From Dehalococcoidia bacterium (GTDB lineage Bacteria > Chloroflexota > Dehalococcoidia > Lucifugimonadales > UBA1123), in assembly GCA_009838465.1 (NCBI GenBank), contig VXRN01000015.1, forward strand, positions 62,001-126,000: a stretch of 64,000 nucleotides of DNA. The letters run 5' to 3'. The translations under genes were made by a program, and so were the position numbers. Below the pieces are notes generated by a model. It did no database searches. It was not told the DNA's origin and saw only the letters and a list, made by a program, of their open reading frames with translations. Positions 1 through 64,000 of the stretch are shown in pieces; within the stretch, counting starts at the first letter, position 1; the number at the start of each line of letters is the position of its first letter.

Positions 1-1586
1 TCGGACACGGTTTCCAGGATGGCCCCCGTATCCGAGTCCACCAGCGTATAGAACGCACCGGACGCCGAGCGTATGTTGACGCGCTCCGCCGGATACGTGA
101 CCTCCGGCAGCAGGTGCCAGCGCGAATGCCGGACGTGGAGGTACTCATCCTCGATTAGCTCATCCGCGTACCAAAGAAGTTCAGGCCCGAAGAACTCGGT
201 GTCGTTCATCGTGAGCGGCGCTTCATACGCCGCGCAGATCAGGTGCGGCTTCATGATGTACGGGTTGGCCGGAGATATGCGGGCGCTTTCGTGACTCTTG
301 CCGAAGAATGATTCTGGATGTCGCATAAGATACTGGTCGAGCGGGTTGTTGTTGGCGACCATGACGCTGAGCGAGCGTTCACCGCCCCGACCGCTGCGAC
401 CTGCCTGCTGCCACGCGCTCGCGATGGTGCCCGGGTATCCGGTTAATATCGTCGCGTCCAGGTTGCCCACGTCAACGCCGAGCTCCATCGCATTGGTCGT
501 GGAGAGTCCGAGCAGCCTGCCCTCGAACAGATCCCTTTCGATGCGCCGCCTGTCCTCGGGCAGGTAGCTGGCACGGTAGGGAGATATGCGCTTGGCCACG
601 ATTGGATGCGTCAGCTTGAGCTGGTCGCGTGCGTAAACGTGTATCAGCTCTGCCTGTCTTCTGCTGCGGACGAAGGTCATCGTGCGCGTATGACGCTTCA
701 GCAGTTCGGCGAACACCTGTGTAGCCTCCGAATTGGTCGAGCGGCGCGAGCCGTCCGCCAGGTCTATCATCGGCGGATTCCACAGGACGAAGTCCTTGCC
801 GCCGTAGGGCGAGCCGTCGTCCTCGACTACATCGAACGGCTCTCCGACCAGCCTCTCTGCGTGCTCACCCGGGTTGGCTATCGTCGCCGAGCACAGGATG
901 AACTGCGGACTGCTGCCCACCAGCCGGCACAGTCGCCTGAGCCTTCTCATAACGTTCGCCACGTGCGTCCCGAACACGCCCCTATATACATGGGCTTCGT
1001 CCAACACGACGTACTTCAGCCCGCGCAGCGTCCGATACCAGGCACGATGGTTGGGCAGAATCCCCAAGTGCAGCATATCCGGGTTGGTTATGACGATGTT
1101 GGAGCTTCGCCGGATTGTGGCCCTGTCCGGCCTGGGCGTGTCTCCGTCGAAGATAGCGTGCCTGATGCCGCGCGGACCGTCGGACGCCGGCATCAGCTCG
1201 GCGAGCTTCTTTTCCTGATCCTGTGATAGCGCCTTCGTCGGGTACAGGTACAGCGCGCGCGACGTGCGGTCTTCCAGCAGCGCTTCCAGCACCGGCAGGT
1301 TGTAGCACATACTCTTGCCGCTCGCCGCCGGGGTCGCGACTATGACGTTCTTGCCGTCCCGCAGTTTCTCCACCGCCTCTGCCTGGTGCGTATAGAGTCC
1401 GGAGACGCCCATGTCCTCCAGACTCTGTACGAGACGCGCGTCGAGCGGTGGATCGAGGTCGCGCGTCCGCGCCTCCCTGGATGGCACCTGCTCCACGTGG
1501 ACGATCTGCTCCTGGTACCAGAGCAGACTCTGGATGTGTCTGAGGAAGTCGGCGGTGTCCATTTCGCCATTGTACACTCCGAACAT
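1..1586 (-). CDS. DEAD/DEAH-box helicase, YprA/Hrq1-like (3' end beyond the window)
   Basis: The minus-strand frame is open from an ATG at 1586 to the window edge, giving about 528 residues. Superfamily 2 helicase motifs appear in order: a Walker A variant ATPAASGKS (residues 84-92), DEAH (196-199), SAT (about 233-235), and further on the strand-release motif ending QAGRSGRGG. The arrangement resembles YprA/Hrq1 ATP-dependent 3'-5' helicases, which usually continue into a DUF1998 zinc-binding region; that part would lie left of the window. The frame is intact, so this is not a broken gene. The next upstream codons run back to a TAA about 45 bases away without another ATG. Its exact substrate cannot be told from sequence; a repair role is only the family expectation. 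Confidence 0.9.
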   Translation of the reverse strand, partial: MFGVYNGEMDTADFLRHIQSLLWYQEQIVHVEQVPSREARTRDLDPPLDARLVQSLEDMGVSGLYTHQAEAVEKLRDGKNVIVATPAASGKSMCYNLPVLEALLEDRTSRALYLYPTKALSQDQEKKLAELMPASDGPRGIRHAIFDGDTPRPDRATIRRSSNIVITNPDMLHLGILPNHRAWYRTLRGLKYVVLDEAHVYRGVFGTHVANVMRRLRRLCRLVGSSPQFILCSATIANPGEHAERLVGEPFDVVEDDGSPYGGKDFVLWNPPMIDLADGSRRSTNSEATQVFAELLKRHTRTMTFVRSRRQAELIHVYARDQLKLTHPIVAKRISPYRASYLPEDRRRIERDLFEGRLLGLSTTNAMELGVDVGNLDATILTGYPGTIASAWQQAGRSGRGGERSLSVMVANNNPLDQYLMRHPESFFGKSHESARISPANPYIMKPHLICAAYEAPLTMNDTEFFGPELLWYADELIEDEYLHVRHSRWHLLPEVTYPAERVNIRSASGAFYTLVDSDTGAILETVS

Positions 1587-1659
1587 ATCATCGGCGAATA
1601 TGGCGGCCAGGCTAGATGCTGTACCAATTTAGTCGGCGCTGCCTGTGGCGAGAGAATTC

Positions 1660-1702
1660 CCTTCCCCCTTGATGGGGGAAGGCTAGGATGGGGGTGACTC
1701 CC
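1660..1702. repeat. short interspersed palindromic repeat, copy 1
   Basis: A CCTTCCCC..GGGGAAGG hairpin is followed by a TAGGATGGGGGTGACT tail. The copy at 4351-4392 is nearly identical, and related copies in the opposite orientation lie at 36038-36075, 37242-37280 and 40688-40727. It sits in the gap between the helicase and the anion transporter. It codes for nothing and looks like a REP-type element. Confidence 0.7.
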
Positions 1703-1758
1703 TACCGACCAAACTGATACAGGTTCGCTTGGCTATCAAGGATTTCGGCTGGCGTCCC

Positions 1759-3180
1759 CTACCTCACAAGCGGCTCACCCACCAGATTCCAGTACGGGAG
1801 AGTGAGGAATACTACACCGAGGGCTACAACCGTCATTATCAGTCCGAAACGGATAACCTCGCTTGCCTTGACCGCCGCGCGCTCGAATATGAACACGCCC
1901 GACGTGGAGCCGGCGGGATAATAGACGGGTGTGTCTCCGATTACTACTATCGCCATTCCGCATACCAGCGGGTTCAGACCCACCGCTTCGCCCGCCGCCA
2001 TCGCTACCGGAATCACCAGCGCCAGATAGCCCGCGATGTTCGGCAGCATCGCGCGGACTAAGGCGGCGCAGCAGCAGAGCGCGAGAAGAAACAGCGCCGG
2101 GTTCTCGCTCAGTCCGCCAATCCAGCCAACGAGGCTGCTGGAGAACCACCCGGCGGCTCCGCTGCCAACCAGTGCGTGGGCAAGGGACAGAGTAGAAGCG
2201 ATGACGATGAAATTACCCCAACCCAGCCCCTGCTCCAAATCTCTCCAATTCAGTACCCCGATACCCGGCATGAGTATCATACAGAGAGCTATCAGCGCGG
2301 GAACCGCCGGATGCAGCCCGTGAGCGAAGTCGGTAAACCAGAGCAGCGCGGTCAGCAGTGCTATGGCTCCCGCGCGTACTTCGACCGCGGTGATAGGTCC
2401 CGCTTCCAGGAAATGGGAGTCTGCATCCACCTGTACTCTGAACCCGGAGCGGTAGAGCAGGAACAGCAGCGCACCCCCGATGATAAGGCTGGCGTAGAAA
2501 GGGACACTCATCAGCACGAACCATCTTCCCCAGGAGAAGTCCCCCAGCAGCCCGGAAGCCACCACCGGGGTGACTCCACCAGCCAGCAGGGCCGTCGAAC
2601 CCAGCCGGTTCAGCGAGCCCAGAGCCATCATCACCGCCTTGTGAAAAGCGTGATCTTGGGAGATATTCCAGCGCTCCATCACTTGCTCATAAATGTGTAC
2701 GAGTATGGCTCCCCGCGTGCTGGCGGACGGAAGAGCGAACGTCAAAGCGGCGAATGAGAAGAGCATCTGGACATACAGAAGAAGCGGGCTGCCTCCCGCG
2801 CCGCGCATCAGGAAGATAGATACCCGCTCCGCCAGGCCTGAGCGGTGTACCGCCATGCCCAGCGTCAGGATGCCAATGAGAAAGTAGGCCACAGGCTGAG
2901 AGAATCCGTACAGGGCCGCTCCGACATCCGACACGCCGCCGACCAGTATCAGCAGGACGATACCGACAATCCCCGTGACCGCGATGTGAAGCGCCTCCGT
3001 GGCCCACAGGACGACGGCCAGGCCCATCACCGCCAGCGCGGCCTGGCCCTGCGGCGTCAGTCCCGCAGGAGTGGGAAGCAGCATAAGCGCGGCGAAGACC
3101 ACAGCGGGGGCCAAGACCCTGAGAGCGGTCGTAACCGCCCTGTGCGCGTCGGATTCGGATGAGTGGGGACCTACGGACAT
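1759..3180 (-). CDS. SLC13/DASS-family anion symporter
   Basis: The 473-residue protein is almost entirely hydrophobic, with about 12 predicted membrane segments, and matches the divalent anion:sodium symporter family (citrate, dicarboxylate or sulfate transport) in length and layout. Features typical of the family include an N-terminal stretch with ATEALHIAVTG and a late GDTPVYYPAGS segment in the second half-repeat region. The ATG at 3180 is the natural start. The product should sit in the inner membrane and import an anionic substrate with sodium; the substrate cannot be assigned. It lies 12 bases from the DUF503 gene upstream on the same strand, so the two may be co-transcribed. Confidence 0.85.
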   Translation of the reverse strand: MSVGPHSSESDAHRAVTTALRVLAPAVVFAALMLLPTPAGLTPQGQAALAVMGLAVVLWATEALHIAVTGIVGIVLLILVGGVSDVGAALYGFSQPVAYFLIGILTLGMAVHRSGLAERVSIFLMRGAGGSPLLLYVQMLFSFAALTFALPSASTRGAILVHIYEQVMERWNISQDHAFHKAVMMALGSLNRLGSTALLAGGVTPVVASGLLGDFSWGRWFVLMSVPFYASLIIGGALLFLLYRSGFRVQVDADSHFLEAGPITAVEVRAGAIALLTALLWFTDFAHGLHPAVPALIALCMILMPGIGVLNWRDLEQGLGWGNFIVIASTLSLAHALVGSGAAGWFSSSLVGWIGGLSENPALFLLALCCCAALVRAMLPNIAGYLALVIPVAMAAGEAVGLNPLVCGMAIVVIGDTPVYYPAGSTSGVFIFERAAVKASEVIRFGLIMTVVALGVVFLTLPYWNLVGEPLVR

Positions 3181-3192
3181 TTGGATAGAAAC

Positions 3193-3504
3193 CTAGAACC
3201 CGATAACGTCCACTTCACGATCCACTACCTCGGCGTCAGGGCGTTCGGACTCGATGAATTCCACGACCCGATCAATCATCTGTGAGGCGTGGACAGCGCT
3301 GTTGGACACGCACACGATACCCAGCGAAAGGATCTGCCAGGCATCGTTCATCTCCACTTCTGCTATGGAGGCGTTGAACTTGCTCCCCACGCGCTGGCGC
3401 AGCGAGTTTACCACGCGCCGCTTGTCCTTCAGACTGCGGCAGTGAGGTATGCGAAGGGTAATCCTGGCCGCGCCGATGTTCACGTTTAAGACGCCGACTC
3501 CCAT
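3193..3504 (-). CDS. DUF503 (YlxP-like) protein
   Basis: A 103-residue protein beginning MGVGVLNVNI and carrying the family hallmark SLKDKRRVVNSLRQRV, followed by an acidic VEMNDAWQ segment. This matches DUF503, a small ferredoxin-fold family often found near translation or ribosome-maturation genes; its molecular role is not firmly known. I chose the ATG at 3504, because a longer reading to 3570 adds 22 residues that do not fit the family. It is divergent from the hpt gene, with 79 bases between the two starts. Confidence 0.8.
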   Translation of the reverse strand: MGVGVLNVNIGAARITLRIPHCRSLKDKRRVVNSLRQRVGSKFNASIAEVEMNDAWQILSLGIVCVSNSAVHASQMIDRVVEFIESERPDAEVVDREVDVIGF

Positions 3505-3583
3505 AACACTGTGCGACTTCCAGCCATTATAATGGGGCGGAAACGCTCGTGCAGGATACAAGAGGAACAAGGAGAGTCAGTCC

Positions 3584-4108
3584 GTGACTCTGGGCAAGGT
3601 ACTGGTGTCGGAGAGAGACATCGCTCAGGCGGTAGAGCGGGTAGTCGAGGAGATAACCCAAGACTACGGCGATGGCGACCTTCTTCTGGTCGGCGTGATG
3701 GATGGCGCGGTCTGCTTTCTCGCTGACCTGATGCGCGCCTTTCCTCGCTCAGTCGAGATGACCACCATCCGCGCGACCAGCTACGAAGGGACGGAGTCCC
3801 TCGGTGAATTGACCGTGAACAATCTTCCGACACCCGAGCAAATACGGGGCAGGCACGTTCTGATCGTAGAAGACATCGTGGATACCGGCGCGACCGTATC
3901 CGTCCTGGCCCAGAAGATAGAAGCCCTCGGCGCAACCTCGGTGAACGTGTGCGCCCTGCTGAACAAGCCCTCCCGCAGAGAGCATGACGTAGAGACCGCC
4001 TACATCTGCTTCGATGTACCCGATGTCTTCGTCGTCGGCTACGGACTTGACTACAACGGCGAATTCAGAAACCTGCGCGAAGTGAGAGAACTGAGCAACG
4101 TCGAATGA
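3584..4108 (+). CDS. hpt: hypoxanthine phosphoribosyltransferase
   Basis: The 174-residue protein contains the PRPP-binding signature VLIVEDIVDTGATV in its centre and the KPSRRE and late GYGLDYN elements of bacterial Hpt enzymes. The enzyme joins hypoxanthine (and often guanine) to PRPP to make IMP or GMP in purine salvage in the cytoplasm. The start is a GTG at 3584, supported by a Shine-Dalgarno AAGGAG about nine bases upstream. Length agrees with the family (about 175-185 residues). It is transcribed alone. Confidence 0.92.
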   Translation: MTLGKVLVSERDIAQAVERVVEEITQDYGDGDLLLVGVMDGAVCFLADLMRAFPRSVEMTTIRATSYEGTESLGELTVNNLPTPEQIRGRHVLIVEDIVDTGATVSVLAQKIEALGATSVNVCALLNKPSRREHDVETAYICFDVPDVFVVGYGLDYNGEFRNLREVRELSNVE

Positions 4109-4138
4109 TCCAGCGCGCCACGCATACGCCAATAAAGC

Positions 4139-4247
4139 AAATGTCCCAAGTAATCTCACCTTCTGAACTCTGTCTCCCGCGCCGCCTGCGGCGAACCGCC
4201 TGCCACCCGTTCGACTAAGCCATCAGGCCCAACCACTTGGGACATTT
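4139..4247. repeat. 109-base element bounded by perfect 13-base inverted repeats
   Basis: AAATGTCCCAAGT at 4139-4151 is exactly reverse-complemented by ACTTGGGACATTT at 4235-4247. The 83 bases between include a CGCCGC/GCGGCG palindrome. It could be a miniature transposable element or a large stem-loop. No transposase is linked to it and no second copy was found in the window. Confidence 0.55.
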
Positions 4248-4350
4248 ACTACTCTACACCCGATTGTGGACTTTGTCAAGCCTTTTTCCAGAAATGAGAA
4301 AATTTCAGCGGTCCCTTCTTTCTCTGGGCTCACAAGGGTAGGCAAAAGTC

Positions 4351-4392
4351 CCTTCCCCATTGACGGGGGAAGGTTAGGATGGGGGTGACTCC
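4351..4392. repeat. short interspersed palindromic repeat, copy 2
   Basis: CCTTCCCC..GGGGAAGG hairpin followed by TTAGGATGGGGGTGACT. It is nearly identical to 1660-1702, including the trailing ACTCC. Confidence 0.7.
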
Positions 4393-4435
4393 ACTAATCC
4401 AAGTTCAATGCCTACCCCTCTTAGCTCTCTCTGGG

Positions 4436-4954
4436 TTAGGGTGACGAACCACTTTTGTGATGCTTCCTCGGCGAAGGCGCCTTCAGCCAGGCCTCGTAGT
4501 TTTCGCGCATATACTGGATGTGTTCGGGGACGTGAGCCGTGTACACGTCAAGCCAGTCGTCCAGGGTCATGTCCCCGTTCTCAGGGTGGTACGCGCTGTG
4601 GGTCCATGCCTCTTCCGGCAGAGATTTGATGAGGGTGTAGGTCTTCCGACGGAGCCACTTGAAGAGCGCCAGCGTGTCTTCGACGTCTTGATCGTGATAA
4701 CGCAGCGAATCGGCCCACACGTTCTCGTCATACGCCATTAGGTCCTTGCCCGGCTCGGCGACCAGACGCCTACAACGGATGTAGCTGTTGACCTCGCTGT
4801 CGGCGATGTGAATCAGATGCTCATGGACGCTCCAGCAGCCGTGTTCGTCCCTGAATCGCCACATCTCTGTAGGCAAAGACTCCAGAGCAGCAACGAGTCT
4901 TTCGTAGTCGCTGCCGTAGGACTCTACCTTTTCTGCGCGCTGCTGCGGGGTCAT
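4436..4954 (-). CDS. DinB-like (DinB_2) putative metal-dependent protein
   Basis: The 172-residue protein has the four-helix DinB/YfiT arrangement: the first conserved histidine cluster in WSVHEHLIHIADSE near residue 40 and the last pair in AHVPEHI near the C-terminus, the usual metal-binding triad of the fold. Such proteins are often thiol- or metal-dependent transferases; the function here is unknown. I chose the ATG at 4954 because it has a GGAGAA site a few bases upstream and avoids overlap with the hydrolase gene at 4987. The two genes are probably one operon. Confidence 0.8.
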   Translation of the reverse strand: MTPQQRAEKVESYGSDYERLVAALESLPTEMWRFRDEHGCWSVHEHLIHIADSEVNSYIRCRRLVAEPGKDLMAYDENVWADSLRYHDQDVEDTLALFKWLRRKTYTLIKSLPEEAWTHSAYHPENGDMTLDDWLDVYTAHVPEHIQYMRENYEAWLKAPSPRKHHKSGSSP

Positions 4955-4986
4955 TGTGTTCTCCGCGTTTTTGATCTGTCTTACAT

Positions 4987-5772
4987 TTACTCGCGGCGGT
5001 GTTTGAAGTGGTATTCGCCCGTCATGGGAAACGAGCGTTTGAAACGGCGGGGTATGCTGCCGAAGAAGTCGCCCCAAGTAGGCGGCTCCGGGTGGGACTC
5101 GAGTAGCTGGCCGAGGACGTGGCTGCCGCCTTCAAGCATCGGGGAACCGTGCCCTCCGAACAGGCCCTCGAACTCGAATTCCGACAGTCGCTTTAAGGAC
5201 CGGACGTAGCTGTCGCGGTCATATCCGGGAAATGGGACCGACCGGCTGATTTGCCTGCCGTCGCTGAAGATAGTGTCTCCTGAGAACAGGACCTTGCTCT
5301 CTTCGAGAAGGAAGCACACACTGCCGCGAGTGTGTCCGGGGGTATGTATTACTCTGACCCCGCCATGAATGGGCAGTACGTCGCCGTCTTCCACCAGCGT
5401 GCCCACGTCCACGCGGCTGAAGCCGGGTATCGGAGACGTCACCTTGCCGAGAAGTCCCGTATATCCGAGCGCGAGGCGGTTTCGATCCAGCCGGACAGTG
5501 TCCGCCCTGTGAACCACCACAGAGGCGCCCGTCGCCTTTGCCAGCACGGAGGTCATGCCTGTGTGGTCGGGATGGCTGTGGGTTATCAATATATGGCGTA
5601 GTTCGTCCTCGTGTCTGCCGATTGAGCGGATGTACTTCGGGACTCTGTTCGGACGCGAGGGCAGGCCGGAGTCCACGAGAGTCAGGGTCTCACCAACTAT
5701 CAGGTAAATCCTGGACCATCTGGCGCTTGGGATCAAATGTATGCCTGGAGATACTTCCACACGCTTCCTCAC
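4987..5772 (-). CDS. metallo-beta-lactamase-fold hydrolase
   Basis: The 261-residue protein carries the zinc-binding motif THSHPDHTG (HxHxDH) near residue 65, a later histidine in IHTPGHTRGS, an aspartate in FSGDTIF and a terminal histidine in GGHGSP. This is the full ligand set of glyoxalase II-like MBL hydrolases. The enzyme probably hydrolyses a thioester or ester in the cytoplasm; the substrate is unknown. The start is a GTG at 5772. The DinB-like gene follows on the same strand. Confidence 0.88.
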   Translation of the reverse strand: MRKRVEVSPGIHLIPSARWSRIYLIVGETLTLVDSGLPSRPNRVPKYIRSIGRHEDELRHILITHSHPDHTGMTSVLAKATGASVVVHRADTVRLDRNRLALGYTGLLGKVTSPIPGFSRVDVGTLVEDGDVLPIHGGVRVIHTPGHTRGSVCFLLEESKVLFSGDTIFSDGRQISRSVPFPGYDRDSYVRSLKRLSEFEFEGLFGGHGSPMLEGGSHVLGQLLESHPEPPTWGDFFGSIPRRFKRSFPMTGEYHFKHRRE

Positions 5773-5898
5773 CGATACTGTTCCGCCATTGAGGGTAGCA
5801 TCTGCGAGCGCCTCTATTCAAAGAGGTTGTAAGGGGAAAAGGCCGCGCGTAGAATTGGGAATAATCCAAGGACGATATTGAATATAGGAGCGTTGCTA

Positions 5899-6744
5899 AT
5901 GAACATCGGCATTTCGACTTTCCCGACCGACTACTCGGTTGACATAGCGGTACTTGCGAAGAGGGCCGAGGAGATCGGTTTCGAGTCGCTTTGGGTGCCC
6001 GAGCACCCGATTCTGCCGGTGAATGCGAGTTCACCCTGGCCAGGCTCGGCGGACGGCGTTATTCCGAAGGTGTACGCGGACATCGTGGACCCGTTCGTCG
6101 CGCTCGGCAGGGCGTCGGCGGTTACGAGCACAATGAAGCTGGGGACGGGCATCTGCCTGGTGCCGGAGCGCAACCCGCTGCTGCTGGCCAAGGAGGTCGC
6201 CACTCTGGACATGTACTCCGGCGGCAGGTTCCTGTTCGGAATCGGAGCGGGCTGGCATAAAGAGGAGACCGAGATCATGGGCGGCGACTTCCCTCACCGC
6301 TGGACGCAGACTAAGGAGTCGGTGCTTGCTATGAAGTCGCTCTGGACCGAGGTGGAGAGCGAGTATCACGGTAACTACTACGACTTTCCGCCCGTGTACT
6401 CGTTCCCCAGGCCGACCCAGCGTCCGCATCCGCCGGTCTATTTGGGTGGGATGGCGCGTAACGTATTCAAGCGCGTGGTGGAGTGGGGTGACGGCTGGAT
6501 GCCCAACCGAGTCACGCCCGATGACATCAGCGCGGGGAGGCAGAAGCTGAACGAACTGGCGTCCGAGGCGGGTAGAGACCCGGAGTCCATAAACATCTCG
6601 GTATTCGGCCAGCCCGCGGACTGCGACCTGGTATCTGCGCTGTTCGAGGCGGGAGCGGACCGTGTGATGATACGAGTGGAGACGGCTGAGCAGGACGCCA
6701 CCTTTGCCCAACTCGATCAGATAGCGGAGGAGGTTCTGTCCTAG
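5899..6744 (+). CDS. LLM-class (luciferase-like) F420/FMN-dependent oxidoreductase
   Basis: A 281-residue TIM-barrel protein of the luciferase-like family. It begins MNIGISTFPTDYSVD and contains the family features ESLWVPEH, a GIGAGWHKEE phosphate-binding turn near residue 120 and HPPVYLGGMA. It resembles the F420-dependent subgroup, but the cofactor (F420 or FMN) is not certain from sequence. I start it at the ATG 5899, which has AGGAG at 5886-5890, rather than at the TTG seven codons earlier. Its stop overlaps by four bases the stop of the convergent related gene on the other strand. Confidence 0.87.
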   Translation: MNIGISTFPTDYSVDIAVLAKRAEEIGFESLWVPEHPILPVNASSPWPGSADGVIPKVYADIVDPFVALGRASAVTSTMKLGTGICLVPERNPLLLAKEVATLDMYSGGRFLFGIGAGWHKEETEIMGGDFPHRWTQTKESVLAMKSLWTEVESEYHGNYYDFPPVYSFPRPTQRPHPPVYLGGMARNVFKRVVEWGDGWMPNRVTPDDISAGRQKLNELASEAGRDPESINISVFGQPADCDLVSALFEAGADRVMIRVETAEQDATFAQLDQIAEEVLS

Positions 6745-7778
6745 CCGCTGAAGCGCGGCATCACCCTCTCACCAAATAGCCGTATGGAGTTCTGGACGCC
6801 GACCGTGTCCATCTCGCCGATGTTCATCTTCATCATCAGGTTGCGCACGCCGACGTCACGCAGTTCGGCTATCTGCTCCGCAACCTGCTCCGGAGTCCCG
6901 ATGATGCACGCCCTCTCGAAATCCTCGCCAGCGGGCAGGGGCTTGGTCGGGTCAAGCGGTGGGAATCCTTCCGGATTGTAGATCTCGCGCGCCTCGCGGA
7001 AATGCTTGCGCTCCCTGTGGAAGCCGGGCTCGCACAGTTCCCGGGCGCGTTCGTAGGTCTCCGCGACGAATACGTTTTTGGAGAACCAGCACTGATCCAG
7101 GGTAGTCTCGATTGTGTCCTCGTCGAAACCCGACTTTGCCATTTCATCCCTGTACCCGGTCATGCGCGACACGAATACCTCCGGCTCCTGTACTCCCATC
7201 AGGATTGGACGGCCTATACGTCCCATCGCAAGGGTGGACGCTTCGCTTATGCAGGCGCGCACCAGTGGCGGGTGGGGCTTCTGGAAGGGCTGCGGCCTTA
7301 GCTGCGGGAATTCTACGTCCCAGAATCTGCCCTTGTGTCGCACGTTATCCGTGGTCCACGACTTCACGAGCAGTTCTTCGGCCTCTGCCAGCCTGTCCGG
7401 GCCTTCGTCCATCGGAATGCCGAAGCCCATGTATTCATAGGTATTGAAGGCGGACCCGCGTCCGACGCCCACGATGAGCCTTCCTCGACTCAGGTTGTCC
7501 AGCAGCGCGGTCTGTGCCGCGAGCCTTACCGGATGATGGAACGCCATCTCGACCACCGCGAAACCGATCTTGATTCGCGTGGTCCTGGACGCGACCGCCG
7601 CGCCGAAGACGAGTGGGTCCACGTAGGCGCACGCACCGTCGAAGTGGTGTTCGGTGAGCCACGCTGCCTCAAACCCCATATTGTCTTGGAGTTCTATTTC
7701 GGCCAGTGTGCCGGCGATCACGGCGGCGTCTTTGCCGGGTTCATGACTTACCGGAAACACCATCGAGCCGAATCGCAT
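6741..7778 (-). CDS. LLM-class flavin-dependent oxidoreductase
   Basis: The 345-residue protein is a bacterial-luciferase-like monooxygenase: AAWLTEHHFDG near residue 40, LLDNLSRGRLIVGVGRGS near residue 95 and PPLVRACIS about residue 175 are characteristic. It probably oxidises an organic substrate with reduced flavin and oxygen; the substrate is unknown. It lies 17 bases downstream of the amino-acid transporter ATPase gene on the same strand, so it may be the last gene of that operon. It is a different subgroup from its convergent neighbour. Confidence 0.87.
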   Translation of the reverse strand: MRFGSMVFPVSHEPGKDAAVIAGTLAEIELQDNMGFEAAWLTEHHFDGACAYVDPLVFGAAVASRTTRIKIGFAVVEMAFHHPVRLAAQTALLDNLSRGRLIVGVGRGSAFNTYEYMGFGIPMDEGPDRLAEAEELLVKSWTTDNVRHKGRFWDVEFPQLRPQPFQKPHPPLVRACISEASTLAMGRIGRPILMGVQEPEVFVSRMTGYRDEMAKSGFDEDTIETTLDQCWFSKNVFVAETYERARELCEPGFHRERKHFREAREIYNPEGFPPLDPTKPLPAGEDFERACIIGTPEQVAEQIAELRDVGVRNLMMKMNIGEMDTVGVQNSIRLFGERVMPRFSG

Positions 7779-7795
7779 AGATTTCTCCCAACTGC

Positions 7796-8554
7796 CTATA
7801 GTATCTGCGACAGGAACAGCTTCGTGCGGTCGCTTTGCGGATCCTCGAAAATCTGCTCCGGCGGACCTTCCTCGACGATAATGCCTTCGTCGAACATGAT
7901 CATGCGGTCGGCGACCTCGCGGGCGAAGCCCATCTCGTGCGTGACGACGACCATCGTCATGCCCGACCTGGCCAGTTCCTGCATCACGTCGAGCACTTCC
8001 TTGATCATCTCCGGGTCTAGCGCCGAGGTCGGCTCGTCGAAGAGCATGATGTTGGGCTGCATGGCGAGAGCGCGAGCTATAGCTACACGCTGCTGCTGAC
8101 CGCCCGAAAGTTCGGCAGGGTATTTCTCGGCTTGCTCGGATATTCCCACGCGCTCGAGGAGTTGGTGTGCTACACCGTCGGCCTCGTCGCTCGGCATCCT
8201 CCTGACCTGCGTGGGCCCCAGCGTGATATTTCTCAGAACGCTGAGGTGCGGGAACAGGTTGAAGGACTGGAATACCATGCCCACGTCCCTGCGTATGGCG
8301 TTGATGTTCCTGATGTCATTGGTAAGCTCTATGCCGTCTATGATTATCTGGCCCTGCTGGTGTTCCTCCAGCCGGTTGAGCATTCTGATGAATGTGGATT
8401 TGCCCGAACCCGAAGGCCCGAACACCACGACCACCTGCCCCTTGTAGATCTCGGTGGATATGCCCCTGATAACGTGGAAGTCGCCAAACCACTTATGTAC
8501 GTCCCGGCAGACGATGATGCTCTCGGACTCCGCTTGTGTCCCATTGGCAGTCAT
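7796..8554 (-). CDS. aapP: polar amino-acid ABC transporter ATP-binding protein
   Basis: A 252-residue ABC ATPase of the GlnQ/AapP type: Walker [10 protein letters not shown] near residue 45, Q-loop [10 protein letters not shown], signature [15 protein letters not shown] and Walker [13 protein letters not shown], ending in the usual H-loop VTHEMGFA. It powers the transporter encoded by the two permease genes and the binding-protein gene upstream. Length and motif spacing are normal for the family. The order binding protein, permease, permease, ATPase is that of the aapJQMP general amino-acid system. Confidence 0.92.
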
Positions 8555-8591
8555 AGCGCAACCTCTCTTAAACTCATTGACTCATACGGGG

Positions 8592-9839
8592 TCAGCGCTG
8601 CCCCACGCCCAGATAGCGTTCCACACGTCCACTCACGTAGGACATGGTGTATGTGAATACCCAGAAGACCAGCGCGAGGAAGATGAACAGTTCCTTCGCG
8701 CTCGACAGATACTCGGTGTTGCCCTGTATGAACGCGCGGCTTATCTCAACGATGTCCAGCATACCGATGATATATACCAGGCTGGTGTCCTTGAACAGCG
8801 CGATGAACTGCCCCACTATGGCTGGTATCACGTTCCGAATCGCCTGGGGCAGCGAGATGAACAGCGTCGTCTGCCAGCCGGGAAGTCCGAGCGCGCGCGC
8901 CGCCTCCTCCTGGCCGGGGTGGAGGGCCTGCAAGCCGCCCCGGATGTTCTCTGCCATATACGCCGCGCTGAAGAGCGTGATCACGATGGCGGCGCGGAGC
9001 AGCGAGTTTGGTTTCAGGTCCTCTGGAAAAGCTAGCGGTACCAGCACCTGCGACATGAACAGCAGGGTTATCAGGGGCACCCCCCTGAAAACCTCGATGA
9101 ATACCACGCAGAGCAGCTTCACGATGGGCAGATTGCTGCGCCGTCCCAGCGCGAGCGCTATACCTATCGGCAGGCTGAGCGTGATGCCCGCCACCGCAAG
9201 CAGAATGTTCAGGGTTATTCCACCCCAGTGTATGACCGATACCGGCTGCATACCGGGCACTCCTTCGATCCCACGAAGAAGAACAAGCGTAAGCAGGAAG
9301 AAGACGACCGCCAGAATCGCCACCCATTTCGGAGTTCCAACCGGCGTGTATCGCCCAAGCGCCCATCCCGCAAAGACAGCGGGCAGGTTCGCCACCAGTA
9401 GCAGGCGCACGTCCATCCCCATTTCGTCCAGGCCGTAAGGCAGCAGCGCAAATGCCGCCGATACGATTGCCGCCCCGAGCGCGATGCGCTTCGCCACGCC
9501 TCCACCGGCTACCGCCCAGCCCATTCCGAGCAGGACCGTTACTAGGAGCAGGCTGGCCTGGGGTCTCCAGAAGCAGTTCTGGCCCGGGCAGGACGACTCG
9601 ATGTTGTACTGGCCTATGACCATCTGGCCGCCCAGCACTCCGATGACCGACCAGTCCGCGTCAACCAGAGCCCAGCGACCGCCGTACCACAGCGCAACAA
9701 CCAGGATTATCACCAGGACGACCGTGAGGAGCGCGTTGTACCAGGTGCTGAAAAGGTTGGCGCGCATCCATCCGACCGCTCCGGTCTCGGAGCGCGGCGG
9801 CGGCAGGCTTGGCGGACGTTGTTGGAGAGTGGTGGCCAA
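8592..9839 (-). CDS. aapM: amino-acid ABC transporter permease (AapM-like)
   Basis: The 415-residue protein has an extra N-terminal membrane region and a C-terminal permease domain with the EAARALGLPGWQ loop that contacts the ATPase. The long N-terminus is typical of AapM/BztC rather than the short HisM/GlnP permeases. The start is a TTG at 9839, four bases after the aapQ stop, with a GGAG about eight bases before it. It forms the membrane channel together with AapQ. The exact amino-acid range is not predictable. Confidence 0.88.
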   Translation of the reverse strand: MATTLQQRPPSLPPPRSETGAVGWMRANLFSTWYNALLTVVLVIILVVALWYGGRWALVDADWSVIGVLGGQMVIGQYNIESSCPGQNCFWRPQASLLLVTVLLGMGWAVAGGGVAKRIALGAAIVSAAFALLPYGLDEMGMDVRLLLVANLPAVFAGWALGRYTPVGTPKWVAILAVVFFLLTLVLLRGIEGVPGMQPVSVIHWGGITLNILLAVAGITLSLPIGIALALGRRSNLPIVKLLCVVFIEVFRGVPLITLLFMSQVLVPLAFPEDLKPNSLLRAAIVITLFSAAYMAENIRGGLQALHPGQEEAARALGLPGWQTTLFISLPQAIRNVIPAIVGQFIALFKDTSLVYIIGMLDIVEISRAFIQGNTEYLSSAKELFIFLALVFWVFTYTMSYVSGRVERYLGVGQR

Positions 9840-9842
9840 GGT

Positions 9843-11060
9843 CTAGGCTCCGACGAACCGGATATGCCTGTTGTACAGGTTTCCGATGAGCGAGTAGGTG
9901 AGGCTCATAGCGAGATACGCCAGCATGATGATTATGAAGATGGACACGGCCGGGGCCGTCTGCGTCATCGTCTTGGCGACATTGGTCAGGTCGGCATAGC
10001 CTATCGCTCCGGCGAGGCTGCTGTTCTTGGTCAGGTTGAGAAATTGGCTGATCATCGGCGGGATGATGACGCGCAGAGCCTGCGGGAACGTCACCTGTCT
10101 CAGCGTCTCTATCTGGGAGAGACCAAGAGAGCGCGCCGCCTCGGTCTGTCCGCGCCCGACCGACTGTATGCCCGCGCGGACTATTTCCGCGATGAACGAG
10201 GATGTGTAAATCACGAGACCTACGAGCAGCACCAGCAGGCCCGCCGGGGCGGTGAATCCACCGCCGATTCTCCCGAATCTCCCCTCCGGGGCCGGAACGG
10301 ATACGGTGAAAGGAGCCTGGCCGTTTGCAACCATGATGATTACCCACGCAACCGCGCTCATGCCAATAGCTACGCAGCATCCATAGACTACCGGATAGGA
10401 CGCCTGTCCCGTAAGGAGTTCCCTCCTCGCCATTATCCGATAGACGATGACTCCCAATACAATCGAAACTACCGCCACAGCCAGCCATATGAGACCGGCG
10501 CCAAGGTGTGGAGGCGTGGGCCACGGCATGGACATACCTGCGTTGTTGATGTAGAAGGCGTCGAGCAGGACATAGCCGTCGCGCACGCGGGGCAGCGCGA
10601 GAATGATGTAGAACCAGAAGAAGAGCTGTACCAGCAGCGGAACGTTTCGGAAGAACTCGATATAGACAGTCGCTATCTTCGACACCAGCCAGTTGCTCGA
10701 CAGCCGTGCCACCCCGACCACGATGCCCAGCAGCGTCGCCAGTATCACGCCCACAATCGAGACGACAATGGTATTCGTAACCGCCACGCCGAGCGCGTAC
10801 AGGAACGTATCCGATTTGTCGTAGGGGAGAAAGGACTGCCCTATGGGCGTCTGGTATGACCTGTCCAGGAAACTGAACCCAAACGGGATGTTTCGCGCGT
10901 GTATCGCGCTATATATGTTCGAGAAGAACCAGGCGACGAAGACCACCACAAGTATGCCGGACACGATCTGCGCGGCCCACTGTATAGCGCGCGCGTGCCT
11001 CCAAACAGGAATGCCCTGATAGGTCAGGATACTCATCATAGGGCTGAATACGCTCTCCAA
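9843..11060 (-). CDS. aapQ: amino-acid ABC transporter permease (AapQ-like)
   Basis: The 405-residue permease contains FFRNVPLLVQLFFWFY, typical of the family, and the ATPase-contact loop EAARSLGLSQIETLRQV. The periplasmic insertion between the first membrane segments is typical of AapQ/BztB. The stated start is a TTG at 11060; two ATG codons at 11039 and 11036 are in frame and equally possible. Downstream of the binding-protein gene it is preceded by a hairpin and a 344-base gap, which probably sets a lower expression of the membrane parts. Confidence 0.88.
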   Translation of the reverse strand: MESVFSPMMSILTYQGIPVWRHARAIQWAAQIVSGILVVVFVAWFFSNIYSAIHARNIPFGFSFLDRSYQTPIGQSFLPYDKSDTFLYALGVAVTNTIVVSIVGVILATLLGIVVGVARLSSNWLVSKIATVYIEFFRNVPLLVQLFFWFYIILALPRVRDGYVLLDAFYINNAGMSMPWPTPPHLGAGLIWLAVAVVSIVLGVIVYRIMARRELLTGQASYPVVYGCCVAIGMSAVAWVIIMVANGQAPFTVSVPAPEGRFGRIGGGFTAPAGLLVLLVGLVIYTSSFIAEIVRAGIQSVGRGQTEAARSLGLSQIETLRQVTFPQALRVIIPPMISQFLNLTKNSSLAGAIGYADLTNVAKTMTQTAPAVSIFIIIMLAYLAMSLTYSLIGNLYNRHIRFVGA

Positions 11061-11162
11061 GTTTGATATGCGTGGCAGATGCTACCACAACGCCGCGAAC
11101 TTTGCCGCCATCGGTCAGCGCCAACCAAGGTCTTTTCACTATTAGGCGTCACTAGGGTAGTC

Positions 11163-11252
11163 CGTTCGTGGTGACCCCTCGACAAGCTCAGGACGAACCA
11201 TGAACGGACGGCCCTTCGACAGGCTTCCTTCGACAAGCTCAGGATGAACGAG
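11163..11252. repeat. interspersed repeat with TTCGACAAGCTCAGGA units
   Basis: Three related units of the type CGACAAGCTCAGGACGAAC lie close together, one truncated. The flank GTTCGTGGTG and the internal GAACCATGAACGG match the copy at 59422-59513. This repeat style is widespread in bacterial intergenic DNA, and its role is unknown. Confidence 0.7.
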
Positions 11253-11325
11253 AGATTGAAGACGAGGGCGAAAACGAAAAGACCATGGCGCCAACCATAA
11301 AATTGGCCTAGCGCACGACAAGAAG

Positions 11326-11355
11326 AAGCGGCTGGCGAATTTTCGCCAGCCGCTT
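11326..11355 (-). terminator. perfect 14-base-pair hairpin downstream of aapJ
   Basis: AAGCGGCTGGCGAA (11326-11339) is exactly reverse-complemented at 11342-11355, with a two-base loop. It lies 50 bases after the aapJ stop. The minus-strand tail is CTTCTTGTC, so it is an imperfect terminator and may attenuate or protect the aapJ message rather than end all transcription. Confidence 0.65.
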
Positions 11356-11404
11356 CGCTTTTCTCTATCCAGGGCCTCAGGTCAGAGGCGAGGACTGAAA
11401 TCCA

Positions 11405-12637
11405 CTACCTCAGAGGCGCGGCGTAGATCTGTCCACCCTTCGGGCAGTCCTGGCAGGGAGCGTCGGCCCACAGCGCGTTGCGCCCGTTCTCTCTGGGCAG
11501 ATTGATGCCACTTGGGCCGAGGTTGCGGTCGTATATCTCGCCGTAGTTGCCAACGGCCTTGATCACGTCCTGCGCGGCTGTCTGGCTTATGCCCAGGCTC
11601 TCCTGGCCGAAGGAGCCTTCCAGCCCCATCAGGCGGTCAACCTTGGTGTCGCCGGTAACCGAGCTGGGAACGTTGCTGGAGGAAACGCCGTAGGCCTCAC
11701 CATAGATGAGTATGCCCATAACGGTCTTCACGATGTCGAACCACTGGTCGTCGCCGTGCGGCACCACAGGGCCCAGAGGCTCTTCGGAGATAGTCTCGGG
11801 CAGAATGGTGTGAGCCATCGGGTCGGACATGGCCGAACCGAGCGCGGCCAACTGCGAGCGGTCGTTGGTGAAGGCGTCGCACTGTCCGCTTTCGTATGCG
11901 GCTACGACCGCGTCGGTGTCTTCGAACGTAACTGCTTCGATGTCCAGGTTATTCTGGCTGGCGAAGTCGGCCAGGTTGAGCTCGGTGGTGGTTCCCTGGG
12001 TCACGCAGACGCTGGCGCCATCGAGGTCGTATGCGCTCATTACGCCTAGGTCCTTGTTAACCATGAAGCCCTGTCCGTCGTAGAACATCGTCTGGGCGTA
12101 GTTGCCCCACCCGGAGTCGCGGGAGGTAGTCCAGGTGACCGTGCGAACGAGCATGTCAACTTCGCCGGACTGGATCGTCGGTCCGCGCTCGGCGGCGGAA
12201 ATCAGCCGGATCTCGATGGCGTTGGGATCGCCCAGAACGGCGGTCGCCAGCGCGCGGCAGAGATCAATATCGAAGCCAACGTTGTTGCCGCCTGCGTCCA
12301 GGTAGCCGTAGCCCGGCACGTCGTTGCGGCTGGCGCAAATAACTTTGCCCCTGTCCTTGACCTGCTGAAGCCGGTTGCTGACCATCATTGTGTCGCCCAT
12401 CATGGACTTGGCTTCATCCTCGGTCATCATGCCCATGTCCGCTGCCGCTGCCATGATCTGGTCGTCGGACATCATCGCGCCCTGGGCCATGGCGTCCGCC
12501 TCGGCCTTGGTCACCATGCCCATTTCCTGCGCCGCCGACTGTATCTCGGCGTTGGACATTTCCTGTGAACACGCCACGATTGCGAAGACGATTGCCAGAA
12601 GTCCCATTCCTAGTACAAAAGCCTGTATTCTCTTCAT
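11405..12637 (-). CDS. aapJ: amino-acid ABC transporter substrate-binding lipoprotein (AapJ-like)
   Basis: The 410-residue protein has a lipoprotein signal ending IVAC (Cys23), so it is probably anchored outside the membrane. From about residue 85 it is an AapJ/BztA-type periplasmic binding domain (VICASRNDVPGYGYLD, VGFDIDLCRALA). Between signal and domain lie two imperfect 29-residue repeats (27-55 and 56-84), rich in methionine and acidic residues, that are not part of the usual family. The ATG at 12637 has an AGGAGA site. It is the first gene of the transporter operon. Confidence 0.9.
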   Translation of the reverse strand: MKRIQAFVLGMGLLAIVFAIVACSQEMSNAEIQSAAQEMGMVTKAEADAMAQGAMMSDDQIMAAAADMGMMTEDEAKSMMGDTMMVSNRLQQVKDRGKVICASRNDVPGYGYLDAGGNNVGFDIDLCRALATAVLGDPNAIEIRLISAAERGPTIQSGEVDMLVRTVTWTTSRDSGWGNYAQTMFYDGQGFMVNKDLGVMSAYDLDGASVCVTQGTTTELNLADFASQNNLDIEAVTFEDTDAVVAAYESGQCDAFTNDRSQLAALGSAMSDPMAHTILPETISEEPLGPVVPHGDDQWFDIVKTVMGILIYGEAYGVSSSNVPSSVTGDTKVDRLMGLEGSFGQESLGISQTAAQDVIKAVGNYGEIYDRNLGPSGINLPRENGRNALWADAPCQDCPKGGQIYAAPLR

Positions 12638-12779
12638 TCGTCTCTCCTAGTCCACTAGATTCCGAACCTTGCGGTATGGAAACACACTGCCATATATCGG
12701 AATATTACTAACTTCTAAAGTATAGAGAAAAAGCCTGCGCCAATCAAAGGGCAGACTGTCCAAGTTTCGGGGCAATCTA

Positions 12780-12808
12780 TTGCGGACTGATACCCCAGCG
12801 GGTATAGT
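12780..12808 (+). promoter_or_regulatory. sigma70-like promoter of the diiron-protein operon
   Basis: TTGCGG at 12780-12785 and TATAGT at 12803-12808 are separated by 17 bases. The -10 box matches five of six consensus positions, the -35 box three of six. The first gene starts 38 bases downstream. Confidence 0.5.
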
Positions 12809-12845
12809 ACAAGTATAAGATATCAACAACCCAAGGGGGCCGCGG

Positions 12846-13946
12846 ATGACCTCACTCAAGGACAATTTCAACGGCATTCAGGAGTACGCCAGCGACCAGG
12901 GTCTCGACCTGGGATGGATAGACCGGCAGGGTGAATGGGGAGTCAAGGCCACCGCGGACGGCGCGAAGGGCCTCACGCTCAACGATACCCAGATTGGCAG
13001 CTATGGCGACCCGCCGGAAGAATCCGACAACATGACGGGCAAGCCCAGGGGCGCGGCGGCTAGGCCCAACGCCTATCGCATAGGCGGGTACCAGGTGCGC
13101 ACCAAGTCCGACATCTGGCTCACCAACGCCTCCATGCTGTATGAAGAGGCTCTCCAGCGACAGTGGAGTTCGGCCACCGATATTCCGTGGCAGGCCATCA
13201 AACCGCTCCCAGACGACATCGAGCGAGCGCAGTGCCAGCTTGCCACATTCCTCACTGAGGTCGAGTTCGTCGCAGCCGACATCCCGGGCCGCTGGGTCGC
13301 CAGCACCACGCCGGACTACTTCGAGCCGCGAATGTTCCTCATCACCCAGATCATGGACGAGTCGCGCCACCTCGATGTCTTCCGCAAGCGAGCGCTCGCC
13401 AACGGCGGCGGACTGATGCAGCGCCCGGACATAAACGTCACCACCAGCGGAGTCGTCGGGAGCATTGACCTGTCCAGGGACTTTACCGAGATGTCCTCGC
13501 GCCTGCACATTTCGGGCGAGGGCGCGGTGCTCACCATCTTCCGAATGGGTGAACTCATGGCATACAACGACGCAGAGAAGCGCATCTACCGCCTCGCGGC
13601 GCAGGACGAGTCCCGCCACGTGGCCTTCGGCGTGATGCACATGCGTTACCTTGCCGAGACGGAGCCGGACCGCAAGGAAGAGATTCACGAATATCTGGAC
13701 GAGGGCGAGCGCAGCCTCGTCTCCGGCAGCCAGAATCCGGCGGCGCGCGACTCGGCTCAGAGTGAGTCGCTCTCTATATTGCTGGGCGGCGGCCAGAAGA
13801 ACTTCGACGAGGGCTACCGCAAGCTGCTCGCCATCCGCAAGCGACAGGCGAAGGAGTACGTCCAGCGCATCCGCTCCGCCGGATTCGGCGAGAGGTTCGA
13901 GAACGGCAGGGCCAACCCCGAGCTTATGGAATACGTGAGGAGCTAG
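12846..13946 (+). CDS. ferritin-like diiron protein, catalytic-type subunit
   Basis: The 366-residue protein has a complete ferritin-like diiron ligand pattern: Glu138 (in LTEVEF), Glu172 and His175 (DESRH), Glu225 (SGEGAV), Glu255 and His258 (DESRH). This E / ExxH / E / ExxH order is that of the ribonucleotide-reductase-R2 and bacterial multicomponent-monooxygenase superfamily. I cannot place it in a named family. By analogy it probably activates oxygen in the cytoplasm to oxidise an unknown substrate. ATG at 12846 follows an AAGGGGG site. The next gene, four bases downstream, is a full-length paralogue with the ligands lost, so the two probably form a complex. Confidence 0.85.
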   Translation: MTSLKDNFNGIQEYASDQGLDLGWIDRQGEWGVKATADGAKGLTLNDTQIGSYGDPPEESDNMTGKPRGAAARPNAYRIGGYQVRTKSDIWLTNASMLYEEALQRQWSSATDIPWQAIKPLPDDIERAQCQLATFLTEVEFVAADIPGRWVASTTPDYFEPRMFLITQIMDESRHLDVFRKRALANGGGLMQRPDINVTTSGVVGSIDLSRDFTEMSSRLHISGEGAVLTIFRMGELMAYNDAEKRIYRLAAQDESRHVAFGVMHMRYLAETEPDRKEEIHEYLDEGERSLVSGSQNPAARDSAQSESLSILLGGGQKNFDEGYRKLLAIRKRQAKEYVQRIRSAGFGERFENGRANPELMEYVRS

Positions 13947-13950
13947 TCGC

Positions 13951-15063
13951 TTGGCAGACGAAGACCGCCAGCAGAGAGTCGCCGGGCAGAAGACCGAGGT
14001 CTGGGAGAGGCCAAGACGCAGGCGTACCCTCAACACGGACGAAAACGTAGAAGTTCCCGAACCTTCATATGCCTGGATGCCACGCTCGCTCCAATGGGAG
14101 ACGCGGGTCAAGCCGGGCAAGGCTGGTCTCAGAATAGGCGACCTCAACGTTGGCATATACGGTGAGATTCCCGATCAGTGGGATGAGCCGACCCGTATGC
14201 CTCGCGGCGCGTACCCGCTCGCTGGCATACCTCCCCTGGGATTCGCGCTCAAGAACAAGCGCGATATGTGGGCCGACAACGCAGCCGACCTCTACGAGGA
14301 GGCGATACAGAGGCGCTGGATAGCGGCGACAGACATCCCCTGGGATACCATCCAGCCGCTTCCGGACGATGTTGAGGCCGCCATGTGTCAGGTTTGCACC
14401 GAGTTGAGCCAGGCTGCCAACGTCGAGTTTGAGACGATAGGCTACTGGCTTCAGCACATGTCTTACGGCTACCACGAGGTCAAGCTGTTTCTCGCAACCA
14501 ATATGTTCGACGCCGGACGTCACCACGAGGCGTTCAGAAAGCGCGCGCTGTCCAACGGCGGCGGACTCGGACTCGAGAGCCGGGGCGAGATCAACCGCAT
14601 GATCCTGGAAAGCAAGGGCGGCTGGTCCGAGACCAGCCTGTTTCTACACCTGCTCAGGGGAACGTACCTCCTAACCGTGTACAGGCACTGCGAACGCTTC
14701 GCTAACAATCCCGCAGAGAAGGTCCTGTTCGCGCGCGCGATGCAGGACAAGGCGCGACACGTCGCCTATGGAATCCAGCACCTGCGCTACGCCGTCACCC
14801 ACCAGCAGGACAAGGCGCTGATATTCCAGCGTCTGCTGTTCATAGGTGAGCGCGTCTTCACCAAGGAACTCCAGGACCCCGCCATGCTCGAACCGCTCGC
14901 CATAGTCTTCGGCGGCGGCATAGAGGGAGCGCGTGCCGGAATGGGACACGTCAAGCGTATGATGGCCGACTGGCTCACTGCATACACGTCCGCCTGCGAA
15001 TGGATAGGTATCCAGCGCGCCGTGCCCCTGTCCCCGGATCTGGCCAAGTACCTGGAGGACTAG
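13951..15063 (+). CDS. ferritin-like paralogue with lost metal ligands (pseudo-diiron subunit)
   Basis: The 370-residue protein aligns along its length with the preceding gene product; the central region aligns without gaps. At the ligand sites it has Gln154 for Glu138, Ala188 for Glu172, Gly237 for Glu225 and Lys267 for Glu255, while both histidines (191 and 270) and the following RH are kept. It therefore cannot bind a normal diiron centre and is more likely a structural or regulatory partner, as the beta subunit is for monooxygenase alpha subunits. It starts at a TTG at 13951 with AGGAG eight bases upstream. Confidence 0.82.
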   Translation: MADEDRQQRVAGQKTEVWERPRRRRTLNTDENVEVPEPSYAWMPRSLQWETRVKPGKAGLRIGDLNVGIYGEIPDQWDEPTRMPRGAYPLAGIPPLGFALKNKRDMWADNAADLYEEAIQRRWIAATDIPWDTIQPLPDDVEAAMCQVCTELSQAANVEFETIGYWLQHMSYGYHEVKLFLATNMFDAGRHHEAFRKRALSNGGGLGLESRGEINRMILESKGGWSETSLFLHLLRGTYLLTVYRHCERFANNPAEKVLFARAMQDKARHVAYGIQHLRYAVTHQQDKALIFQRLLFIGERVFTKELQDPAMLEPLAIVFGGGIEGARAGMGHVKRMMADWLTAYTSACEWIGIQRAVPLSPDLAKYLED

Positions 15064-15064
15064 A

Positions 15065-15502
15065 TTGCCCGCTTTCCCGTCCGTAGAGTGGTTCGACGCC
15101 GTGCGCCACGAATTCAACACGAACGACGTCGTGCGGACAGCAGGCGGCGGAATGTGCGACGCCAGAGTAGGCGTCAAGGCCGGTGATAGTATATTCCTGC
15201 TCGTCTTCGAGGGATTCGAGTGCTCGTCGGCGTCCGAGATAGCCGAGTCCGACCTCGAAGACACAGACTTCTACCTCGATATGCCCATGGAAGACTGGGC
15301 GGACATGCTGGAGAATATCCGCGAGAACGGCGAAGCGGACCTCGACCACTCCCTCAACACCATGGACCTCGACAGCCTGGACGGTCTCGCCCACTCCTAC
15401 ACAGGCGACCAGTACCGCCAGGATATGTTCTTCCGCTACAACCAGACGTTCCAGTACTTCTTCGACCAGTCATCGCGGGTGGAGACTGAGTTCTCTGAAT
15501 AA
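15065..15502 (+). CDS. SCP2-like (sterol-carrier-fold) protein
   Basis: The 145-residue protein begins MPAFPSVEWFDAVR and contains alternating strands and helices including DARVGVKAGDSIFLLVFEGF and a MEDWADMLENIR helix. This resembles SCP2-type lipid-binding domains, though the match is by pattern only. It starts at a TTG at 15065, one base after the preceding stop, with GGAGG at 15054-15058. The gene at 15868 encodes a clear paralogue (FPSVEWFEAVR, FLLDFEAFECS, NNIRDNGGAD). It may bind or present a hydrophobic substrate to the diiron proteins; that is inference. Confidence 0.65.
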   Translation: MPAFPSVEWFDAVRHEFNTNDVVRTAGGGMCDARVGVKAGDSIFLLVFEGFECSSASEIAESDLEDTDFYLDMPMEDWADMLENIRENGEADLDHSLNTMDLDSLDGLAHSYTGDQYRQDMFFRYNQTFQYFFDQSSRVETEFSE

Positions 15503-15517
15503 CTTGCGAGGTTCAAG

Positions 15518-15862
15518 TTGACGAGTCAATGGCCTAAGCGCCATGCGTTGGCCGCGCCTTGGGGAACCGCGCTGGCAACGTGGATATTGACGATGTATTA
15601 CAAACCAGTTGCCTTCTATGCTATGGTGAGTATGGGCGCTATGGCATATGGCATGATCATGTCAGCGCTGGAATTGGGGGTAATGATGGCATTCTATGCA
15701 TATGAGAAAATTAAGAATGAGAGAGAGAAACTGCGTAAGCAGGGTGCTGATTCGGTACTCACCAGACTTGCGGAGAATCCTCGTCTGTCCGATAAAATGA
15801 AGAAAGCCTTGATAGCCGACCTGCAAAATAATGGACGGAATAACGGGAACATGGGGAACTGA
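15518..15862 (+). CDS. small membrane protein of unknown function
   Basis: The 114-residue product has one or two hydrophobic segments between about residues 10 and 60, followed by a charged helix (YEKIKNEREKLRKQ) and a tail ending in Asn/Gly. I do not recognise the family. It starts at a TTG (15518) preceded by GCGAGG. Codon use is visibly more AT-rich than in the neighbours. It lies between the two SCP2-like paralogues, so it was probably inserted after their duplication. It could anchor the complex to the membrane, but that is conjecture. Confidence 0.6.
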   Translation: MTSQWPKRHALAAPWGTALATWILTMYYKPVAFYAMVSMGAMAYGMIMSALELGVMMAFYAYEKIKNEREKLRKQGADSVLTRLAENPRLSDKMKKALIADLQNNGRNNGNMGN

Positions 15863-15867
15863 ATCCA

Positions 15868-16284
15868 ATGCCCACCTTCCCCTCAGTAGAATGGTTTGAG
15901 GCCGTGAGGTCGGCCGCCAACGATGACCGCGACTTTCGGAGCCTCGGCACCTGCTTCGCGCAGGTCGGAGTCCGGGTCGGGGGGCGCGTGTTCCTGCTCG
16001 ACTTCGAGGCATTCGAGTGTTCCGGTGTGTCCGAGGCGGACGACACCGCGCTGCACGATGTGGATTTCGCGCTCAACATGACCCCTGACGAGTGGCGGCG
16101 TCTGCTGAACAACATCCGTGATAACGGCGGAGCGGACTCCGAGAACACGTTCAATACTCTGGAAATCGAACGCGGGATCATTGAGTCTCCCAACCCCTAC
16201 GGACAGAATAACTTCCCCCGCTACCACCTCACTATCCAGCGTTTCTTCGACGTATCGAGCGGGGTGGAAACCACTTTCGCGTGA
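15868..16284 (+). CDS. SCP2-like paralogue of the 15065 gene
   Basis: The 138-residue protein begins MPTFPSVEWFEAVRSAAND and shares with the 15065 product the FLLxFExFECS strand, an xxWxxxLxNIRxNGxAD helix region and a C-terminal RFFD..SGVET. It has the same expected SCP2-like fold. It starts at an ATG five bases after the preceding stop. Having two divergent copies in the same operon as two divergent ferritin-like proteins suggests a matched pair of complexes or a heteromeric assembly. Confidence 0.65.
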   Translation: MPTFPSVEWFEAVRSAANDDRDFRSLGTCFAQVGVRVGGRVFLLDFEAFECSGVSEADDTALHDVDFALNMTPDEWRRLLNNIRDNGGADSENTFNTLEIERGIIESPNPYGQNNFPRYHLTIQRFFDVSSGVETTFA

Positions 16285-16291
16285 GGCCGCC

Positions 16292-16573
16292 ATGCCTATA
16301 TACGAATACCGATGTGACGATTGCGACATCAAGACCGCCAAACTGGTCAGGGGTTTCGATGCGCCCAAATCAATAGTCTGTCGCGAGTGCAGTAGCGAGA
16401 ACACCCACCGGATCATATCCAGCGTGGCGTTCCACAAGTCGCTCAACTCCCAGTTGCAGGACTTGGATCCGAGGTACGACCGCATGGCGGACGCCGCAGC
16501 CGCAAGCACGGCCGAGGCCGACCCTAACCGCTTCCTGAAGAGCGCGATTCCCTTAGATGCGGCGGAAGACTAG
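16292..16573 (+). CDS. FmdB-type zinc-ribbon protein
   Basis: The 93-residue protein starts MPIYEYRCDDC and has two CxxC pairs (Cys8/11 and Cys30/33), the FmdB/CxxC zinc-ribbon pattern, then a low-complexity Ala-rich tail. I start it at the ATG 16292, seven bases after the previous stop; the reading frame continues upstream but without homology. These proteins are small putative regulators or metal chaperones; they are common beside iron or amide-metabolising enzymes. Here it may help assemble or control the diiron complex. Confidence 0.8.
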   Translation: MPIYEYRCDDCDIKTAKLVRGFDAPKSIVCRECSSENTHRIISSVAFHKSLNSQLQDLDPRYDRMADAAAASTAEADPNRFLKSAIPLDAAED

Positions 16574-16579
16574 CGCTCC

Positions 16580-17215
16580 ATGATCTACGAAGAACGCCGC
16601 ATTACGCTCAGGCGCGGACAGCTCGATGCCTACGCCTCGCACCTCCGCGACTTTGTCCGTCCAAGCCTGGGTGGCGGCGAAATACTCTGTCTGCTGAGCG
16701 CAGCGATAGGCGGGCCAGTCGAGTCCATTTTGCAGATGACGCGATTCTCGGACTACGATGCTTGGCTTGAAGCGCAGTCCGCATACGGCGCTGACAGGAT
16801 GGAACTCGTGGCCCACGAAGAGGTGCGTCTGCTGAGGTCGGTGTCCGTCAGGCCGAAAGATGTGATCGAAGAGTCGGATATGCGCCCGTTCTATGGTCAT
16901 CGTCGCTTTCACATAGACCCCAGCGATCTGGACGAGTTCGTCCACTGCTCCGAGAATGGCATCTGGCCTCGCATCGAGTCTCAGGGCGCTTCCATACTGG
17001 GGCTTTGGGCGACGCTGGCCTCCACCTCTCCGTTCGAAGTAACTCTACTGACCGGCTACCACGGTCCTGCGCACTGGGAGGCCACCCGCCAGCATGGCGA
17101 CAAGCCCGACGGCATGGACGACGCCACGTGGGAACACAGCCTGAGTCTCCACAGACGCCGCTCTGAACTTCCAGTGAAGACGTGGGTCCGCTTGATGCGG
17201 CGGATAGAACCGTAA
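16580..17215 (+). CDS. NIPSNAP-like dimeric alpha-beta barrel protein
   Basis: The 211-residue protein has two repeats of an alpha-beta barrel half: residues about 1-95 (MIYEERRITLRRGQLDAY) and about 100-211 (FYGHRRFHIDPSDLDEF, TLLTGYHGPAHWE). This tandem layout matches NIPSNAP-family proteins, whose roles are poorly known and which often accompany degradation enzymes. It is the last gene of the operon, six bases after the zinc-ribbon gene, and is followed by the tmRNA promoter. Function is not assigned. Confidence 0.7.
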   Translation: MIYEERRITLRRGQLDAYASHLRDFVRPSLGGGEILCLLSAAIGGPVESILQMTRFSDYDAWLEAQSAYGADRMELVAHEEVRLLRSVSVRPKDVIEESDMRPFYGHRRFHIDPSDLDEFVHCSENGIWPRIESQGASILGLWATLASTSPFEVTLLTGYHGPAHWEATRQHGDKPDGMDDATWEHSLSLHRRRSELPVKTWVRLMRRIEP

Positions 17216-17281
17216 TCCATCTGGCGCGCATCCTGCACATCTCCATATCCTGATTCTGACATATTCCCGCTATCTTGGATG

Positions 17282-17290
17282 TGGTATAAT
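17282..17290 (+). promoter_or_regulatory. extended -10 promoter of tmRNA
   Basis: TGGTATAAT (17282-17290) is a perfect TATAAT with the extended TGN. The mature 5' end of the tmRNA is 11 bases further on. No good -35 box at normal spacing is visible, which fits an extended -10 promoter. Confidence 0.65.
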
Positions 17291-17300
17291 TTATCCATGT

Positions 17301-17652
17301 GGGGACGCGTGGGTTCGACAGGGGATGCTTTCGCGGGACTGCAAGCCGAGGCGCCATCAACCTCGTTAATCAGGTGGCAAAGAAAGTAACTGACGACAAT
17401 CAGTACGCACTAGCCGCTTAATACCGGCTACGTCTCCCGGTTCCGACTCCCGTAGGGGCCGACGAGGCGCCGAAAATCGGGATGCTGTTCCGGCGACGCC
17501 GATGACCGGGACAAAAGACCGTCGGCTAGCCTCGTGCGCCGCCTCTGCCGGTGCGGACGCGCCGCGGTGATTCAAAGCACCGGATAAGCTTGTAGATGTC
17601 TTGGACGAAGAGTCTTCTGGACGGGGAGTTCGACCCTCCCCCGTCTCCACCA
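17301..17652 (+). ncRNA. ssrA: transfer-messenger RNA (tmRNA)
   Basis: The 5' end GGGGACGCGTGGGTTCGACAG and the 3' end with a T-arm (GTTCGACCC) and encoded CCA at 17650-17652 are diagnostic. The acceptor stem GGGGACG/CGTCTCC pairs over seven base pairs with one G-T. The tag open frame reads AKKVTDDNQYALAA and then TAA, the usual hydrophobic ALAA ending recognised by proteases. The 352-base length is normal for a one-piece tmRNA. It rescues stalled ribosomes with SmpB, which is not encoded in this window. Confidence 0.97.
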
Positions 17653-17926
17653 CACCTCTTATAACCTGTGCTATCTGCGACGCATCGCAAGGAGGCATCC
17701 TCCCTTGAGGATCAAGTAACTGCCACGGCATCCGAACTATAACGTTCTTCGACCTCGGAATCACGCATTGTTTCCCGGGGAAGATAGCAGTGCCGCAGCA
17801 GTCCCCACCGAATGGATCGTACCTCGGTGGGAGCCTTGAGACGCCCCGATGACGCTCGCTTCCCGACCGACTGTCCGATCCTCGTAACCAATCTGTACGG
17901 GCCGAGTCGCGCAGTTGAGGTCGACA

Positions 17927-19600
17927 ATGCTACAAGTTGTAAACATCTCCAAAAGCTATGGCTCCGAAGTAGTCTTGGAGGACGTCTCTTTCGTAGTCAA
18001 TCCCGGAGAGTGCGCCGGCCTGATAGGGCCAAACGGGTCGGGCAAGTCCACTCTGCTGCGAATCGTCGCCGGAGCGGAGTACGCCGATGACGGTCGCGTG
18101 GTCATGGGAACCGGCTCGGCCATGGCATGGCTTCCACAGGGGTTCGAGGCCGATCCGTACCAGACGCTTGGCGAGGCAATCCGCAGAGGGCTTGCCGAAC
18201 ATACGGAAGCGCATGATGCGCTGCTCAGTATCGAGGAGCGCATGACCAGGGCAGTTGGGGCGGAGCTAGACGGCCTGATCGAAGAGTACGGTAGAGCCTC
18301 GGACGTATTCGAATCGCTTGGAGGCTACGAAATCGAACAGCGCATGGCCGCTATGCTCCAAGGGCTTGGCCTCGGAGCGGTCCCGCTCGATACGCCGCTT
18401 TCCATACTCAGCGGGGGCCAGCGGACGAGAGCCAGCCTTGCGAGCGTGATCGCGTCCAATCCCGACGTTCTGCTGTTGGACGAGCCGACCAACCATCTCG
18501 ATATTGAAGCCCTGGAATGGCTGGAAGATTACCTTTCCGGTTACATGGGCGCGGCTCTGATCGTATCCCATGATCGCGCATTTCTGGACGGAGCCGTGAC
18601 CGGCATCCTGGAGCTGAATGGTCCACGTCCAGGCCTCGTCGCCTACCCGGGCGATTACTCGGATTACAAACTGGCCAAGGAGCGAGAACTGGAAAAGCAG
18701 ACCGCGGCGTGGAAGGATCAGGAGGCAGAGAGAAGAAGAGTAGAGAGGGATATAGCCCGGACGAAGCAGACCGCGCTTCGCACTGAAACGTCAACGACCC
18801 ACGACTTCTATCGTCGGCGCGCCAAGAAGGTGGCGCGCAAGGCCAAGGTGCGGGAGAGGCGACTGCAGCGTATTCTATCATCGTCGGACAGGGTAGAACG
18901 TCCCAGGGCGGAATGGACCATGAAACTGGACTTTGGCCGCACACCGCGCGGCGGCTCTCGCGTTCTTCTGCTGGAGGATGTCGGCCACGAATACGATGGG
19001 AGATGGCTGTACCAGGACGTCAACCTTGCCCTGGAACATGGCGAGCGGGTCGCCCTGCTGGGCCCTAACGGATGCGGCAAGTCCACGCTTCTCAAATTCG
19101 TAGCGGGACAGGCGATACCGGCGTTGGGTTCGGTACGGGTAGGTGAAAATATCAAGGTGGGCTATATGCCGCAGGACCAGGTCGGGCTAGATTGGCGAAG
19201 GTCCGCGTTGGAAATGGTCCGACAGGCGGCGGACTTAACGGAGACCGAGGCCAGGACTCTACTCCACCTCTACTTATTCGAAGGAGACGAGCCGCTGCTT
19301 CCGGCCGGCAGCCTGAGCTACGGCCAGAGGTCACGGCTTCTGCTTGCCATCCTGGTGCTGGAAGGCGCCAACTTCCTTGTACTGGACGAGCCCATGAACC
19401 ACCTGGATATCCCATCCAGAGAGCGGTTCGAGGAGGCGTTGGAGGCATTCCCTGGGACAGTGTTGATGGCCGTTCATGACCGCGCCTTCATTGACAGGCA
19501 CGCCACCGCCATTTGGGCCATAGAGAGCCACTCGGTGCACCGATACTCAGACCGCAGCGAACTCCACTCACTCACAGGTACATGCAGCCCCCGCGAATGA
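17927..19600 (+). CDS. ABC-F family ATP-binding protein
   Basis: The 557-residue cytoplasmic protein has two ABC domains. The first has Walker A GPNGSGKST, signature LSGGQRTR and Walker B LLLDEPTNHLD. The second has GPNGCGKST, LSYGQRSR and LVLDEPMNHLD. They are joined by a charged linker of about 80 residues (KELEKQ..ERRRVERDIARTK) of the type that reaches the ribosomal tRNA sites. It belongs to the Uup/EttA/Vga group; translation or antibiotic-protection roles are possible. I use the ATG 17927, with GAGG six bases upstream, rather than the in-frame TTG 12 bases earlier. It follows the tmRNA gene by 274 bases. Confidence 0.9.
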   Translation: MLQVVNISKSYGSEVVLEDVSFVVNPGECAGLIGPNGSGKSTLLRIVAGAEYADDGRVVMGTGSAMAWLPQGFEADPYQTLGEAIRRGLAEHTEAHDALLSIEERMTRAVGAELDGLIEEYGRASDVFESLGGYEIEQRMAAMLQGLGLGAVPLDTPLSILSGGQRTRASLASVIASNPDVLLLDEPTNHLDIEALEWLEDYLSGYMGAALIVSHDRAFLDGAVTGILELNGPRPGLVAYPGDYSDYKLAKERELEKQTAAWKDQEAERRRVERDIARTKQTALRTETSTTHDFYRRRAKKVARKAKVRERRLQRILSSSDRVERPRAEWTMKLDFGRTPRGGSRVLLLEDVGHEYDGRWLYQDVNLALEHGERVALLGPNGCGKSTLLKFVAGQAIPALGSVRVGENIKVGYMPQDQVGLDWRRSALEMVRQAADLTETEARTLLHLYLFEGDEPLLPAGSLSYGQRSRLLLAILVLEGANFLVLDEPMNHLDIPSRERFEEALEAFPGTVLMAVHDRAFIDRHATAIWAIESHSVHRYSDRSELHSLTGTCSPRE

Positions 19601-19624
19601 GGCAGAGGAATTCAACTACTCCGA

Positions 19625-21079
19625 CTACCTGACAGCGTATAGAACGCCGTTTTCAGCGGTGACGAAGAGCGTATCGTTGGCCACGACCACCCCGTTCGAA
19701 ATGCGCGTGTTCAACTCGAAACGCCACTTCTCCGCGCCGGTATCGGCATCCAGTCCGTACACATTGCCGAGAGTGTCGCCTATGTGAAGGGTATCACCCG
19801 CCAGCGACGGGTCTCCCCTGACCTCGCCGTCGGCCTTGAACTTCCACACCCGTTCGCCGTTTTCCTTATTCAGCGCAAAGACGTTCCCTGATTCGGAGGT
19901 CACATAGACCTTCTCACCGTCCAGCGCCGGCGTACCGAGGAAGACTTCCCCGGGTGACCGGAAAGCCCACTCGAACCCCTTGATCACGGGGAGCGTGTTC
20001 CAGAATCCCCAGAAGAAAAGTTGGGTCCTTATGAACCGTGCCGTCTTCTCGAAGGGCAGTTGTTTCTGTTTCAAGTCAATGGCATAGACCATACTCCTGG
20101 AATTTCCCACGTATGCGTGCTCATCATCCAGCGTGGGCGCGCCCCTGGCGTCCCGTGTCAGGTAGTCCAGGCGGAAGCCGCCGGTTTTGGTGTCGTAGAG
20201 GTATATCCGCTGATTCTGGGAGATGACCGCCACAATGTCATCGGTGACGGCGGGTGAGCCAACCACCCTGCCTCCCGTCTTCCGGCTCCAGCGCACCTCG
20301 CCGGTCAGAGCGTCCAGCGCATACACCGCATGGTCGCCCGACCCGATGTAAACCACGCCTTTGTGGACCGCGGGTGAGCCGTAAACAAGGTCTCCTGTCT
20401 GGAACTCCCAGCGTAGTGTTCCGGTGTCCTTGTCCAGTGCCAGGAGCCTGCCGTCACGCAGTCCGACGAACACCAGGTTGCCCGCAATCGCGGGTGACGA
20501 GTTCACCGGACCCGTTACCGGATACTCCCATTTCATCTCGCCGGTTCCCGCGTCCAGGGCGACTATTCGCTTGTCTCCGGCGCTGAGGTACAGAGTATCC
20601 TGCACGACGGAAGGCACCGCGTACAATCGGGCATTGGTACGGAATTGCCAGACCACCTCTCCCGTAGGAGTAGGCTGGTTTTCGGGGATGTACGCCGAAT
20701 GGGTAGGGTCGCCCTGGTACATCGGCCAGTCTCCGGGCGCAGAAATCACACCGATGTTAGTGGTGGGCGGGTCGAGTTCTCTACCGGGTCCTATCACGGC
20801 GTAAGCCGTCGCACCTGCGGTAGCGACCAGTACCACAGCCGCGACAATCGCCCAACGGATTATGCGTCTGCGGCGCGCCTCCCTGCGGCGTCTGTCTTCT
20901 GCATCCCTCGCTTCTTCGGGACTAACCCTCCATCCCCTGTCGAGGGGCGTTCTGCACTCTCTACAGTACGAAGCGCCAAAATCATTACTGTACCCGCATC
21001 CGGGGCACAGCACTACGGTTTCCGTCAGAGCCACTATCGCATCACCCCGTCCGATCTCCCGTCCATATAAGTATCTCAC
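19625..21079 (-). CDS. zinc-ribbon, single-TM, PQQ-like beta-propeller protein
   Basis: The protein, up to 484 residues, has an N-terminal zinc ribbon (Cys25, 28, 39, 42), a basic stretch, a membrane helix at about residues 74-95 and then repeated PQQ-like propeller blades (VVWQFRTNARLYAVP, GEMKWEYPVTGPVNSSPAI, GEVRWSRKTGGRVVGSPAV). The propeller is probably outside the membrane and the zinc ribbon inside. The blades resemble BamB/PQQ-dehydrogenase repeats but lack quinoprotein catalytic landmarks, so the role is probably scaffolding or sensing. The start at GTG 21079 is uncertain; an in-frame GTG at 21034 has a GGGGTGAT site before it. Confidence 0.8.
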   Translation of the reverse strand: MRYLYGREIGRGDAIVALTETVVLCPGCGYSNDFGASYCRECRTPLDRGWRVSPEEARDAEDRRRREARRRRIIRWAIVAAVVLVATAGATAYAVIGPGRELDPPTTNIGVISAPGDWPMYQGDPTHSAYIPENQPTPTGEVVWQFRTNARLYAVPSVVQDTLYLSAGDKRIVALDAGTGEMKWEYPVTGPVNSSPAIAGNLVFVGLRDGRLLALDKDTGTLRWEFQTGDLVYGSPAVHKGVVYIGSGDHAVYALDALTGEVRWSRKTGGRVVGSPAVTDDIVAVISQNQRIYLYDTKTGGFRLDYLTRDARGAPTLDDEHAYVGNSRSMVYAIDLKQKQLPFEKTARFIRTQLFFWGFWNTLPVIKGFEWAFRSPGEVFLGTPALDGEKVYVTSESGNVFALNKENGERVWKFKADGEVRGDPSLAGDTLHIGDTLGNVYGLDADTGAEKWRFELNTRISNGVVVANDTLFVTAENGVLYAVR

Positions 21080-21304
21080 AATTCTAGCGATACCTCTGCT
21101 TCCCGTTCAAATCGTTTACCCGGGAGATCGTGGTATCACCGGCGGGGCCTTTTCAGAATTGGCAGTCGAATGGGTTGTGAACGATTTGCCAGGTATTCCA
21201 AGAAATGTCCTATATCACTGGCGTTATGTGTTGACCGAATGGACAAGTAAACATACCATCAGCGTGGGTTCGCCGGAATATATCGCCCTGTTCGGAGTTC
21301 GTTG

Positions 21305-23281
21305 GTGAAGGCCATTGGAGACAGGCTAGTCTGCTACCGGCATACCGGCGCCTTCATGCTTGTGATGGTGCTCGCGGCCTTCCTCCGGCTGTATGACCTG
21401 GGACAGGGCCATCCCGGACTCGCCATATACACCTCAATCTCCTCCCACGCCTACAAGTCCTTCCACAACTGGCTGTACCCGAATATGTTCGCGGACGGTT
21501 CTATCCTCGCGGACAAGCCGCCGTTGTTCTTCTGGTACCAAGGGTTGTTCATCGCGCTTCTGGGCCCTTCCAACCTGGCGTTCAGGCTGCCCGTCGCGCT
21601 TGCCGGAATATGCTCCGTTATCCTGCTTTACATCGTAGTCAGGCGCACCGCCGGGACGACGCCCGCTCTCATTGCCGCCGCCGCGCTCGCCATCATGCCA
21701 CTGGACGTGAACTACGCGCGCTCCACCTTCATCGAGCCGGTCACCACGGTCACACTGCTGCTCACGGCATACTTCGTGGTCAGGGCCGCGCAGGAAAAGC
21801 GCGAGGGGTTCTACTACGTGGCGGCCTTTGTCCTCGGCCTGGCCTGGATGGTCAAGCTGTGGCAGGGGCTACTGCCCGCGCCCGCGTTCGCGATGATCGC
21901 GTTCATGTACCGCTGGCAGCCTTGGGCAGCCTTCATACGAACCGGCGCGATTGGCGTGGGGGTATTCCTGGTGACCGCGTTCTGGTGGCCTGTCGTCGTC
22001 TGGCTCACTCCCTCGGCATACGACTCAGTGATGCACGCCGACAGTGTGTGGGACATGATCTTCGGCTGGAATCTGCGGGAGCGGTTCGGAGATCTGGAGT
22101 ATGGCGCGAGACACAGGCAGGACATACTCTGGTTCGTTACCGGGCCGATGGCCCCCTATTTTGGCGTGTCGCTGTTTCCAGCGGCGGCTGTTGGTGTCGT
22201 GGCGGTGACGGTCACGCTGTGGCATAAGGCGGTGGCGAAGATATCGAGCTCGAAGCCTGTCATAGCGCTGCGCGAATCGAGGGTACGGGCGTACCTGTCT
22301 TTCTACACGGACGAACCTGGGACGCAGACGAGTTCGCACGACAGGAAGGACGCAGAAGACTCGATATCCCGCGTTACCGAGATGGGGATTCTGTGGGTCC
22401 TGTGGCTTGGGCTGGCCGTAGTCGCGTTCGGCGGAGCGAGCATCAGGCTCATTACTTACTGGGTTGCCGCGACACCCGCCGTGGCAGCGTTGACGGGCAT
22501 CGGCATCGCGGTCGTCCCGTCGCTCTTCCGAAGAGGGGGTCTGACGCGGTGGCTGGCTTACCTGGTCGCACTGGCGGGTTCTATCTACTGCGCGCTCGTA
22601 TATGGGAGAACGAGTCACGTTCTGGGGGTAAACGCGGGCCTGGCCGCCGCGATTGCGATTGTGGTCATCGCAGGGGGCATTTTGCTCTATTTCCAGTGGC
22701 GTCCCTTTGGGAAGAACGTGGCGACGGCCATTGCTGTAACTGCGCTCGTCGTCCTGACGCTGATAACATCCGCCATCACGCTTAACAACCTGTTCAACCC
22801 AAGGGACGACACGCTGGGCAGGATCGGGTTCGACATGATACCTGCGCGCCAACTCCCACGCTCCGAGCCTTCCGAGAGGGAACGCGAACTCCAGCGACAG
22901 GGAGGCATGATTACCGCAATCGTAAGAGTGGAGCTCGAAGAACTGGACGCTGCGATGGAGTACGTCCGCCAGCGGCGCGGGGACAGCCGCTACCTCCTTG
23001 CGAGCGATTCGTACAACACGGGCGCGTTCGTATCCATGCGAACCGGCGACCCCGTTCTGCCGGTCTATTCGGAGTACCGGCTAGACAGCCTGGTGGACCG
23101 TGCTGAACTGAAGAGAATGATCGAGGACGGCGACATACCCTTCTTCCTCACAGTGAATTACTTAGAGGAATTCGACTACCTGCTGTATGCACGCATATAC
23201 CATAGCAGCCGCGACATGACGGCGCGCGCAGGTCTGCCCGCAGAGGGCGAATATCGGCTGTTCGAGGTGATTCGTAGGTAG
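21305..23281 (+). CDS. GT39-like membrane glycosyltransferase
   Basis: The 658-residue protein has an ArnT/PMT-like N-terminal layout: FLRLYDLGQG after the first membrane helix and LADKPPLFFWYQG, then about ten more hydrophobic helices and a soluble C-terminal part of about 150 residues. Such enzymes transfer a sugar from a polyprenyl phosphate donor to lipid or protein at the outer face of the membrane. The GTG at 21305 is preferred to the TTG at 21302 because of the GGAG at 21294-21297. The last ~30 codons are duplicated as a broken fragment at about 24832-24943. Confidence 0.82.
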   Translation: MKAIGDRLVCYRHTGAFMLVMVLAAFLRLYDLGQGHPGLAIYTSISSHAYKSFHNWLYPNMFADGSILADKPPLFFWYQGLFIALLGPSNLAFRLPVALAGICSVILLYIVVRRTAGTTPALIAAAALAIMPLDVNYARSTFIEPVTTVTLLLTAYFVVRAAQEKREGFYYVAAFVLGLAWMVKLWQGLLPAPAFAMIAFMYRWQPWAAFIRTGAIGVGVFLVTAFWWPVVVWLTPSAYDSVMHADSVWDMIFGWNLRERFGDLEYGARHRQDILWFVTGPMAPYFGVSLFPAAAVGVVAVTVTLWHKAVAKISSSKPVIALRESRVRAYLSFYTDEPGTQTSSHDRKDAEDSISRVTEMGILWVLWLGLAVVAFGGASIRLITYWVAATPAVAALTGIGIAVVPSLFRRGGLTRWLAYLVALAGSIYCALVYGRTSHVLGVNAGLAAAIAIVVIAGGILLYFQWRPFGKNVATAIAVTALVVLTLITSAITLNNLFNPRDDTLGRIGFDMIPARQLPRSEPSERERELQRQGGMITAIVRVELEELDAAMEYVRQRRGDSRYLLASDSYNTGAFVSMRTGDPVLPVYSEYRLDSLVDRAELKRMIEDGDIPFFLTVNYLEEFDYLLYARIYHSSRDMTARAGLPAEGEYRLFEVIRR

Positions 23282-23400
23282 GTTCACTCCTAGTTCACTC
23301 TCAGAATAGCAAGTAAGACCTGTCCTTACATCCTTCTATAGCTGGTTGGCATAAGGGCAAGTCAAGGATGTCCACGGAATTCCGCGCCTACCACCTTACT

Positions 23401-24498
23401 TTATAGGTGAGGCTGTGTATCGGGTGGTTCACAGAATGGCAATTCCAAGATGTCTAAGTCGCTCTCTATCACGTTCTTCAATTTGAAGGGTATGCACCCG
23501 GTGAAGTTGTCCCGGGAGTGGGATGAATACAGATAGAGGTACTCCAGTCTCCACAGGTCAGTTAGCTCCTCCGGTATCTCGCCCTTTAGCTTGTTTTGGC
23601 TAAGATCCAGGAATTCCAGCTGTCTCAGGTTGCCCATTTCCGGGGGTATTTCTCCGATTAACACGTTCCCGGACAGGTCCAAATAGGATAGGCTAACCAG
23701 GTTGCCCAACTCGGGCGGGATGGTCCCTCGAATGCCGGGATACATGCTAAGGTCCGTCAGTTCGGTCAGGCTGCCCAACTCAGGCGGTATCTTCCCATTG
23801 AGTCCCACACCATACAGCAATAGCTTCACAACTCGCCCGTCCGCGTCCGTGGTTACGCCATGCCAGTGGTCAAGCGGCAGGTCGCTCAGCCAATTGTGGC
23901 GTGAGAGATTCCAAGAATCGCCGCCGGTGGCGTTATAGAAAGCGACAAGCGCAGCCCTATCCCTTTCAGCGGGGTTAATCGCAGCGGGCGAAGGGGATGC
24001 GACGGGCGTGAGAACAACCGTCGGCTCTGAGACCGGTCCTGCTTTTCCGGGTTCGCCCCGGTCGCCCTTATCTCCCTTGGGGCCTTGAGGCCCGGGTTCG
24101 CCACGCTCGCCTTTCTCGCCCTGAAGCCCTTGCTCACCTTGTTCACCTCTTTCGCCGCGCTCACCCTGCTGCCCTGTGTCACCGCGCTCACCTATCGGTC
24201 CGGGTTCACCCTGTGGGCCTCGTTCACCGGTATCACCCTTCTCACCTATCGGTCCGGGTTCGCCCTGTGGGCCTCGTTCACCGGTATCACCCTTCTCACC
24301 TATCGGTCCGGGTTCGCCCTGTGGGCCTCGTTCACCGGTATCGCCCTTCTCGCCTATCGGTCCGGGTTCGCCCTGTGGGCCAGGTGTGGAGTGCTGCTGA
24401 ATTAGCCGAACGACCTCGCTCTCTGATAAGCCGTTCGAACAGGCGAAGCACAGCCCCATGAAGATTATGACCAAACCGGCGATTAACTTGACTCTCAT
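23401..24498 (-). CDS. collagen-like and leucine-rich-repeat surface lipoprotein
   Basis: The 365-residue protein starts with a lipoprotein signal ending at a Cys near residue 20 (LCFAC). Residues about 39-150 are Gly-x-x collagen repeats made largely of the 18-residue unit [18 protein letters not shown]. After a Pro/Val linker come leucine-rich repeats of the plant-like type ([36 protein letters not shown]). It is probably displayed on the cell surface and may bind ligands or other cells. The DNA behind the collagen part is a 54-base tandem repeat, so its length may vary. It has no obvious operon partners. Confidence 0.88.
24191..24382. repeat. 54-base tandem repeat, about 3.6 copies
   Basis: The motif CCTATCGGTCCGGG recurs at 24191, 24245, 24299 and 24353, exactly 54 bases apart. 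It encodes the 18-residue collagen unit on the minus strand, in frame, so copy changes would keep the frame. Copies differ at only a few positions. Confidence 0.9.
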
Positions 24499-24831
24499 AC
24501 AGCAGACCCTCTGGGCTTGGAATTGAGGCTACCTGACACGAGCCACCTTATCCGGAGTCAGCCCAGAGGGAGCGTGATAACCCGCCCACGTCAAAGGCTG
24601 GCGACAAGCAATAGATCCGACATGTGACGCTGTAGGCCTGTCCCTAGTACGCGCTCAAAGGTATTGCGATGAGATATGCGCTGTCAAGTTGAAACGAGAA
24701 CGTGCTCCGCCTGTTTATGTGGCCATAACACCCTGCTTAGGGATGCCAGTCCACCTTCACTCAATATCCCTGTTTCCGGTGTGCATAAGCGGCGTGCAGT
24801 CGCTGCCGGGTAGGCCTCTTATCCAGCAAGT

Positions 24832-24943
24832 CCAACAACTTCCTGCTATATGCCCGCATGTCTTCAACAGCCGCGATGTGACGGCGCGCACAGGTCTGCC
24901 CGCAGAGTGCGAACATCGGCTGTTCGAGGTGATACGGCGGTAG
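24832..24943 (+). pseudogene. frameshifted fragment of a glycosyltransferase 3' end
   Basis: The last 25 or so codons encode RDVTARTGLPAECEHRLFEVIRR, matching the end of the 21305 gene (RDMTARAGLPAEGEYRLFEVIRR), and the DNA before it matches CTGCTATATGCCCGCAT. A one-base deletion near 24862-24866 splits the frame between the two parts. It has no start codon and no upstream domain, so it is a dead duplicate of a GT39-like gene. Confidence 0.75.
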
Positions 24944-25049
24944 AAACATGGATTCCTGCAACTCGAAACTCGAAACTGTATCCACTCCTAGAACCGACAC
25001 TTCATACACAGGTTGACGCGCCGCGAACTGGGCATTATCTTCTAGCCCA

Positions 25050-25080
25050 TACATGGATTCCCGTGAAAGCGGGAATGACG
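25050..25080. repeat. short hairpin repeat ATTCCCG..CGGGAAT
   Basis: ATTCCCG (25057-25063) and CGGGAAT (25070-25076) form a stem in the sequence TGGATTCCCG..CGGGAATGACG, a repeat type widespread in bacteria. It lies 45 bases before the GMC oxidoreductase gene. Only one copy was noted in the window. Confidence 0.5.
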
Positions 25081-25125
25081 ATAAACGTCTGAAAAACTCG
25101 CACGCGACAATCGGGGGATGTTGAT

Positions 25126-26682
25126 ATGCAATATGACTACATTATCGTTGGAGCCGGGTCCGCAGGTTCGGTATTGGCTTCGCGACTCACGGAGGACCCA
25201 AATCGTTCCGTCCTGCTCCTGGAAGCAGGGCCGGACTATTCCAACTTCGAGACGATGCCGAACAGCGTGAAGTTCGGTAACTCGGTATGGCCCGCGGCCT
25301 ACGGCCCCGAGTCTGAGACATGGGGATATATGGCCACGGCTACGCCCGACAGGGAGCCGTTTCCGCTTCCGAGAGGCAAGCTGACCGGCGGATCGAGCTC
25401 CGTCAACGGGCAGGTGTTCTTCCGGGGCATACCCGAGGACTACGACGAGTGGGCCGAACTGGGCAGTCCCGAATGGGCATTCGTCAACATACTGCCATAC
25501 TTCCGCAAGTCGGAGACCGACCTGACCTTCGGAGCGGACGACTTTCACGGAGGCGAGGGCCCGATCCCCGTTCGTCGCTACTCGAAGGACGAGGTGATGC
25601 CGATACCGCGCCTGTTCTGGGATACCTGCGTATCCGCCGGATTCCCGGAGACTCTCGACCAGAATCACCCGGAGTCTGAGGGCGTCGGGCCGCGTCCGCT
25701 GAACAATGTTGATGGCGTGAGGATGAGCACCAACCTGACGTACCTGTCCATGTCCAGGCACAGGCTGAATCTGACGATCCGGTCCGAGGTTCTCGCTCAC
25801 CGGATCATATTCGACGGCAACCGCGCCGTTGGCATTCAGGCTGAGAGCGGCAGCGACACGTTCGAGGTTTACGGAAACGAGATAATCCTGAGCGGCGGCG
25901 CGATAAACTCGCCGCACCTGCTCATGCTCTCCGGCGTTGGCCCCAGGGACCACCTCGAATCCTTCGACATACCCGTCGTGAGGGATGTTCCGGGCGTCGG
26001 CCGTAATCTCAGAGACCACCCGGCGACCTTCCTGCTGTACGAAACGGACCAGGACACACCCCCTGAGAATTCGCCTTCGATACAGGTCGGGATGCGATAC
26101 ACGACGCCCGGGTCGCCCCACCGCAACGATATGCAGATGAGCCCCATACTGCTCACCAGCGAACATCGCCCGGCGACCGTCGAGATACCGGAAGACGGGA
26201 CCTACAGCGGGTTCAGCGTCGCGCTCCAGAAGGCGGTCACTGCGGGCCGGATAACGCTGGTATCCACCGACCCGAGCGAGCAGCCCCACCTGGACTATAG
26301 ATACCTCACGGACGAGTGGGACAGGGAGCGGATGCGCAGCGCTGTCAGGACTTGTATCGAAATCACCCAGACGCCGCCACTGTCCGACCACCTGATTCGG
26401 AGGGTAAACCCTACCGACGAAGACCTGTCCTCCGACGACGCGCTGGACGCCTGGATACTGGCCAACGTCGGTACCCAGCACCACTCATCGGGGACGTGCA
26501 AGATGGGGCCTGCCTCGGATGACATGGCGGTGGTGGACCAGTACCTGCGGGTACACGGTCTGGAGGGGCTGAGGGTCATTGACGCATCGGTGATGCCGGA
26601 CGTGGTTCGCGCCAACACCAACGCTACTACGATAATGATCGCGGAGCGGGCGGCGGAGTGGATAGTGGGCGGTTCAGCCTAA
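25126..26682 (+). CDS. GMC-family FAD oxidoreductase (choline/alcohol dehydrogenase-like)
   Basis: The 518-residue protein starts with the FAD-binding IIVGAGSAGSVLASRL (GxGxxG at 9-14) and LLLEAGPD, has the GMC signature KLTGGSSSVNGQVFFRG near residue 85 and the active-site HHSSGTCKMG near residue 465, then ends with VIDASVMPDVVRANTNATTIMIAERAAEWI. This is a complete GMC oxidoreductase of the BetA/alcohol dehydrogenase type. The alcohol substrate is unknown. It starts at an ATG and ends at a strong hairpin terminator. Confidence 0.93.
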   Translation: MQYDYIIVGAGSAGSVLASRLTEDPNRSVLLLEAGPDYSNFETMPNSVKFGNSVWPAAYGPESETWGYMATATPDREPFPLPRGKLTGGSSSVNGQVFFRGIPEDYDEWAELGSPEWAFVNILPYFRKSETDLTFGADDFHGGEGPIPVRRYSKDEVMPIPRLFWDTCVSAGFPETLDQNHPESEGVGPRPLNNVDGVRMSTNLTYLSMSRHRLNLTIRSEVLAHRIIFDGNRAVGIQAESGSDTFEVYGNEIILSGGAINSPHLLMLSGVGPRDHLESFDIPVVRDVPGVGRNLRDHPATFLLYETDQDTPPENSPSIQVGMRYTTPGSPHRNDMQMSPILLTSEHRPATVEIPEDGTYSGFSVALQKAVTAGRITLVSTDPSEQPHLDYRYLTDEWDRERMRSAVRTCIEITQTPPLSDHLIRRVNPTDEDLSSDDALDAWILANVGTQHHSSGTCKMGPASDDMAVVDQYLRVHGLEGLRVIDASVMPDVVRANTNATTIMIAERAAEWIVGGSA

Positions 26683-26709
26683 AGAAGGTCGCGAAAACCG
26701 TGAAAAGCA

Positions 26710-26744
26710 AATGGGCGGGGCCAATTCGGGTTCCCCGCCCATTT
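26710..26744. terminator. intrinsic terminator between convergent genes
   Basis: AATGGGCGGGG (26710-26720) pairs with CCCCGCCCATT (26733-26743), followed by T-rich TTTTATTA on the plus strand. It ends the GMC oxidoreductase message and may also serve the convergent exchanger gene. Confidence 0.8.
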
Positions 26745-26764
26745 TATTACGCTTCAACGACGAG

Positions 26765-28099
26765 TCAGTCGCCTTCTTGCAGTCCGGCCGGTCTCGGCAC
26801 GCCCCTGAAGACGTACACCACGCGCCGCCAGTTCAGCGCGACCAGCAGGGCCGCGAGGCCGAATACTATGACGGACGACCACATCCGCAATGGCACGTTC
26901 TCCACATCGTCAACACCGCCGAATATGCCCGGGAACCATAGCAGAGACATCATGTACGCCGTGAATACGCCCAGCAGCGCGAGCCCATGCCATAACTTGA
27001 TGACACGGGTGGAGATTAGCAGAATGCCGAATGCCGCCGCCGCCGCCGTGAGCAGGAACTCACTGGACTGCAGGCCGAAGCCGGAGGCGAGCCTATCCAG
27101 TAAGTTGACGGGTTCATAGTGGTCGAGATGGAAGCTCAGCGGCTGTCCGGCGGATATGCTGAACACGACGACGATGCTGCCGACGAGCAGCGTCAACTGG
27201 TTCACCTGGGAGGATATGAGGGTGGTCAGGCCGTCGTTTGGATTGGCGCGCAGTGCAAACAGTACCGCGACGATAATCTCCGGTGACTCAGAGGCCAGCG
27301 GCGCGAGCCACTGTATCAGCAGGAACTTGCTGATGCCCAGCGCCTCGCCCGTCGCCTCCAGCCCATGCACGAACGGTGGCGCTACAATGATGATCACGGC
27401 TGCGCTGAATATGAACAGGCCGAGTACCCACAGACGCCTGTACAGCGGCTTGAAACTGGCTATCATCGCCGCCGCGCCCAGCAGGTCCGGCTCCACGGAT
27501 TCCTGTGTCGAACTCCTCCACAGGTAGAAGATGTACGCTCCGATGAACACCGCCGCGAGCCATATCGGTATCATCTTGAAGAAGGCGACGGCGATTGTCA
27601 GCAGAGTAGCGACCACGAGCATCGGCAGTTCGAGCGTCAGCAGTCCGCGCATATCGAACCCGCGCCGCCGCCTCAGCCAGAAGATGATGATCACCGCCGA
27701 CCAGCCCAGGCCTATCAGCAGGCGGTTTGCGCCGGTAACGTTCGCGGCGGCAAGCGACATCTTCTCTGTCACAGCGGGTATATCGGGGTTGAAGGATTGT
27801 CCGGCGTTCCAGGCGAGCGTGGCCTCCACCATGTACTCCGGCATCACGGCGATGAGCGCGAGAACCGCTATGGCAAAGGACGCGGACACATCCAGCTGAG
27901 CCACCTCGGCGGCCCACGACAGCAGGAACGCGCCGGCGATGATGCTGATGCCGAATATCAGCGCCTCAACTTGAGGATCTATGTGGGCACCGGAGAATCT
28001 GACCACAACGCCCTGTACACCCAGCAGAATGAGAAATGCGATGGTAGCCCAGTATCGCCGGTTTGAAGTGTGTTCTTCCAAGTAGCCCGCTCCATTCAT
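26765..28099 (-). CDS. cation/calcium exchanger (CaCA) family protein
   Basis: The 444-residue membrane protein has two alpha-repeats in inverted topology: the first in AVMPEYMVEATLAWNAG..ANVTGANRLLIGLG near residues 83-130, the second in APLASESPEIIVAVLFALRANPNDGLTTLISSQVNQLTLLVGS near residue 265-300. These hold the acidic and Asn/Gly residues that form the ion-binding site in Na+/Ca2+ and H+/Ca2+ exchangers. The product probably exports calcium at the cytoplasmic membrane; which counter-ion it uses is unclear. It starts at an ATG. Confidence 0.85.
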   Translation of the reverse strand: MNGAGYLEEHTSNRRYWATIAFLILLGVQGVVVRFSGAHIDPQVEALIFGISIIAGAFLLSWAAEVAQLDVSASFAIAVLALIAVMPEYMVEATLAWNAGQSFNPDIPAVTEKMSLAAANVTGANRLLIGLGWSAVIIIFWLRRRRGFDMRGLLTLELPMLVVATLLTIAVAFFKMIPIWLAAVFIGAYIFYLWRSSTQESVEPDLLGAAAMIASFKPLYRRLWVLGLFIFSAAVIIIVAPPFVHGLEATGEALGISKFLLIQWLAPLASESPEIIVAVLFALRANPNDGLTTLISSQVNQLTLLVGSIVVVFSISAGQPLSFHLDHYEPVNLLDRLASGFGLQSSEFLLTAAAAAFGILLISTRVIKLWHGLALLGVFTAYMMSLLWFPGIFGGVDDVENVPLRMWSSVIVFGLAALLVALNWRRVVYVFRGVPRPAGLQEGD

Positions 28100-28205
28100 A
28101 GAGATTGAGGGTTCAGGAATCCAGTTGCGCTCTCGCGCCCGATAGAATGTATCCGCATAGCGCTTGTGAGGTCAACCGCTAATTCTGACTGGGCAAAGAG
28201 AAAGA

Positions 28206-28221
28206 CCCCGATTCATCGGGG
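28206..28221 (-). terminator. hairpin downstream of the SelW-like gene
   Basis: CCCCGA/TCGGGG with a four-base loop, about 30 bases after the stop codon of the 28541-28251 gene. The minus-strand tail is TCTTTCTC. It could also act for plus-strand transcription because the flank CCTTTTCGCTT is T-rich. Confidence 0.55.
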
Positions 28222-28250
28222 CCTTTTCGCTTCAGGATTCGTATGTTGTG

Positions 28251-28541
28251 TTAGTTGTCGTCGGCTGCTGCGGCGAGAGAGTTGAGCCTGTCCCGTATGA
28301 TTGCGCGCAATTCCTTGACACGGTTGAGATGCGGGGTCTGTCCGTCCTCTTCCTTCTTGTCGTATATCTTGTCGCCGTCAACAAACACCTGCAGGACTCC
28401 ACCCACACCGGGCTTCACCTCGATGGATACTTCACTTCCGCCTTCAGCTACGAACTCGTTGACCATCCAGGCCATGACACCGTGATACTGTCAAGGTACG
28501 CAGTAGATGATCTCAATGTCCATCTTTCCTTCGCCAGCCAT
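28251..28541 (-). CDS. SelW/Rdx-family selenoprotein with in-frame TGA (Sec)
   Basis: The frame from ATG 28541 to TAA 28251 is open except for one TGA (28493-28491), read as residue 17 in the motif YCVPU. That is the CxxU redox motif of SelW/Rdx proteins, and the rest matches them: VKPGVGGVLQVFVDGDKIYDKKEEDG, then an amphipathic C-terminal helix. The ATG is placed eight bases after a strong AGGAGG (28555-28550). Reading from a later ATG would give a 74-residue piece that loses the motif. The product should be a cytoplasmic thiol/selenol redox protein. It would need the cell to make Sec; no sel genes are seen in this window. Confidence 0.8.
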
Positions 28542-28739
28542 TAGACATACCTCCTATGGAGTTTAACCAAACCGAAGATTATACTCAGCATAAATATATA
28601 TTATGCCGAGTATTCCTCATTGCGATTGTAGATTAACACTTATATATCATGCTGTCAATGGCCTCACGCGGCCCGGCGAGGAAATCCGCACGGCTGTATG
28701 ATAACCTCATCCAAGCCGACAAGGAGCCGATAACCGACG

Positions 28740-29936
28740 ATGACCAACTCAGCCGCTCTTGAAGGCGTTAAGGTCCTCGACCTCACCCAGATAATGGCAG
28801 GGCCTTACTGCACGATGATGCTCGCGGACATGGGCGCGGACGTGGTGAAGGTGGAAAAGCCCAACGGGGGCGACGACACACGCCGCATGGGACCTCCGTT
28901 CATCGAGGGTGAGTCGGCGGCGTTTCTGGGTATCAATCGCAACAAGCGCAGCATCGTCGTGGACCTCAGGTCGGACGAAGGCCGTGAGATAGTCATGGAT
29001 ATGGTGCGAAGGTATGACATTCTTGTACAGAACTTTCGACCCGGCTCACTGGAGCGCATGGGACTTGGATACGAACAAGTACGGGAACTCAATCCCGCCA
29101 TGGTGTACTGCACGATCTCCGGGTTCGGGGTTACGGGCCCTTACGCCACTCGCGGCGGCTTCGATCTCGTAACGCAGGGCATGAGCGGACTGATGAGCGT
29201 GACTGGCCACCCGGACAGTCCGCCGACCAAGGTGGGAGTACCTGTGTGTGACCTGAATGCTGGAATGTTCGCCGTCATCGGCATTCTGACCGCGTATATC
29301 AACCGCCTCAAGACCGGAGAAGGGCAGCACGTGGACACATCGTTGCTGGAGGGCGGAATCGCTTACACTTTCTGGGAGTCCGCCATGTATTTCGCCACAG
29401 GAGATGTCCCCGGGCCGAAGGGCAGCGCCCACCGGCTGACGGCTCCGTACCAGGCGTTCGAGACGTCGGACGGGTACGTCAATATCGGCGCGGCGAACCA
29501 GGCCAACTGGGAACGTCTTTGCGCCGCCATTGGACGCGACGAGCTGGTCTCGGATCCCAGGTTCGTAGAACCCAGGGATAGGATGAACAATCTGGACGCA
29601 TTGATTGCGACCCTGGAACAGACCTTCTCGCAGAAGTCATCCGGGTACTGGCTGGACGCGCTTGAAGCCTCGGGCGTGCCAGCGGGCCCGATATACGACA
29701 TTCAGCAGGTTTACGATGACCCTCAGGTACGCGCCAGGGAGATGATAGTCGAGACTGAGCACCCGGTCGCAGGACGTACAAGCAACATTGGGATACCGAT
29801 CAAGCTGTCCGAGACTCCGGGCCTGTTCCAGAGGCCCGCGCCTACACTGGGTCAGCATACCGACGAGGTGCTGAGAGAGTTGGGACGGCCCGACAAGAAA
29901 ATCGCTACTCTGCGCTCGCAGGGAGTTGTCGCCTAG
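28740..29936 (+). CDS. family III (CaiB/BaiF) CoA-transferase 1
   Basis: The 398-residue protein has the full family III core: LDLTQIMAGPYCTMMLADMGADVVKVE near the N-terminus, the catalytic aspartate Asp142 in FDLVTQGMSG and the later VDTSLLEGGIAYTFWES. It should form an interlocked dimer in the cytoplasm and move CoA from a CoA-ester donor to an organic acid. It is the most canonical of the five copies in the window. Substrates cannot be assigned. The start is the ATG at 28740. It is separated from the next copy by 100 bases. Confidence 0.92.
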   Translation: MTNSAALEGVKVLDLTQIMAGPYCTMMLADMGADVVKVEKPNGGDDTRRMGPPFIEGESAAFLGINRNKRSIVVDLRSDEGREIVMDMVRRYDILVQNFRPGSLERMGLGYEQVRELNPAMVYCTISGFGVTGPYATRGGFDLVTQGMSGLMSVTGHPDSPPTKVGVPVCDLNAGMFAVIGILTAYINRLKTGEGQHVDTSLLEGGIAYTFWESAMYFATGDVPGPKGSAHRLTAPYQAFETSDGYVNIGAANQANWERLCAAIGRDELVSDPRFVEPRDRMNNLDALIATLEQTFSQKSSGYWLDALEASGVPAGPIYDIQQVYDDPQVRAREMIVETEHPVAGRTSNIGIPIKLSETPGLFQRPAPTLGQHTDEVLRELGRPDKKIATLRSQGVVA

Positions 29937-30036
29937 CGGTGTCCCCTCGCCAATTCATACGACTCATTCCTGTTGACTACGCTCGCTCGCGGTTATAGGA
30001 TTCCGTAGTTATTCACCAGGCTTGGGGGTAGTCCGT

Positions 30037-31260
30037 ATGCGTAAGCACGCTCTGGAAGGCATTCGTGTCGTAGATTTTTCCTGGATTGTCGCAGGCCCAA
30101 CCTGCACGCGCATCCTGGCGGACTTCGGAGCCGAGGTAATCCGCGTCGAGTTCGAGTACTCCATGGACTACATTCGTGGGGCATACGCGGCCGGGGGAAG
30201 TCCGAACGCGAGCGGGATGTTCAACAACCTGAACCGGAATAAGCTGAGCGCAACGCTGAACGTATTGCACCCGCGCGGCACTGAACTGATTCACGACCTC
30301 ATTTCAGCGTCGGACATCGTGGTCGAGAACTTCAGCGCGTCTGTGCTGGAACGGTGGGGGCTGGACTATGAAGCGCAGCGTTCGATACGGCCCGACGTCA
30401 TATATCTCAGCCTGTCAGGGTTCGGCCACACGGGACGCGACAGGGATTACGTCACATGGGGGCCGACCGCACAGGCTTTGTCGGGCCTGACGTATATGTC
30501 GGGCCTGCCCGGAGAGGAGCCTGCCGGATGGGGGTTCTCCTACATGGACCACACGGCGGGATACTATGGCGCTATGGCCTGTGTCACGGCGCTGCATCAC
30601 CGTAATCGCACCGGGGAGGGTCAGTGGATAGACTTGTCACAGGTCGAATCCGGCATCGCGCTTACGGGAACGGCTATTCTGGACAAGACGGTGAACGGAC
30701 GCCCGTTCAGACGGGAGGGCAACCCGCCCGGCAATCGTTCGCCACATCCGCGTGTCGCTCCTCACAACACGTACCAGTGTAAGGGCGAGGACCAGTGGTG
30801 CGCGATTACCGTATTCGACGACGAGCAGTGGGCTGCGTTCGTCGAGGCTATCGGATCGCCGGAGTGGACAGCCAATCCGAGATTCGAGACCAACGAGGGA
30901 CGCTACGACAACCAGGACGAGTTGGACGAGTTGATAGAGACCTGGACATCGTGCCACACGCCGCATGAAGTGTTCCACAAGTTACAGTCGGCAGGAGTGA
31001 TAGCGGGCGCGGTGCAGTCGCCAAAGATAAAGGTTGACGAAGACCCGCAGCTAAAACACCGGAACTTCCTGCCCGAAATCGAGCACGCTGAACTCGGGAA
31101 AGCAAAGTTCGAGGCCGAGCCGATGCGTCTGTCGCGCTCTCCCTGGGAGCTGCGGCGCGCGTCTCCCCTGATGGGCGAACACAGCGACTATGTATTTGGC
31201 GAGATACTCGGCCTGGATTCGGAAGAGATAGGGGAGTTGATGGTGGAGGGGGTGATATAG
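30037..31260 (+). CDS. family III CoA-transferase 2, catalytic Asp replaced
   Basis: The 407-residue protein is homologous throughout (DFSWIVAGPTCTRILADFGAEVIRVE) but has glycine (Gly142) where copy 1 has Asp142: WGPTAQALSG in place of FDLVTQGMSG. It may be the non-catalytic half of a heteromeric transferase, or use another residue. The ATG at 30037 has a GGGGG site eight bases before it; the longer TTG start at 30022 is less likely. It is followed after 86 bases by copy 3, which retains Asp, and the two could work together. Confidence 0.87.
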   Translation: MRKHALEGIRVVDFSWIVAGPTCTRILADFGAEVIRVEFEYSMDYIRGAYAAGGSPNASGMFNNLNRNKLSATLNVLHPRGTELIHDLISASDIVVENFSASVLERWGLDYEAQRSIRPDVIYLSLSGFGHTGRDRDYVTWGPTAQALSGLTYMSGLPGEEPAGWGFSYMDHTAGYYGAMACVTALHHRNRTGEGQWIDLSQVESGIALTGTAILDKTVNGRPFRREGNPPGNRSPHPRVAPHNTYQCKGEDQWCAITVFDDEQWAAFVEAIGSPEWTANPRFETNEGRYDNQDELDELIETWTSCHTPHEVFHKLQSAGVIAGAVQSPKIKVDEDPQLKHRNFLPEIEHAELGKAKFEAEPMRLSRSPWELRRASPLMGEHSDYVFGEILGLDSEEIGELMVEGVI

Positions 31261-31346
31261 CCACCCGGAAACCAATGTCGAGAATAGAGAGATGCACCAG
31301 ACGGTGATATAACGACCCGAGTACGCTAAGAGGCACGAAAATCCCA

Positions 31347-32603
31347 ATGACCACATCAACCAACTCTGCCCTCTCGGACATCACCATACTTGACCTGTGC
31401 GATGAGAAGGGGCAGCTTATCGGGAAGCTGCTTGGGGAGATGGGGGCGCGCGTCATCAAGGTGGAGCCGCCGGGAGGGGACAGGGCGCGAATAGTAGGAC
31501 CGTTTCGCGGCGACACTCTCGATAGGGAGGGAAGTCTGCATTTCTGGGCGTTCAACACGGCGAAGGAGGGGATCACTCTCGACACTGCCTCGCAGAAGGG
31601 CGCCGAAATGCTCAGGAAGCTGGTCGAGAAGGCCGACGTTTTACTGGAGAGTTACGACCCCGGATACCTCGGCTCACTCGGGCTGGGTTACGATGAACTG
31701 AGCTCTATCAACCCTGCGCTGGTGATGACGTCGCTGACCGGGTTCGGACAGGACGGGCCATATCGAGACTACAAGACGTCGGACCTGGTGGCTATGGCTA
31801 TGGGCGGGATCATGCACAGCTGCGGCTACGACGACCTGCCCGGTTCGCCGCCAATCCGTCCGAGCGGCGGACACGGGTACATTACGGCATCTCACTACGC
31901 CACCATCGGGACCCTCATGGCACTGAACTGGCGAGATATGACTGGAGAAGGGCAGTACGTGGACGCATCCATTCACGAGGCCTGCTCATGCACGACCGAG
32001 GCGGCTATGCCGCTGTACATCTATGGCGGCGATGTGGTACATCGTCAGACCGGCAGGCATCACGGCGCACAGCCTACCCCCAAGACGCTCTGCCCGACGG
32101 TGGACGACAAGTTCATAAACGTGTTCGCGGTGTTCACAAGCCTCAACCAGTGGAAGTCGCTCGTGGCGTGGATGGACTCGGAGGGTATGGCGGAGGACCT
32201 GACCGACGAGAAGTACCTGGACATGGCTACCATGCGCGCCCGCGCGGGCGAAGAGGTGGAACATGCCTTCGAGGTGGTGAAGAAGTTCATAGCCTCGCAT
32301 ACAGCCGAGGAGATATACAGGGGATCCCAGCAGCGTAAATTCCCCTGGGGGATAATTCGCTCGCCGGAGGAGAACCTTGACGACCCGCATTTCCGGGAGG
32401 ATAGGGGCTTCTTTGCGGAAGTAGAGCATCCCGAACTGGGTGAGACATATACGTATGCCGGCCGGCCTTATATCTTCAACAAGACGCCGTGGAGGACGTT
32501 CAGAAGTCCGCTGCTGGGGGAGCATAATCAGTCGGTTTACGGTAAAGACCTTGGGCTGGACGACACAGAGATCGAGCACCTCCGGGAAGAGGGCGTAATC
32601 TGA
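31347..32603 (+). CDS. family III CoA-transferase 3
   Basis: The 418-residue protein keeps the N-terminal LLGEMGARVIKVEPPGGDRAR core and the catalytic aspartate (Asp146 in SDLVAMAMGG). It begins with an unusual 20-residue stretch. It is closest in position to copy 2 and could form a pair with it. The ATG start is clear. Its end lies 17 bases from the convergent copy 4 stop. Substrate unknown. Confidence 0.88.
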   Translation: MTTSTNSALSDITILDLCDEKGQLIGKLLGEMGARVIKVEPPGGDRARIVGPFRGDTLDREGSLHFWAFNTAKEGITLDTASQKGAEMLRKLVEKADVLLESYDPGYLGSLGLGYDELSSINPALVMTSLTGFGQDGPYRDYKTSDLVAMAMGGIMHSCGYDDLPGSPPIRPSGGHGYITASHYATIGTLMALNWRDMTGEGQYVDASIHEACSCTTEAAMPLYIYGGDVVHRQTGRHHGAQPTPKTLCPTVDDKFINVFAVFTSLNQWKSLVAWMDSEGMAEDLTDEKYLDMATMRARAGEEVEHAFEVVKKFIASHTAEEIYRGSQQRKFPWGIIRSPEENLDDPHFREDRGFFAEVEHPELGETYTYAGRPYIFNKTPWRTFRSPLLGEHNQSVYGKDLGLDDTEIEHLREEGVI

Positions 32604-32619
32604 CGGCGCTGCCCGGGGC

Positions 32620-33741
32620 TCAGCGCAGGGGTAGTCCGTCCGTCTGAGGGATAACCCCGTCGGCGCGCATGGCCTCTATCTCATCGTCCGAATGGCCGAG
32701 TTCGGTCAGCACTTCAACAGTGTCGCCACCGAATACAGGGGACGTTCCTGTTCTGACGGGCGTCGCATCCATCTGAGGTGCGGCAGTCCCGTGTTCGACA
32801 CTGCCGAAGAATGGATGATGCTCGGCAACGATGAGGTCGCGCTCGCCATCGCGCGCTTCGTTTCTCACGTCAGCCAGCGTGCGACTGGCGGTGGCGGCTA
32901 TTCCTGCCTCGCTCAGGGACTTCACCCAATCATCGGTGGAGCGTGACGCAAAGATGGGTTCCAGGGTGGAGCGATCACTCAGTTTGGTGAATGGTCCCAG
33001 TGAGTTGAATTTCTCCCTTTCGCCGTCGTTGTTTACTGACAGTGCGAGCCATCCGTCAGCAGTCCGGTATAGTCTGTTGAGGGTGTCGAAGCCCTTGGCT
33101 TCCGGACCACTGACTTCATCCGGCTCGTATCCTTCATAGTCCACCATGTAGGCTGAGGAGAATGTGGAGGCAGTGTAGGCCAGCGAGGTGTCTATCTTCT
33201 GTCCTCTGCCCGTGTGCTCTCGTTCCAGCAGGGCGAGCATCACGCCATAGGCGGCCATGATTCCGGTGCCGTAGTCGTTGAAGGTATATGGAGGCGGGCC
33301 CGGCTGTCCGTCGCCGCCGTTGCGAAGCTGCATACCGGTGGCGGCCTGCGCGTTCTGGTCGAAGCCCGGGCGCATCGCCCAGTCCCCCTCCTGACCGAAG
33401 GCGTTGATGGACGCGTAAACGATGCCAGGGTTGCGCTCACTGAGTTGCTCGTAACCAATGCCCAGACGCTCGGCAACGCCTTTCCGGAATCCCTGCAAGA
33501 GGACGTCGGAGGTGTCGGCGAGGCGGTAGAACGCTTCAAGGCCGGCGTCTCTGGTGATATTCAGGCAGATACTGCGCTTGCCTCGTCCCACATCGAGCCA
33601 GGGGGTCAGGCCGGGAACGCGGTGTTCGGGATCGACCTTGATGACTTCGGCGCCGTATTCGGACAGCGTTCTGCCGCAGGTCGGTCCCGCGAGGATGATG
33701 CAGAGGTCGAGGACTCGTATTCCTTCCAAGGCTCCGGGCAT
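32620..33741 (-). CDS. family III CoA-transferase 4
   Basis: The 373-residue protein starts MPGALEGIRVLDLCIILAGPTCGRTL and keeps the catalytic aspartate (Asp128 in GFDQNAQAATG). I take the ATG at 33741 instead of the longer in-frame start at 33864, which would overlap copy 5 by over 100 bases. It lies four bases after the copy 5 stop codon, so the two are translationally linked. Confidence 0.88.
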   Translation of the reverse strand: MPGALEGIRVLDLCIILAGPTCGRTLSEYGAEVIKVDPEHRVPGLTPWLDVGRGKRSICLNITRDAGLEAFYRLADTSDVLLQGFRKGVAERLGIGYEQLSERNPGIVYASINAFGQEGDWAMRPGFDQNAQAATGMQLRNGGDGQPGPPPYTFNDYGTGIMAAYGVMLALLEREHTGRGQKIDTSLAYTASTFSSAYMVDYEGYEPDEVSGPEAKGFDTLNRLYRTADGWLALSVNNDGEREKFNSLGPFTKLSDRSTLEPIFASRSTDDWVKSLSEAGIAATASRTLADVRNEARDGERDLIVAEHHPFFGSVEHGTAAPQMDATPVRTGTSPVFGGDTVEVLTELGHSDDEIEAMRADGVIPQTDGLPLR

Positions 33742-33745
33742 GGTT

Positions 33746-34837
33746 CTACCTTTCTCGTTCGTTTGAATCCGCGATGCGCTGTCCGAGAATGGGAGCCGCG
33801 CCGCGTATAGAACCGGGTGTGTCTTCCAGCCTGACCTGTATTCCGACCTGGCGCATCGGGCCATAGACGGGATCGTCGAGCTTCACGACCGCGCCAGACT
33901 GCCATGCGTGGTCGGTCTCCATCCACTCCTGGAGTGTGCGGCACATAGTGAGGGGCACACCCACATCTTCCATCACGTCTTCCCATTCAGTCGCCGGCTT
34001 TTGCAGCCACACCTCGGCGAAACGGGCGGCCCATTCCTCGCGTTCCTCGATATTGGCGCGCAGGCGTTCGTCGGTGAGCGCGTCGTACCAATCGGGATGG
34101 CCCATCGCGGTGAGCATGGGTCTTAGCGAACGCTCGTAGCTGGCGTTCAGGTTCACCCAGCGGTCGTCGGCGCAGCGGTAGAAGCGGGCTATGGCCGGAG
34201 ACAGCGCGCCGGGACCGGCCGGAACGTCCGGCCTTCGGACGATAGCCGATCCCATCGCGGTGAACATAGAATCGTACAACGGGACCACGACAGACTGGCC
34301 CTCGCCGCTTCTCTCCCTGTGGAACAGGGCGGCGGTTATCGCCGGGGCGGCCACCATAGCTCCGAAGATGCTTGCGTATGGCAGGGCAATGAAGCTCGCG
34401 CCCTCTGAGCCGTCCGCGCTTCGGTCAGCATACACGCCCGTCGCGGCGGATACGATGAGTTCGCTCGCGGTTGCATTCCCGTCCTGGGAGATCCCCGGAA
34501 TACAGAGATGAATGATATCGGGCTTCTCGTTCCGGGCCGTATCGTAGTCAATCCCGTAGGGGTTGGTCCCTGAGTCGAACCCCTCGATCACCACGTCGGA
34601 CTCTCGCATGAGTCCTTGCAAGCCGCATCTGTCCTTGTTGCTCTGAGGGTCGGCTACGAGGGAGTTCTTGCCTCGATTCCAGACAGAGAACACAGGGGTA
34701 CCGCGCAGAGGGTCTCCCTCAGGCCGCTCGACCTTGACGATGTCCGCGCCCTGGTCGGCGAGCAGCATACCCAGGACGGCTACCGCCGGCTGGTCTCCGA
34801 GTTCAACTATCCGGTACCGAGAGAGCGCGCCTGACAA
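33746..34837 (-). CDS. family III CoA-transferase 5, Asp replaced by Glu
   Basis: The 363-residue protein has the family core LLADQGADIVKVERPEGD but is the most divergent copy. The position of the catalytic aspartate is glutamate (Glu126 in SELIVSAATG), so it may be inactive or altered. The start is a TTG at 34837 with a GAGGTGA site. It is co-transcribed with copy 4, which keeps Asp. Confidence 0.82.
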   Translation of the reverse strand: MSGALSRYRIVELGDQPAVAVLGMLLADQGADIVKVERPEGDPLRGTPVFSVWNRGKNSLVADPQSNKDRCGLQGLMRESDVVIEGFDSGTNPYGIDYDTARNEKPDIIHLCIPGISQDGNATASELIVSAATGVYADRSADGSEGASFIALPYASIFGAMVAAPAITAALFHRERSGEGQSVVVPLYDSMFTAMGSAIVRRPDVPAGPGALSPAIARFYRCADDRWVNLNASYERSLRPMLTAMGHPDWYDALTDERLRANIEEREEWAARFAEVWLQKPATEWEDVMEDVGVPLTMCRTLQEWMETDHAWQSGAVVKLDDPVYGPMRQVGIQVRLEDTPGSIRGAAPILGQRIADSNERER

Positions 34838-35238
34838 ATGTTCACCTCATCATATATCTTAATTTATGTTATCTAGGTGACCTTCTAGGTGGGGTTCAGG
34901 TGAGTCTTGGTGACAAATTGACCTAGAGTTCACGTACAAGATGGATCCGATTAGCTATGATCGGGGTCATGAAAAAATTTTGAGACGCCTATGAAATATT
35001 GTTGATAAGTTTTAGTTTATAATTCGTGTGAGTGAGCACTCAGTCTTAATGCAGATATTGTAGCGCATCTAAAGCATGATTGTGTAGTACAATTGGAAAC
35101 GCAGGCGAAGGCGTGGGAAGGGGATTTTGAGGTTGGTGGAGGCCGGCAATTTCATTGACCGACCACACAGCCGTTGGTACACTCACCGAACAATCGGCGA
35201 CCTCTCCCAGTTCACGTCTGAGAAAGTGGAGCGTCATC
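34838..35238. other. 401-base AT-rich gap without a gene
   Basis: This stretch is clearly more AT-rich than its surroundings, especially 34965-35045. It contains a CTAGGTGACC / GACCTAG inverted motif near 34873-34926 and a short GAGTG/CACTC palindrome near 35031. It probably holds the promoter of the CoA-transferase 5-4 operon, but I cannot name specific boxes. Confidence 0.55.
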
Positions 35239-35403
35239 ATGGTCAACACACAGATAAGACTCACATATGAAGACTACGTGGAGCTCCCGGACGACAGACG
35301 CTATGAGATCATAGACGGAGAACTCTACGAGATGACCGCGCCCACATTATCGCTCATACCCGGCCTAGAAGTCCGGGTGAGCGATGTCTTCGCGCAGAGC
35401 TGA
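35239..35403 (+). pseudogene. Uma2-family endonuclease remnant with internal deletion
   Basis: The 54-residue open frame joins an Uma2/DUF820 N-terminus (YEDYVELPDDRRYEIIDGELYEM) directly to a C-terminal piece (LSLIPGLEVRVSDVF) typical of the family's end. About 130 residues of the usual ~190-residue protein, including the nuclease core, are missing. It ends just before the rdgB start. Confidence 0.7.
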
Positions 35404-35419
35404 GATTCTATTGCCATCC

Positions 35420-36025
35420 ATGCCTAGACTGCTCATAGCCACACACAACAGGGGCAAGCTGCGCGAGTTGACCGAGTTGATGGGGGATATTCCGTACGAA
35501 CTGGTCTCGCTGGGCGACCTGGGGATTCATCATGACGTGGATGAGACGGGCAGCACGTTCGAGGAGAACGCGACTCTGAAGGCGGAGACTTATTGCGAAC
35601 TCGCGGGCGTAATGACCCTGGCGGATGACTCCGGGCTGGAGGTTGACGCTCTGGGCGGCGAGCCGGGCGTTCGCTCGGCGCGATACGCTGGCCCGGACGC
35701 CACCGACGCTGATCGAGTTGAGTTCCTGCTGGGCAATCTGGCCGGGACCGATCCTGAGACATGGTCGGCGCGATTCAGATGCGTGATAGCTATTGCGAAC
35801 CCGGGGTGTCCGACAGCCCTTTACTCCGGTTCGTGTCAGGGACGGATAGTGTCCGATCCGCGCGGTGAGAATGGGTTTGGGTATGATCCCGTGTTCGAGT
35901 TCCCCGAGATTGGGCTGACGATGGCGGAGCTATCCAACGAGCGGAAGAACAGCGTCAGTCATCGCGCGGAGGCGGCCCAGAAGGCAGCGCGTTCGCTGAG
36001 GGGAGAACCTGTGTCAATCCAATAG
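35420..36025 (+). CDS. rdgB: non-canonical purine NTP pyrophosphatase (RdgB/HAM1)
   Basis: The 201-residue protein has ATHNRGKLREL at its N-terminus, ADDSGLEVDALGG and VRSARYAG, then FGYDPVF. These are the signature residues of the ITP/XTP pyrophosphatase family, which hydrolyses dITP and XTP to monophosphates to keep them out of DNA. I use the ATG at 35420; the 12 residues before it in frame do not match the family. It is cytoplasmic and independent of the upstream remnant. Confidence 0.93.
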   Translation: MPRLLIATHNRGKLRELTELMGDIPYELVSLGDLGIHHDVDETGSTFEENATLKAETYCELAGVMTLADDSGLEVDALGGEPGVRSARYAGPDATDADRVEFLLGNLAGTDPETWSARFRCVIAIANPGCPTALYSGSCQGRIVSDPRGENGFGYDPVFEFPEIGLTMAELSNERKNSVSHRAEAAQKAARSLRGEPVSIQ

Positions 36026-36037
36026 GTATCAATAAAT

Positions 36038-36075
36038 CACCCTCACCCCAGCCCTATCCCTCAGGGAGAGGGGAT
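36038..36075. repeat. short interspersed palindromic repeat, copy 3
   Basis: CACCCTCACCCCAGCCC followed by a TATCCCTCAGGGAGAG hairpin. It is the same family as copies 1 and 2 read in the opposite orientation. It lies between rdgB and the moaA promoter. Confidence 0.65.
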
Positions 36076-36162
36076 TTGTTGACTGGTAGTTATAGCTGGC
36101 TACATGTGTACCTACCCCTGTGCCTCTCTCAAGGGGGAAGGCACTTTGAGAGCGTTTGGCTG

Positions 36163-36168
36163 TATAAT
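36163..36168 (+). promoter_or_regulatory. consensus -10 box of moaA
   Basis: TATAAT at 36163-36168 ends nine bases before the moaA ATG (36178). The transcript would start near 36175, giving a nearly leaderless mRNA. No good -35 box at normal spacing and no Shine-Dalgarno site are visible. Confidence 0.45.
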
Positions 36169-36177
36169 AGATTTATT

Positions 36178-37209
36178 ATGACCTCAGACTTGGCGACAAT
36201 ACCCGTGCTAGACAGATTCAGGAGACCCCTGAGAGACCTGAGGATATCGGTGACGGACAGGTGCAACTTCCGCTGTCCGTACTGTATGCCTGCCGAGATA
36301 TACGGGGACCGCTACCAGTTTCTGCCCAGGGAATCGCTGCTGACGTTCGAGGAGATAGCGCGGCTCACGCGCATCCTCGTAAAGTTGGGCGTGGTGAAGG
36401 TACGGATAACCGGAGGCGAGCCGCTGGTGCGGGCGGAGATAGACAAGCTGATCGCCATGCTGGCGCGTGTTCCGGGCATCGAAGACCTGACGATGACCAC
36501 CAACGCCTTCCTGCTGGCGCAGTTCGCGGACAAGCTGAAGGACGCCGGCCTACAACGGATCACCATCAGCCTGGACTCGCTGGACGACGAGGTCTTCAGG
36601 CAGATGAACGGGCGCAACTTCGGCACCGAGCGTGTGCTGGAGGGTATCGAGGCGGCGGACAGGGTCGGTCTGCGCCCTATCAAGATAAACGCGGTGGTGC
36701 AGCGCGGGGTGAACGATCACACGCTCGTCGAACTGGCGCGGTTCGCGCAGGAGCGCGACTACATAGTCCGCTTCATAGAGTACATGGACGTCGGGACGCT
36801 GAACGGCTGGAAGATGGACGACGTGGTTCCGGCGGAAGAGATACTGGAGCGAATACACGCCGAGATGCCGCTGGAGCCGGTCGAGGCGAACTATAAGGGT
36901 GAGGTGGCGCTACGCTACGGGTTCAAGGATGGCAAAGGGGAGGTGGGAGTGATCGCCTCCGTGACGAAGCCTTTCTGTGGGGACTGCACTCGCATGAGGC
37001 TTTCGCCAGAGGGCCAGATCGTAACCTGTCTGTTCGCCACGTCAGGAACGGACCTGCGGACACCGATGCGGGACGGCGCGACCGACGATGAGATAGAGGA
37101 CATCATACGCGGCTTGTGGGGACTAAGGGATGACCGCTACTCGGAGATAAGGACCCTGTTCACGGACGAACCCCGCAAGAAGGTGGAGATGTACCACATC
37201 GGCGGCTAG
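36178..37209 (+). CDS. moaA: GTP 3',8-cyclase, molybdenum cofactor biosynthesis
   Basis: The 343-residue radical SAM protein has the cluster motif CNFRCPYC (Cys29, 33, 36), VRITGGEPLVR, and a second C-terminal cluster motif CGDCTRMRLSPEGQIVTC. It ends in the conserved GG needed for activity. It converts GTP to the 3',8-cyclo intermediate of molybdopterin. I take the ATG at 36178 rather than an in-frame start at 36076, whose extra residues do not match MoaA. No other molybdopterin genes lie nearby. Confidence 0.95.
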   Translation: MTSDLATIPVLDRFRRPLRDLRISVTDRCNFRCPYCMPAEIYGDRYQFLPRESLLTFEEIARLTRILVKLGVVKVRITGGEPLVRAEIDKLIAMLARVPGIEDLTMTTNAFLLAQFADKLKDAGLQRITISLDSLDDEVFRQMNGRNFGTERVLEGIEAADRVGLRPIKINAVVQRGVNDHTLVELARFAQERDYIVRFIEYMDVGTLNGWKMDDVVPAEEILERIHAEMPLEPVEANYKGEVALRYGFKDGKGEVGVIASVTKPFCGDCTRMRLSPEGQIVTCLFATSGTDLRTPMRDGATDDEIEDIIRGLWGLRDDRYSEIRTLFTDEPRKKVEMYHIGG

Positions 37210-37241
37210 TGTTCCGACATCTTTGGATTGACAGATTGTAT

Positions 37242-37280
37242 GCCCTCACCCTAGCCCTCTCCCAGGGGGAGAGGGGATAA
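37242..37280. repeat. short interspersed palindromic repeat, copy 4
   Basis: CCCTCACCCTAGCCCTCTCCC followed by AGGGGGAGAGGGG, the palindrome of the same family as copy 3. It lies after moaA. Confidence 0.65.
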
Positions 37281-37321
37281 ATCGGAATCTGAATATCCAT
37301 CACAACTAGGTTATCACACTA

Positions 37322-38155
37322 CTATAGGTCTCCTTCGAGTACGTTCACGCCCGTCGGAACGTCGCTACCGCCACTGGGTTCTATGGTTATGCTCATGCCG
37401 TCGAACTGTCCGAATGGCGCCAGAGGTATGATTATCGTCTGGCCGTACCCCAGTGGATCAACGGTGAACCATCCTGCGTTGTACTTAATGCCGTCCTTGA
37501 TCAGCCAGACCCGATAGATCCTGTCGGACGGGAGCGCGGGCAGGTCGGTAACGAGAAGCAGCCCCCGGTTAGACGTGTAGGAAAACATTACGACGCCGCG
37601 CGCCGTGGACCAGGGTCCCGTTCCAAGCAGGGTGTTCACAGAAGCGCCGGGTGTGGAGGACATTCTTATCAGCTCGTAAGTGGCCTCGCGGTGTCCTTCG
37701 ACCGCGGACATGACTTCGCTCTCGCGTTCACGCGCCAGCGCGAGTTCGTTGGAAAGCTGTTCGGCGTCTCTGGAAATATCGCCCAACCTGTCGTTGAGCC
37801 ACACACCCGTCGCCAGCAAAATGACCGCCAGAGCCACCGCCGCACCTCCACCCCATCCCAGCGCCGCTCGCCGCGTGAATCGTCCCGCGTATTTAGGTAT
37901 CCGATTTCGTAGATTGGACCAAGTGGATCCAGCAGGACTGCGGGAGCCCACCCTGCCGAACAACCTGTCCTTCACGCTTTGCGGAGGGTTCTTCTGCGGC
38001 AATGCGTGAGCGAGATCGGCCACCATCTCTTCCGCCATGGCACGACTGCAATTCCGACACACGGCGATATGTCTCTCCAGCGTCGCGGCCTCATCGTTAT
38101 TCAGCGCGCCCCGAAGATACGGAACTACAAGCTCCTCGACATCGCTACAATCCAT
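37322..38155 (-). CDS. anti-sigma factor, RskA-like with zinc-binding N-terminus
   Basis: The 277-residue protein has a zinc-type anti-sigma domain (HIAVCRNC, the HxxxCxxC pattern) near residues 29-36, a basic region, one membrane helix near residues 100-117 and a periplasmic RskA-like domain after a coiled-coil segment. It should hold the sigma factor encoded just upstream inactive until an outside signal triggers proteolysis. The start ATG overlaps the sigma-factor gene by 11 bases, which fits tight co-production. Confidence 0.88.
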   Translation of the reverse strand: MDCSDVEELVVPYLRGALNNDEAATLERHIAVCRNCSRAMAEEMVADLAHALPQKNPPQSVKDRLFGRVGSRSPAGSTWSNLRNRIPKYAGRFTRRAALGWGGGAAVALAVILLATGVWLNDRLGDISRDAEQLSNELALARERESEVMSAVEGHREATYELIRMSSTPGASVNTLLGTGPWSTARGVVMFSYTSNRGLLLVTDLPALPSDRIYRVWLIKDGIKYNAGWFTVDPLGYGQTIIIPLAPFGQFDGMSITIEPSGGSDVPTGVNVLEGDL

Positions 38156-38747
38156 GCTCGGCAGACTCCCGAATCTGCGGCTCCAGGACTTCCCTCAATT
38201 TCTTCATAGCCAGTCTCATTCGCGTCTTGACCGTACCGAGCGGCTGGTCGAGTTCCCTGGAAATCTCGGAATGAGTCAACCCTCCGAAGTATGCCAGTAC
38301 AACCACATCCCGCTGCTCCGGCCTCAGCGTCATCAGAGCCGACTTGAGGCGAGTCCCCTCGAACTGGACCGACACATACTCAGTCGGGTCGTCTGACCGC
38401 GACTCTGTCGGCCTGTTGGTAAGGTCAACGTCATACTGGACTCTGTTGTACTCCCTGCGGCGCTTGCGCAACTCGTCTATGGTGCGGTTGTGCGCGATGC
38501 TGAAGAGCCAACTCGTTACCTTGCCTCTGTTGGGCTTGTAGCTTCCGGCTCGCCGCCATACGTTGAAGAAGGTGTCCTGGGTGACCTCTTCGGCTGCGGT
38601 AGGGTCTCTCAGCATATGTATAGACAGAGAATACACCGGCCTAGAATATCTCGAATAGAGTGATTCGAGAGCATTTTTGTCCCCGTTGCTGATACACTCC
38701 ATCAGAATCTTGTCATCAGCTTCTTCATAATTCATCGCTCTCACCAT
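38145..38747 (-). CDS. ECF-family RNA polymerase sigma factor
   Basis: The 200-residue protein has region 2 (LYSRYSRPVYSLSIHML and AEEVTQDTFFNVWRRAGSY) and region 4 (LRPEQRDVVVLAYFGGLTHSEISRELDQPLGTVKTRMRLAMKKL), the two-domain ECF layout. It is paired with the anti-sigma factor downstream, so it probably answers an envelope or oxidative signal. The ATG at 38747 is used; the one at 38735 is also possible. No target promoter can be inferred from this window. Confidence 0.93.
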   Translation of the reverse strand: MVRAMNYEEADDKILMECISNGDKNALESLYSRYSRPVYSLSIHMLRDPTAAEEVTQDTFFNVWRRAGSYKPNRGKVTSWLFSIAHNRTIDELRKRRREYNRVQYDVDLTNRPTESRSDDPTEYVSVQFEGTRLKSALMTLRPEQRDVVVLAYFGGLTHSEISRELDQPLGTVKTRMRLAMKKLREVLEPQIRESAEHGL

Positions 38748-38933
38748 CGAGCAAGTCCTGTCGAGACCCGCTCGCCTTTCTATACGATATTGGACATTGC
38801 CCAGATTCTCAAGCCCGGCGCATACATTGAAATCGCGCCGGATATACTATCCCTTGAACATCTACAACGAACCGGAAGCGATATGGTTAGCTGTCCAGAA
38901 CCCTGTGAAATATTAGATACGAGAAGGCTGGAA

Positions 38934-39653
38934 ATGGATTCGGCGAAGCTGGGGATCTCGCTGAACTCGGCCCAGTTGGATAAGTTCTGTCTGTACTATC
39001 GCGAACTGGTCTGCCGGAATTCCACGATGAACCTGACGACGGTAACGGGTTGGGATGACGTCGTGGAGACGCATTTTCTGGACTCGTTGTCAGTCGCGGG
39101 CGCGCTGCCGTCGGAGGCGCGCGCCGCGCGCAACTTCATTGACATTGGCGCGGGCGCAGGATTTCCGGGAATACCGATGAAGATAGCGTTTCCCGAACTG
39201 TGCGGGACGCTGGTTGACGCGACCGCGCGAAAGGTCGAATTTCTCAGCGACATGGTAGCAGCGCTGGAATTGACCGACATGGGAGTGAGACACTCCCGCG
39301 CAGAGACGCAGGCGCACTGTGAGAGCATTCGGGAAGGTTTCGACCTGGCACTCGCGCGGGCGGTGGCACCCATGCCTGTCCTGGCCGAACTCACCTTACC
39401 GTTCTGTAAGGTGGGGGGCCTGGTCGCGCTTCACAAGACTGCCGCCGCCGCCGATGAGATAGCCGCCGCCCACAGAGCAATCGAGACTATGGGTGGGGTA
39501 ATACGCGACATCATAAGAACGGGTGGAGACAACAAGGTTCTGGTGGTTATAGACAAGATACGAAGCACTCCCGCAAACTATCCGCGGCGCCCGGGTATTC
39601 CATCAAAACGCCCGCTGCTCGGTCTCGCTACCTCACAAGAACAAACTCGATGA
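38934..39653 (+). CDS. rsmG: 16S rRNA m7G527 methyltransferase
   Basis: The 239-residue protein has the RsmG SAM-binding core FIDIGAGAGFPGIPMKIAFP and the preceding NLTTVTGWDDVVETHFLDSL. It methylates G527 of 16S rRNA in the cytoplasm. I use the ATG at 38934, with AAGG six bases before it, because it gives the normal length and the homology begins here. The frame stays open upstream to a TTG at 38790 but that part does not match the family. It follows the divergent sigma-factor gene. Confidence 0.9.
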   Translation: MDSAKLGISLNSAQLDKFCLYYRELVCRNSTMNLTTVTGWDDVVETHFLDSLSVAGALPSEARAARNFIDIGAGAGFPGIPMKIAFPELCGTLVDATARKVEFLSDMVAALELTDMGVRHSRAETQAHCESIREGFDLALARAVAPMPVLAELTLPFCKVGGLVALHKTAAAADEIAAAHRAIETMGGVIRDIIRTGGDNKVLVVIDKIRSTPANYPRRPGIPSKRPLLGLATSQEQTR

Positions 39654-39657
39654 ACTA

Positions 39658-40701
39658 ATGCGACAAGACAAAGAGAGCCTACTTACACAAGTCCCTATCG
39701 TAAGACGAATCTTTTCGATTCCGACTCTGCTGTCCTTCGGAATCGCCGCGGGCGTCATACTCTTTCTTGCTACGAGGTTCGATCTGGACTGGGGAGAGAC
39801 CTGGCGCGGGATACTGGACATAAACCCATGGTTCTACCTTCTCGCGTTCGCGCTCTACTATATGAGCTTCATTTTCAGAGGAATGCGCTGGAAGATGCTG
39901 GCGACCAACGCGGCGGAGTCGAGTTCAGACGAAACCAAAGTGCCATCTACTCTACATACTTCGCAACTGATAGTAATCGGATGGTTCGTCAACTCGGTCA
40001 CTTGGCTCAGGATGGGCGACGCATACCGCGCATATGCTTTCGCCGCAGACTCGAAGAGCAGCTTCTCGTGGAGCCTGGGTACCCTGCTCGCTGAGCGAGT
40101 GATGGACATGGTAATAGTGGCCGCGATCATCCTGACGGCGGCGTTGGTCCTCGCGGTCACTCAAGGTCAGGCGGTATCGGTTTACATTATCGTCATGGCG
40201 TCCGTTATGACCGTTGGCATAGTGGCGGTTGCCCTGTTCATGAAAGCGTATGGTGAACGCGCCGCGAATTTCCTGCCGGTCAGGATAAAGTCTGCCTATC
40301 ATCGGTTCAGCCAGGGAACGCTGGGCAGCTTTCGACGTATGCCGCTTGCAATGTTTCTGGGGCTTTTGGGCTGGCTCCTGGAAATGGGGCGGCTGTACTT
40401 CGTACTGGTGGCGTTGGGAATGGATTTCAGTCTCTTGCTCGTTCCAATAGTGGCGGTCGGACACGCAATTCTGAGCACGGTGCCGACCCCCGGTGGAGTG
40501 GGCGCCGTGGAGCCGGGCGTGGCCGGACTTCTGCTCATCGAACTGGCCGCGCCGGAGGCTGCCGCCGCGACAATCGTTGATCGCTCGATTACGTATCTCA
40601 GCATCATAGTGGTCGGCGCGCTGCTGTTCGCGCTGAGACAGGCGCTGAACATACGCCGCTCCCGAAAGCGCGCCTCAGAGACGTTGTCACCCTCTCCGTA
40701 G
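39658..40701 (+). CDS. UPF0104/AglD-like flippase-type membrane protein
   Basis: The 347-residue protein has about eight membrane helices and the family motif near residues 106-122 (FVNSVTWLRMGDAYRAY) plus a late PTPGGVGAVEPG (around 280). This matches the lysylphosphatidylglycerol synthase TM-region (UPF0104) family, whose members may flip lipids or sugars. It starts at an ATG four bases after the rsmG stop, so the two may be co-transcribed. The function is not firmly known. Confidence 0.85.
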   Translation: MRQDKESLLTQVPIVRRIFSIPTLLSFGIAAGVILFLATRFDLDWGETWRGILDINPWFYLLAFALYYMSFIFRGMRWKMLATNAAESSSDETKVPSTLHTSQLIVIGWFVNSVTWLRMGDAYRAYAFAADSKSSFSWSLGTLLAERVMDMVIVAAIILTAALVLAVTQGQAVSVYIIVMASVMTVGIVAVALFMKAYGERAANFLPVRIKSAYHRFSQGTLGSFRRMPLAMFLGLLGWLLEMGRLYFVLVALGMDFSLLLVPIVAVGHAILSTVPTPGGVGAVEPGVAGLLLIELAAPEAAAATIVDRSITYLSIIVVGALLFALRQALNIRRSRKRASETLSPSP

Positions 40702-40727
40702 CACTCTCCATCGAGGGAGAGAGGACT
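40688..40727. repeat. short interspersed palindromic repeat, copy 5 (degenerate)
   Basis: CACCCTCTCCGTAGCACTCTCC then GAGGGAGAGAGG, a diverged form of the family. It overlaps the 3' end of the UPF0104 gene. Confidence 0.5.
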
Positions 40728-40771
40728 TATGCCGTCAGGACATACTAAAAATTATTCATGCAAATTTTATC

Positions 40772-40800
40772 TTGACTTGTTATTAGATTCTGAGTAAACT
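40772..40800 (+). promoter_or_regulatory. sigma70-type promoter of the RdhA-like gene
   Basis: TTGACT (40772-40777, five of six consensus) and TAAACT (40795-40800, four of six) are 17 bases apart. Transcription would start near 40807, giving a leader of about 33 bases that ends in a purine-rich Shine-Dalgarno region (GAGAGGAGAGGGGAG) just before the ATG at 40840. Confidence 0.65.
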
Positions 40801-40839
40801 CCGCAACAGACACAACTCCAGAGAGGAGAGGGGAGAGTT

Positions 40840-42105
40840 ATGGTCGCGGAAAAAGAGGTAGAAGTTAGTCATGTTGTAAAGCGTCCGGGGAGATTGCACG
40901 GCGATCCGGATTACGATATCCCGGTGCCTGAGAACCTGACGACAGTACCCGGCATTCGCAAGAACGACGTGGATGTCTCCTTCTACACGAGGGTAGAACC
41001 GATTGAGTCCCAGAACATCCAGAAGGCGGCAGACCGCGAATGGGTGTGGACGGTCTATACGGACGATGTCCGACAGTACCGCGAGGAACATGACAGGGTC
41101 AACAAGCCGCTTGTGGACGCCGCCATCGTGTCCGGTGAGATAGAGCCCACTGCTACTCCGGAAGTCGGCAAGGACATGACTGAAGACTTCCGGCTGAAGG
41201 CCCGGGAGCTTGGATTCGGTGAAGTCGGCTTCACCCGTTTCGACCGCCACTACGCGTACCAGAGCAAGCGCAGGTGGATCAAGTACGAACACGCCATCTG
41301 TCTCGCCCTCGAGCAGGACTTCTGGCAGACGCAGACGATTCCCAGCCTCGAGGCAGAGTTCGCCCACTTCGGCACCTACGAGATGGAAGGCGCGATGGGT
41401 CTTGAACTCGCCGCCTACATACGCGAGAAGGGCTACCACGCGCAGGTACACAGCCCCAACGACAACAGCGCGGCATACATACCCATGTTCGTCGCTGCCG
41501 GACTCGGACAGCTCGGCGCCAACGGCCAGCTGCTGTCGCCGCACTTCGGCTCCCGCGCGCGCCTGATGATCATCACGACCGACGCGCCCGTAACCTATGA
41601 CGAGCCCGTTGACTACGGCATCCACCAGTTCTGCCAGGAGTGCCAGGTATGCGTGAACCGCTGCCCAGGCCGCGCGCTGGTCAAGGAGAAGGTCTGGTAC
41701 AGGGGCGTAGAGAAGAACAAGCTTATCTACGATCGCTGCCGCCCGGTCATGGCCCGCTACGAAGGCTGCGCCGTCTGCATGAAGGTCTGCCCCGTACAGA
41801 AGTATGGCATGAAGCCCGTCATGGAACACTACATCGAGACCGACGGTGAAATCCTGGGCAAGGGCACCGACAACCTCGAGGGATACGAGCTGAGAGACAA
41901 GGGCTACTTCGGCCCCGGCAAGCTGCCCAAGTTCGACCGCGAATTCTTCGACATCCCGCATGGGACGAAGGAAGAGTGGCTGTTCGAGGAGTTCAAGGCG
42001 AAGCTCCAGAGCGACAAGAAGCCCGATTCGGAAGAGATCATGGACTTCGTCAGCGAGCTCGATGAGATCCTCACGATCGGTCACACCACGCGCGGAGACG
42101 AGTAG
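40840..42105 (+). CDS. reductive-dehalogenase-like corrinoid/Fe-S protein without Tat signal
   Basis: The 421-residue protein has an RdhA-type C-terminal ferredoxin part: Cys265, 268, 271, 275 (CQECQVCVNRCP) and Cys310, 313, 317 (CAVCMKVCP), with an extra Cys300. The region before it, about residues 115-260, should form the corrinoid-binding nitroreductase-like fold of RdhA/QueG enzymes. There is no twin-arginine signal, so it is cytoplasmic and not a classic respiratory dehalogenase. It would cleave a carbon-halogen bond, or carry out another reduction, with cobalamin. Neither RdhB nor a regulator is adjacent. It has its own good promoter. Confidence 0.8.
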   Translation: MVAEKEVEVSHVVKRPGRLHGDPDYDIPVPENLTTVPGIRKNDVDVSFYTRVEPIESQNIQKAADREWVWTVYTDDVRQYREEHDRVNKPLVDAAIVSGEIEPTATPEVGKDMTEDFRLKARELGFGEVGFTRFDRHYAYQSKRRWIKYEHAICLALEQDFWQTQTIPSLEAEFAHFGTYEMEGAMGLELAAYIREKGYHAQVHSPNDNSAAYIPMFVAAGLGQLGANGQLLSPHFGSRARLMIITTDAPVTYDEPVDYGIHQFCQECQVCVNRCPGRALVKEKVWYRGVEKNKLIYDRCRPVMARYEGCAVCMKVCPVQKYGMKPVMEHYIETDGEILGKGTDNLEGYELRDKGYFGPGKLPKFDREFFDIPHGTKEEWLFEEFKAKLQSDKKPDSEEIMDFVSELDEILTIGHTTRGDE

Positions 42106-42151
42106 TACCTATTTGCTTCCAAGCGGCAGTCGTATAGGAAACTGAGCATAG

Positions 42152-42184
42152 AGGGGCCGGAACCTGATACTGGGGCCGGCCCCT
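42152..42184 (+). terminator. GC-rich hairpin after the RdhA-like gene
   Basis: AGGGGCCGG (42152-42160) pairs with CCGGCCCCT (42176-42184) over a 15-base loop. There is no clear T-run after it, so it may be a partial terminator or a message-stabilising stem. Confidence 0.4.
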
Positions 42185-42232
42185 AAGTGATTCCGAAAGA
42201 TACCCAGCGGTACAGGACGAGGTATTCACCAC

Positions 42233-42424
42233 ATGCCAGCCTTCAGAAAAGAACACATTGACGCACTCTTCGGCGAGATAGAGGATGGCTATAAGGACAG
42301 GCCGGAGCGCGAGCAACTGCACCGGGATGCCCACCTGGCCATCGCGCTCCATGATGCGGGTCGCCCTATCCCCGACGAGATTGACGACCGAATCGTTGAT
42401 CTGGTGAACAAGCACAAGCCGTAG
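42233..42424 (+). CDS. small hypothetical protein downstream of the RdhA-like gene
   Basis: The 63-residue highly charged protein (many Asp, Glu, His, Lys and Arg) is predicted to be soluble and helical. It has no membrane segment, so it is not an RdhB anchor. A weak GAGG lies 11 bases before the ATG. It follows the RdhA-like gene by 128 bases across a hairpin. I do not recognise it. Confidence 0.5.
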   Translation: MPAFRKEHIDALFGEIEDGYKDRPEREQLHRDAHLAIALHDAGRPIPDEIDDRIVDLVNKHKP

Positions 42425-42474
42425 GGCCGGAGGACAGACGGTCTGCGAGCAGTCGCACGAAGAAAGCAGGACAG

Positions 42475-42511
42475 GAATCCCGCGCTTACAGCGATGTCGA
42501 GTGCGGGATTC
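42475..42511. terminator. hairpin between convergent genes
   Basis: GAATCCCGC (42475-42483) pairs with GCGGGATTC (42503-42511). It lies between the small 42233 gene and the convergent cupin gene. T-runs on either side are weak. Confidence 0.45.
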
Positions 42512-42576
42512 TGTGCACTTGAGTACACGGCACACCGTAGGCCTGCGATTACTCTCTGGCCCTCAATCAGTCAGGC

Positions 42577-42912
42577 TTATTCCAGAGGAATGTACGCGGT
42601 GATGCGACCGATATCGCCGACGTCGCGCGTAGTGTGTCCCTTGCCGGTCGTGTCATCGGCGAGCAAGACATCTCCGGGACCGAATCGGCGCAGGGTGCCG
42701 TCTGGCAGGCCTATCTCCATCTCTCCGACCAAGGTAATTACGAACTGGGTCCTGGGTGCGGTGTGCCAGTCTGAGAATCGGCCCTTCTCGCTCTGCCTGA
42801 ACATGACGCCCGCCGCCGTCTTCAGTTCTCCCCAGGCGAAAGGCCCGGTATCCATATCGAGTTCCTCAAAGTGCGAATGTCCGTCGTCTCCTGTGTACAA
42901 GCGTGTGATCAC
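42577..42912 (-). CDS. cupin-domain protein
   Basis: The 111-residue protein has a single cupin barrel pattern (DWHTAPRTQFVITLVGEMEIGLPDGTLRRFGPGDVLLADDTTGKGHTT), with a histidine in each of the two cupin motifs. It probably binds a metal and could be a small dioxygenase, isomerase or binding protein. The start is a GTG at 42912 preceded by GGGAGG. It stands alone between a convergent small gene and a divergent aldolase gene. Confidence 0.8.
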   Translation of the reverse strand: MITRLYTGDDGHSHFEELDMDTGPFAWGELKTAAGVMFRQSEKGRFSDWHTAPRTQFVITLVGEMEIGLPDGTLRRFGPGDVLLADDTTGKGHTTRDVGDIGRITAYIPLE

Positions 42913-43071
42913 AATGCGCCTCCCAAGTGTGAGATTGAGGACATGGTACAGTACATCGAGGGGCGAGAAGTGGAAATTGATCGCCCCGGCAGCGCTGCGG
43001 GGCAGAATGTGGTCTAATTGCCCACCCTTGTCAGCGCCTCAAGTTTCCTCGGAAGAAAAGGGGCTCGACTA

Positions 43072-43833
43072 ATGACTACGAACCGCATGAAAAGTAAACT
43101 GCTCTCCGGCCGGCCCGCGTTCGGGGTCTCGATAATGTTCCCGTCTCCACACATCGTTGACATGGTGGGACGGCTGGGCTTCGACTGGGTGCTGATAGAC
43201 TGCGAACACGGTTCCATTTCGCTCGAAAGCGTCGAACTCATGGTCATGGCAGCCGAGGCCGCCGGTGTTACTCCTATCGCGAGGCCGCCCATCAACTCTT
43301 TCGAGTCAATCGGCCAGTTGATGGACAGGGGAGTGATGGGAGTGCAGGTGCCTCACGTCAACACTGCGGAAGACGCGCGCAGAGCCGTTGAATCGGTCAA
43401 GTACCATCCGTTCGGAGAGCGCGGACTGGCCGCCGGAGTCAGGTCTGCTTCCTACGGGTACGGGATGTCTATGTCCGAATACGCCGAGCATTCGAACAGG
43501 GAGACGCTGGTCTGCGTCCAGCTCGAGGAGGCGGAGGCTATCGAGAATGTGGATGAGATTGTCCAGGTAGGGGGCGTGGATGTGTTCTTCGTGGGTCCGT
43601 CGGACCTGTCACAGTCTTTAGGATACCCGGGACGGGTGGACGCCCCACAGGTGCGAGAGGCGATGGGCAGGACGTTCTCTTCGATAGCGGCTGCGGGAAG
43701 AGTGTCGGGTTCCGCAGGCAGTACCGCCGCCATACGACAATACCTCGATCAGGGCGTCACTTATCTTTACACACATCTGACCACGCTGCTGTCGTCCGCC
43801 GCCGGAGAGTTCATGGACGAGGTGGGTGGCTGA
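43072..43833 (+). CDS. HpcH/HpaI-family aldolase
   Basis: The 253-residue TIM-barrel protein has WVLIDCEHGSIS near residue 40, PIARPP, VQVPHVNTAEDAR and FFVGPSDLSQSLGYPG, characteristic of HpaI-type class II aldolases. These use a divalent metal to split 4-hydroxy-2-oxo acids into pyruvate and an aldehyde, often at the end of aromatic or sugar-acid degradation. I use the ATG at 43072 with AAGGGG before it. It is convergent with the cobalamin operon and alone in its transcription unit. Confidence 0.88.
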   Translation: MTTNRMKSKLLSGRPAFGVSIMFPSPHIVDMVGRLGFDWVLIDCEHGSISLESVELMVMAAEAAGVTPIARPPINSFESIGQLMDRGVMGVQVPHVNTAEDARRAVESVKYHPFGERGLAAGVRSASYGYGMSMSEYAEHSNRETLVCVQLEEAEAIENVDEIVQVGGVDVFFVGPSDLSQSLGYPGRVDAPQVREAMGRTFSSIAAAGRVSGSAGSTAAIRQYLDQGVTYLYTHLTTLLSSAAGEFMDEVGG

Positions 43834-43883
43834 ATAATACAGAAAATGTGGAGAATAACCGCTGAATTCTGGCGCAGCGAACT

Positions 43884-44546
43884 CTACTCCCGCACGGGGA
43901 AGACCAAGATGGTCAGATCGCTGAATTCTGCCTCTTCGGCAGCCAGAGATGAGAGGGTGTACTCGCTGATCGTCTCGCCCGGCAGCGACAGACGCTGCAA
44001 GGCGTAGAGTCGAGAATCGGGAGCAATGCCCTGTTCAAGCAGGTGTGTGGCTATGTCAGCGGGCATGAGGTCGTAGGGGCGGGGCAAGACGATGAGATTG
44101 CGAACGCGACGATTCAGCGCATCTTCGAGTTCCACCAGGCCTTCCTCGTGTCCGTCGCGGGCGTGAAGCGTGATGAACAGGGACGTCTCCATGGACAGGC
44201 CGAGCCGGGCGCACGCCACCTGTACGGAGCTGATTCCGGGTATAAACTCGACGTCGGCGCGTCGGCGCACACGATCCAGCAGTTCCTTCGCAGAGAAATT
44301 CAGGTCGCCCCAGGCGCACACTACGCAGCGTTTGCCCGATTCGGCGTACATAGCAAGTCGATCCAGCACATCTTCCTGGTCGCGGTAGCGCATAGGCAGG
44401 GCTTCGCCGCGTATCCAATGACGCACAGGTCCCAGCACGGTCTCGAACCCGGCTACGTAGTCAGCGTCCCGAATTGCGTCCCGCGCCTTCAGCGTGAGCA
44501 GATCGGGGTCTCCGGGGCCGATTCCTACGATGGTTATGGTCGCCAC
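43884..44546 (-). CDS. cbiE: cobalt-precorrin-7 (C5)-methyltransferase
   Basis: The 220-residue protein has the tetrapyrrole methylase N-terminus VGIGPGDPDLLTLKARDAIRDADYVAG and an Asn/Ser-rich SAM-binding region, matching CbiE, which methylates C5 of the corrin precursor (the CobL N-terminal half in the aerobic route). The start is a GTG at 44546, one base overlapping the pduX stop. It is the last gene of the riboswitch-controlled operon. No CbiT partner is seen here. Confidence 0.88.
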   Translation of the reverse strand: MATITIVGIGPGDPDLLTLKARDAIRDADYVAGFETVLGPVRHWIRGEALPMRYRDQEDVLDRLAMYAESGKRCVVCAWGDLNFSAKELLDRVRRRADVEFIPGISSVQVACARLGLSMETSLFITLHARDGHEEGLVELEDALNRRVRNLIVLPRPYDLMPADIATHLLEQGIAPDSRLYALQRLSLPGETISEYTLSSLAAEEAEFSDLTILVFPVRE

Positions 44547-45484
44547 TATCGGGTCTCCTGGATCTTCGATGATTTCTTGTCCCTTGGGAATATGCCGCCC
44601 TCCACAAGGCGACAGTCGTAGATCTGCTTGAGACCGGGCAGTTCACTCAATGCCCGCGAGACCGCGAATTGTGTGAGTTCCGGGTCGTCCTCGAACAGCA
44701 TTCCGAGGACGGTCCCGCTGTGTGCGGCGTTTACTCCGAGCGCGCCCACGTCGTCCGAGAGGCGCAGAACCGCGTCCAACTGCGGCTTGTGCAGCAGCTT
44801 CTGGTTGGAGACCGCGCTGAGTGTCGCGCCCGACGCTATTTCGTCCGCGCGTCCTCTCTCGATGCCGTGGGTTATGAGATCCAGTGCCTCCTCGAATGTT
44901 GGCTGGAGACGCCGGAGCGTGTCTTCCCTGTTCACGCTGTTGAAATCAAGAGTATCAACCGCCCCGCCGAAGTCCAGGGCCACTACTCGCATGGGTGGAG
45001 GCGTGCCGAGGGTGTCCGCCACTCTGCCCTGTCTGTGGTCGAACCTGGCTAGGCCCGGCAGCATTACGCCGTCGCTGGGCTCGATGAGCAAGGCAATGCG
45101 CGCTATCTCACCCGGGGGCATGGCCGATTCTTCGCCGAGAGCGGCGATCGTGGCGGCGATGGACGCGGATATATCGGCGGTGCTGCTCGCCATGCCCTTG
45201 CCGCGCGGCAGCGGACCGGACAGGGTGAGACTCACGTCCACGTCGAAACGCCCGAAGTGCGCCAATGTAAGCTCGACCGCGCGACGCGACTTAGGCGCGT
45301 CCGGTGGTGCGTCCACCCGACCGCGACCGTTGGAGAGGTAGACGGTCGCGGTCGAGTACATGTCCACGGGACAACTCACGAGGAAGTATTCGCCGTCTAT
45401 CATGCCCTGCGCGAGTTCTCCGCAGCTTCCGGGAACGCTCGCCGACGCCTGGGCAATTGTTCTTGCCGACTCCGCTGTTGTCAT
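44546..45484 (-). CDS. pduX: L-threonine kinase (PduX), cobalamin linker precursor
   Basis: The 312-residue GHMP kinase begins MTTAESARTIAQASASVPGSCGELAQG and has the ATP loop PLPRGKGMASSTADISASI near residue 90. This matches PduX, which phosphorylates L-threonine for the aminopropanol linker between the corrin ring and the lower ligand. The ATG at 45484 lies eight bases past the cobO stop. A longer frame to 45811 covers cobO in another phase and is not real. Its place in the operon suggests the cell makes the linker de novo. Confidence 0.88.
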   Translation of the reverse strand: MTTAESARTIAQASASVPGSCGELAQGMIDGEYFLVSCPVDMYSTATVYLSNGRGRVDAPPDAPKSRRAVELTLAHFGRFDVDVSLTLSGPLPRGKGMASSTADISASIAATIAALGEESAMPPGEIARIALLIEPSDGVMLPGLARFDHRQGRVADTLGTPPPMRVVALDFGGAVDTLDFNSVNREDTLRRLQPTFEEALDLITHGIERGRADEIASGATLSAVSNQKLLHKPQLDAVLRLSDDVGALGVNAAHSGTVLGMLFEDDPELTQFAVSRALSELPGLKQIYDCRLVEGGIFPRDKKSSKIQETR

Positions 45485-45492
45485 GCCGAAGC

Positions 45493-46062
45493 TCAGAACT
45501 CCAGACCCGGCTGCGCCTTGATTCCCTGTTCCTTGTAAGGGTGCTTGATCTCTCGCATCTCGGTTACGAGGTCGGCGAATTCCACCAACTCGTCCGGCGC
45601 ATACCTGCCGGTGATGATCACATGCAGCATATGGGGTTTCTGCTTCAGAGTCTCGATGGCATCCTCGACCGGCACCCAGCCGTAGTGCAGCGGATACGTG
45701 AACTCGTCCAGGATTATGACGTCGTGTTCGTCGGACAGAATTGCCTGCTTGCATATCTCCCACTGCTCGCGCGCGAGGTCCTCGGTGCGCTGCATATCCT
45801 TGCTGCGCCATGTGAAGCCGTCGCCCAGCGCGTTTATCTCTATGTCCAGCTTCTCGGCGGCGCGCTTTTCGCCGAAGCGCGCACCCGTATGCTTCAGGAA
45901 CTGGAACATCTTCACGCGCATATCGCGGCCCCAGGCGCGGAACAGCACGCCCAGCGCGGCGGTCGTCTTTCCCTTGCCGTTGCCGGTGTTGACTACGACC
46001 AGCCCCTTCCTGATGCGCGGGCCCTTGACGGGCTGGTGTTCTCTCTTCGTATCGGTCGCCAT
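45493..46062 (-). CDS. cobO: cob(I)yrinic acid a,c-diamide adenosyltransferase (CobO/BtuR)
   Basis: The 189-residue P-loop protein has NTGNGKGKTTAALG near residue 27 and the conserved DVIILDEFTYPLHYGWV and VIITGRYAPDELVEFAD. It attaches 5'-deoxyadenosine to the cobalt of the corrinoid using ATP, giving adenosylcobamide for mutases. The ATG at 46062 has a GAGAGG site. It lies between cbtA and pduX in the operon. Confidence 0.95.
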   Translation of the reverse strand: MATDTKREHQPVKGPRIRKGLVVVNTGNGKGKTTAALGVLFRAWGRDMRVKMFQFLKHTGARFGEKRAAEKLDIEINALGDGFTWRSKDMQRTEDLAREQWEICKQAILSDEHDVIILDEFTYPLHYGWVPVEDAIETLKQKPHMLHVIITGRYAPDELVEFADLVTEMREIKHPYKEQGIKAQPGLEF

Positions 46063-46084
46063 TTTCCTCTCCTACGCTTCGGCG

Positions 46085-46819
46085 TCACTCTTGCCCCGAC
46101 AACTGGTCCTTTCTGAGCAGGTAGGCGAATCCGACCGCCATGAGGCCCCAGACCAGCAGGTGCCCGATGAGGGACACGTTGTTGAACTCCAGGAGCAGGT
46201 CGGCGGGCACGGGAACCTCGTCGGGGTTGCCCGGGACCAGCCAGAAGATCAGCAGGAGGAATACGACGTATCCCAGTCCCGCGAGGGCATATAGGCGTTG
46301 ACGTGTCGCCTCCGAACCAATGCTCCCTTTGATCTCATAGAGGGCCAGTATCAGGCCCGCCACGCCCAGCGCGGACAGCGCGTAGAATAGCAGGTGAAAA
46401 CCCTGCCTGGATAGCAGGGTTTCCTCCGCCCCTACTCCGGGAGGCACGAACGGGTACTTCACCGAGACCAGGAACGAGATCGCCCAGAAGCCGAGCAGTC
46501 CCGCCGTGATCGCCATCGCCGCCGGTCTGGATTCAGGCAGCGCCAGCCTCAGCAGTCCGTAGGCCGCGGCGAACACCAGGCCGAACACGGCCCCGATAAT
46601 GCCCGTTCCGATTGCCATTCCCACGCGCTGCATCCCCAGCGAGACCAGGGGCGGCTCATCATCCGGTTGTGCGCCGGCGGGCAGGGCGGCGGCGGAACGC
46701 TCCTCTTCTATAACTATGGCTCGCTCTATGACGGGTACGGTGACGATGTTGTGATACACACCCGCGATCAGACCCGCCACGAGTCCGACCAGCACGGCTC
46801 GTAGAATTATTCGCTGCAT
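46085..46819 (-). CDS. cbtA: cobalt transporter CbtA-family membrane protein
   Basis: The 244-residue protein has about five to six membrane helices with a loop YHNIVTVPVIERAIVIEEE after the first and late short charged loops; this is the CbtA layout. It is thought to move cobalt, together with CbtB, and is often controlled by B12 riboswitches. I start it at the ATG 46819, which has AGGAGGT before it; an in-frame start at 46903 would overlap cbtB. It follows cbtB closely. Confidence 0.85.
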   Translation of the reverse strand: MQRIILRAVLVGLVAGLIAGVYHNIVTVPVIERAIVIEEERSAAALPAGAQPDDEPPLVSLGMQRVGMAIGTGIIGAVFGLVFAAAYGLLRLALPESRPAAMAITAGLLGFWAISFLVSVKYPFVPPGVGAEETLLSRQGFHLLFYALSALGVAGLILALYEIKGSIGSEATRQRLYALAGLGYVVFLLLIFWLVPGNPDEVPVPADLLLEFNNVSLIGHLLVWGLMAVGFAYLLRKDQLSGQE

Positions 46820-46893
46820 GATCCGTTCTACCTCCTCGATCACGCTCAAGCCTCCAAGGTAGAGGCGCTCGGATTCTTCCGCCGGTAAACGGG

Positions 46894-47106
46894 TTAGTGG
46901 CACATCAGCGCAACGTGCCGCGCGTGGTGGAAGAACTCGTGAACGTAGTTCATCACGGCGCCGCTGTCGCCGACAAAGGCGGCGGCGTGGACGCTCCCGT
47001 CAACGTAGCCCATCGCGTACAGCAGGACAATCGCACCACCGACCCACGGGGCGACGCCCGCAGCCTTGCGCGCCAGATCTCCGGTATCTCTTACTAGCAT
47101 AGTCAT
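46894..47106 (-). CDS. cbtB: cobalt transporter CbtB-family small membrane protein
   Basis: The 70-residue protein has one membrane helix (residues 20-33, VGGAIVLLYAMGY) and a histidine-rich C-terminus HEFFHHARHVALMCH, typical of CbtB. It likely binds cobalt and works with CbtA. It is 57 bases downstream of chlID in the same operon. Confidence 0.88.
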   Translation of the reverse strand: MTMLVRDTGDLARKAAGVAPWVGGAIVLLYAMGYVDGSVHAAAFVGDSGAVMNYVHEFFHHARHVALMCH

Positions 47107-47163
47107 CGCATTACCTCCTTGCTTTTGGTTTTCACCAATTGACTGCCAGTCGCCAGATTTGAA

Positions 47164-49176
47164 TTAGATTGCGTGGGAATCGAGAAGTTGGGCGTGCCGG
47201 ACTGCGGCACTGATGGTCGTGGCGCGAAGCTCGTCGAGGGGGATGTATTCGCCGCCGAGCGTGTCAGCAATGCGCTGCGCCAGTCCGAAGTGGTTGGAGC
47301 GCGGCGCGGGATCGAGCGCTATGGACTGGACATCGTCCTGTCTCAGGCTCTCGCAAACGCGCAACGCCTGCTCGAACGGGTCGGCATCCTGAATTCCATT
47401 TCGCAGCCCGACATTGGCTCGGCAGTCGGACACGACGACGAGCAGTGGGGGCGTGTCCGGGCTGCGCTGTCTTTGTTGCCTGATGAGTCTCTGCGCGTCA
47501 GCGAGCGCCTGGGCCATTGGCGTTCTTCCACCGGTGGGCAGATTGTCGAGTCGCTGCTGCGCTAGCCTGGGACTGTCCGTTGGCGGCAATACGACCTCCG
47601 AGGTCGTGCCCCGGAACGCGATCATCGCCACCCGGTCGCGCCGCTGGTATGCGTCCATCAATAGCGAGATCACCGCGCCCTTCGCGGCCACCATGCGCTG
47701 ACGCGCTCCCATCGAGCCGCTGGAGTCCACGAGAAAGACAACCAAGTTGCCCACGCGCGATTCGCGTATCTTTTCGCGCAGGTCCCAAGGCTCTAGTTTC
47801 AGGGCGAGATTATTGTCCGTGTAGGCCCTTCGCCTCACCTGGAACGGGGATGCCGCGCGCAATGTAGCGTCCAGCGCAAGGTCCGAAATCCTGTCCTGCG
47901 GTATCTCCGCTCCGACGTACCTGCCGCGACGGTCGCTCACCCTGCTTGTAGTGCGCCGGCCGTGGCTCGCGCGCTGCTTTCCGTCCAGCGCATCTAAATT
48001 CAGCGCGCGCACCTTGAAAGGATCGCCGGTCCCGAACACGTCCTCATCTATGCCGTTGTGCGAATTTTCTTCGGATTGCGGCGGCTCGGGCGGCGTGGCG
48101 TCACCCAGGTCTGGTTCGGGGCTTCGCGACTGTTGCGAGTCCATTATCTGCTGGGCCATTTCCCTGAGCTGCTCGCTGTCGAGTTCGGGGTCGTCGAAGG
48201 GCTGGCGGCGCATACGGTGTAGAAGCGCCATCTCCGCCACCTTCAGCACGTCGTCGGGCGTTACGGTCGTTCTTCCCTCGTAGGCGGCAAACGTCTGGGA
48301 CGCTTTGTATATCACGATGTCCGCGCGAAGCCCGTCCACTTCATGCTCGGCGCACAGTCGCGCGATAAACGTGAGAACGCCGTCGTCCAGCGTCACGGAG
48401 GGCAGTAGCGCCATCGCGTCTGTGATTCGCCGTCGTTCTGCTTTCTCCTCGCGCCCCCAGTCCTCGCTGAACGTGTCGGGGTCGCCTTCGTATGCGATAC
48501 GTCGTCGCACGACCTCGGCCCTGCGCTCGGCTTCCCGTATGTGTTCGATCTCTACTGCCAACCCGAAGCGATCAATGAACTGGGGGCGGAGGTCGCCCTC
48601 CTCCGGGTTCATCGTGCCGATCAACAGGAAACGGGCGGGATGGGAGAAGGATATGCCCTCGCGCTCGACGAAGTTGCGTCCCATCGCCGCCGAGTCGAGC
48701 AGCACGTCAACGACGTGATCGTTGAGCAGATTCACTTCGTCTATGTACAGGATGCCGCGATGGGCGGAGGCGAGCAGGCCGGGCTCGAAACTACGGCGTC
48801 CCTCGCGTATCGCCACTTCGATGTCGAGCTTGCCCACGACGGCCTCTTCGGTCGCGCTTACCGGCAGTTCCACCAGGCGCGCCTGCCGCTGAATCGAGTG
48901 GCCCTGGTCACCAGCGCAGAAGTCGCAGCCATCAAATGGCGAGGAGGGTTCACAACTATACGGGCACCCGGTGACGATCTCTATATCCGGCAGCAGGGCG
49001 GCGAGCGACCTGGCTGCCGTGGACTTGGCGGTGCCCTTCTCGCCACGGATGAGCACACCCCCGATTGCCGGATTGATGGCGTTCAGGATGAGCGCGAGCT
49101 TCATCCGCTCCTGTCCCACAATCGCGCTGAACGGGAATATCGTGTCCTGGGCGCTGTTGGAAAGCTGGGTCGTCAT
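47164..49176 (-). CDS. fused ChlI-ChlD-type chelatase subunit
   Basis: The 670-residue protein joins an AAA+ ChlI-like part (Walker A GEKGTAKS at 45-52, ILYIDEVNLLNDHVVDVLLDSAA as Walker B and helix insert) to an acidic Pro/Gln-rich linker and a ChlD-like von Willebrand A domain with the MIDAS motif DSSGSMGARQ. It also has a CPYSCEP..CDFC insertion near residue 75 with four cysteines. It would energise metal insertion by the CobN subunit. The ATG at 49176 overlaps the cobN stop by four bases (ATGA). Some bacteria use such a fusion in place of CobS and CobT. Confidence 0.9.
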   Translation of the reverse strand: MTTQLSNSAQDTIFPFSAIVGQERMKLALILNAINPAIGGVLIRGEKGTAKSTAARSLAALLPDIEIVTGCPYSCEPSSPFDGCDFCAGDQGHSIQRQARLVELPVSATEEAVVGKLDIEVAIREGRRSFEPGLLASAHRGILYIDEVNLLNDHVVDVLLDSAAMGRNFVEREGISFSHPARFLLIGTMNPEEGDLRPQFIDRFGLAVEIEHIREAERRAEVVRRRIAYEGDPDTFSEDWGREEKAERRRITDAMALLPSVTLDDGVLTFIARLCAEHEVDGLRADIVIYKASQTFAAYEGRTTVTPDDVLKVAEMALLHRMRRQPFDDPELDSEQLREMAQQIMDSQQSRSPEPDLGDATPPEPPQSEENSHNGIDEDVFGTGDPFKVRALNLDALDGKQRASHGRRTTSRVSDRRGRYVGAEIPQDRISDLALDATLRAASPFQVRRRAYTDNNLALKLEPWDLREKIRESRVGNLVVFLVDSSGSMGARQRMVAAKGAVISLLMDAYQRRDRVAMIAFRGTTSEVVLPPTDSPRLAQQRLDNLPTGGRTPMAQALADAQRLIRQQRQRSPDTPPLLVVVSDCRANVGLRNGIQDADPFEQALRVCESLRQDDVQSIALDPAPRSNHFGLAQRIADTLGGEYIPLDELRATTISAAVRHAQLLDSHAI

Positions 49177-52100
49177 CCGGCGCTCTGCTCCTGCCGCTCT
49201 TCGAGCAGCGCCTCCGTCCTGAGATACACACGCCGCAGTTCGTCCAGAATCTCTTCGGGCGGGTCCTCCCACATCTGCCTGTCGGCGGCCTCCATGAGCC
49301 GTTCGGCGATGGCGCGCAGCGCCCAGGGGTTGCTCTGCTCGAAGAATCGCTGCATATCCGCGTCCAGGGCATACCTCTCGGTAACTTCCTGGTACATCCA
49401 GTCGTCAATGATCTGCGCTGTCGCGTCGTACCCGAATATGTAGTCCACGGTCGCCGCGAGCTCGAACGCGCCCTTGTAGCCGTGCCGCTTCATCGAGTCC
49501 ATCCACTTGGGATTCACCACGCGCGATCTGAACACGCGGCGCGCCTCCTCCTTGAGGTCGCGCGTTCGCAACAGGCTTGGGTCCGAGGAATCGCCGAAGA
49601 ACTGCCGCGGGTTCTCTCCGGCCAGCGCACGCACCGTGGCTATCATGCCGCCGTGGAACTGCATGTAATCGTCGGAGTCGAATATGTCGTGCTCGCGGTT
49701 GTCCTGGTTCTTCGTCGCCACGTCTATCGCAGCGAAGCGACGCCTGAATTCAGGCGTCGCGCTCACCCCGTGATGTCGCCTGCCGTATGCGTAGGACCCC
49801 CAGGCGGTATAGACGTTCGCCAGGTCCTCGTCCGACCGCCAGCTTCCGTCGTCTATCGCCTGTAATATGCCCGCGCCGTAGCTCCCGGGCCTGCTGCCGA
49901 ATATCCTGAACAGCGATTCGGCCTCCGCGTCTTCGGAATTGACTCCGTCCGACACTTTCTCAGCGACTTCAGCCATGTAGTGTTTGCGAACGAAGTTGCA
50001 GTCTTCCGGTTCATCCAGGGAAGCTACATTGTGGAATGCGTCGTCCATCATCAGTATCAGGTTCTGGAATGCGTCCCTGAAGAAGCCGCTGATGCGGACC
50101 GTAACGTCTATTCGAGGTCGCCCCAGCTCTTCGAGGGGTATCACCTCCAGTCCGGTCACGCGCCGGCTCTCCTCCTGCCATGTCGGACGCACGCCTACCA
50201 GCGCGAGAATCTGCGCGATGTCGTCCCCGTGGGTACGCATCGCCGAGGTCCCCCACACGCTTATGCCTACCGACTCCGGGTACTCGCCCTCGTCGGTCAT
50301 GTAGCGCTCGACAAGTGAGTCCGCCAGTTGCTTTCCGATCTGCCACGAGGTCTCGGACGGGATACTGCGCGGGTCCATGGAATAGAAGTTTCGCCCAGTG
50401 GGCAGGACGCCCGCCATGCCGCGCGTAGGCGCACCCGCGGGACCCGGCGATATGAAGCGACCGTCGAAGCCTCGCAGCAGCGCGTCTATCTCGTCCGTCG
50501 CCTTTGTCAGGGCCGGGTAGATGCTGTCGCAGACGTAGCGCAGGACGTTGGGAACCTCCCCGGTATCTCCAAGCAACTCCGAGGCGACACGTTCCGCGCT
50601 CGCGCCGTCGAACTGGTTCTCCGACAGCCTCTCGTACATCGTGTGGGATATTTCTTCCAGGCGCTCGATGACGTCGCCCGCGCTGCGTATCGGCGAATGG
50701 CCGTTCACGGAGTGAAGCGAGGCAGGTAGAGACGCGGCGTCCACCGGCGCGCCCCGATTCCTGAGCAGGCCGGAGTAGTCCAGTCCCAGAGCGTCGCCTA
50801 TGGCATGACGAATTCCCGGGACGCTGCCGTTGTTAAGCCTCGTGAGCGCGAGAAGCAGCCCCGTGAGCATCTCCGACTGCGGGACCTCGCCAAGCGTGTG
50901 CAGACCGTCCCGTATCTGCGCGTCCTTCAACTCGCAAATGTACCCGTCTATATGCAGGATGAAGTCGTCGAAGTCGTCCGGGATTTCGTCAACTCCCAGG
51001 TCTTCGTTGAGTCTCGCCCTCTGTACGACCTCCCATATCTGCTGTCTGAGCATGGGCAGCTTCTGAGGGTCCATGCCCTGGGCGCGGGCGTACTCGTCCA
51101 TGAGTTGCTCGCAGCGCGTGATGTCGCCGTAGCTGTCGGCGGTCGTCATCGCTGGCACAAGGTGGTCCACGATTACCGCGTGGCTGCGCCGCTTAGCCTG
51201 GGTACCCTCGCCCGGATTGTTGATGATGAACGGGTAGAAGTGCGGCAGATCGGGCAGACAGACTTCAGGCAGGCACGAGCGCGATAGCCCGACTCCCTTG
51301 CCCGGAGTCCACTCAAGCGTGCCATGCTTGCCCAGGTGTACAACCGCGTCCGCTCCGAAGCCGTCCCGAAGCCATCGGTAGAACGCGACGTAGTGATGCG
51401 TAGGCATGAGTTCGGGACTGTGGTATATGGCGATTGGGTTCTCGCCGAAACCGCGCGGCGGCTGTATTCCGACGAACACGTTGCCCAGTCGCAGGCCCGC
51501 CATGAACAGGTGGCCGTCGTCCACATAGACTTCGCCGGGAGGGTCACCCCAGTCGGACTTCATGGAGTCCTGCACGTCTCTTGGCATGGAGGCGAACTGC
51601 TCATCGTACTCGCTCGCGCTCACCCGTCCCTCGGCGTTGCGCATCTGCTCCGGCGTGAGGAAATCGGCGTCGTATGTGCATCGTTCGATCAGCCTTCGCA
51701 TGAGTTCGTCGCCGTCTTCAGGAATATCTTCTACGAAGTATCCGGCGTCGCGCATCGCGTTCAGCAGGTTGATCGCGGACGCGGGCGTGTCCAGGCCCAC
51801 CGCGTTGCCAAGCCTAGCCGCCTTCGTGGGGTAGTTGCTCAAGACTATGGCGACCTTGCGCTCGGAGACGGGAGTGTGAGACATACGCGCGTAACGGGCC
51901 GCGAGCGACGCTACGCTCTCGGTCTGCTCCACGTTCGGGACGTACCGCCTGAGATCGCCGCCAGAAGCGCCGTTCTGGGACGCCTCCTTGAACGAGACGG
52001 GCACCGTGATGATGCGGCCGTCCAGTTCCGGGAGAGCCACGTTCATAGCCATATCCAGCGGGCTGAGTCCGATGTCGCGCTCCTCCCACATCGCCTGCGG

Positions 52101-52964
52101 CTCGGTGGAGACTATTGCCTGAAGAATCGGCACGTCGAGACGTTCCAGGATGCGCACATCCCAGTTCTCATCCGCGTCGTCCAAGGTCATCGGCCCCCGG
52201 TTGCGGCTCATCGCGAAGCTCTGGGTGCAGATGACGACATCCACTGCGGCCTGTCCGTTGTCTCCGGTCAGATACTTGCGGAACACCGCGCCATCGTCGT
52301 CTCGCAAGCTGGAGCAGAACACGGGCAGAGCGTTGCAGCCGCGCCGCTCAAGCGCGCCCAGCATCGTGTCCACGAACTCGATGTTCCCGCTTACCCAGTG
52401 AGCGCGGTAGAACAACACTCCCACGGTTGGCCTGTCGTCGTCGCAATAGAGACGCCGGTATTCATCGAGAGGGACCGCGTCCAGCCTGCCCGGGCGATAC
52501 ACGCCGTCCTGCGGAAGAGGCGCGGGCGGCTCGTAGCCGTAGTCGGAGCCAAGTACCTCGTCACTCAGGAACCTGAGCAGGTTATTTGTGTTTACGACTC
52601 CGCCGTGGTTCAGGTACTCGAATGCGGTTTGCGCCAAGATGGCGGGCGTGGTGGAGCGACGCTCGAAAACGGCGTCGCGCGTCGGTTCGCCCGAACACGC
52701 CACCAGTGGGATGCCGAGTATTCGACATGCCGCCTCCAGACGCGGGAAGTTGTCGCCGAGCGCCTTATCGCCGCCCAGCAGACGCGCCATGACGAGATTC
52801 GCTTTGGGCAGAATTTCGTCCAGAATTCGACCGAAGGCCTCGTCGTCCTGAGCGAGCGAGTATGGATTGAGTGCGACAACGCCCTCCAACCCGGAGGGCA
52901 GATCGGATCTGACGCCCTCGACGGTCAGGATATCGGTATCCGATGTGGTAAGAAATACGATCAA
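49173..52964 (-). CDS. cobN: cobaltochelatase large subunit CobN
   Basis: The 1263-residue protein belongs to the CobN/BchH family: [10 protein letters not shown] near residue 185, the long central region with [33 protein letters not shown] (around 535) and the C-terminal region with [29 protein letters not shown]. It inserts cobalt into the corrin ring with ATP, acting with ChlI/ChlD-type subunits, here the fused gene just downstream. It is the first gene of the riboswitch operon; the leader is about 360 bases. Length agrees with the family. Confidence 0.95.
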   Translation of the reverse strand: [1263 protein letters not shown]

Positions 52965-53010
52965 TTGCCCGGTCTTCTATCCTGCTATGGTGTTGTGTGC
53001 CCAGTTATTC

Positions 53011-53053
53011 GACAAAAACAAAAACGCTCCGACTTTTCGTTGTCGGAGCGTAT
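53011..53053 (-). terminator. intrinsic terminator between B12 riboswitch and cobN
   Basis: CGCTCCGAC (53026-53034) pairs with GTCGGAGCG (53043-53051); the minus-strand tail is a run of TTTTGTTTTTG. It lies between the aptamer and the cobN ATG, the expected place for the off-switch of the riboswitch. Confidence 0.9.
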
Positions 53054-53134
53054 CGAGTCATCGCTGCCTGCGAATCCCGGAGTTTGCCGGATGACTTGCA
53101 GGCATGGAAGCGCTCCCATCAGCGAGAAGCCAAC

Positions 53135-53300
53135 TTCCAACACGCGGGACAGGTATCCTGACTTACGGGTCTTCACGTCGGCGACGCCTTCCCGGTCCTC
53201 GGACCAGTGGCAAATGTCGCGACGCTACCCAATCACAGTGGCGCGTCCGTGGGAGACTCTCACTCCCTTCCCTGCGTTCCTGCGTATTAGATATTGAAAT
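53135..53300 (-). promoter_or_regulatory. cobalamin riboswitch controlling cobN operon
   Basis: Read on the minus strand, the leader has the conserved elements GCCACTG (twice), GGGAAGG, GTGAAGACC and the B12 box GTCAGGATACCTG (53162-53150). This is the typical adenosylcobalamin aptamer order. It is followed by an intrinsic terminator at 53011-53053 and then cobN. High cobalamin should therefore stop expression of the whole synthesis and cobalt-import operon. Confidence 0.95.
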
Positions 53301-53329
53301 GCTATTAAAGTGCGTCTGAATCTAGGCCC

Positions 53330-53358
53330 AATCTACCACTGGGCGCCGAGAGTGTCAA
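53330..53358 (-). promoter_or_regulatory. sigma70-type promoter of the cobN operon
   Basis: On the minus strand, TTGACA (53358-53353) is a perfect -35 box and TAGATT (53335-53330) a fair -10, with a 17-base spacer. The start would be near 53323, just before the riboswitch. Confidence 0.75.
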
Positions 53359-53401
53359 GAATTCAACTGAGGCAGTAATTGCACTCCGCACACCATTAAG
53401 A

Positions 53402-54205
53402 TCAGTGAGAGGGGCCGATTAACCATACCTGTGGGCAGCCGGTAAGTGGGTCAAGACTCACTGACGCCTCAACTCCGAATACGCATCTCAGATGTTCTGG
53501 AGTGAGTACCTCGATGGGTCTGCCGTCCACTACCATCGTGCCTTCTGAGAGCAGCGCCAGTCTATCGCAGTAGCGTCCGGCCAGCGATATATCGTGCAAC
53601 GCTACTACCGCTGCCACCCCTCGGGCCTCTATTTCATATCGCAGAGTTTCCATCATGGAAAGTCGGCGTCTCAAGTCCAGGCTTGAGGATGGCTCGTCAA
53701 GCAGAATAACTTCGGACTGCTGGGCCAGGGCGCGCGCGAGAACGACACGCTGTCGCTCCCCTCCGGAGAGCCTGTCTAACTGGCGATTCTCGAACATGGA
53801 AGTTTCCGTTCTAGCCATTGCCTCACGCGCAATACGACGGTCACGCCGCCCTTCGAGTTCGAAGCGGCCCAGGTGAGCGTACCTGCCCATGAGCACCATT
53901 TCGAGCGCCGTGAATGGATGCGCCTGATCACGCTGCGGCATGAACGCGACGCGACGAGCCCGCTCTCCCACATTCATCTGTCCGAGAGGTATATCCCCTA
54001 AGAACACGGCCCCGGAATCGGGCCGGAGTAGTCCGGCCAGCACTCGCAGAAGCGTACTCTTGCCGGCGCCATTCGGTCCGATCAGTCCAACAAGCTCTCC
54101 TGGGCGAGTTTCGAAGGACACGGAGTCGAGAGCCTGGGTCTCACCCAAGCTGACCGAGACGCTCTTTGCGGCAATGGAGACACTGGCCGCTTCTGCGACA
54201 GTCAT
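53402..54205 (-). CDS. btuD: corrinoid ABC transporter ATP-binding protein (BtuD-like)
   Basis: The 267-residue ABC ATPase has Walker A GPNGAGKST, signature LSGGERQRVVLARAL and Walker B VILLDEPSSSLDL, all of the FecE/BtuD iron-corrinoid group, with an H-loop ALHDISLA. It is the third gene of the operon and lies four bases after btuF. The second B12 riboswitch upstream supports corrinoid as the substrate over siderophore. Confidence 0.9.
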   Translation of the reverse strand: MTVAEAASVSIAAKSVSVSLGETQALDSVSFETRPGELVGLIGPNGAGKSTLLRVLAGLLRPDSGAVFLGDIPLGQMNVGERARRVAFMPQRDQAHPFTALEMVLMGRYAHLGRFELEGRRDRRIAREAMARTETSMFENRQLDRLSGGERQRVVLARALAQQSEVILLDEPSSSLDLRRRLSMMETLRYEIEARGVAAVVALHDISLAGRYCDRLALLSEGTMVVDGRPIEVLTPEHLRCVFGVEASVSLDPLTGCPQVWLIGPSH

Positions 54206-54208
54206 GCT

Positions 54209-55402
54209 TTACTCTCTCGCGTATGGCTTGAAGTCGGTGAACTCGACATCGGCGAATTTATCCGGGTACAGCAGGAGCGCGGTCTCCTCTATACCGCGCA
54301 CGTTCCAGTGTGAAAGCGTTGTGTACTGACGCGAGTCAACCACCGTCACAGCTTCGTCCTCCACTGCCCGCACGTCGGCCAGCGCAGGATGAGCGAGCAG
54401 GTCGTCGTGGAGTTCACCTGCCCCGAAATCTATCGGCTGAGTAATCAGGATTACCTCAGGGTCCATTGCGGCGATGGATTCGATGCTCACCTTCTGGTGC
54501 CCTGAAAGGCCGTCTCTGGCTCCCGCGTTCACGCCGCCGGCCGTCTCGATTATGCCGCTTTCGGTCGTACCTTCCCCTGCGACGTATATAGAATCCGAGT
54601 AGCGCGTCACGGCAATCACGACGGGTCTCTCGGGACTGTCGGCAGATGGTACCCTATCCTTAACCAGGGTTAGTCTCTTCTCTATTTCCGAAACCAATTC
54701 GAGCGCTCTGTCCTCTACGCCCAGCATGTAACCCATTAGCAGGATGTTGGGAATGTTGCCCTCGGCGGAGCTCTCGAGGGCAGGACGGACGACGGGAACG
54801 CCCGCCTCCTTGATAAGGCTGACAATGTCCGCGTCCGTGTACTTGGACACGACGACTAGATCTGGATTGGCTGCCAGGACATTTTCCACGCCCTTTTCGT
54901 AGCTCGGCATGCCCGCGACGAAGTCGGACACGTTGGAATAGGCGGGGTTGCCCGTGAACGGACCGACCGCGGCGAAGCGTCCTCTATCAACTAGGGCGAG
55001 AAGAATTTCGTCATGCCCCAGGGAATACGAGAGTATGCGCTGCGGGGGCCCCTCCAGGCGCACAAGGCCGTCCGATGTCTCGATCTCTCTAGGCCAGTCC
55101 GTGTTGGAGACGTCCACGATACCTGAAACCGCCGGATACGGAATAGCGGTCGGCGTCGGTATGGGCGTGGCCGTCGGCACCGGCGTCGCCGTAGGCAAAG
55201 CTGTTGGAGATGGCTCTGCCGTCGCTATCGGCTCCGCGGTGGCGGTAGGGGGCGCTGACGTGGATGTTGGAGGTGGAGCGGCTGTCGGGATGCTGGTTGG
55301 CGACTCGGTCGGAGTCGGCTCCGGGCCACAGCCGATAAGTGTGGCGCTCGCGACGACGGCGAGCAGTGTGACTATGAGAAAGTGGTTCAGTCTCAGGTTC
55401 AT
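54209..55402 (-). CDS. btuF: corrinoid ABC transporter substrate-binding lipoprotein (BtuF-like)
   Basis: The 397-residue protein has a lipoprotein signal ending LIGC near residue 25, then a Thr/Pro-rich linker of about 60 residues with repeats such as TATAEPIATAEP, and a FecB/BtuF-type binding domain (RILSYSLGHDEILLALVDRGRFAAVGPFTG). Its long linker should let the binding domain reach away from the membrane or through the cell wall. Binding of a corrinoid is inferred from the riboswitch and operon. Confidence 0.87.
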   Translation of the reverse strand: MNLRLNHFLIVTLLAVVASATLIGCGPEPTPTESPTSIPTAAPPPTSTSAPPTATAEPIATAEPSPTALPTATPVPTATPIPTPTAIPYPAVSGIVDVSNTDWPREIETSDGLVRLEGPPQRILSYSLGHDEILLALVDRGRFAAVGPFTGNPAYSNVSDFVAGMPSYEKGVENVLAANPDLVVVSKYTDADIVSLIKEAGVPVVRPALESSAEGNIPNILLMGYMLGVEDRALELVSEIEKRLTLVKDRVPSADSPERPVVIAVTRYSDSIYVAGEGTTESGIIETAGGVNAGARDGLSGHQKVSIESIAAMDPEVILITQPIDFGAGELHDDLLAHPALADVRAVEDEAVTVVDSRQYTTLSHWNVRGIEETALLLYPDKFADVEFTDFKPYARE

Positions 55403-55431
55403 TTCCAGTCCTTTAGTCTTCTGGTTAGAAA

Positions 55432-56472
55432 CTACAACATCGAGGCACGCGCCTTGTTTCGGGCGAGAAGAAGTACGAAGAATGGGGCTCCTACCAGGGC
55501 GGTAACCACGCCTACCGGTATCTCTGCGGGGTCTATGACGGTCCTTGAGAGCGTGTCGGCGGCCAGCAGGAATACGCCTCCTCCCATGGCGCTCAGAGGC
55601 ACGAGCGCTCGGTGGTCGGCGCCTATGACGAGTCGCAACGTGTGAGGAGCAATCAGACCCACGAAGGCAATGGTCCCGGAGAACGCCACCGCCGCGCCCG
55701 TTATCAACGAGGTGGCGAGAAGGAGCGTATTCCTTGTCAGGCCGACGCGCACTCCCAGCGACCGCGCCTCTTCCTCACTGACCATGAGCAGGTTGAGGTC
55801 GCGGGCCAGCACGATTGCGGTCGCTACTCCGAACAGGACTATGGGAAGCGCGATTCGGACGTCGGTCCATGTTGACGCACTCAGGCCCCCGGCCAACCAG
55901 AACAGCATTTCTCTCTGCGCCTGGAGGTTGCTGGTAAACAGGATGATCGCGGAGATTATGGCTGCGATAAACGCGCTGATGGCGACTCCGGCAAGTAGCA
56001 GAGCGGCCATGGAAAAGCGTCCGCCTATGGAGGCTACGAAGTAAACCAGCACGAGCGTCGCGGTGGCGCCAGCGAAGGACATGGCGGGCAGCGCGAGCGC
56101 GACTACGGCCTGGGCTCCAGTCGCAATTGCGATAACCGCGCCCAGCGCGCCGCCGGTGGACACGCCGATTATGCCGGGATCGGCCATCGGGTTTCTGAAC
56201 AATCCCTGCATCACCGCTCCGGCGACACCGAGCGCCGCTCCAACCGTCAGAGCCAGAATTATTCGGGGCAGTCTGATTGTACCCACTATGGCGCGCTCGG
56301 TATCGGATGCGGAGGACTCGCCGGCGCCCAACCACTCGGCCAGGATATCCATGACGTGGGATGGCGGAATTGTGTACGGTCCGACCGCAGCGGCAGTTAT
56401 CGCCAGCGCGAAGGCTATCGCCAACAGAAAGGCAAGCCCAATGCCAAGCCTGACAAGGACGGGAGAGTTCAC
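55432..56472 (-). CDS. btuC: corrinoid ABC transporter permease (BtuC/FecCD-like)
   Basis: The 346-residue membrane protein has the FecCD/BtuC hallmarks RLPRIILALTVGAALGVAGAVMQGLFRNPMADPGIIGVSTGGALGA and GLIAPHTLRLVIGADHR. I start it at a GTG at 56472 with AGGG just before it, because earlier in-frame codons would lie inside the riboswitch terminator at 56587-56621. Two copies should make the membrane channel with BtuD. It is the first gene of the operon. Confidence 0.9.
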   Translation of the reverse strand: MNSPVLVRLGIGLAFLLAIAFALAITAAAVGPYTIPPSHVMDILAEWLGAGESSASDTERAIVGTIRLPRIILALTVGAALGVAGAVMQGLFRNPMADPGIIGVSTGGALGAVIAIATGAQAVVALALPAMSFAGATATLVLVYFVASIGGRFSMAALLLAGVAISAFIAAIISAIILFTSNLQAQREMLFWLAGGLSASTWTDVRIALPIVLFGVATAIVLARDLNLLMVSEEEARSLGVRVGLTRNTLLLATSLITGAAVAFSGTIAFVGLIAPHTLRLVIGADHRALVPLSAMGGGVFLLAADTLSRTVIDPAEIPVGVVTALVGAPFFVLLLARNKARASML

Positions 56473-56586
56473 GAGACCCTGTGATGTCCATCGCCGCGCC
56501 AGGCGGCGACTCAGAGCCTGTCCACTCGACGCCAGGCTGTCCCTACTGGGGCGCAGGTTCGGCGCCCCGGAATCCGCTGTACGCAA

Positions 56587-56621
56587 CAGAAAAATCCCTG
56601 CCGCTTTCGCGTAGCAGGGAT
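56587..56621 (-). terminator. intrinsic terminator between B12 riboswitch and btuC
   Basis: ATCCCTGC (56594-56601) pairs with GCAGGGAT (56614-56621); the minus-strand tail is a T-run. Its position just before btuC makes it the off-switch of the second riboswitch. Confidence 0.9.
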
Positions 56622-56704
56622 CGCATCGTCTCTGACCTAACTCCTCTTCTGAGGAGAATCGGCACAAAACTGAGGCGCTCCCTAAGACGAAGAGCGGCTA
56701 ATCA

Positions 56705-56880
56705 GCCCTACCCGGCAGGTCTCCTGGCTCTCGGATCGTCGCCTGTCCCGCGCCTTCCCATCCAAATGGACAGTGGCTACAGCGGGGCGGCTACCCGATT
56801 ACAGTGGCGCCTCCGCAGCGGATTCTCACCGCTTTCCCTATTCGCGCTGGGCTTTCCAGCGCACCAAGTTGGGTTGGCCT
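56705..56880 (-). promoter_or_regulatory. cobalamin riboswitch controlling btuCFD
   Basis: On the minus strand: GGTGAGAATCCGC, GCGCCACTGTAATCGGG, GCCACTG, GGGAAGGCG and the B12-box-like GAGCCAGGAGACCTGCC, in the standard order of a cobalamin aptamer. It differs from the 53 kb copy in the B12 box, which is less perfect. It is followed by a terminator and btuC. Cobalamin should shut off corrinoid import. Confidence 0.95.
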
Positions 56881-56894
56881 AAATAACTGGCGCG

Positions 56895-56923
56895 ATGTTA
56901 CCAGTAGCTATGAGAGGTGTCAA
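56895..56923 (-). promoter_or_regulatory. sigma70-type promoter of btuCFD
   Basis: On the minus strand, TTGACA (56923-56918) and TAACAT (56900-56895) are 17 bases apart. The start would be near 56888, just before the riboswitch. It has the same TTGACA -35 box and 17-base spacer as the cobN promoter. Confidence 0.7.
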
Positions 56924-57051
56924 ACATGCTGCTGGTCGGTACTCTGAGTTCCAGTGGGAGAACATCAGACGCAAATGCTTAAGGTACTTCGAAACGTCTC
57001 TGCCCAAAGACTGCCGTAACCGCGGTTTTCATAACTAAAGTACAGAATGAC

Positions 57052-57125
57052 TGGCTGCCCGGCCAGGATTCGAACCTGGGTCAGAGGCTCCAAAGGCCCC
57101 TGTGCTGCCACTACACCACCGGGCA
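57052..57125 (-). tRNA. tRNA-Gln (anticodon TTG)
   Basis: A full cloverleaf on the minus strand: acceptor stem TGCCCGG/CCGGGCA, D-arm GTGTAGTGGCAGC, anticodon arm GGGGC-CTTTGGA-GCCTC, T-arm GGTTCGAATCC and encoded CCA. The anticodon is TTG (reads CAA). Discriminator base G73 and the U1-A72 pair are those of tRNA-Gln. Confidence 0.95.
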
Positions 57126-57392
57126 GTATATAGAAAACGCTCGACTCGCCTGTGTTGGCCTTCAGCGCCCCGACTCATCCACAGCAGGCCGTATAAACTC
57201 ATGTCGCGGCCCGCTCCAAGTCCATGCTCTCTTACAATATACCGAATTTCGCGCTCCGGTGATATGCCAACTTGCGCTTTGCATGCGTCACTGGCCCGGC
57301 ATCCACAGTCGCATCGAGTGGAACTTTGCTGTATTATTACTCCACTCTCAGAGACGGCGACAAAACAATCGTTCATTGTCACGGAGGCAGCA

Positions 57393-58883
57393 GTGACATC
57401 AGACGTCAACCCCGACGTTGTAGTGGTGGGTGGCGGAAACGCGGCTCTCTCGGCGGCGTTGGCAGCCATAGAACAGGGCGCGAACGTGCTCGTGCTCGAA
57501 AAAGCTCCCGAATATCTGCGGGGCGGCAATTCGTACTTCACCGGAGGTCTGTTCAGGTTCGCTTACGATGGCCTCGAAGACCTTCTGCCGCTCCTGCCTG
57601 ATATGTCCGAGGATGAAAAGTCGGGCATAGATGTCGGGTCCTACACCGAGAGCGCGTTCTACGAAGACATCATGCGGGTGACCGAAGGACTGTCGGACGC
57701 TCAGCTTGTGCAGACGCTCGTGTCGCAGTCGCTGCCGACAATGCGATGGCTTGGAGAGCAGGGTGTCCCCTGGATCCTGGCATACGGTCGGCAGGCCTTC
57801 AGGCACGACGGCGTTCTCAGATTCTGGGGCGGCCTGATAGTCGAGGCGGTCGGCGGGGGCAAGGGCCTCTCCGACTCCCAGTTCGAGCTTGTCAATCAAA
57901 AGGGTGGCGCCATCAGGTATGGCGCCAAGGCCAGTGGCCTGATCACCAACAGGCGCGGTGAGATAACCGGCCTCACGATACGAGATGAGAACGGCTTCCA
58001 CGACTTGGAGTGCGACTCGGTGGTTCTCGCCTGCGGCGGATTCGAGGCTAACTCCGAAATGCGCACGCGCTACCTGGGCCCCGGATGGGAACTCGCCAAG
58101 GTGCGCGGCACGCAGTTCAACACGGGCGACGGAATCAAGATGGCTCTGGACATCGGCGCGCAGTCCTTCGGCCACTGGAGCGGATGCCATGCCGTGGCAT
58201 GGGACCTGAACGCGCCACCGACTGGCGACCGAAACATAGCCGACCTGTTCCAGAAGCACTCGTACCCGTTCGGAATCATCGTCAACGTGGACGGTGAGAG
58301 GTTCGTGGACGAGGGTGCGGACTTCAGGAACTACACTTACGCCAAGTACGGCAGGGAGATACTATTCCAGCCTCAGCGCGCGGCCTTCCAGATATTCGAT
58401 CAGAAGACGAAGCATCTTCTCAGGGACGAGTACGACATCCCGCAGGTGTCCAAGGTCGAGGCGAATACGATAGAGGCCCTTGCGGACGGACTGAGTATAG
58501 ACCGCGAGGGGCTTGTGAACACGGTGCGCCAATTCAACGACGCGGTGCAGGACGGCGATTACAACCCCACCGCTCTGGACGGCAAACACACGCTTGGCAT
58601 CGAACCACCCAAGTCCAACTGGGCGCTACCGATAGATTCCCCGCCGTACATGGGTTACGCCGTAACCTGCGGCATAACCTTCACATTCGGGGGACTGAAG
58701 ATAAATGAAACCGGGCGGGTGATGGATACCGAGGACGCCCCAATCCCAGGCCTCTACGCCGCGGGCGAGCTGGTGGGCGGCCTCTTCTATCACAACTACC
58801 CCGGAGGCTCCGGTCTGATGGCGGGGGCGGTGTTCGGAAAGATAGCGGGCGAAAGCGCGGCGCGCTACGCCAATACGAGGTAA
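57393..58883 (+). CDS. FAD-dependent dehydrogenase/fumarate-reductase-type flavoprotein (TcuA-like)
   Basis: The 496-residue protein has the FAD fold VVVVGGGNAALSAALAAIEQGANVLVLEK and GGNSYFTGGLFRFAYDGLEDL near the N-terminus, a central GGFEAN, and a late GLYAAGELVGGLFYHNYPGGSGLMAGAVFGKIAG. These match tricarballylate dehydrogenase TcuA and relatives, which oxidise tricarboxylate or similar acids. The start is a GTG at 57393 with GGAGG five bases before it; the longer frame to 57102 crosses the tRNA gene. The true substrate is not known. It probably lies alone. Confidence 0.87.
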   Translation: MTSDVNPDVVVVGGGNAALSAALAAIEQGANVLVLEKAPEYLRGGNSYFTGGLFRFAYDGLEDLLPLLPDMSEDEKSGIDVGSYTESAFYEDIMRVTEGLSDAQLVQTLVSQSLPTMRWLGEQGVPWILAYGRQAFRHDGVLRFWGGLIVEAVGGGKGLSDSQFELVNQKGGAIRYGAKASGLITNRRGEITGLTIRDENGFHDLECDSVVLACGGFEANSEMRTRYLGPGWELAKVRGTQFNTGDGIKMALDIGAQSFGHWSGCHAVAWDLNAPPTGDRNIADLFQKHSYPFGIIVNVDGERFVDEGADFRNYTYAKYGREILFQPQRAAFQIFDQKTKHLLRDEYDIPQVSKVEANTIEALADGLSIDREGLVNTVRQFNDAVQDGDYNPTALDGKHTLGIEPPKSNWALPIDSPPYMGYAVTCGITFTFGGLKINETGRVMDTEDAPIPGLYAAGELVGGLFYHNYPGGSGLMAGAVFGKIAGESAARYANTR

Positions 58884-58975
58884 ACACATATCTACGACTA
58901 ATCGCTCGGCTCTCCGCAGTAACCCGCCGAGGACAATCCTGAGTACGCGATCAGCTGGAGAACGGCTACTCAGCT

Positions 58976-59299
58976 ATGTTGCAGGGCAAGCACTACAGAT
59001 TCACGATTCCTGACATGAATACTTGGGAGATGGTGAAATCCGCTTCTCGGAAAGCGGAATCTTGGGCTGTGTCCATGGTGGACGCGCTGCCTCCTTACTA
59101 TGTGATGGAAGGCATTCTGGAATCCAAGAGGATCGACGACAAGGGCAGGTACGTTCTGCTGGTCAGCGGCGCGCCGATTTCAGTTGACCGTCCTACTTAC
59201 CATATCCTGGATGCCGGTGAGCACATCCGGGTGCGCTACACTCGCGGCGCGCGTGCGATCAGCATCGACCGGTTCGTGGATTCCAACGGACATCGGTGA
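58976..59299 (+). CDS. hypothetical protein
   Basis: The 107-residue soluble protein has no motif that I recognise. It has beta-rich pattern (MEGILESKRIDDKGRYVLLVSGAPISV) near its middle and no membrane segment. Its ribosome site is weak. Codon use is ordinary, and the frame is intact, so it may be real. Confidence 0.45.
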   Translation: MLQGKHYRFTIPDMNTWEMVKSASRKAESWAVSMVDALPPYYVMEGILESKRIDDKGRYVLLVSGAPISVDRPTYHILDAGEHIRVRYTRGARAISIDRFVDSNGHR

Positions 59300-59593
59300 C
59301 CCCAAGACGTTCGTCGGGCACTATCACAAGAACATGGCGTCCGATTCGGATGGCGGGTCATAGTCAATCGCCATGACCTCCCAAGCAAGATCTTTCGATT
59401 ATCAACCAATTAAACCAAGTACGTTCGTGGTGCCCCTTCGACAAGCTCCCTTCGACGGGCTCAGGACGAACCATGAACGGGTGGCCCTTCGACAGGCTCA
59501 GGGCGAACGAAAGAAGTGGTATCGGGAAATAACCGAAATCCTCTGACCTTCCAAGTACCCACATCACGACGACAGACGCTACGGAGAAACGCG
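59300..59593. other. 294-base gap with an interspersed repeat
   Basis: No gene is seen. It contains the interspersed repeat at 59422-59513 and the leader of the mutase gene, including the GGAG just before its start. Confidence 0.6.
59422..59513. repeat. interspersed TTCGACAAGCTC repeat, second copy
   Basis: Units CCCTTCGACAAGCTC, CCCTTCGACGGGCTCAGGA and CCCTTCGACAGGCTCAGGG flank GACGAACCATGAACGG. The order and flank (GTTCGTGGTG) match 11163-11252. It lies 80 bases before the mutase gene. Confidence 0.7.
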
Positions 59594-61243
59594 ATGCCCA
59601 GCGACAATAAGCAGGAGTGGCGAGAGAACACCCTCGAGCCCGTATTGAAGCGGTTCGGGGAGCGCCAGGACAGGTTCGAGACGGGTTCCGGCATAGAAGA
59701 GGACATCCTCTACACCATCGAAGACAGTCCGGACCCCGACGGCAACCTGGGCTACCCTGGAGAGTATCCTTACACGCGCGGCGTGCAGCCCACCATGTAC
59801 CGCGGTCGCCTGTGGACGATGCGCCAGTACGCGGGAATGGCCTCGCCGGAAGAGTCGAATCGGCGATACCGCTACCTGCTCGAACAGGGGCAGAACGGTC
59901 TGAGCGTGGCGTTCGACCTGCCCACACAGACCGGATACGACTCCGATCATCCGATGGCGCAGGGGGAAATCGGGCGCACCGGCGTGCCAATAAGCAGCCT
60001 CGCCGACATGGAGGCCCTCTTCGACGGCATCCCTCTCGACAAGGTGAGCACTTCCATGACCATCAACGCGACCGCGTCCATACTGCTCGCGTTGTACATC
60101 GCGGTGGCGAAGAAGCAGGGCGTCGGCCCCGAAAAGCTCAACGGGACCATTCAGAACGACATTCTCAAGGAATACATCGCGCGGGGGACGTACATCTACC
60201 CGCCCAAGCCCTCTATGCGCCTGGTGACCGACACCTTCGCCTACTGCTCCCAGAACGTTCCACGTTGGAACACCATCAGCATAAGCGGCTATCACATGGC
60301 TGAGGCCGGCGCGACGGCGGCCCAGGAACTCGCATTCACGTTCTCCAACGCAATCGCATACGTGCAGGCGGCGGTGGACGCTGGACTCAAGGTGGACTCT
60401 TTCGCGCCAAGACTCAGCTTCTTCTTCGTGGCTCAGAGCCACCTTTTCGAGGAAATAGCCAAGTTCAGGGCCGCGAGACGAATGTGGGCGAAGATCATGA
60501 GGGAACGGTTCGGCGCGGAGAATCCGCGATCATGGACATGCCGCTTCCATACGCAGACGGCGGGTGTCACGCTCACCGCGCAGCAGCCCGACAACAACGT
60601 GATCCGCACCACCATACAGGCGCTCGCGGCGATTCTTGGCGGGACACAGTCGCTGCACGTGAACTCCAAGGACGAAGCGCTCGCGCTGCCTACCGAAGAG
60701 TCGGTCCAGCTATCGCTAAGGACCCAACAGATTCTCGCCTATGAGATGGGCGTAGCGGAGACCGTGGACCCGCTAGCGGGCTCGTACTACATCGAAAGTC
60801 TCACCGACCAGGTGGAACAGAAGGCGTTCGAGTACATCGAGGAAATGGACGGCATGGGAGGCGCACTGTCCGCTCTCGACAGAGGCTACCAGATACAAGA
60901 GATACACGAGAGCGCGTTCAGGCACCAGCGACAGGTGGAGTCCGAGGAGCGCGTCGTGGTTGGAGTCAACAGGTTTCAATCTCCCACTCCTCCGATAGAG
61001 AAGCTACAGATGATAGAGCGTGCCGAGACGCAGCGGCAGTTGGACAGGCTCGCCAAGGTTCGCAGCGAAAGAGACGAGTCCGCCGCGACAGCCACGCTGT
61101 CCAGGCTGGAAGACGTCGCGCGCGGGACCGGCAACACCATGCCCGCCATCTTGGAGTGCGTAGAGGCATACGCCACGCTGGGCGAAATATCCGACGTGTT
61201 CAGAAAAGTATTCGGCGAACAGCAGGAATTCTCGCCGTTCTAG
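59594..61243 (+). CDS. methylmalonyl-CoA mutase, large (alpha/N-terminal) subunit
   Basis: The 549-residue protein is the catalytic TIM-barrel part of a B12-dependent acyl-CoA mutase: [24 protein letters not shown] near 58-80, [26 protein letters not shown] near 201 and [18 protein letters not shown]. The tyrosine at 69 and arginine at 209 are those that methylmalonyl-CoA mutases use to bind the substrate carboxylate, against Phe and Gln in isobutyryl-CoA mutases. The B12-binding subunit is not in this window, so a separate small subunit is expected. It interconverts methylmalonyl- and succinyl-CoA. ATG 59594 has GGAG before it. Confidence 0.88.
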
Positions 61244-61358
61244 GCCGAGTAGTCATCGCTGAAATCAAGGGATGCTGCCAGATAGCGGATTGTAGATAGG
61301 CGCGGCATCGTGCTACATTTGTAGCATATCTCTGTTAGTGATATGAGGGAAGGGTAAG

Positions 61359-61979
61359 ATGGCGACACTGGAGTCGCGCGTCAGGAGACTTGAAGACGCA
61401 TACGACAATCTAGCCACGAAGGACGACTTGGAACGCTTCGCAACCAAAGAGGACTTGGCCGACCTTGAAGAGCGTATGACAGCTCGCATGGCCACCAAGG
61501 AAGACCTGGAGCAGCTAGCGACCAAAAACGAGGTGAATCAGTTGCGAGTTGACTTTGGCCCCATCAAAGCCGCGTATGTGAGTGACAAAGCAAAAAGTGA
61601 GGGTCCGTTTATCGCTCAAGACATGGGGTTTGACTACGTACGAACTCTGAATCCTGTTGATATGTTTGCGTTGACGAGAGGACAAGACCTCTCCGGCATC
61701 TCCCGCGGTGATCTCAGGAGCTTTCACAGGGCAGACTTGATAATACAAGTCACCGACTCGCAAGGTCAGGAGTCCTACATCGCGGTGGAAATGTCCTATA
61801 CGGCGGATGAAAGAGATACCACCCGCGCAGTCCGCAATGCCGAATACCTGGAGAGATTCACTGGCAGACCCGCCAAGGCAGCTGTAGCCGGGTTGCGCCG
61901 CGACAGAAGAATCGAGGACATTGGGCTGGATGAAGTGTTCTGGTATGAACTTCCCGAGTCCATACTGGAAGTTGAGTAG
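61359..61979 (+). CDS. coiled-coil and PD-(D/E)XK-like nuclease-fold protein
   Basis: The 206-residue protein begins with a coiled coil of the type TKDDLERFATKEDLADLEERM (about residues 1-65) and ends in a domain with HRADLIIQVTDSQGQESYIAVEMSYTADERDTTRAVRNAEYLERFTG. The D..ExS pattern resembles a PD-(D/E)XK nuclease core with Ser in place of the final Lys. It is like the DUF3782-type proteins. No clear function; it sits ten bases before a DUF805 gene. Confidence 0.65.
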   Translation: MATLESRVRRLEDAYDNLATKDDLERFATKEDLADLEERMTARMATKEDLEQLATKNEVNQLRVDFGPIKAAYVSDKAKSEGPFIAQDMGFDYVRTLNPVDMFALTRGQDLSGISRGDLRSFHRADLIIQVTDSQGQESYIAVEMSYTADERDTTRAVRNAEYLERFTGRPAKAAVAGLRRDRRIEDIGLDEVFWYELPESILEVE

Positions 61980-61988
61980 GTAGGAGCG

Positions 61989-62324
61989 ATGCCATACATA
62001 GAAGTCTTACAGAAGTACGCCGTATTCGATGGCCGGGCGAAGCGGTCCGAATACTGGCTATTCATGCTGATACACGTCATCATATCCATAATTCTGGGTC
62101 TGATACCTCTCGTGCTGGACTGGTTCCTTGTCGTTGAGGTGGTATACTTCCTGGCGTTGCTTGTTCCTGTCCTGGCGGTGGGAGCGCGGCGACTGCACGA
62201 TAGTGGAAAGAGTGGCTGGCTTCAGCTAATCCTGCTTATACCATTGATCGGATGGATCATCGTGATAATCCTGATGGCGCTGCCGAGCGACGATGAGAAC
62301 CAGTACGGTCCCCGGCCCGTGTAG
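61989..62324 (+). CDS. DUF805 membrane protein
   Basis: The 111-residue protein has three to four membrane helices with the family FDGRAKRSEYWLFMLIH at the N-terminus and LLVPVLAVGARRLHDSGKSGWLQL in the middle. DUF805 is a widespread inner-membrane family of unknown function. An AGGAG lies just before the ATG. Confidence 0.88.
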   Translation: MPYIEVLQKYAVFDGRAKRSEYWLFMLIHVIISIILGLIPLVLDWFLVVEVVYFLALLVPVLAVGARRLHDSGKSGWLQLILLIPLIGWIIVIILMALPSDDENQYGPRPV

Positions 62325-62928
62325 TCCCGCGTTGCAAAACTCCGCTCGGATAGTCGTCCTCATCAGGCATTCTGCCCCTGAAGTGGACCCGTCCCGTCCG
62401 GCCTATGATTGGTCGCTGAGCGCCGAAGGCGTTAGCCTCTGTGAAGGCTTGGCGTCTGAGCTGGAGCGATTCCTGCCCGCGGTCATGTTCTCCAGTCCTG
62501 AGATCAAGGCGATGGAGACCGCCGAGCGCATCGGCTTACATCTTGGCATTGGGTTCTCTGTCAGAGAGGAGCTACGCGAGCACCGGCGTCCGTCGGTGTT
62601 TCTGCCACAGTCCGAGTTCCAGGAGGATATACGCAGTTTCTTCGCGGCCCCCGACAGCATCGTGTACGGAAGTGAGTCGTCTAACGACGTGGCGACGCGC
62701 ATCGAAGCCGAAGTTCGGCATGCCCTGACCGATCATCCGGCGGGAAACATCCTGATGGTTACGCATGGGACTGCGATGACTAGTTTCACGAGCCGCTATA
62801 CGAACGCCGATGCCTACTCGTTGTGGAAGTCGCTCGATCTTCCCTCTTTCGTAGCATTCGGGCTGCCTTCTTTTGATATAGTTGATAGCGTGGGAATTGC
62901 CCTCGATGAGGCGGTGGCTGGCCGCTAG
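62293..62928 (+). CDS. histidine phosphatase (phosphoglycerate-mutase-like) protein
   Basis: The 211-residue protein has the catalytic IRHSAPE (RH) near residue 25 and the second MVTHGTAM near 155, the signature of the histidine phosphatase family. It should remove a phosphate from a small metabolite or sugar; which one is not clear. The ATG at 62293 overlaps the DUF805 gene by 32 bases; a TTG at 62332 would avoid the overlap. Confidence 0.82.
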   Translation: MRTSTVPGPCSPALQNSARIVVLIRHSAPEVDPSRPAYDWSLSAEGVSLCEGLASELERFLPAVMFSSPEIKAMETAERIGLHLGIGFSVREELREHRRPSVFLPQSEFQEDIRSFFAAPDSIVYGSESSNDVATRIEAEVRHALTDHPAGNILMVTHGTAMTSFTSRYTNADAYSLWKSLDLPSFVAFGLPSFDIVDSVGIALDEAVAGR

Positions 62929-62954
62929 CGAAAGTTTTGTCTGGAGCCTGAAAC

Positions 62955-64000
62955 ATGACTGAGTTGCTGCTCAATGAAGAAGAGATGATGTTGAGAAACA
63001 CGGTGCGCGAGTTTGCGGATGCCGAGCTTGCGCCCAGGGCCGCCGGGTACGACGAAAGCGGCGAGTTTCCCTATGAGAACTTCAGGGGGCTGGCGCAGTT
63101 GGGCATACTCGGTCTGGGCATTGACGAGGAGTACGGCGGGAGCGGGGGCACGACTCGCCAGATGGTGGTGGCAGTCGAGGAGATAGCCCGGGGCTGTGCG
63201 GCAACAGCAACGATACTCGGCGCTCACCTGTCGTTATGTACGCAGTACATCGAAATGTTCGGCACCGAGGGCCAGAAGCGCGAATTCATACCCCCGCTGG
63301 TATCGGGTGAGAAGGTGGGCGCTTTCGCTCTCACGGAGCCGGCGGCGGGCTCGGACGCAGCCGCTCTCACCACCACCGGCACGCGTTCAAACGGCGGGTA
63401 CGTACTGAACGGTGCCAAGACGTTCATCACCAACGCACCCGAAGCCGCCACGATGGTTGTAATGGCGACACAGGACCGGGCACTGGGGTCTAGGGGCATA
63501 AACACGTTCATCGTGGAGACGGACACGCCTGGAATAGAGATAAACGCACTGCACGGCAAAATGGGTATAAGGGCGTCCTCGGCGGCGGAGATACTATTCG
63601 ACAACTGCGCCGTGCAGGAAGAGAATCGCATGGGCAACGAGGGCGATGGCTTTCGCATGACGATGGAAGTCCTGAACGCGAGCCGCATGGCGATAGCCGC
63701 TCAGTGCGTCGGCATAGCACAGGCCACCTACGATGCCGCGCTCGCATACGTCAAGCAGCGAGAGGCCTTCGGGAAGAAGCTGTCTGAGTTCCAGGGCTTA
63801 CAGTGGTACCTTGTCGATATGGCGACCAAGATCGAGACCGCTCGCCTCCTGACGCTGAAGTCAGCCACGCTCAAGGACGAGGACAGGCCGTTCATAACCG
63901 AGGCTTCGATGGCGAAGATGTACTGCTCGCGCGTCGCCGTGGAGTGCGCGGACAAGGCGGTGCAGATGCATGGCGGCGCCGGGTACTTCGCGCCCACCGA
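62955..64000 (+). CDS. acyl-CoA dehydrogenase (3' end beyond the window)
   Basis: At least 348 residues are present. It has the N-terminal REFADAELAPRAAGYDESGEFPYENFRGLAQLG, the FAD-binding FALTEPAAGSDAAAL and MGIRASSAAEILFDNC, and a late VQMHGGAGYFAPT. The sequence stops just where the catalytic base would come in this subgroup (the next codon is GAx, so Asp or Glu). It oxidises an acyl-CoA to the trans-2-enoyl form and passes electrons to ETF. ATG 62955 has GGAG eight bases before it. Confidence 0.92.
   Translation, partial: MTELLLNEEEMMLRNTVREFADAELAPRAAGYDESGEFPYENFRGLAQLGILGLGIDEEYGGSGGTTRQMVVAVEEIARGCAATATILGAHLSLCTQYIEMFGTEGQKREFIPPLVSGEKVGAFALTEPAAGSDAAALTTTGTRSNGGYVLNGAKTFITNAPEAATMVVMATQDRALGSRGINTFIVETDTPGIEINALHGKMGIRASSAAEILFDNCAVQEENRMGNEGDGFRMTMEVLNASRMAIAAQCVGIAQATYDAALAYVKQREAFGKKLSEFQGLQWYLVDMATKIETARLLTLKSATLKDEDRPFITEASMAKMYCSRVAVECADKAVQMHGGAGYFAPT

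Follow-up and report, generated by a model that had tools for sequence, protein, structure and literature searches.

What two ferritin-like proteins and two proteins resembling sterol carrier protein 2 (SCP2) might accomplish together is the question raised by seven co-directional open reading frames (ORFs), packed at positions 12846-17215 of the window, that is, of the whole stretch of 64,000 nucleotides analysed here. The window lies on contig C17 of a host genome of 3.55 Mb, and the closest named loci to it come from uncultured Dehalococcoidia and SAR202 MAGs. An earlier note on this DNA had read the seven genes as an undescribed oxygenase-type operon encoding a heteromeric complex. That interpretation is partly supported overall: a conserved unnamed module is present, which seems to be an undescribed, widespread enzyme system, although it does not coincide with the seven genes.

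The operon and its surroundings

The ORFs are separated by 4, 1, 15, 5, 7 and 6 bases, and their coordinates (Table 1) agree with the gaps of 1-15 bases given in the earlier note. Upstream of g1, and divergent from it, lie ABC transporter genes (for a solute-binding protein and permeases), and g7 is followed by a tmRNA at 17301-17652 and then by an ABC ATPase; these flanks are uninformative on the function of the operon. The first gene had been credited with its own promoter, a claim that is not supported, as the promoter scan gave no plus-strand site upstream of g1 and its matches were at shuffle level. Antisense to g1, an ORF of 434 aa (12852-14156) overlaps the conserved sense genes. Because dN/dS is 0.01-0.09 for g1-g3 and g5-g7, and gene order is kept across two phyla, the operon is far beyond chance.

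Table 1. Genes of the operon, with positions in the window
Gene	Position	Strand	Description
g1 FerA	12846..13946	+	366 aa, ferritin-fold, full diiron ligand set; proposed catalytic subunit
g2 FerB	13951..15063	+	370 aa, paralogue without metal ligands, TTG start; proposed non-catalytic partner
g3 SCPa	15065..15502	+	SCP2-fold, TTG start; proposed lipid or acyl carrier
g4	15518..15862	+	Small membrane protein; lineage-specific insertion, outside core
g5 SCPb	15868..16284	+	Second SCP2-like paralogue
g6	16292..16573	+	FmdB-type zinc ribbon; core member
g7	16580..17215	+	NIPSNAP-like; lineage-specific, outside core

The identities previously assigned to the zinc ribbon and the NIPSNAP-like protein are confirmed, both being above cut-off. 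For g6, the FmdB models give 47.5 bits against a cut-off of 34.4 in Pfam and 50.8 against 31.3 in NCBIfam. The ribbon cysteines C8, C11 and C30 are present in 53/53 and C33 in 47/53, and the tail is conserved at D59, Y62 and D67. Among eight genomes compared, only this one and the nearest to it have g4 in the operon, where its G+C content is 0.49 versus about 0.6 around it; g7 is confined to close family members. These two genes, which the earlier note had counted as parts of the system, are lineage-specific additions and not core.

The conserved core and its distribution

GTDB contigs were scanned with g1, and the loci found were then analysed by profile searches. The scan returned 62 loci at 63-99% identity, from MAGs of Chloroflexota and Gammaproteobacteria, and the profile searches show the order FerA-FerB-SCPa-SCPb-zinc ribbon. 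Of the 44 loci in which FerA is followed by 4.2 kb or more, 43 have FerB, 42 SCPa and 41 the ribbon. SCPb as such is recognized in 34, a second SCP2-like copy that scores best as SCPa occurs in four others, and the complete core order is found in 31. These counts are not fully independent, since L027 and L046 come from one MAG and a few loci are near-copies. The Fer pair and the SCP2-like pair, whose joint conservation had been put forward for checking, are therefore linked in fixed order outside this genome. The pair-of-pairs layout emphasized in the earlier note stands in many loci but not in soil Chloroflexota, where FerA-FerB-ribbon-SCP2 is found, with a single SCP2-like gene and no SCPb. 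The conserved unit is thus one of five genes, wider than this genome and smaller than the seven-gene description.

Flanking genes vary by lineage, so that no pathway is indicated and a pathway read from neighbour genes was rejected. A recurrent alpha/beta hydrolase, taken by eye for an epoxide hydrolase, is assigned to Abhydrolase_1 only by Pfam, and that candidate was dropped. The view that no named system has this set of genes agrees with the curated families, no Pfam or NCBIfam model matching g1, g2, g3 or g5 at its cut-off, and with the open literature, a search of which found no paper describing the cluster, a description elsewhere being possible. A comparison with PHROGs gave nothing useful, and annotated plasmids gave distant partial matches only, with no SCP2 named beside the two inspected.

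Co-occurrence was assessed in 400 Chloroflexota genomes searched with FerA and SCP2 profiles. At E up to 1e-3, FerA is found in 26 genomes and SCP2 in 19, of which 17 are shared. With strong matches only (FerA < 1e-30, SCP2 < 1e-20, thresholds set after seeing the tables), the numbers are 19, 17 and 17 (Fisher p 5e-28), a significance inflated by kinship, as the 17 shared genomes represent 8 families, and obtained with an SCP2 profile built from linked copies. None of the 400 genomes has a strong SCP2-like match without FerA. Several carry the SCP2-like gene at a distance from any Fer gene and still have FerA in the genome, and in some a single SCP2-like gene accompanies two or three Fer pairs.

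Over 40 loci, the distances of FerA, FerB, SCPa and the ribbon correlate (Spearman 0.73-0.88), and in both Fer subtrees the gammaproteobacterial rows group together, next to SAR202-type rows. Since FerA is about 65-75% identical between Chloroflexota and Gammaproteobacteria, these sequences suggest that the whole operon was transferred between the two phyla.

The ferritin-fold pair and the SCP2-like proteins

As had been noted, g1 and g2 are ferritin-fold paralogues of which one has a full set of diiron ligands and the other has none; the FerA profile and protein searches match both, at 36-41% identity. The six ligands of g1 (E140, E172, H175, E225, E255 and H258) were followed in an alignment of 149 sequences comprising core and class-level rows. 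None of the six varies among the 60 core FerA, nor among 20 of the 21 class-level rows called FerA (80 sequences), the sole exception, L111 at 7222, being the ligand-free partner within its own pair. FerA has the four carboxylates and two histidines, arranged as two E-x-x-H pairs and two single carboxylates, that make it a carboxylate-bridged diiron protein by sequence definition, and its dN/dS of 0.010 versus the nearest genome reflects strong purifying selection.

Single-sequence and family searches with FerA gave sub-threshold matches only. A diverse FerA profile, A4, with members 25-78% identical to g1, was searched against the PDB and identified VlmB as the best solved homologue (E 3.7e-9), with R2-like ligand-binding oxidases (R2lox) at 1.8e-5 and the methane monooxygenase alpha chain at 0.14. 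Through its ligands and these profile matches, FerA is supported by homology as an O2-activating diiron protein, in line with the oxygen activation that the earlier note had proposed for a complex. The AlphaFold2 model, built from an alignment of 49 rows, reached a pLDDT of 54, too poor for site geometry to be read from it. Its helical part matches aldehyde-deformylating oxygenase (ADO; Z 12.9), VlmB (11.2), BoxB and MMOH (10.4) and PaaC (10.0); because helical bundles easily score high in structure comparison, these matches are taken only to agree with the profile result.

The ligand set is lost in FerB. At position 140 every one of the 58 core FerB has A, and E172 and E225 are retained in none of them; position 172 is mostly A, 225 mostly G and 255 mostly K, and never E in the 57 rows tabulated. 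In the tree, 68 FerB rows fall on one side of a branch (SH-aLRT 99). The ligand-free copy of L111 groups instead with the FerA of that locus on a long branch and may represent a second, independent ligand loss. With a dN/dS of 0.023 versus the nearest genome, FerB, too, is under strong purifying selection, and is thus maintained and not decaying.

The two SCP2-like proteins are paralogues, as described before, with 49% identity between g3 and g5, and g5 diverges faster. The model of g3 is confident (pLDDT 94.5). In structure comparison it is closest to 2cx7, a sterol carrier protein 2 entry (Z 12.9 over 121 residues), and then to alkylsulfatase chains, further SCP2 proteins and UbiJ. By its predicted structure, g3 has the SCP2 fold, and known members of this fold bind lipids. 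The Pfam SCP2 model matches neither g3 nor g5 at E up to 1, nor any of 65 members at 0.1.

Possible functions of the module

We favour, with moderate confidence, a function of the core as a heteromeric diiron oxygenase made of FerA, FerB, the SCP2-like proteins and the zinc ribbon, with a hydrophobic substrate delivered by the SCP2-like proteins. FerA would bind two metals (Fe/Fe or Mn/Fe) through its six ligands, activate O2 and insert oxygen into, or otherwise oxidise, this substrate. FerB, as a non-catalytic twin, would be the structural partner in a heterodimer, much like PaaC beside PaaA. The substrate, which could be fatty acyl, isoprenoid or hydrocarbon-like, would be carried and presented by the SCP2-like proteins, in the way UbiJ serves the ubiquinone hydroxylases. 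For the zinc ribbon, a part in assembly is proposed; that it carries electrons like a rubredoxin is less likely. The electron source would be a general ferredoxin or reductase with its gene elsewhere: the absence of these genes, remarked on in the earlier note, holds for the conserved core, in which no dedicated reductase or ferredoxin is found, but not for every relative. In the distant relative L105, FerA, SCP2 and a 4Fe-4S ferredoxin lie in a row, the latter two genes overlapping, which is a hint to the electron donor.

UbiJ and UbiT offer a precedent for the proposed carriers, as their SCP2 domain serves O2-dependent hydroxylases by binding hydrophobic intermediates of ubiquinone (PMC6747719). 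The likeness lies in the fold match of g3 and in the functional parallel of hydrophobic cargo for O2-dependent enzymes; the partners of UbiJ, however, are flavin monooxygenases, and g3 is not recognized by the Pfam SCP2 model. Two observations count against an oxygenase fed by a carrier, namely that the SCP2 gene is not adjacent to a Fer pair in about half of the class-level genomes, and that one fold supports several chemistries, as VlmB and R2lox illustrate. VlmB is an azoxy synthase, performing an oxidation in natural-product clusters together with VlmO, and the available part of its description mentions neither a paired paralogue nor SCP2 genes (PMC11705231). R2lox binds and co-purifies with long-chain fatty acids, and alkane degradation is described for one member, GkR2loxI (PMC10867098). 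R2lox and FerA have a superfamily in common, and the R2lox model matches 18/18 diverse FerA weakly, but FerA, at 36.9 bits, is below the NCBIfam equivalog cut-off of 194. R2lox is not known to work with a dead twin, an SCP2 protein or a zinc ribbon.

It is conceivable, if unlikely, that FerA is an R2lox/VlmB-like oxidase of a small or soluble substrate, catalysing for instance N-oxygenation or desaturation, with FerB as a regulator and the SCP2-like proteins as scaffolds and not carriers. That the nearest solved relative is a natural-product enzyme and that several genomes have FerA-like genes with no FerB or SCP2 adjoining speak for such an oxidase, whereas the strict co-occurrence with a fold whose known members are lipid-binding argues against it, as does the surrounding of the operon, where no biosynthetic gene cluster was recognized.

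The oxygenase-carrier reading also has to be compared with the CoA-ester epoxygenases. In PaaABCE, the catalytic ferritin-fold PaaA is combined with the structural paralogue PaaC, and the iron ligands of PaaA are E42, E72, H75, D126, E155 and H158 (PMC4498308), in the same order as those of FerA. A catalytic subunit and a ligand-free paralogue would likewise be combined in FerA-FerB, judging by their residues. A Paa/Box-type enzyme, with SCP2 holding an acyl-CoA or aryl-CoA substrate for FerA-FerB, is nevertheless quite unlikely. This paralogue arrangement, the presence of BoxB and PaaC in the FerA fold list, a crotonase that in L097 comes after the Fer pair, and the recurrence of a CoA transferase and an alpha/beta hydrolase near gammaproteobacterial clusters are consistent with it; the crotonase adjacency, however, is a single case, and the core has no PaaB, PaaE or ligase, with SCP2 genes in place of the first two. 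Moreover, the Pfam models for PaaA_PaaC and for multicomponent monooxygenase hydroxylases match neither g1 nor g2 at E up to 1, and those for hydroxylase subunits match no member of sets A1, A2 and A4 at 0.1. A function of the Fer pair in iron or manganese sequestration, peroxide scavenging or sensing is highly improbable, for although the ferritin fold and the lack of a dedicated electron donor in the core would suit it, the FerA profile matches oxygenases and R2-type proteins and not ferritins, Dps or rubrerythrins, and the link to an SCP2 carrier would be hard to explain.

More tentatively, the SCP2-fed oxygenase may belong to an undescribed class of multicomponent diiron oxygenases, composed of an R2-type catalytic subunit, a dead twin, dedicated SCP2 carriers and a zinc ribbon. 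Such enzymes would oxidise recalcitrant hydrophobic compounds in uncultured members of the Chloroflexota and Gammaproteobacteria, and their genes would have moved between these phyla as a unit; we regard this as a real possibility, somewhat short of probable. For many of the oxidations carried out by uncultured bacteria of ocean and soil, no enzyme has been assigned. A conserved five-gene module whose diiron site is invariant, and which has no name in Pfam or NCBIfam, is a concrete candidate for such steps, as well as an exact gene set for expression and testing. If the proposal is true, an SCP2-fed diiron oxygenase would join the known multicomponent types, and the Fer pair would add to the cases in which an active subunit has a dead twin as its partner.

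A split operon and the RNA elements of the window

The nearest relative, G002, has the operon broken at g4, with about 86 kb separating the FerA-FerB-SCPa-g4 part from the SCPb-ribbon-NIPSNAP part, and it is the latter that keeps the tmRNA side; despite the split, every part is retained and under purifying selection. The tmRNA of the window encodes the tag peptide DDNQYALAA. The two cobalamin riboswitches lie 3.4 kb apart.

Coordinates of the features discussed
Feature	Location	Remark
Split operon, L132 and L020	G002 contig C2, 841314-842721 and about 927208-930213	
tmRNA gene	window 17301-17652	directly 3' of operon
Cobalamin riboswitch, first	window 53130-53298	- strand
Cobalamin riboswitch, second	window 56697-56883	- strand
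FerA-SCP2-ferredoxin row	L105:7395-9479	class-level relative
Ligand-free FerA paralogue and FerA of same genome	L111:6132-8574	

Neighbours and relatives of the cluster

Downstream of the gammaproteobacterial clusters (L045, L059-L062, L064, L067, L070), an alpha/beta hydrolase gene repeatedly occurs on the opposite strand, followed in most of them by a class III CoA transferase gene. The L105 row is devoid of FerB, and its SCP2 and ferredoxin genes overlap. In other families of the class Dehalococcoidia the paralogues have expanded: genomes with L097, L101-L104 and L107-L110 carry two or three FerA-FerB pairs and a single SCP2-like gene located elsewhere. The ligand-free copy in L111 forms a long branch together with FerA of the same genome in the tree, and perhaps represents a second, independent origin of a non-catalytic partner.

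What the first reader, a model, noticed from the sequence alone, without database searches (positions are those of the whole stretch)
28251..28541. Probable selenoprotein: SelW-like gene with a TGA in the CxxU motif
The best start (ATG with AGGAGG eight bases upstream) gives one frame interrupted only by TGA at codon 17, in the exact position of Sec in SelW/Rdx proteins (YCVPU), and the remainder matches the family. A TGACA/TGTCA stem (28493-28475) sits right at the TGA and could be part of a bacterial SECIS. If read as a stop, the gene would lose its active site.
Basis: partly seen in the sequence, partly recalled or inferred. Interest (0 to 1): 0.7.

Follow-up and report, generated by a model that had tools for sequence, protein, structure and literature searches.

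The report
Selenocysteine-containing SelW-like redox protein gene
An uncultured bacterium uses the rare amino acid selenocysteine in the active site of a small thioredoxin-like protein of the known SelW family, so the apparent stop codon in this gene is really a selenocysteine codon; this is well supported but ordinary.

Summary
The finding is right. Window 28251-28541 (minus strand) encodes a 96-residue Rdx/SelW-family protein whose single in-frame TGA (28493-28491) falls on the second redox residue of the C-x-x-U motif. The host genome holds tRNA-Sec, SelA, SelB and SelD; SelD itself and a second Rdx gene also carry a TGA at the expected site. In 147 related genomes, 143 of 144 Rdx matches reach this residue: 120 have TGA, 23 have a Cys codon, none anything else. 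A bacterial SECIS hairpin lies 21 nt after the TGA (stem 28474-28470/28464-28460, loop UGGAU). It shows compensatory changes, also at pairs whose two sides are both third codon positions, and is mostly lost in Cys copies. SelW-like CxxU proteins are the commonest selenoproteins in published marine metagenome surveys, so this is a new member of a known kind. Selenocysteine insertion itself is inferred, not measured. The cellular substrate is unknown; a thiol/selenol redox role is inferred from family and fold.

The parts
28251..28541 (-). selW-like (Rdx) selenoprotein gene, 96 codons plus TAA, TGA at codon 17 read as selenocysteine
   Evidence: translation with TGA=U; Pfam PF10262 E 2.3e-12; TIGR02174; fold match to SelW crystal/NMR structures
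28491..28493 (-). selenocysteine UGA codon (residue 17 of C14-V-P-U17)
   Evidence: TGA in 120 and Cys codon in 23 of 143 copies
28460..28474 (-). bacterial SECIS apical hairpin UGGCC-UGGAU-GGUCA, loop 21 nt after the UGA
   Evidence: covariation in alignments A1 and A2; excess over synonymous randomisations; lost in most Cys copies
28550..28555 (-). AGGAGG Shine-Dalgarno sequence, 8 bases before the ATG
   Evidence: sequence; similar purine-rich sites precede many relatives
28475..28493 (-).
28206..28221 (-). probable terminator hairpin after the gene (inference)
   Evidence: CCCCGATGAATCGGGG followed by a T-rich run on the minus strand; the scan listed this palindrome on the plus strand only

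Best explanation
This is a genuine selenoprotein gene of the SelW/Rdx family in an uncultured Dehalococcoidia (SAR202-type Chloroflexota) genome. SelD makes selenophosphate, SelA converts Ser-tRNA-Sec to Sec-tRNA-Sec, and SelB brings it to the ribosome when bound to the bSECIS hairpin 21 nt downstream of the UGA, so that UGA 17 is read as selenocysteine. The product is a small thioredoxin-fold protein with a C-V-P-U motif at the end of the first strand. It most likely exchanges electrons with thiol/disulfide or glutathione-like partners. Shown by computation: gene, family, fold, machinery, conservation, SECIS covariation. Inferred from established knowledge: the roles of SelA/B/C/D and the redox function.
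For: Family and fold: (AF2 mean pLDDT 91.4; the top 22 PDB matches are SelW/Rdx chains, mouse SelW 2npb among them with TMq 0.76). Machinery in the same assembly: tRNA-Sec 66.2 bits (ARAGORN tRNA-SeC tca), SelB 334.7 bits, SelA 536.6 bits, SelD 384 bits with one TGA read as CAGU. A second Rdx gene with TGA, CQHU. In the single-contig same-genus genome G003, tRNA-Sec, selB and the TGA-Rdx gene lie on one contig, which answers the worry about bin contamination. Site conservation 143 of 143. SECIS: 82.1% of pair cells against 65.2% shuffled, covariation score 0.533 against 0.228, 0 of 500 shuffles reach either. Synonymous randomisation: 36 of 42 thinned Sec genes meet the hairpin criterion against 19.0 +/- 3.1, 0 of 200. 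112 of 120 Sec copies against 5 of 23 Cys copies pair fully in one of two registers. Three of the four matching genomes that show neither tRNA-Sec nor SelB have only Cys copies.
Against: No protein data. The hairpin of this one sequence is not unusually stable: z -0.33 for the 40-nt stretch, and -6.1 kcal/mol for the apical hairpin alone; the case rests on comparison. One genome with TGA-Rdx shows neither tRNA-Sec nor SelB (G093, about 620 contigs), and 16 others with a TGA copy lack one of the two in these searches, most plausibly because of incomplete bins and strict filters. Seven Cys-only genomes have the machinery, so a Cys copy does not track loss of the trait strictly.
Confidence: 0.97

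Rival explanations
1. Pseudogene or sequencing error: a Cys codon (TGC/TGT) misread or mutated to TGA, giving a dead gene.
For: A single base change would do it; the source is a draft assembly in 75 contigs.
Against: TGA at the identical residue in 120 of 143 copies in 105 genomes; conserved C-terminal part; SECIS covariation.
Confidence: 0.01
2. TGA is a true stop and translation restarts at ATG 28475 (74 aa), giving a protein without the CxxU motif.
For: The 74-aa ORF from ATG 28475 is open.
Against: That Met (residue 23) is Ala in at least 90% of the 42 aligned proteins, and the YC motif upstream of the TGA is invariant there.
Confidence: 0.01
3. General UGA reassignment (for example to Trp or Gly) rather than selenocysteine.
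For: None found.
Against: Neighbouring genes are open under table 11; the site corresponds to Cys, not Trp or Gly, in homologues; the full Sec machinery is present.
Confidence: 0.005

Closest known systems
SelW-like bacterial selenoproteins of marine metagenomes (Sargasso Sea, PMC1088965; GOS, PMC2398784)
   Same: CxxU motif, SelW family, bacterial SECIS directly after the UGA; [quoted passage not shown]
   Different: Nothing essential; here the gene is tied to Dehalococcoidia/SAR202-type genomes with their complete Sec machinery. A term search of PMC2398784 for SAR202 and Dehalococcoides found neither.
Rdx proteins of solved structure (2oka, 2obk, 2fa8, 2p0g, 3dex) and mouse SelW (2npb)
   Same: Same fold and sequence family
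   Different: The two bacterial ones shown residue by residue, 2oka and 3dex, carry Cys at the site; here Sec.

Membership tests
Rdx / SelW family (PF10262, TIGR02174) | Profile match over the curated cut-off | tested here: met
   47.4 bits vs 22.6; 36.1 vs 34.2
Rdx / SelW family (PF10262, TIGR02174) | CxxC/CxxU motif after the first strand, thioredoxin-like fold | tested here: met
   C14-V-P-U17; AF2 model and Foldseek, top 22 are SelW/Rdx chains
Rdx / SelW family (PF10262, TIGR02174) | Redox activity with thiol partners | not testable with these tools
   needs biochemistry
Bacterial selenoprotein | tRNA-Sec, SelA, SelB, SelD in the genome | tested here: met
Bacterial selenoprotein | UGA aligned with Cys of homologues | tested here: met
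   120 TGA, 23 Cys, 0 other of 143
bSECIS model (PMC13188914, figure legend) | Apical loop 3-9 nt, upper stem 4-16 bp | tested here: met
   5-nt loop UGGAU, 5-bp stem
bSECIS model (PMC13188914, figure legend) | G among the first two loop bases; 16-37 nt between UGA and loop | tested here: met
   UG; 21 nt
bSECIS model (PMC13188914, figure legend) | Minimum free energy at most -7.5 kcal/mol | tested here: inconclusive
   -10.3 for 40 nt, but that includes the unconserved TGACA stem; the apical hairpin alone is -6.1
Bacterial selenoprotein | Selenium actually incorporated | not testable with these tools
   needs 75Se labelling or mass spectrometry

The most novel reading that the evidence does not exclude
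In this order the SelW recoding hairpin has been rebuilt in at least three registers around the same codons: paired-position sums 54 and 51, and a 3-nt-loop form in copies where the loop Trp has become Ser. If so, the RNA element as well as the protein may have guided which residues follow the active site, including Trp25 and its replacement by Ser.
Probability: 0.4. Interest if true: 0.35.

Novelty: new member of a known kind. Interest (0 to 1): 0.2.

Why it matters
Annotation pipelines that read TGA as stop would truncate or miss this gene. The set gives a large, clean natural series (120 Sec and 23 Cys copies) for studying how bacterial SECIS elements and codon choice evolve together. It also adds a phylogenetic home, SAR202-type Dehalococcoidia, for part of the marine SelW-like pool; that last point is inference.

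Tried and rejected
Rejected: the TGACA/TGTCA stem as the SECIS. A second tRNA-Sec-like hit in some genomes as an extra recoding tRNA: the one checked, G107 (L146), is tRNA-Ser gct. Taking the stops_inside column at face value: it also counts terminal stops (L052 is YCVPC with a TGA counted), so I read every codon in the DNA. A fixed operon partner: neighbours are kept in the same-genus locus L058 but not in L059 or L061. PDB sequence hits to Hax3/dHax3 have no stretch that passes on its own and are taken as spurious; nothing of them was fetched. Rfam has no match in this gene region (gathering search). A single-sequence AF2 run was poor (pLDDT 60.1) and was replaced by the alignment run. No paper in the held library contains both 'SAR202' and 'selenoprotein'; this covers open-licence PMC only.

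Limits: the 42-row alignment A1 was thinned at 85% identity from the 91 distinct Sec rows then in hand, with the paralogue L026 left out; the last 33 fetched loci are not in it. A2 (28 rows) was chosen by best fit to one register, so its 99.1% is biased upward; A1 is the fair figure. Three rows sorted into register B (L079, L100, L119) look more like register A with a bulge. Cys copies are slightly above chance in some measures (8 of 13 against 5.4 +/- 1.5, 12 of 200 reach it; thinned MFE -8.4 against -6.2, 4 of 200 reach it), which may be residual hairpin or base composition. The 144 rows were counted by hand.

Full report
What is there. The minus strand at 28541-28251 reads, with TGA as U, as a 96-residue protein beginning MAGEGKMDIEIIYCVPUQYHGVMAW. 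It has an AGGAGG 8 bases before the ATG and a TAA stop. It matches Pfam Rdx at 47.4 bits (cut-off 22.6) and NCBIfam TIGR02174 CXXU_selWTH at 36.1 (cut-off 34.2). phmmer finds solved Rdx/SelW proteins, 2oka best at 1.6e-8. An AlphaFold2 model from 42 window and locus sequences has mean pLDDT 91.4. Its 22 Foldseek matches in the PDB at E up to 0.001 are SelW/Rdx chains, including mouse SelW 2npb with TMq 0.76; thioredoxins follow.

Organism. The nearest named records are uncultured Dehalococcoidia, Chloroflexi and a SAR202-cluster bin (5 loci, 67-95% identity). L058 has the same contig coordinates as the match in the same-genus genome G002.

Machinery. In the window's own assembly (94.3% complete, 6.4% contamination): tRNA-Sec at C23 with 66.2 bits against a cut-off of 47, which ARAGORN calls tRNA-SeC tca; SelA on the same contig, 536.6 bits; SelB on C54, 334.7 bits; SelD on C12, 384 bits, with one in-frame TGA read as LASCAGU and a hairpin after it. 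A second Rdx gene on C42 has LEYCQHUGH. Since the bin carries some contamination, the single-contig same-genus genome G003 is the better witness: tRNA-Sec, selB and the TGA-Rdx gene are all on its one contig.

Conservation of the site. Among 147 related genomes, 105 have a match to the protein. The listing holds 144 rows by my count; 143 copies reach residue 17 (one, L169, is a fragment at a contig end). I read the codon in each: 120 TGA, 15 TGC, 8 TGT, no other. tRNA-Sec was found in 128 of 147 genomes (E up to 1e-9, stricter filters) and SelB in 134 of 147 (E up to 1e-60; 132 over the cut-off). Of the 105 genomes with a match, 85 have only Sec copies (71 with both tRNA-Sec and SelB found, 13 with one, 1 with neither), 10 have both kinds (7 with both parts, 3 with one), and 10 have only Cys copies (7 with both parts, 3 with neither). 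Having at least one of the two parts goes with having a Sec copy: 94 of 95 genomes with a Sec copy against 7 of 10 without, Fisher p 0.0024; relatedness is not corrected for. The single Sec genome with neither part, G093, is in about 620 contigs. The three matching Cys-only genomes without machinery are G034, G059 and G063.

The SECIS element. The hairpin UGGCC-UGGAU-GGUCA lies at 28474-28460, its loop 21 nt after the UGA, with G in the second loop position. This meets the length, loop-G and spacing rules of the published bSECIS model (legend passage of PMC13188914). On 42 thinned Sec genes the four core pairs form in 82.1% of cells against 65.2 +/- 2.1 in column shuffles; the covariation score is 0.533 against 0.228, with 0 of 500 shuffles reaching either, and slid versions reach at most 57.1%. 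In the register subset of 28 rows the figure is 99.1% (chosen by fit, so biased). The pairs of columns 21-33 and 24-30 join third codon positions on both sides and still change together (GC, CG, UA, AU at 21-33; CG, UA, GC at 24-30), which protein constraint cannot easily explain. When codons are redrawn synonymously, 19.0 +/- 3.1 of 42 genes keep such a hairpin against 36 observed, and none of 200 redraws reaches it. A second register (for example CGCCA-CGUGGA-UGGCG) serves other families. Over all copies, 112 of 120 Sec genes and 5 of 23 Cys genes pair fully in one of the two registers; most of the 8 Sec exceptions read like the same stem with a bulge. In seven Sec copies Trp25 (TGG in the loop) is AGT, Ser; the folds of all seven show a stem of 6-8 bp with a 3-nt loop that begins GU.

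Against the reading. The window's own hairpin alone is not unusually stable (z -0.33 for 40 nt). Seven Cys-only genomes keep the machinery, and 16 genomes with a Sec copy lack one machinery part in these searches. There are no protein data.

How it works. By established knowledge of the Sel pathway, SelB with Sec-tRNA-Sec binds the hairpin and inserts selenocysteine at UGA 17. The C-x-x-U pair on a thioredoxin-like fold suggests a selenenylsulfide redox cycle. PMC1088965 notes that the motif suggests a redox function and that the protein was found to interact with glutathione (passage). The physiological partner is unknown; neighbours are not conserved beyond the genus in the three loci examined.

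Known or new. SelW-like CxxU proteins were the most abundant family in the Sargasso Sea (48 genes) and, with SelD, the most widespread in GOS (427 sequences). This gene is an ordinary new member. I found no paper in the held library with both SAR202 and selenoprotein, so the taxonomic assignment may be unreported there, but that is a small point. Papers were seen as follows: PMC2398784, PMC1794560, PMC1088965 and PMC13188914 as passages; all others as search listings only.

Noticed in passing
28740-33864: Four CoA-transferase family III genes (PF02515) lie within about 5 kb.
   Followed up: partly
23401-24498: Protein with collagen-like G-x-y repeats followed by leucine-rich repeats.
   Followed up: partly
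53130-53298 and 56697-56883: Two cobalamin riboswitches on the minus strand, 3.4 kb apart.
   Followed up: no
L021 1477-2535: SelD of the same genome is itself a selenoprotein (CAGU) with a hairpin after the TGA.
   Followed up: partly
L026 1483-1740: Second Rdx selenoprotein gene, CQHU motif, in the same genome.
   Followed up: partly
L076 and L124: Sec and Cys forms of Rdx sit in tandem in genomes G108 and G089, a possible snapshot of Sec/Cys exchange.
   Followed up: partly
L149, L153, L161, L162, L166, L167, L179: Copies with Trp25 changed to Ser carry a recoding stem with a 3-nt loop.
   Followed up: partly
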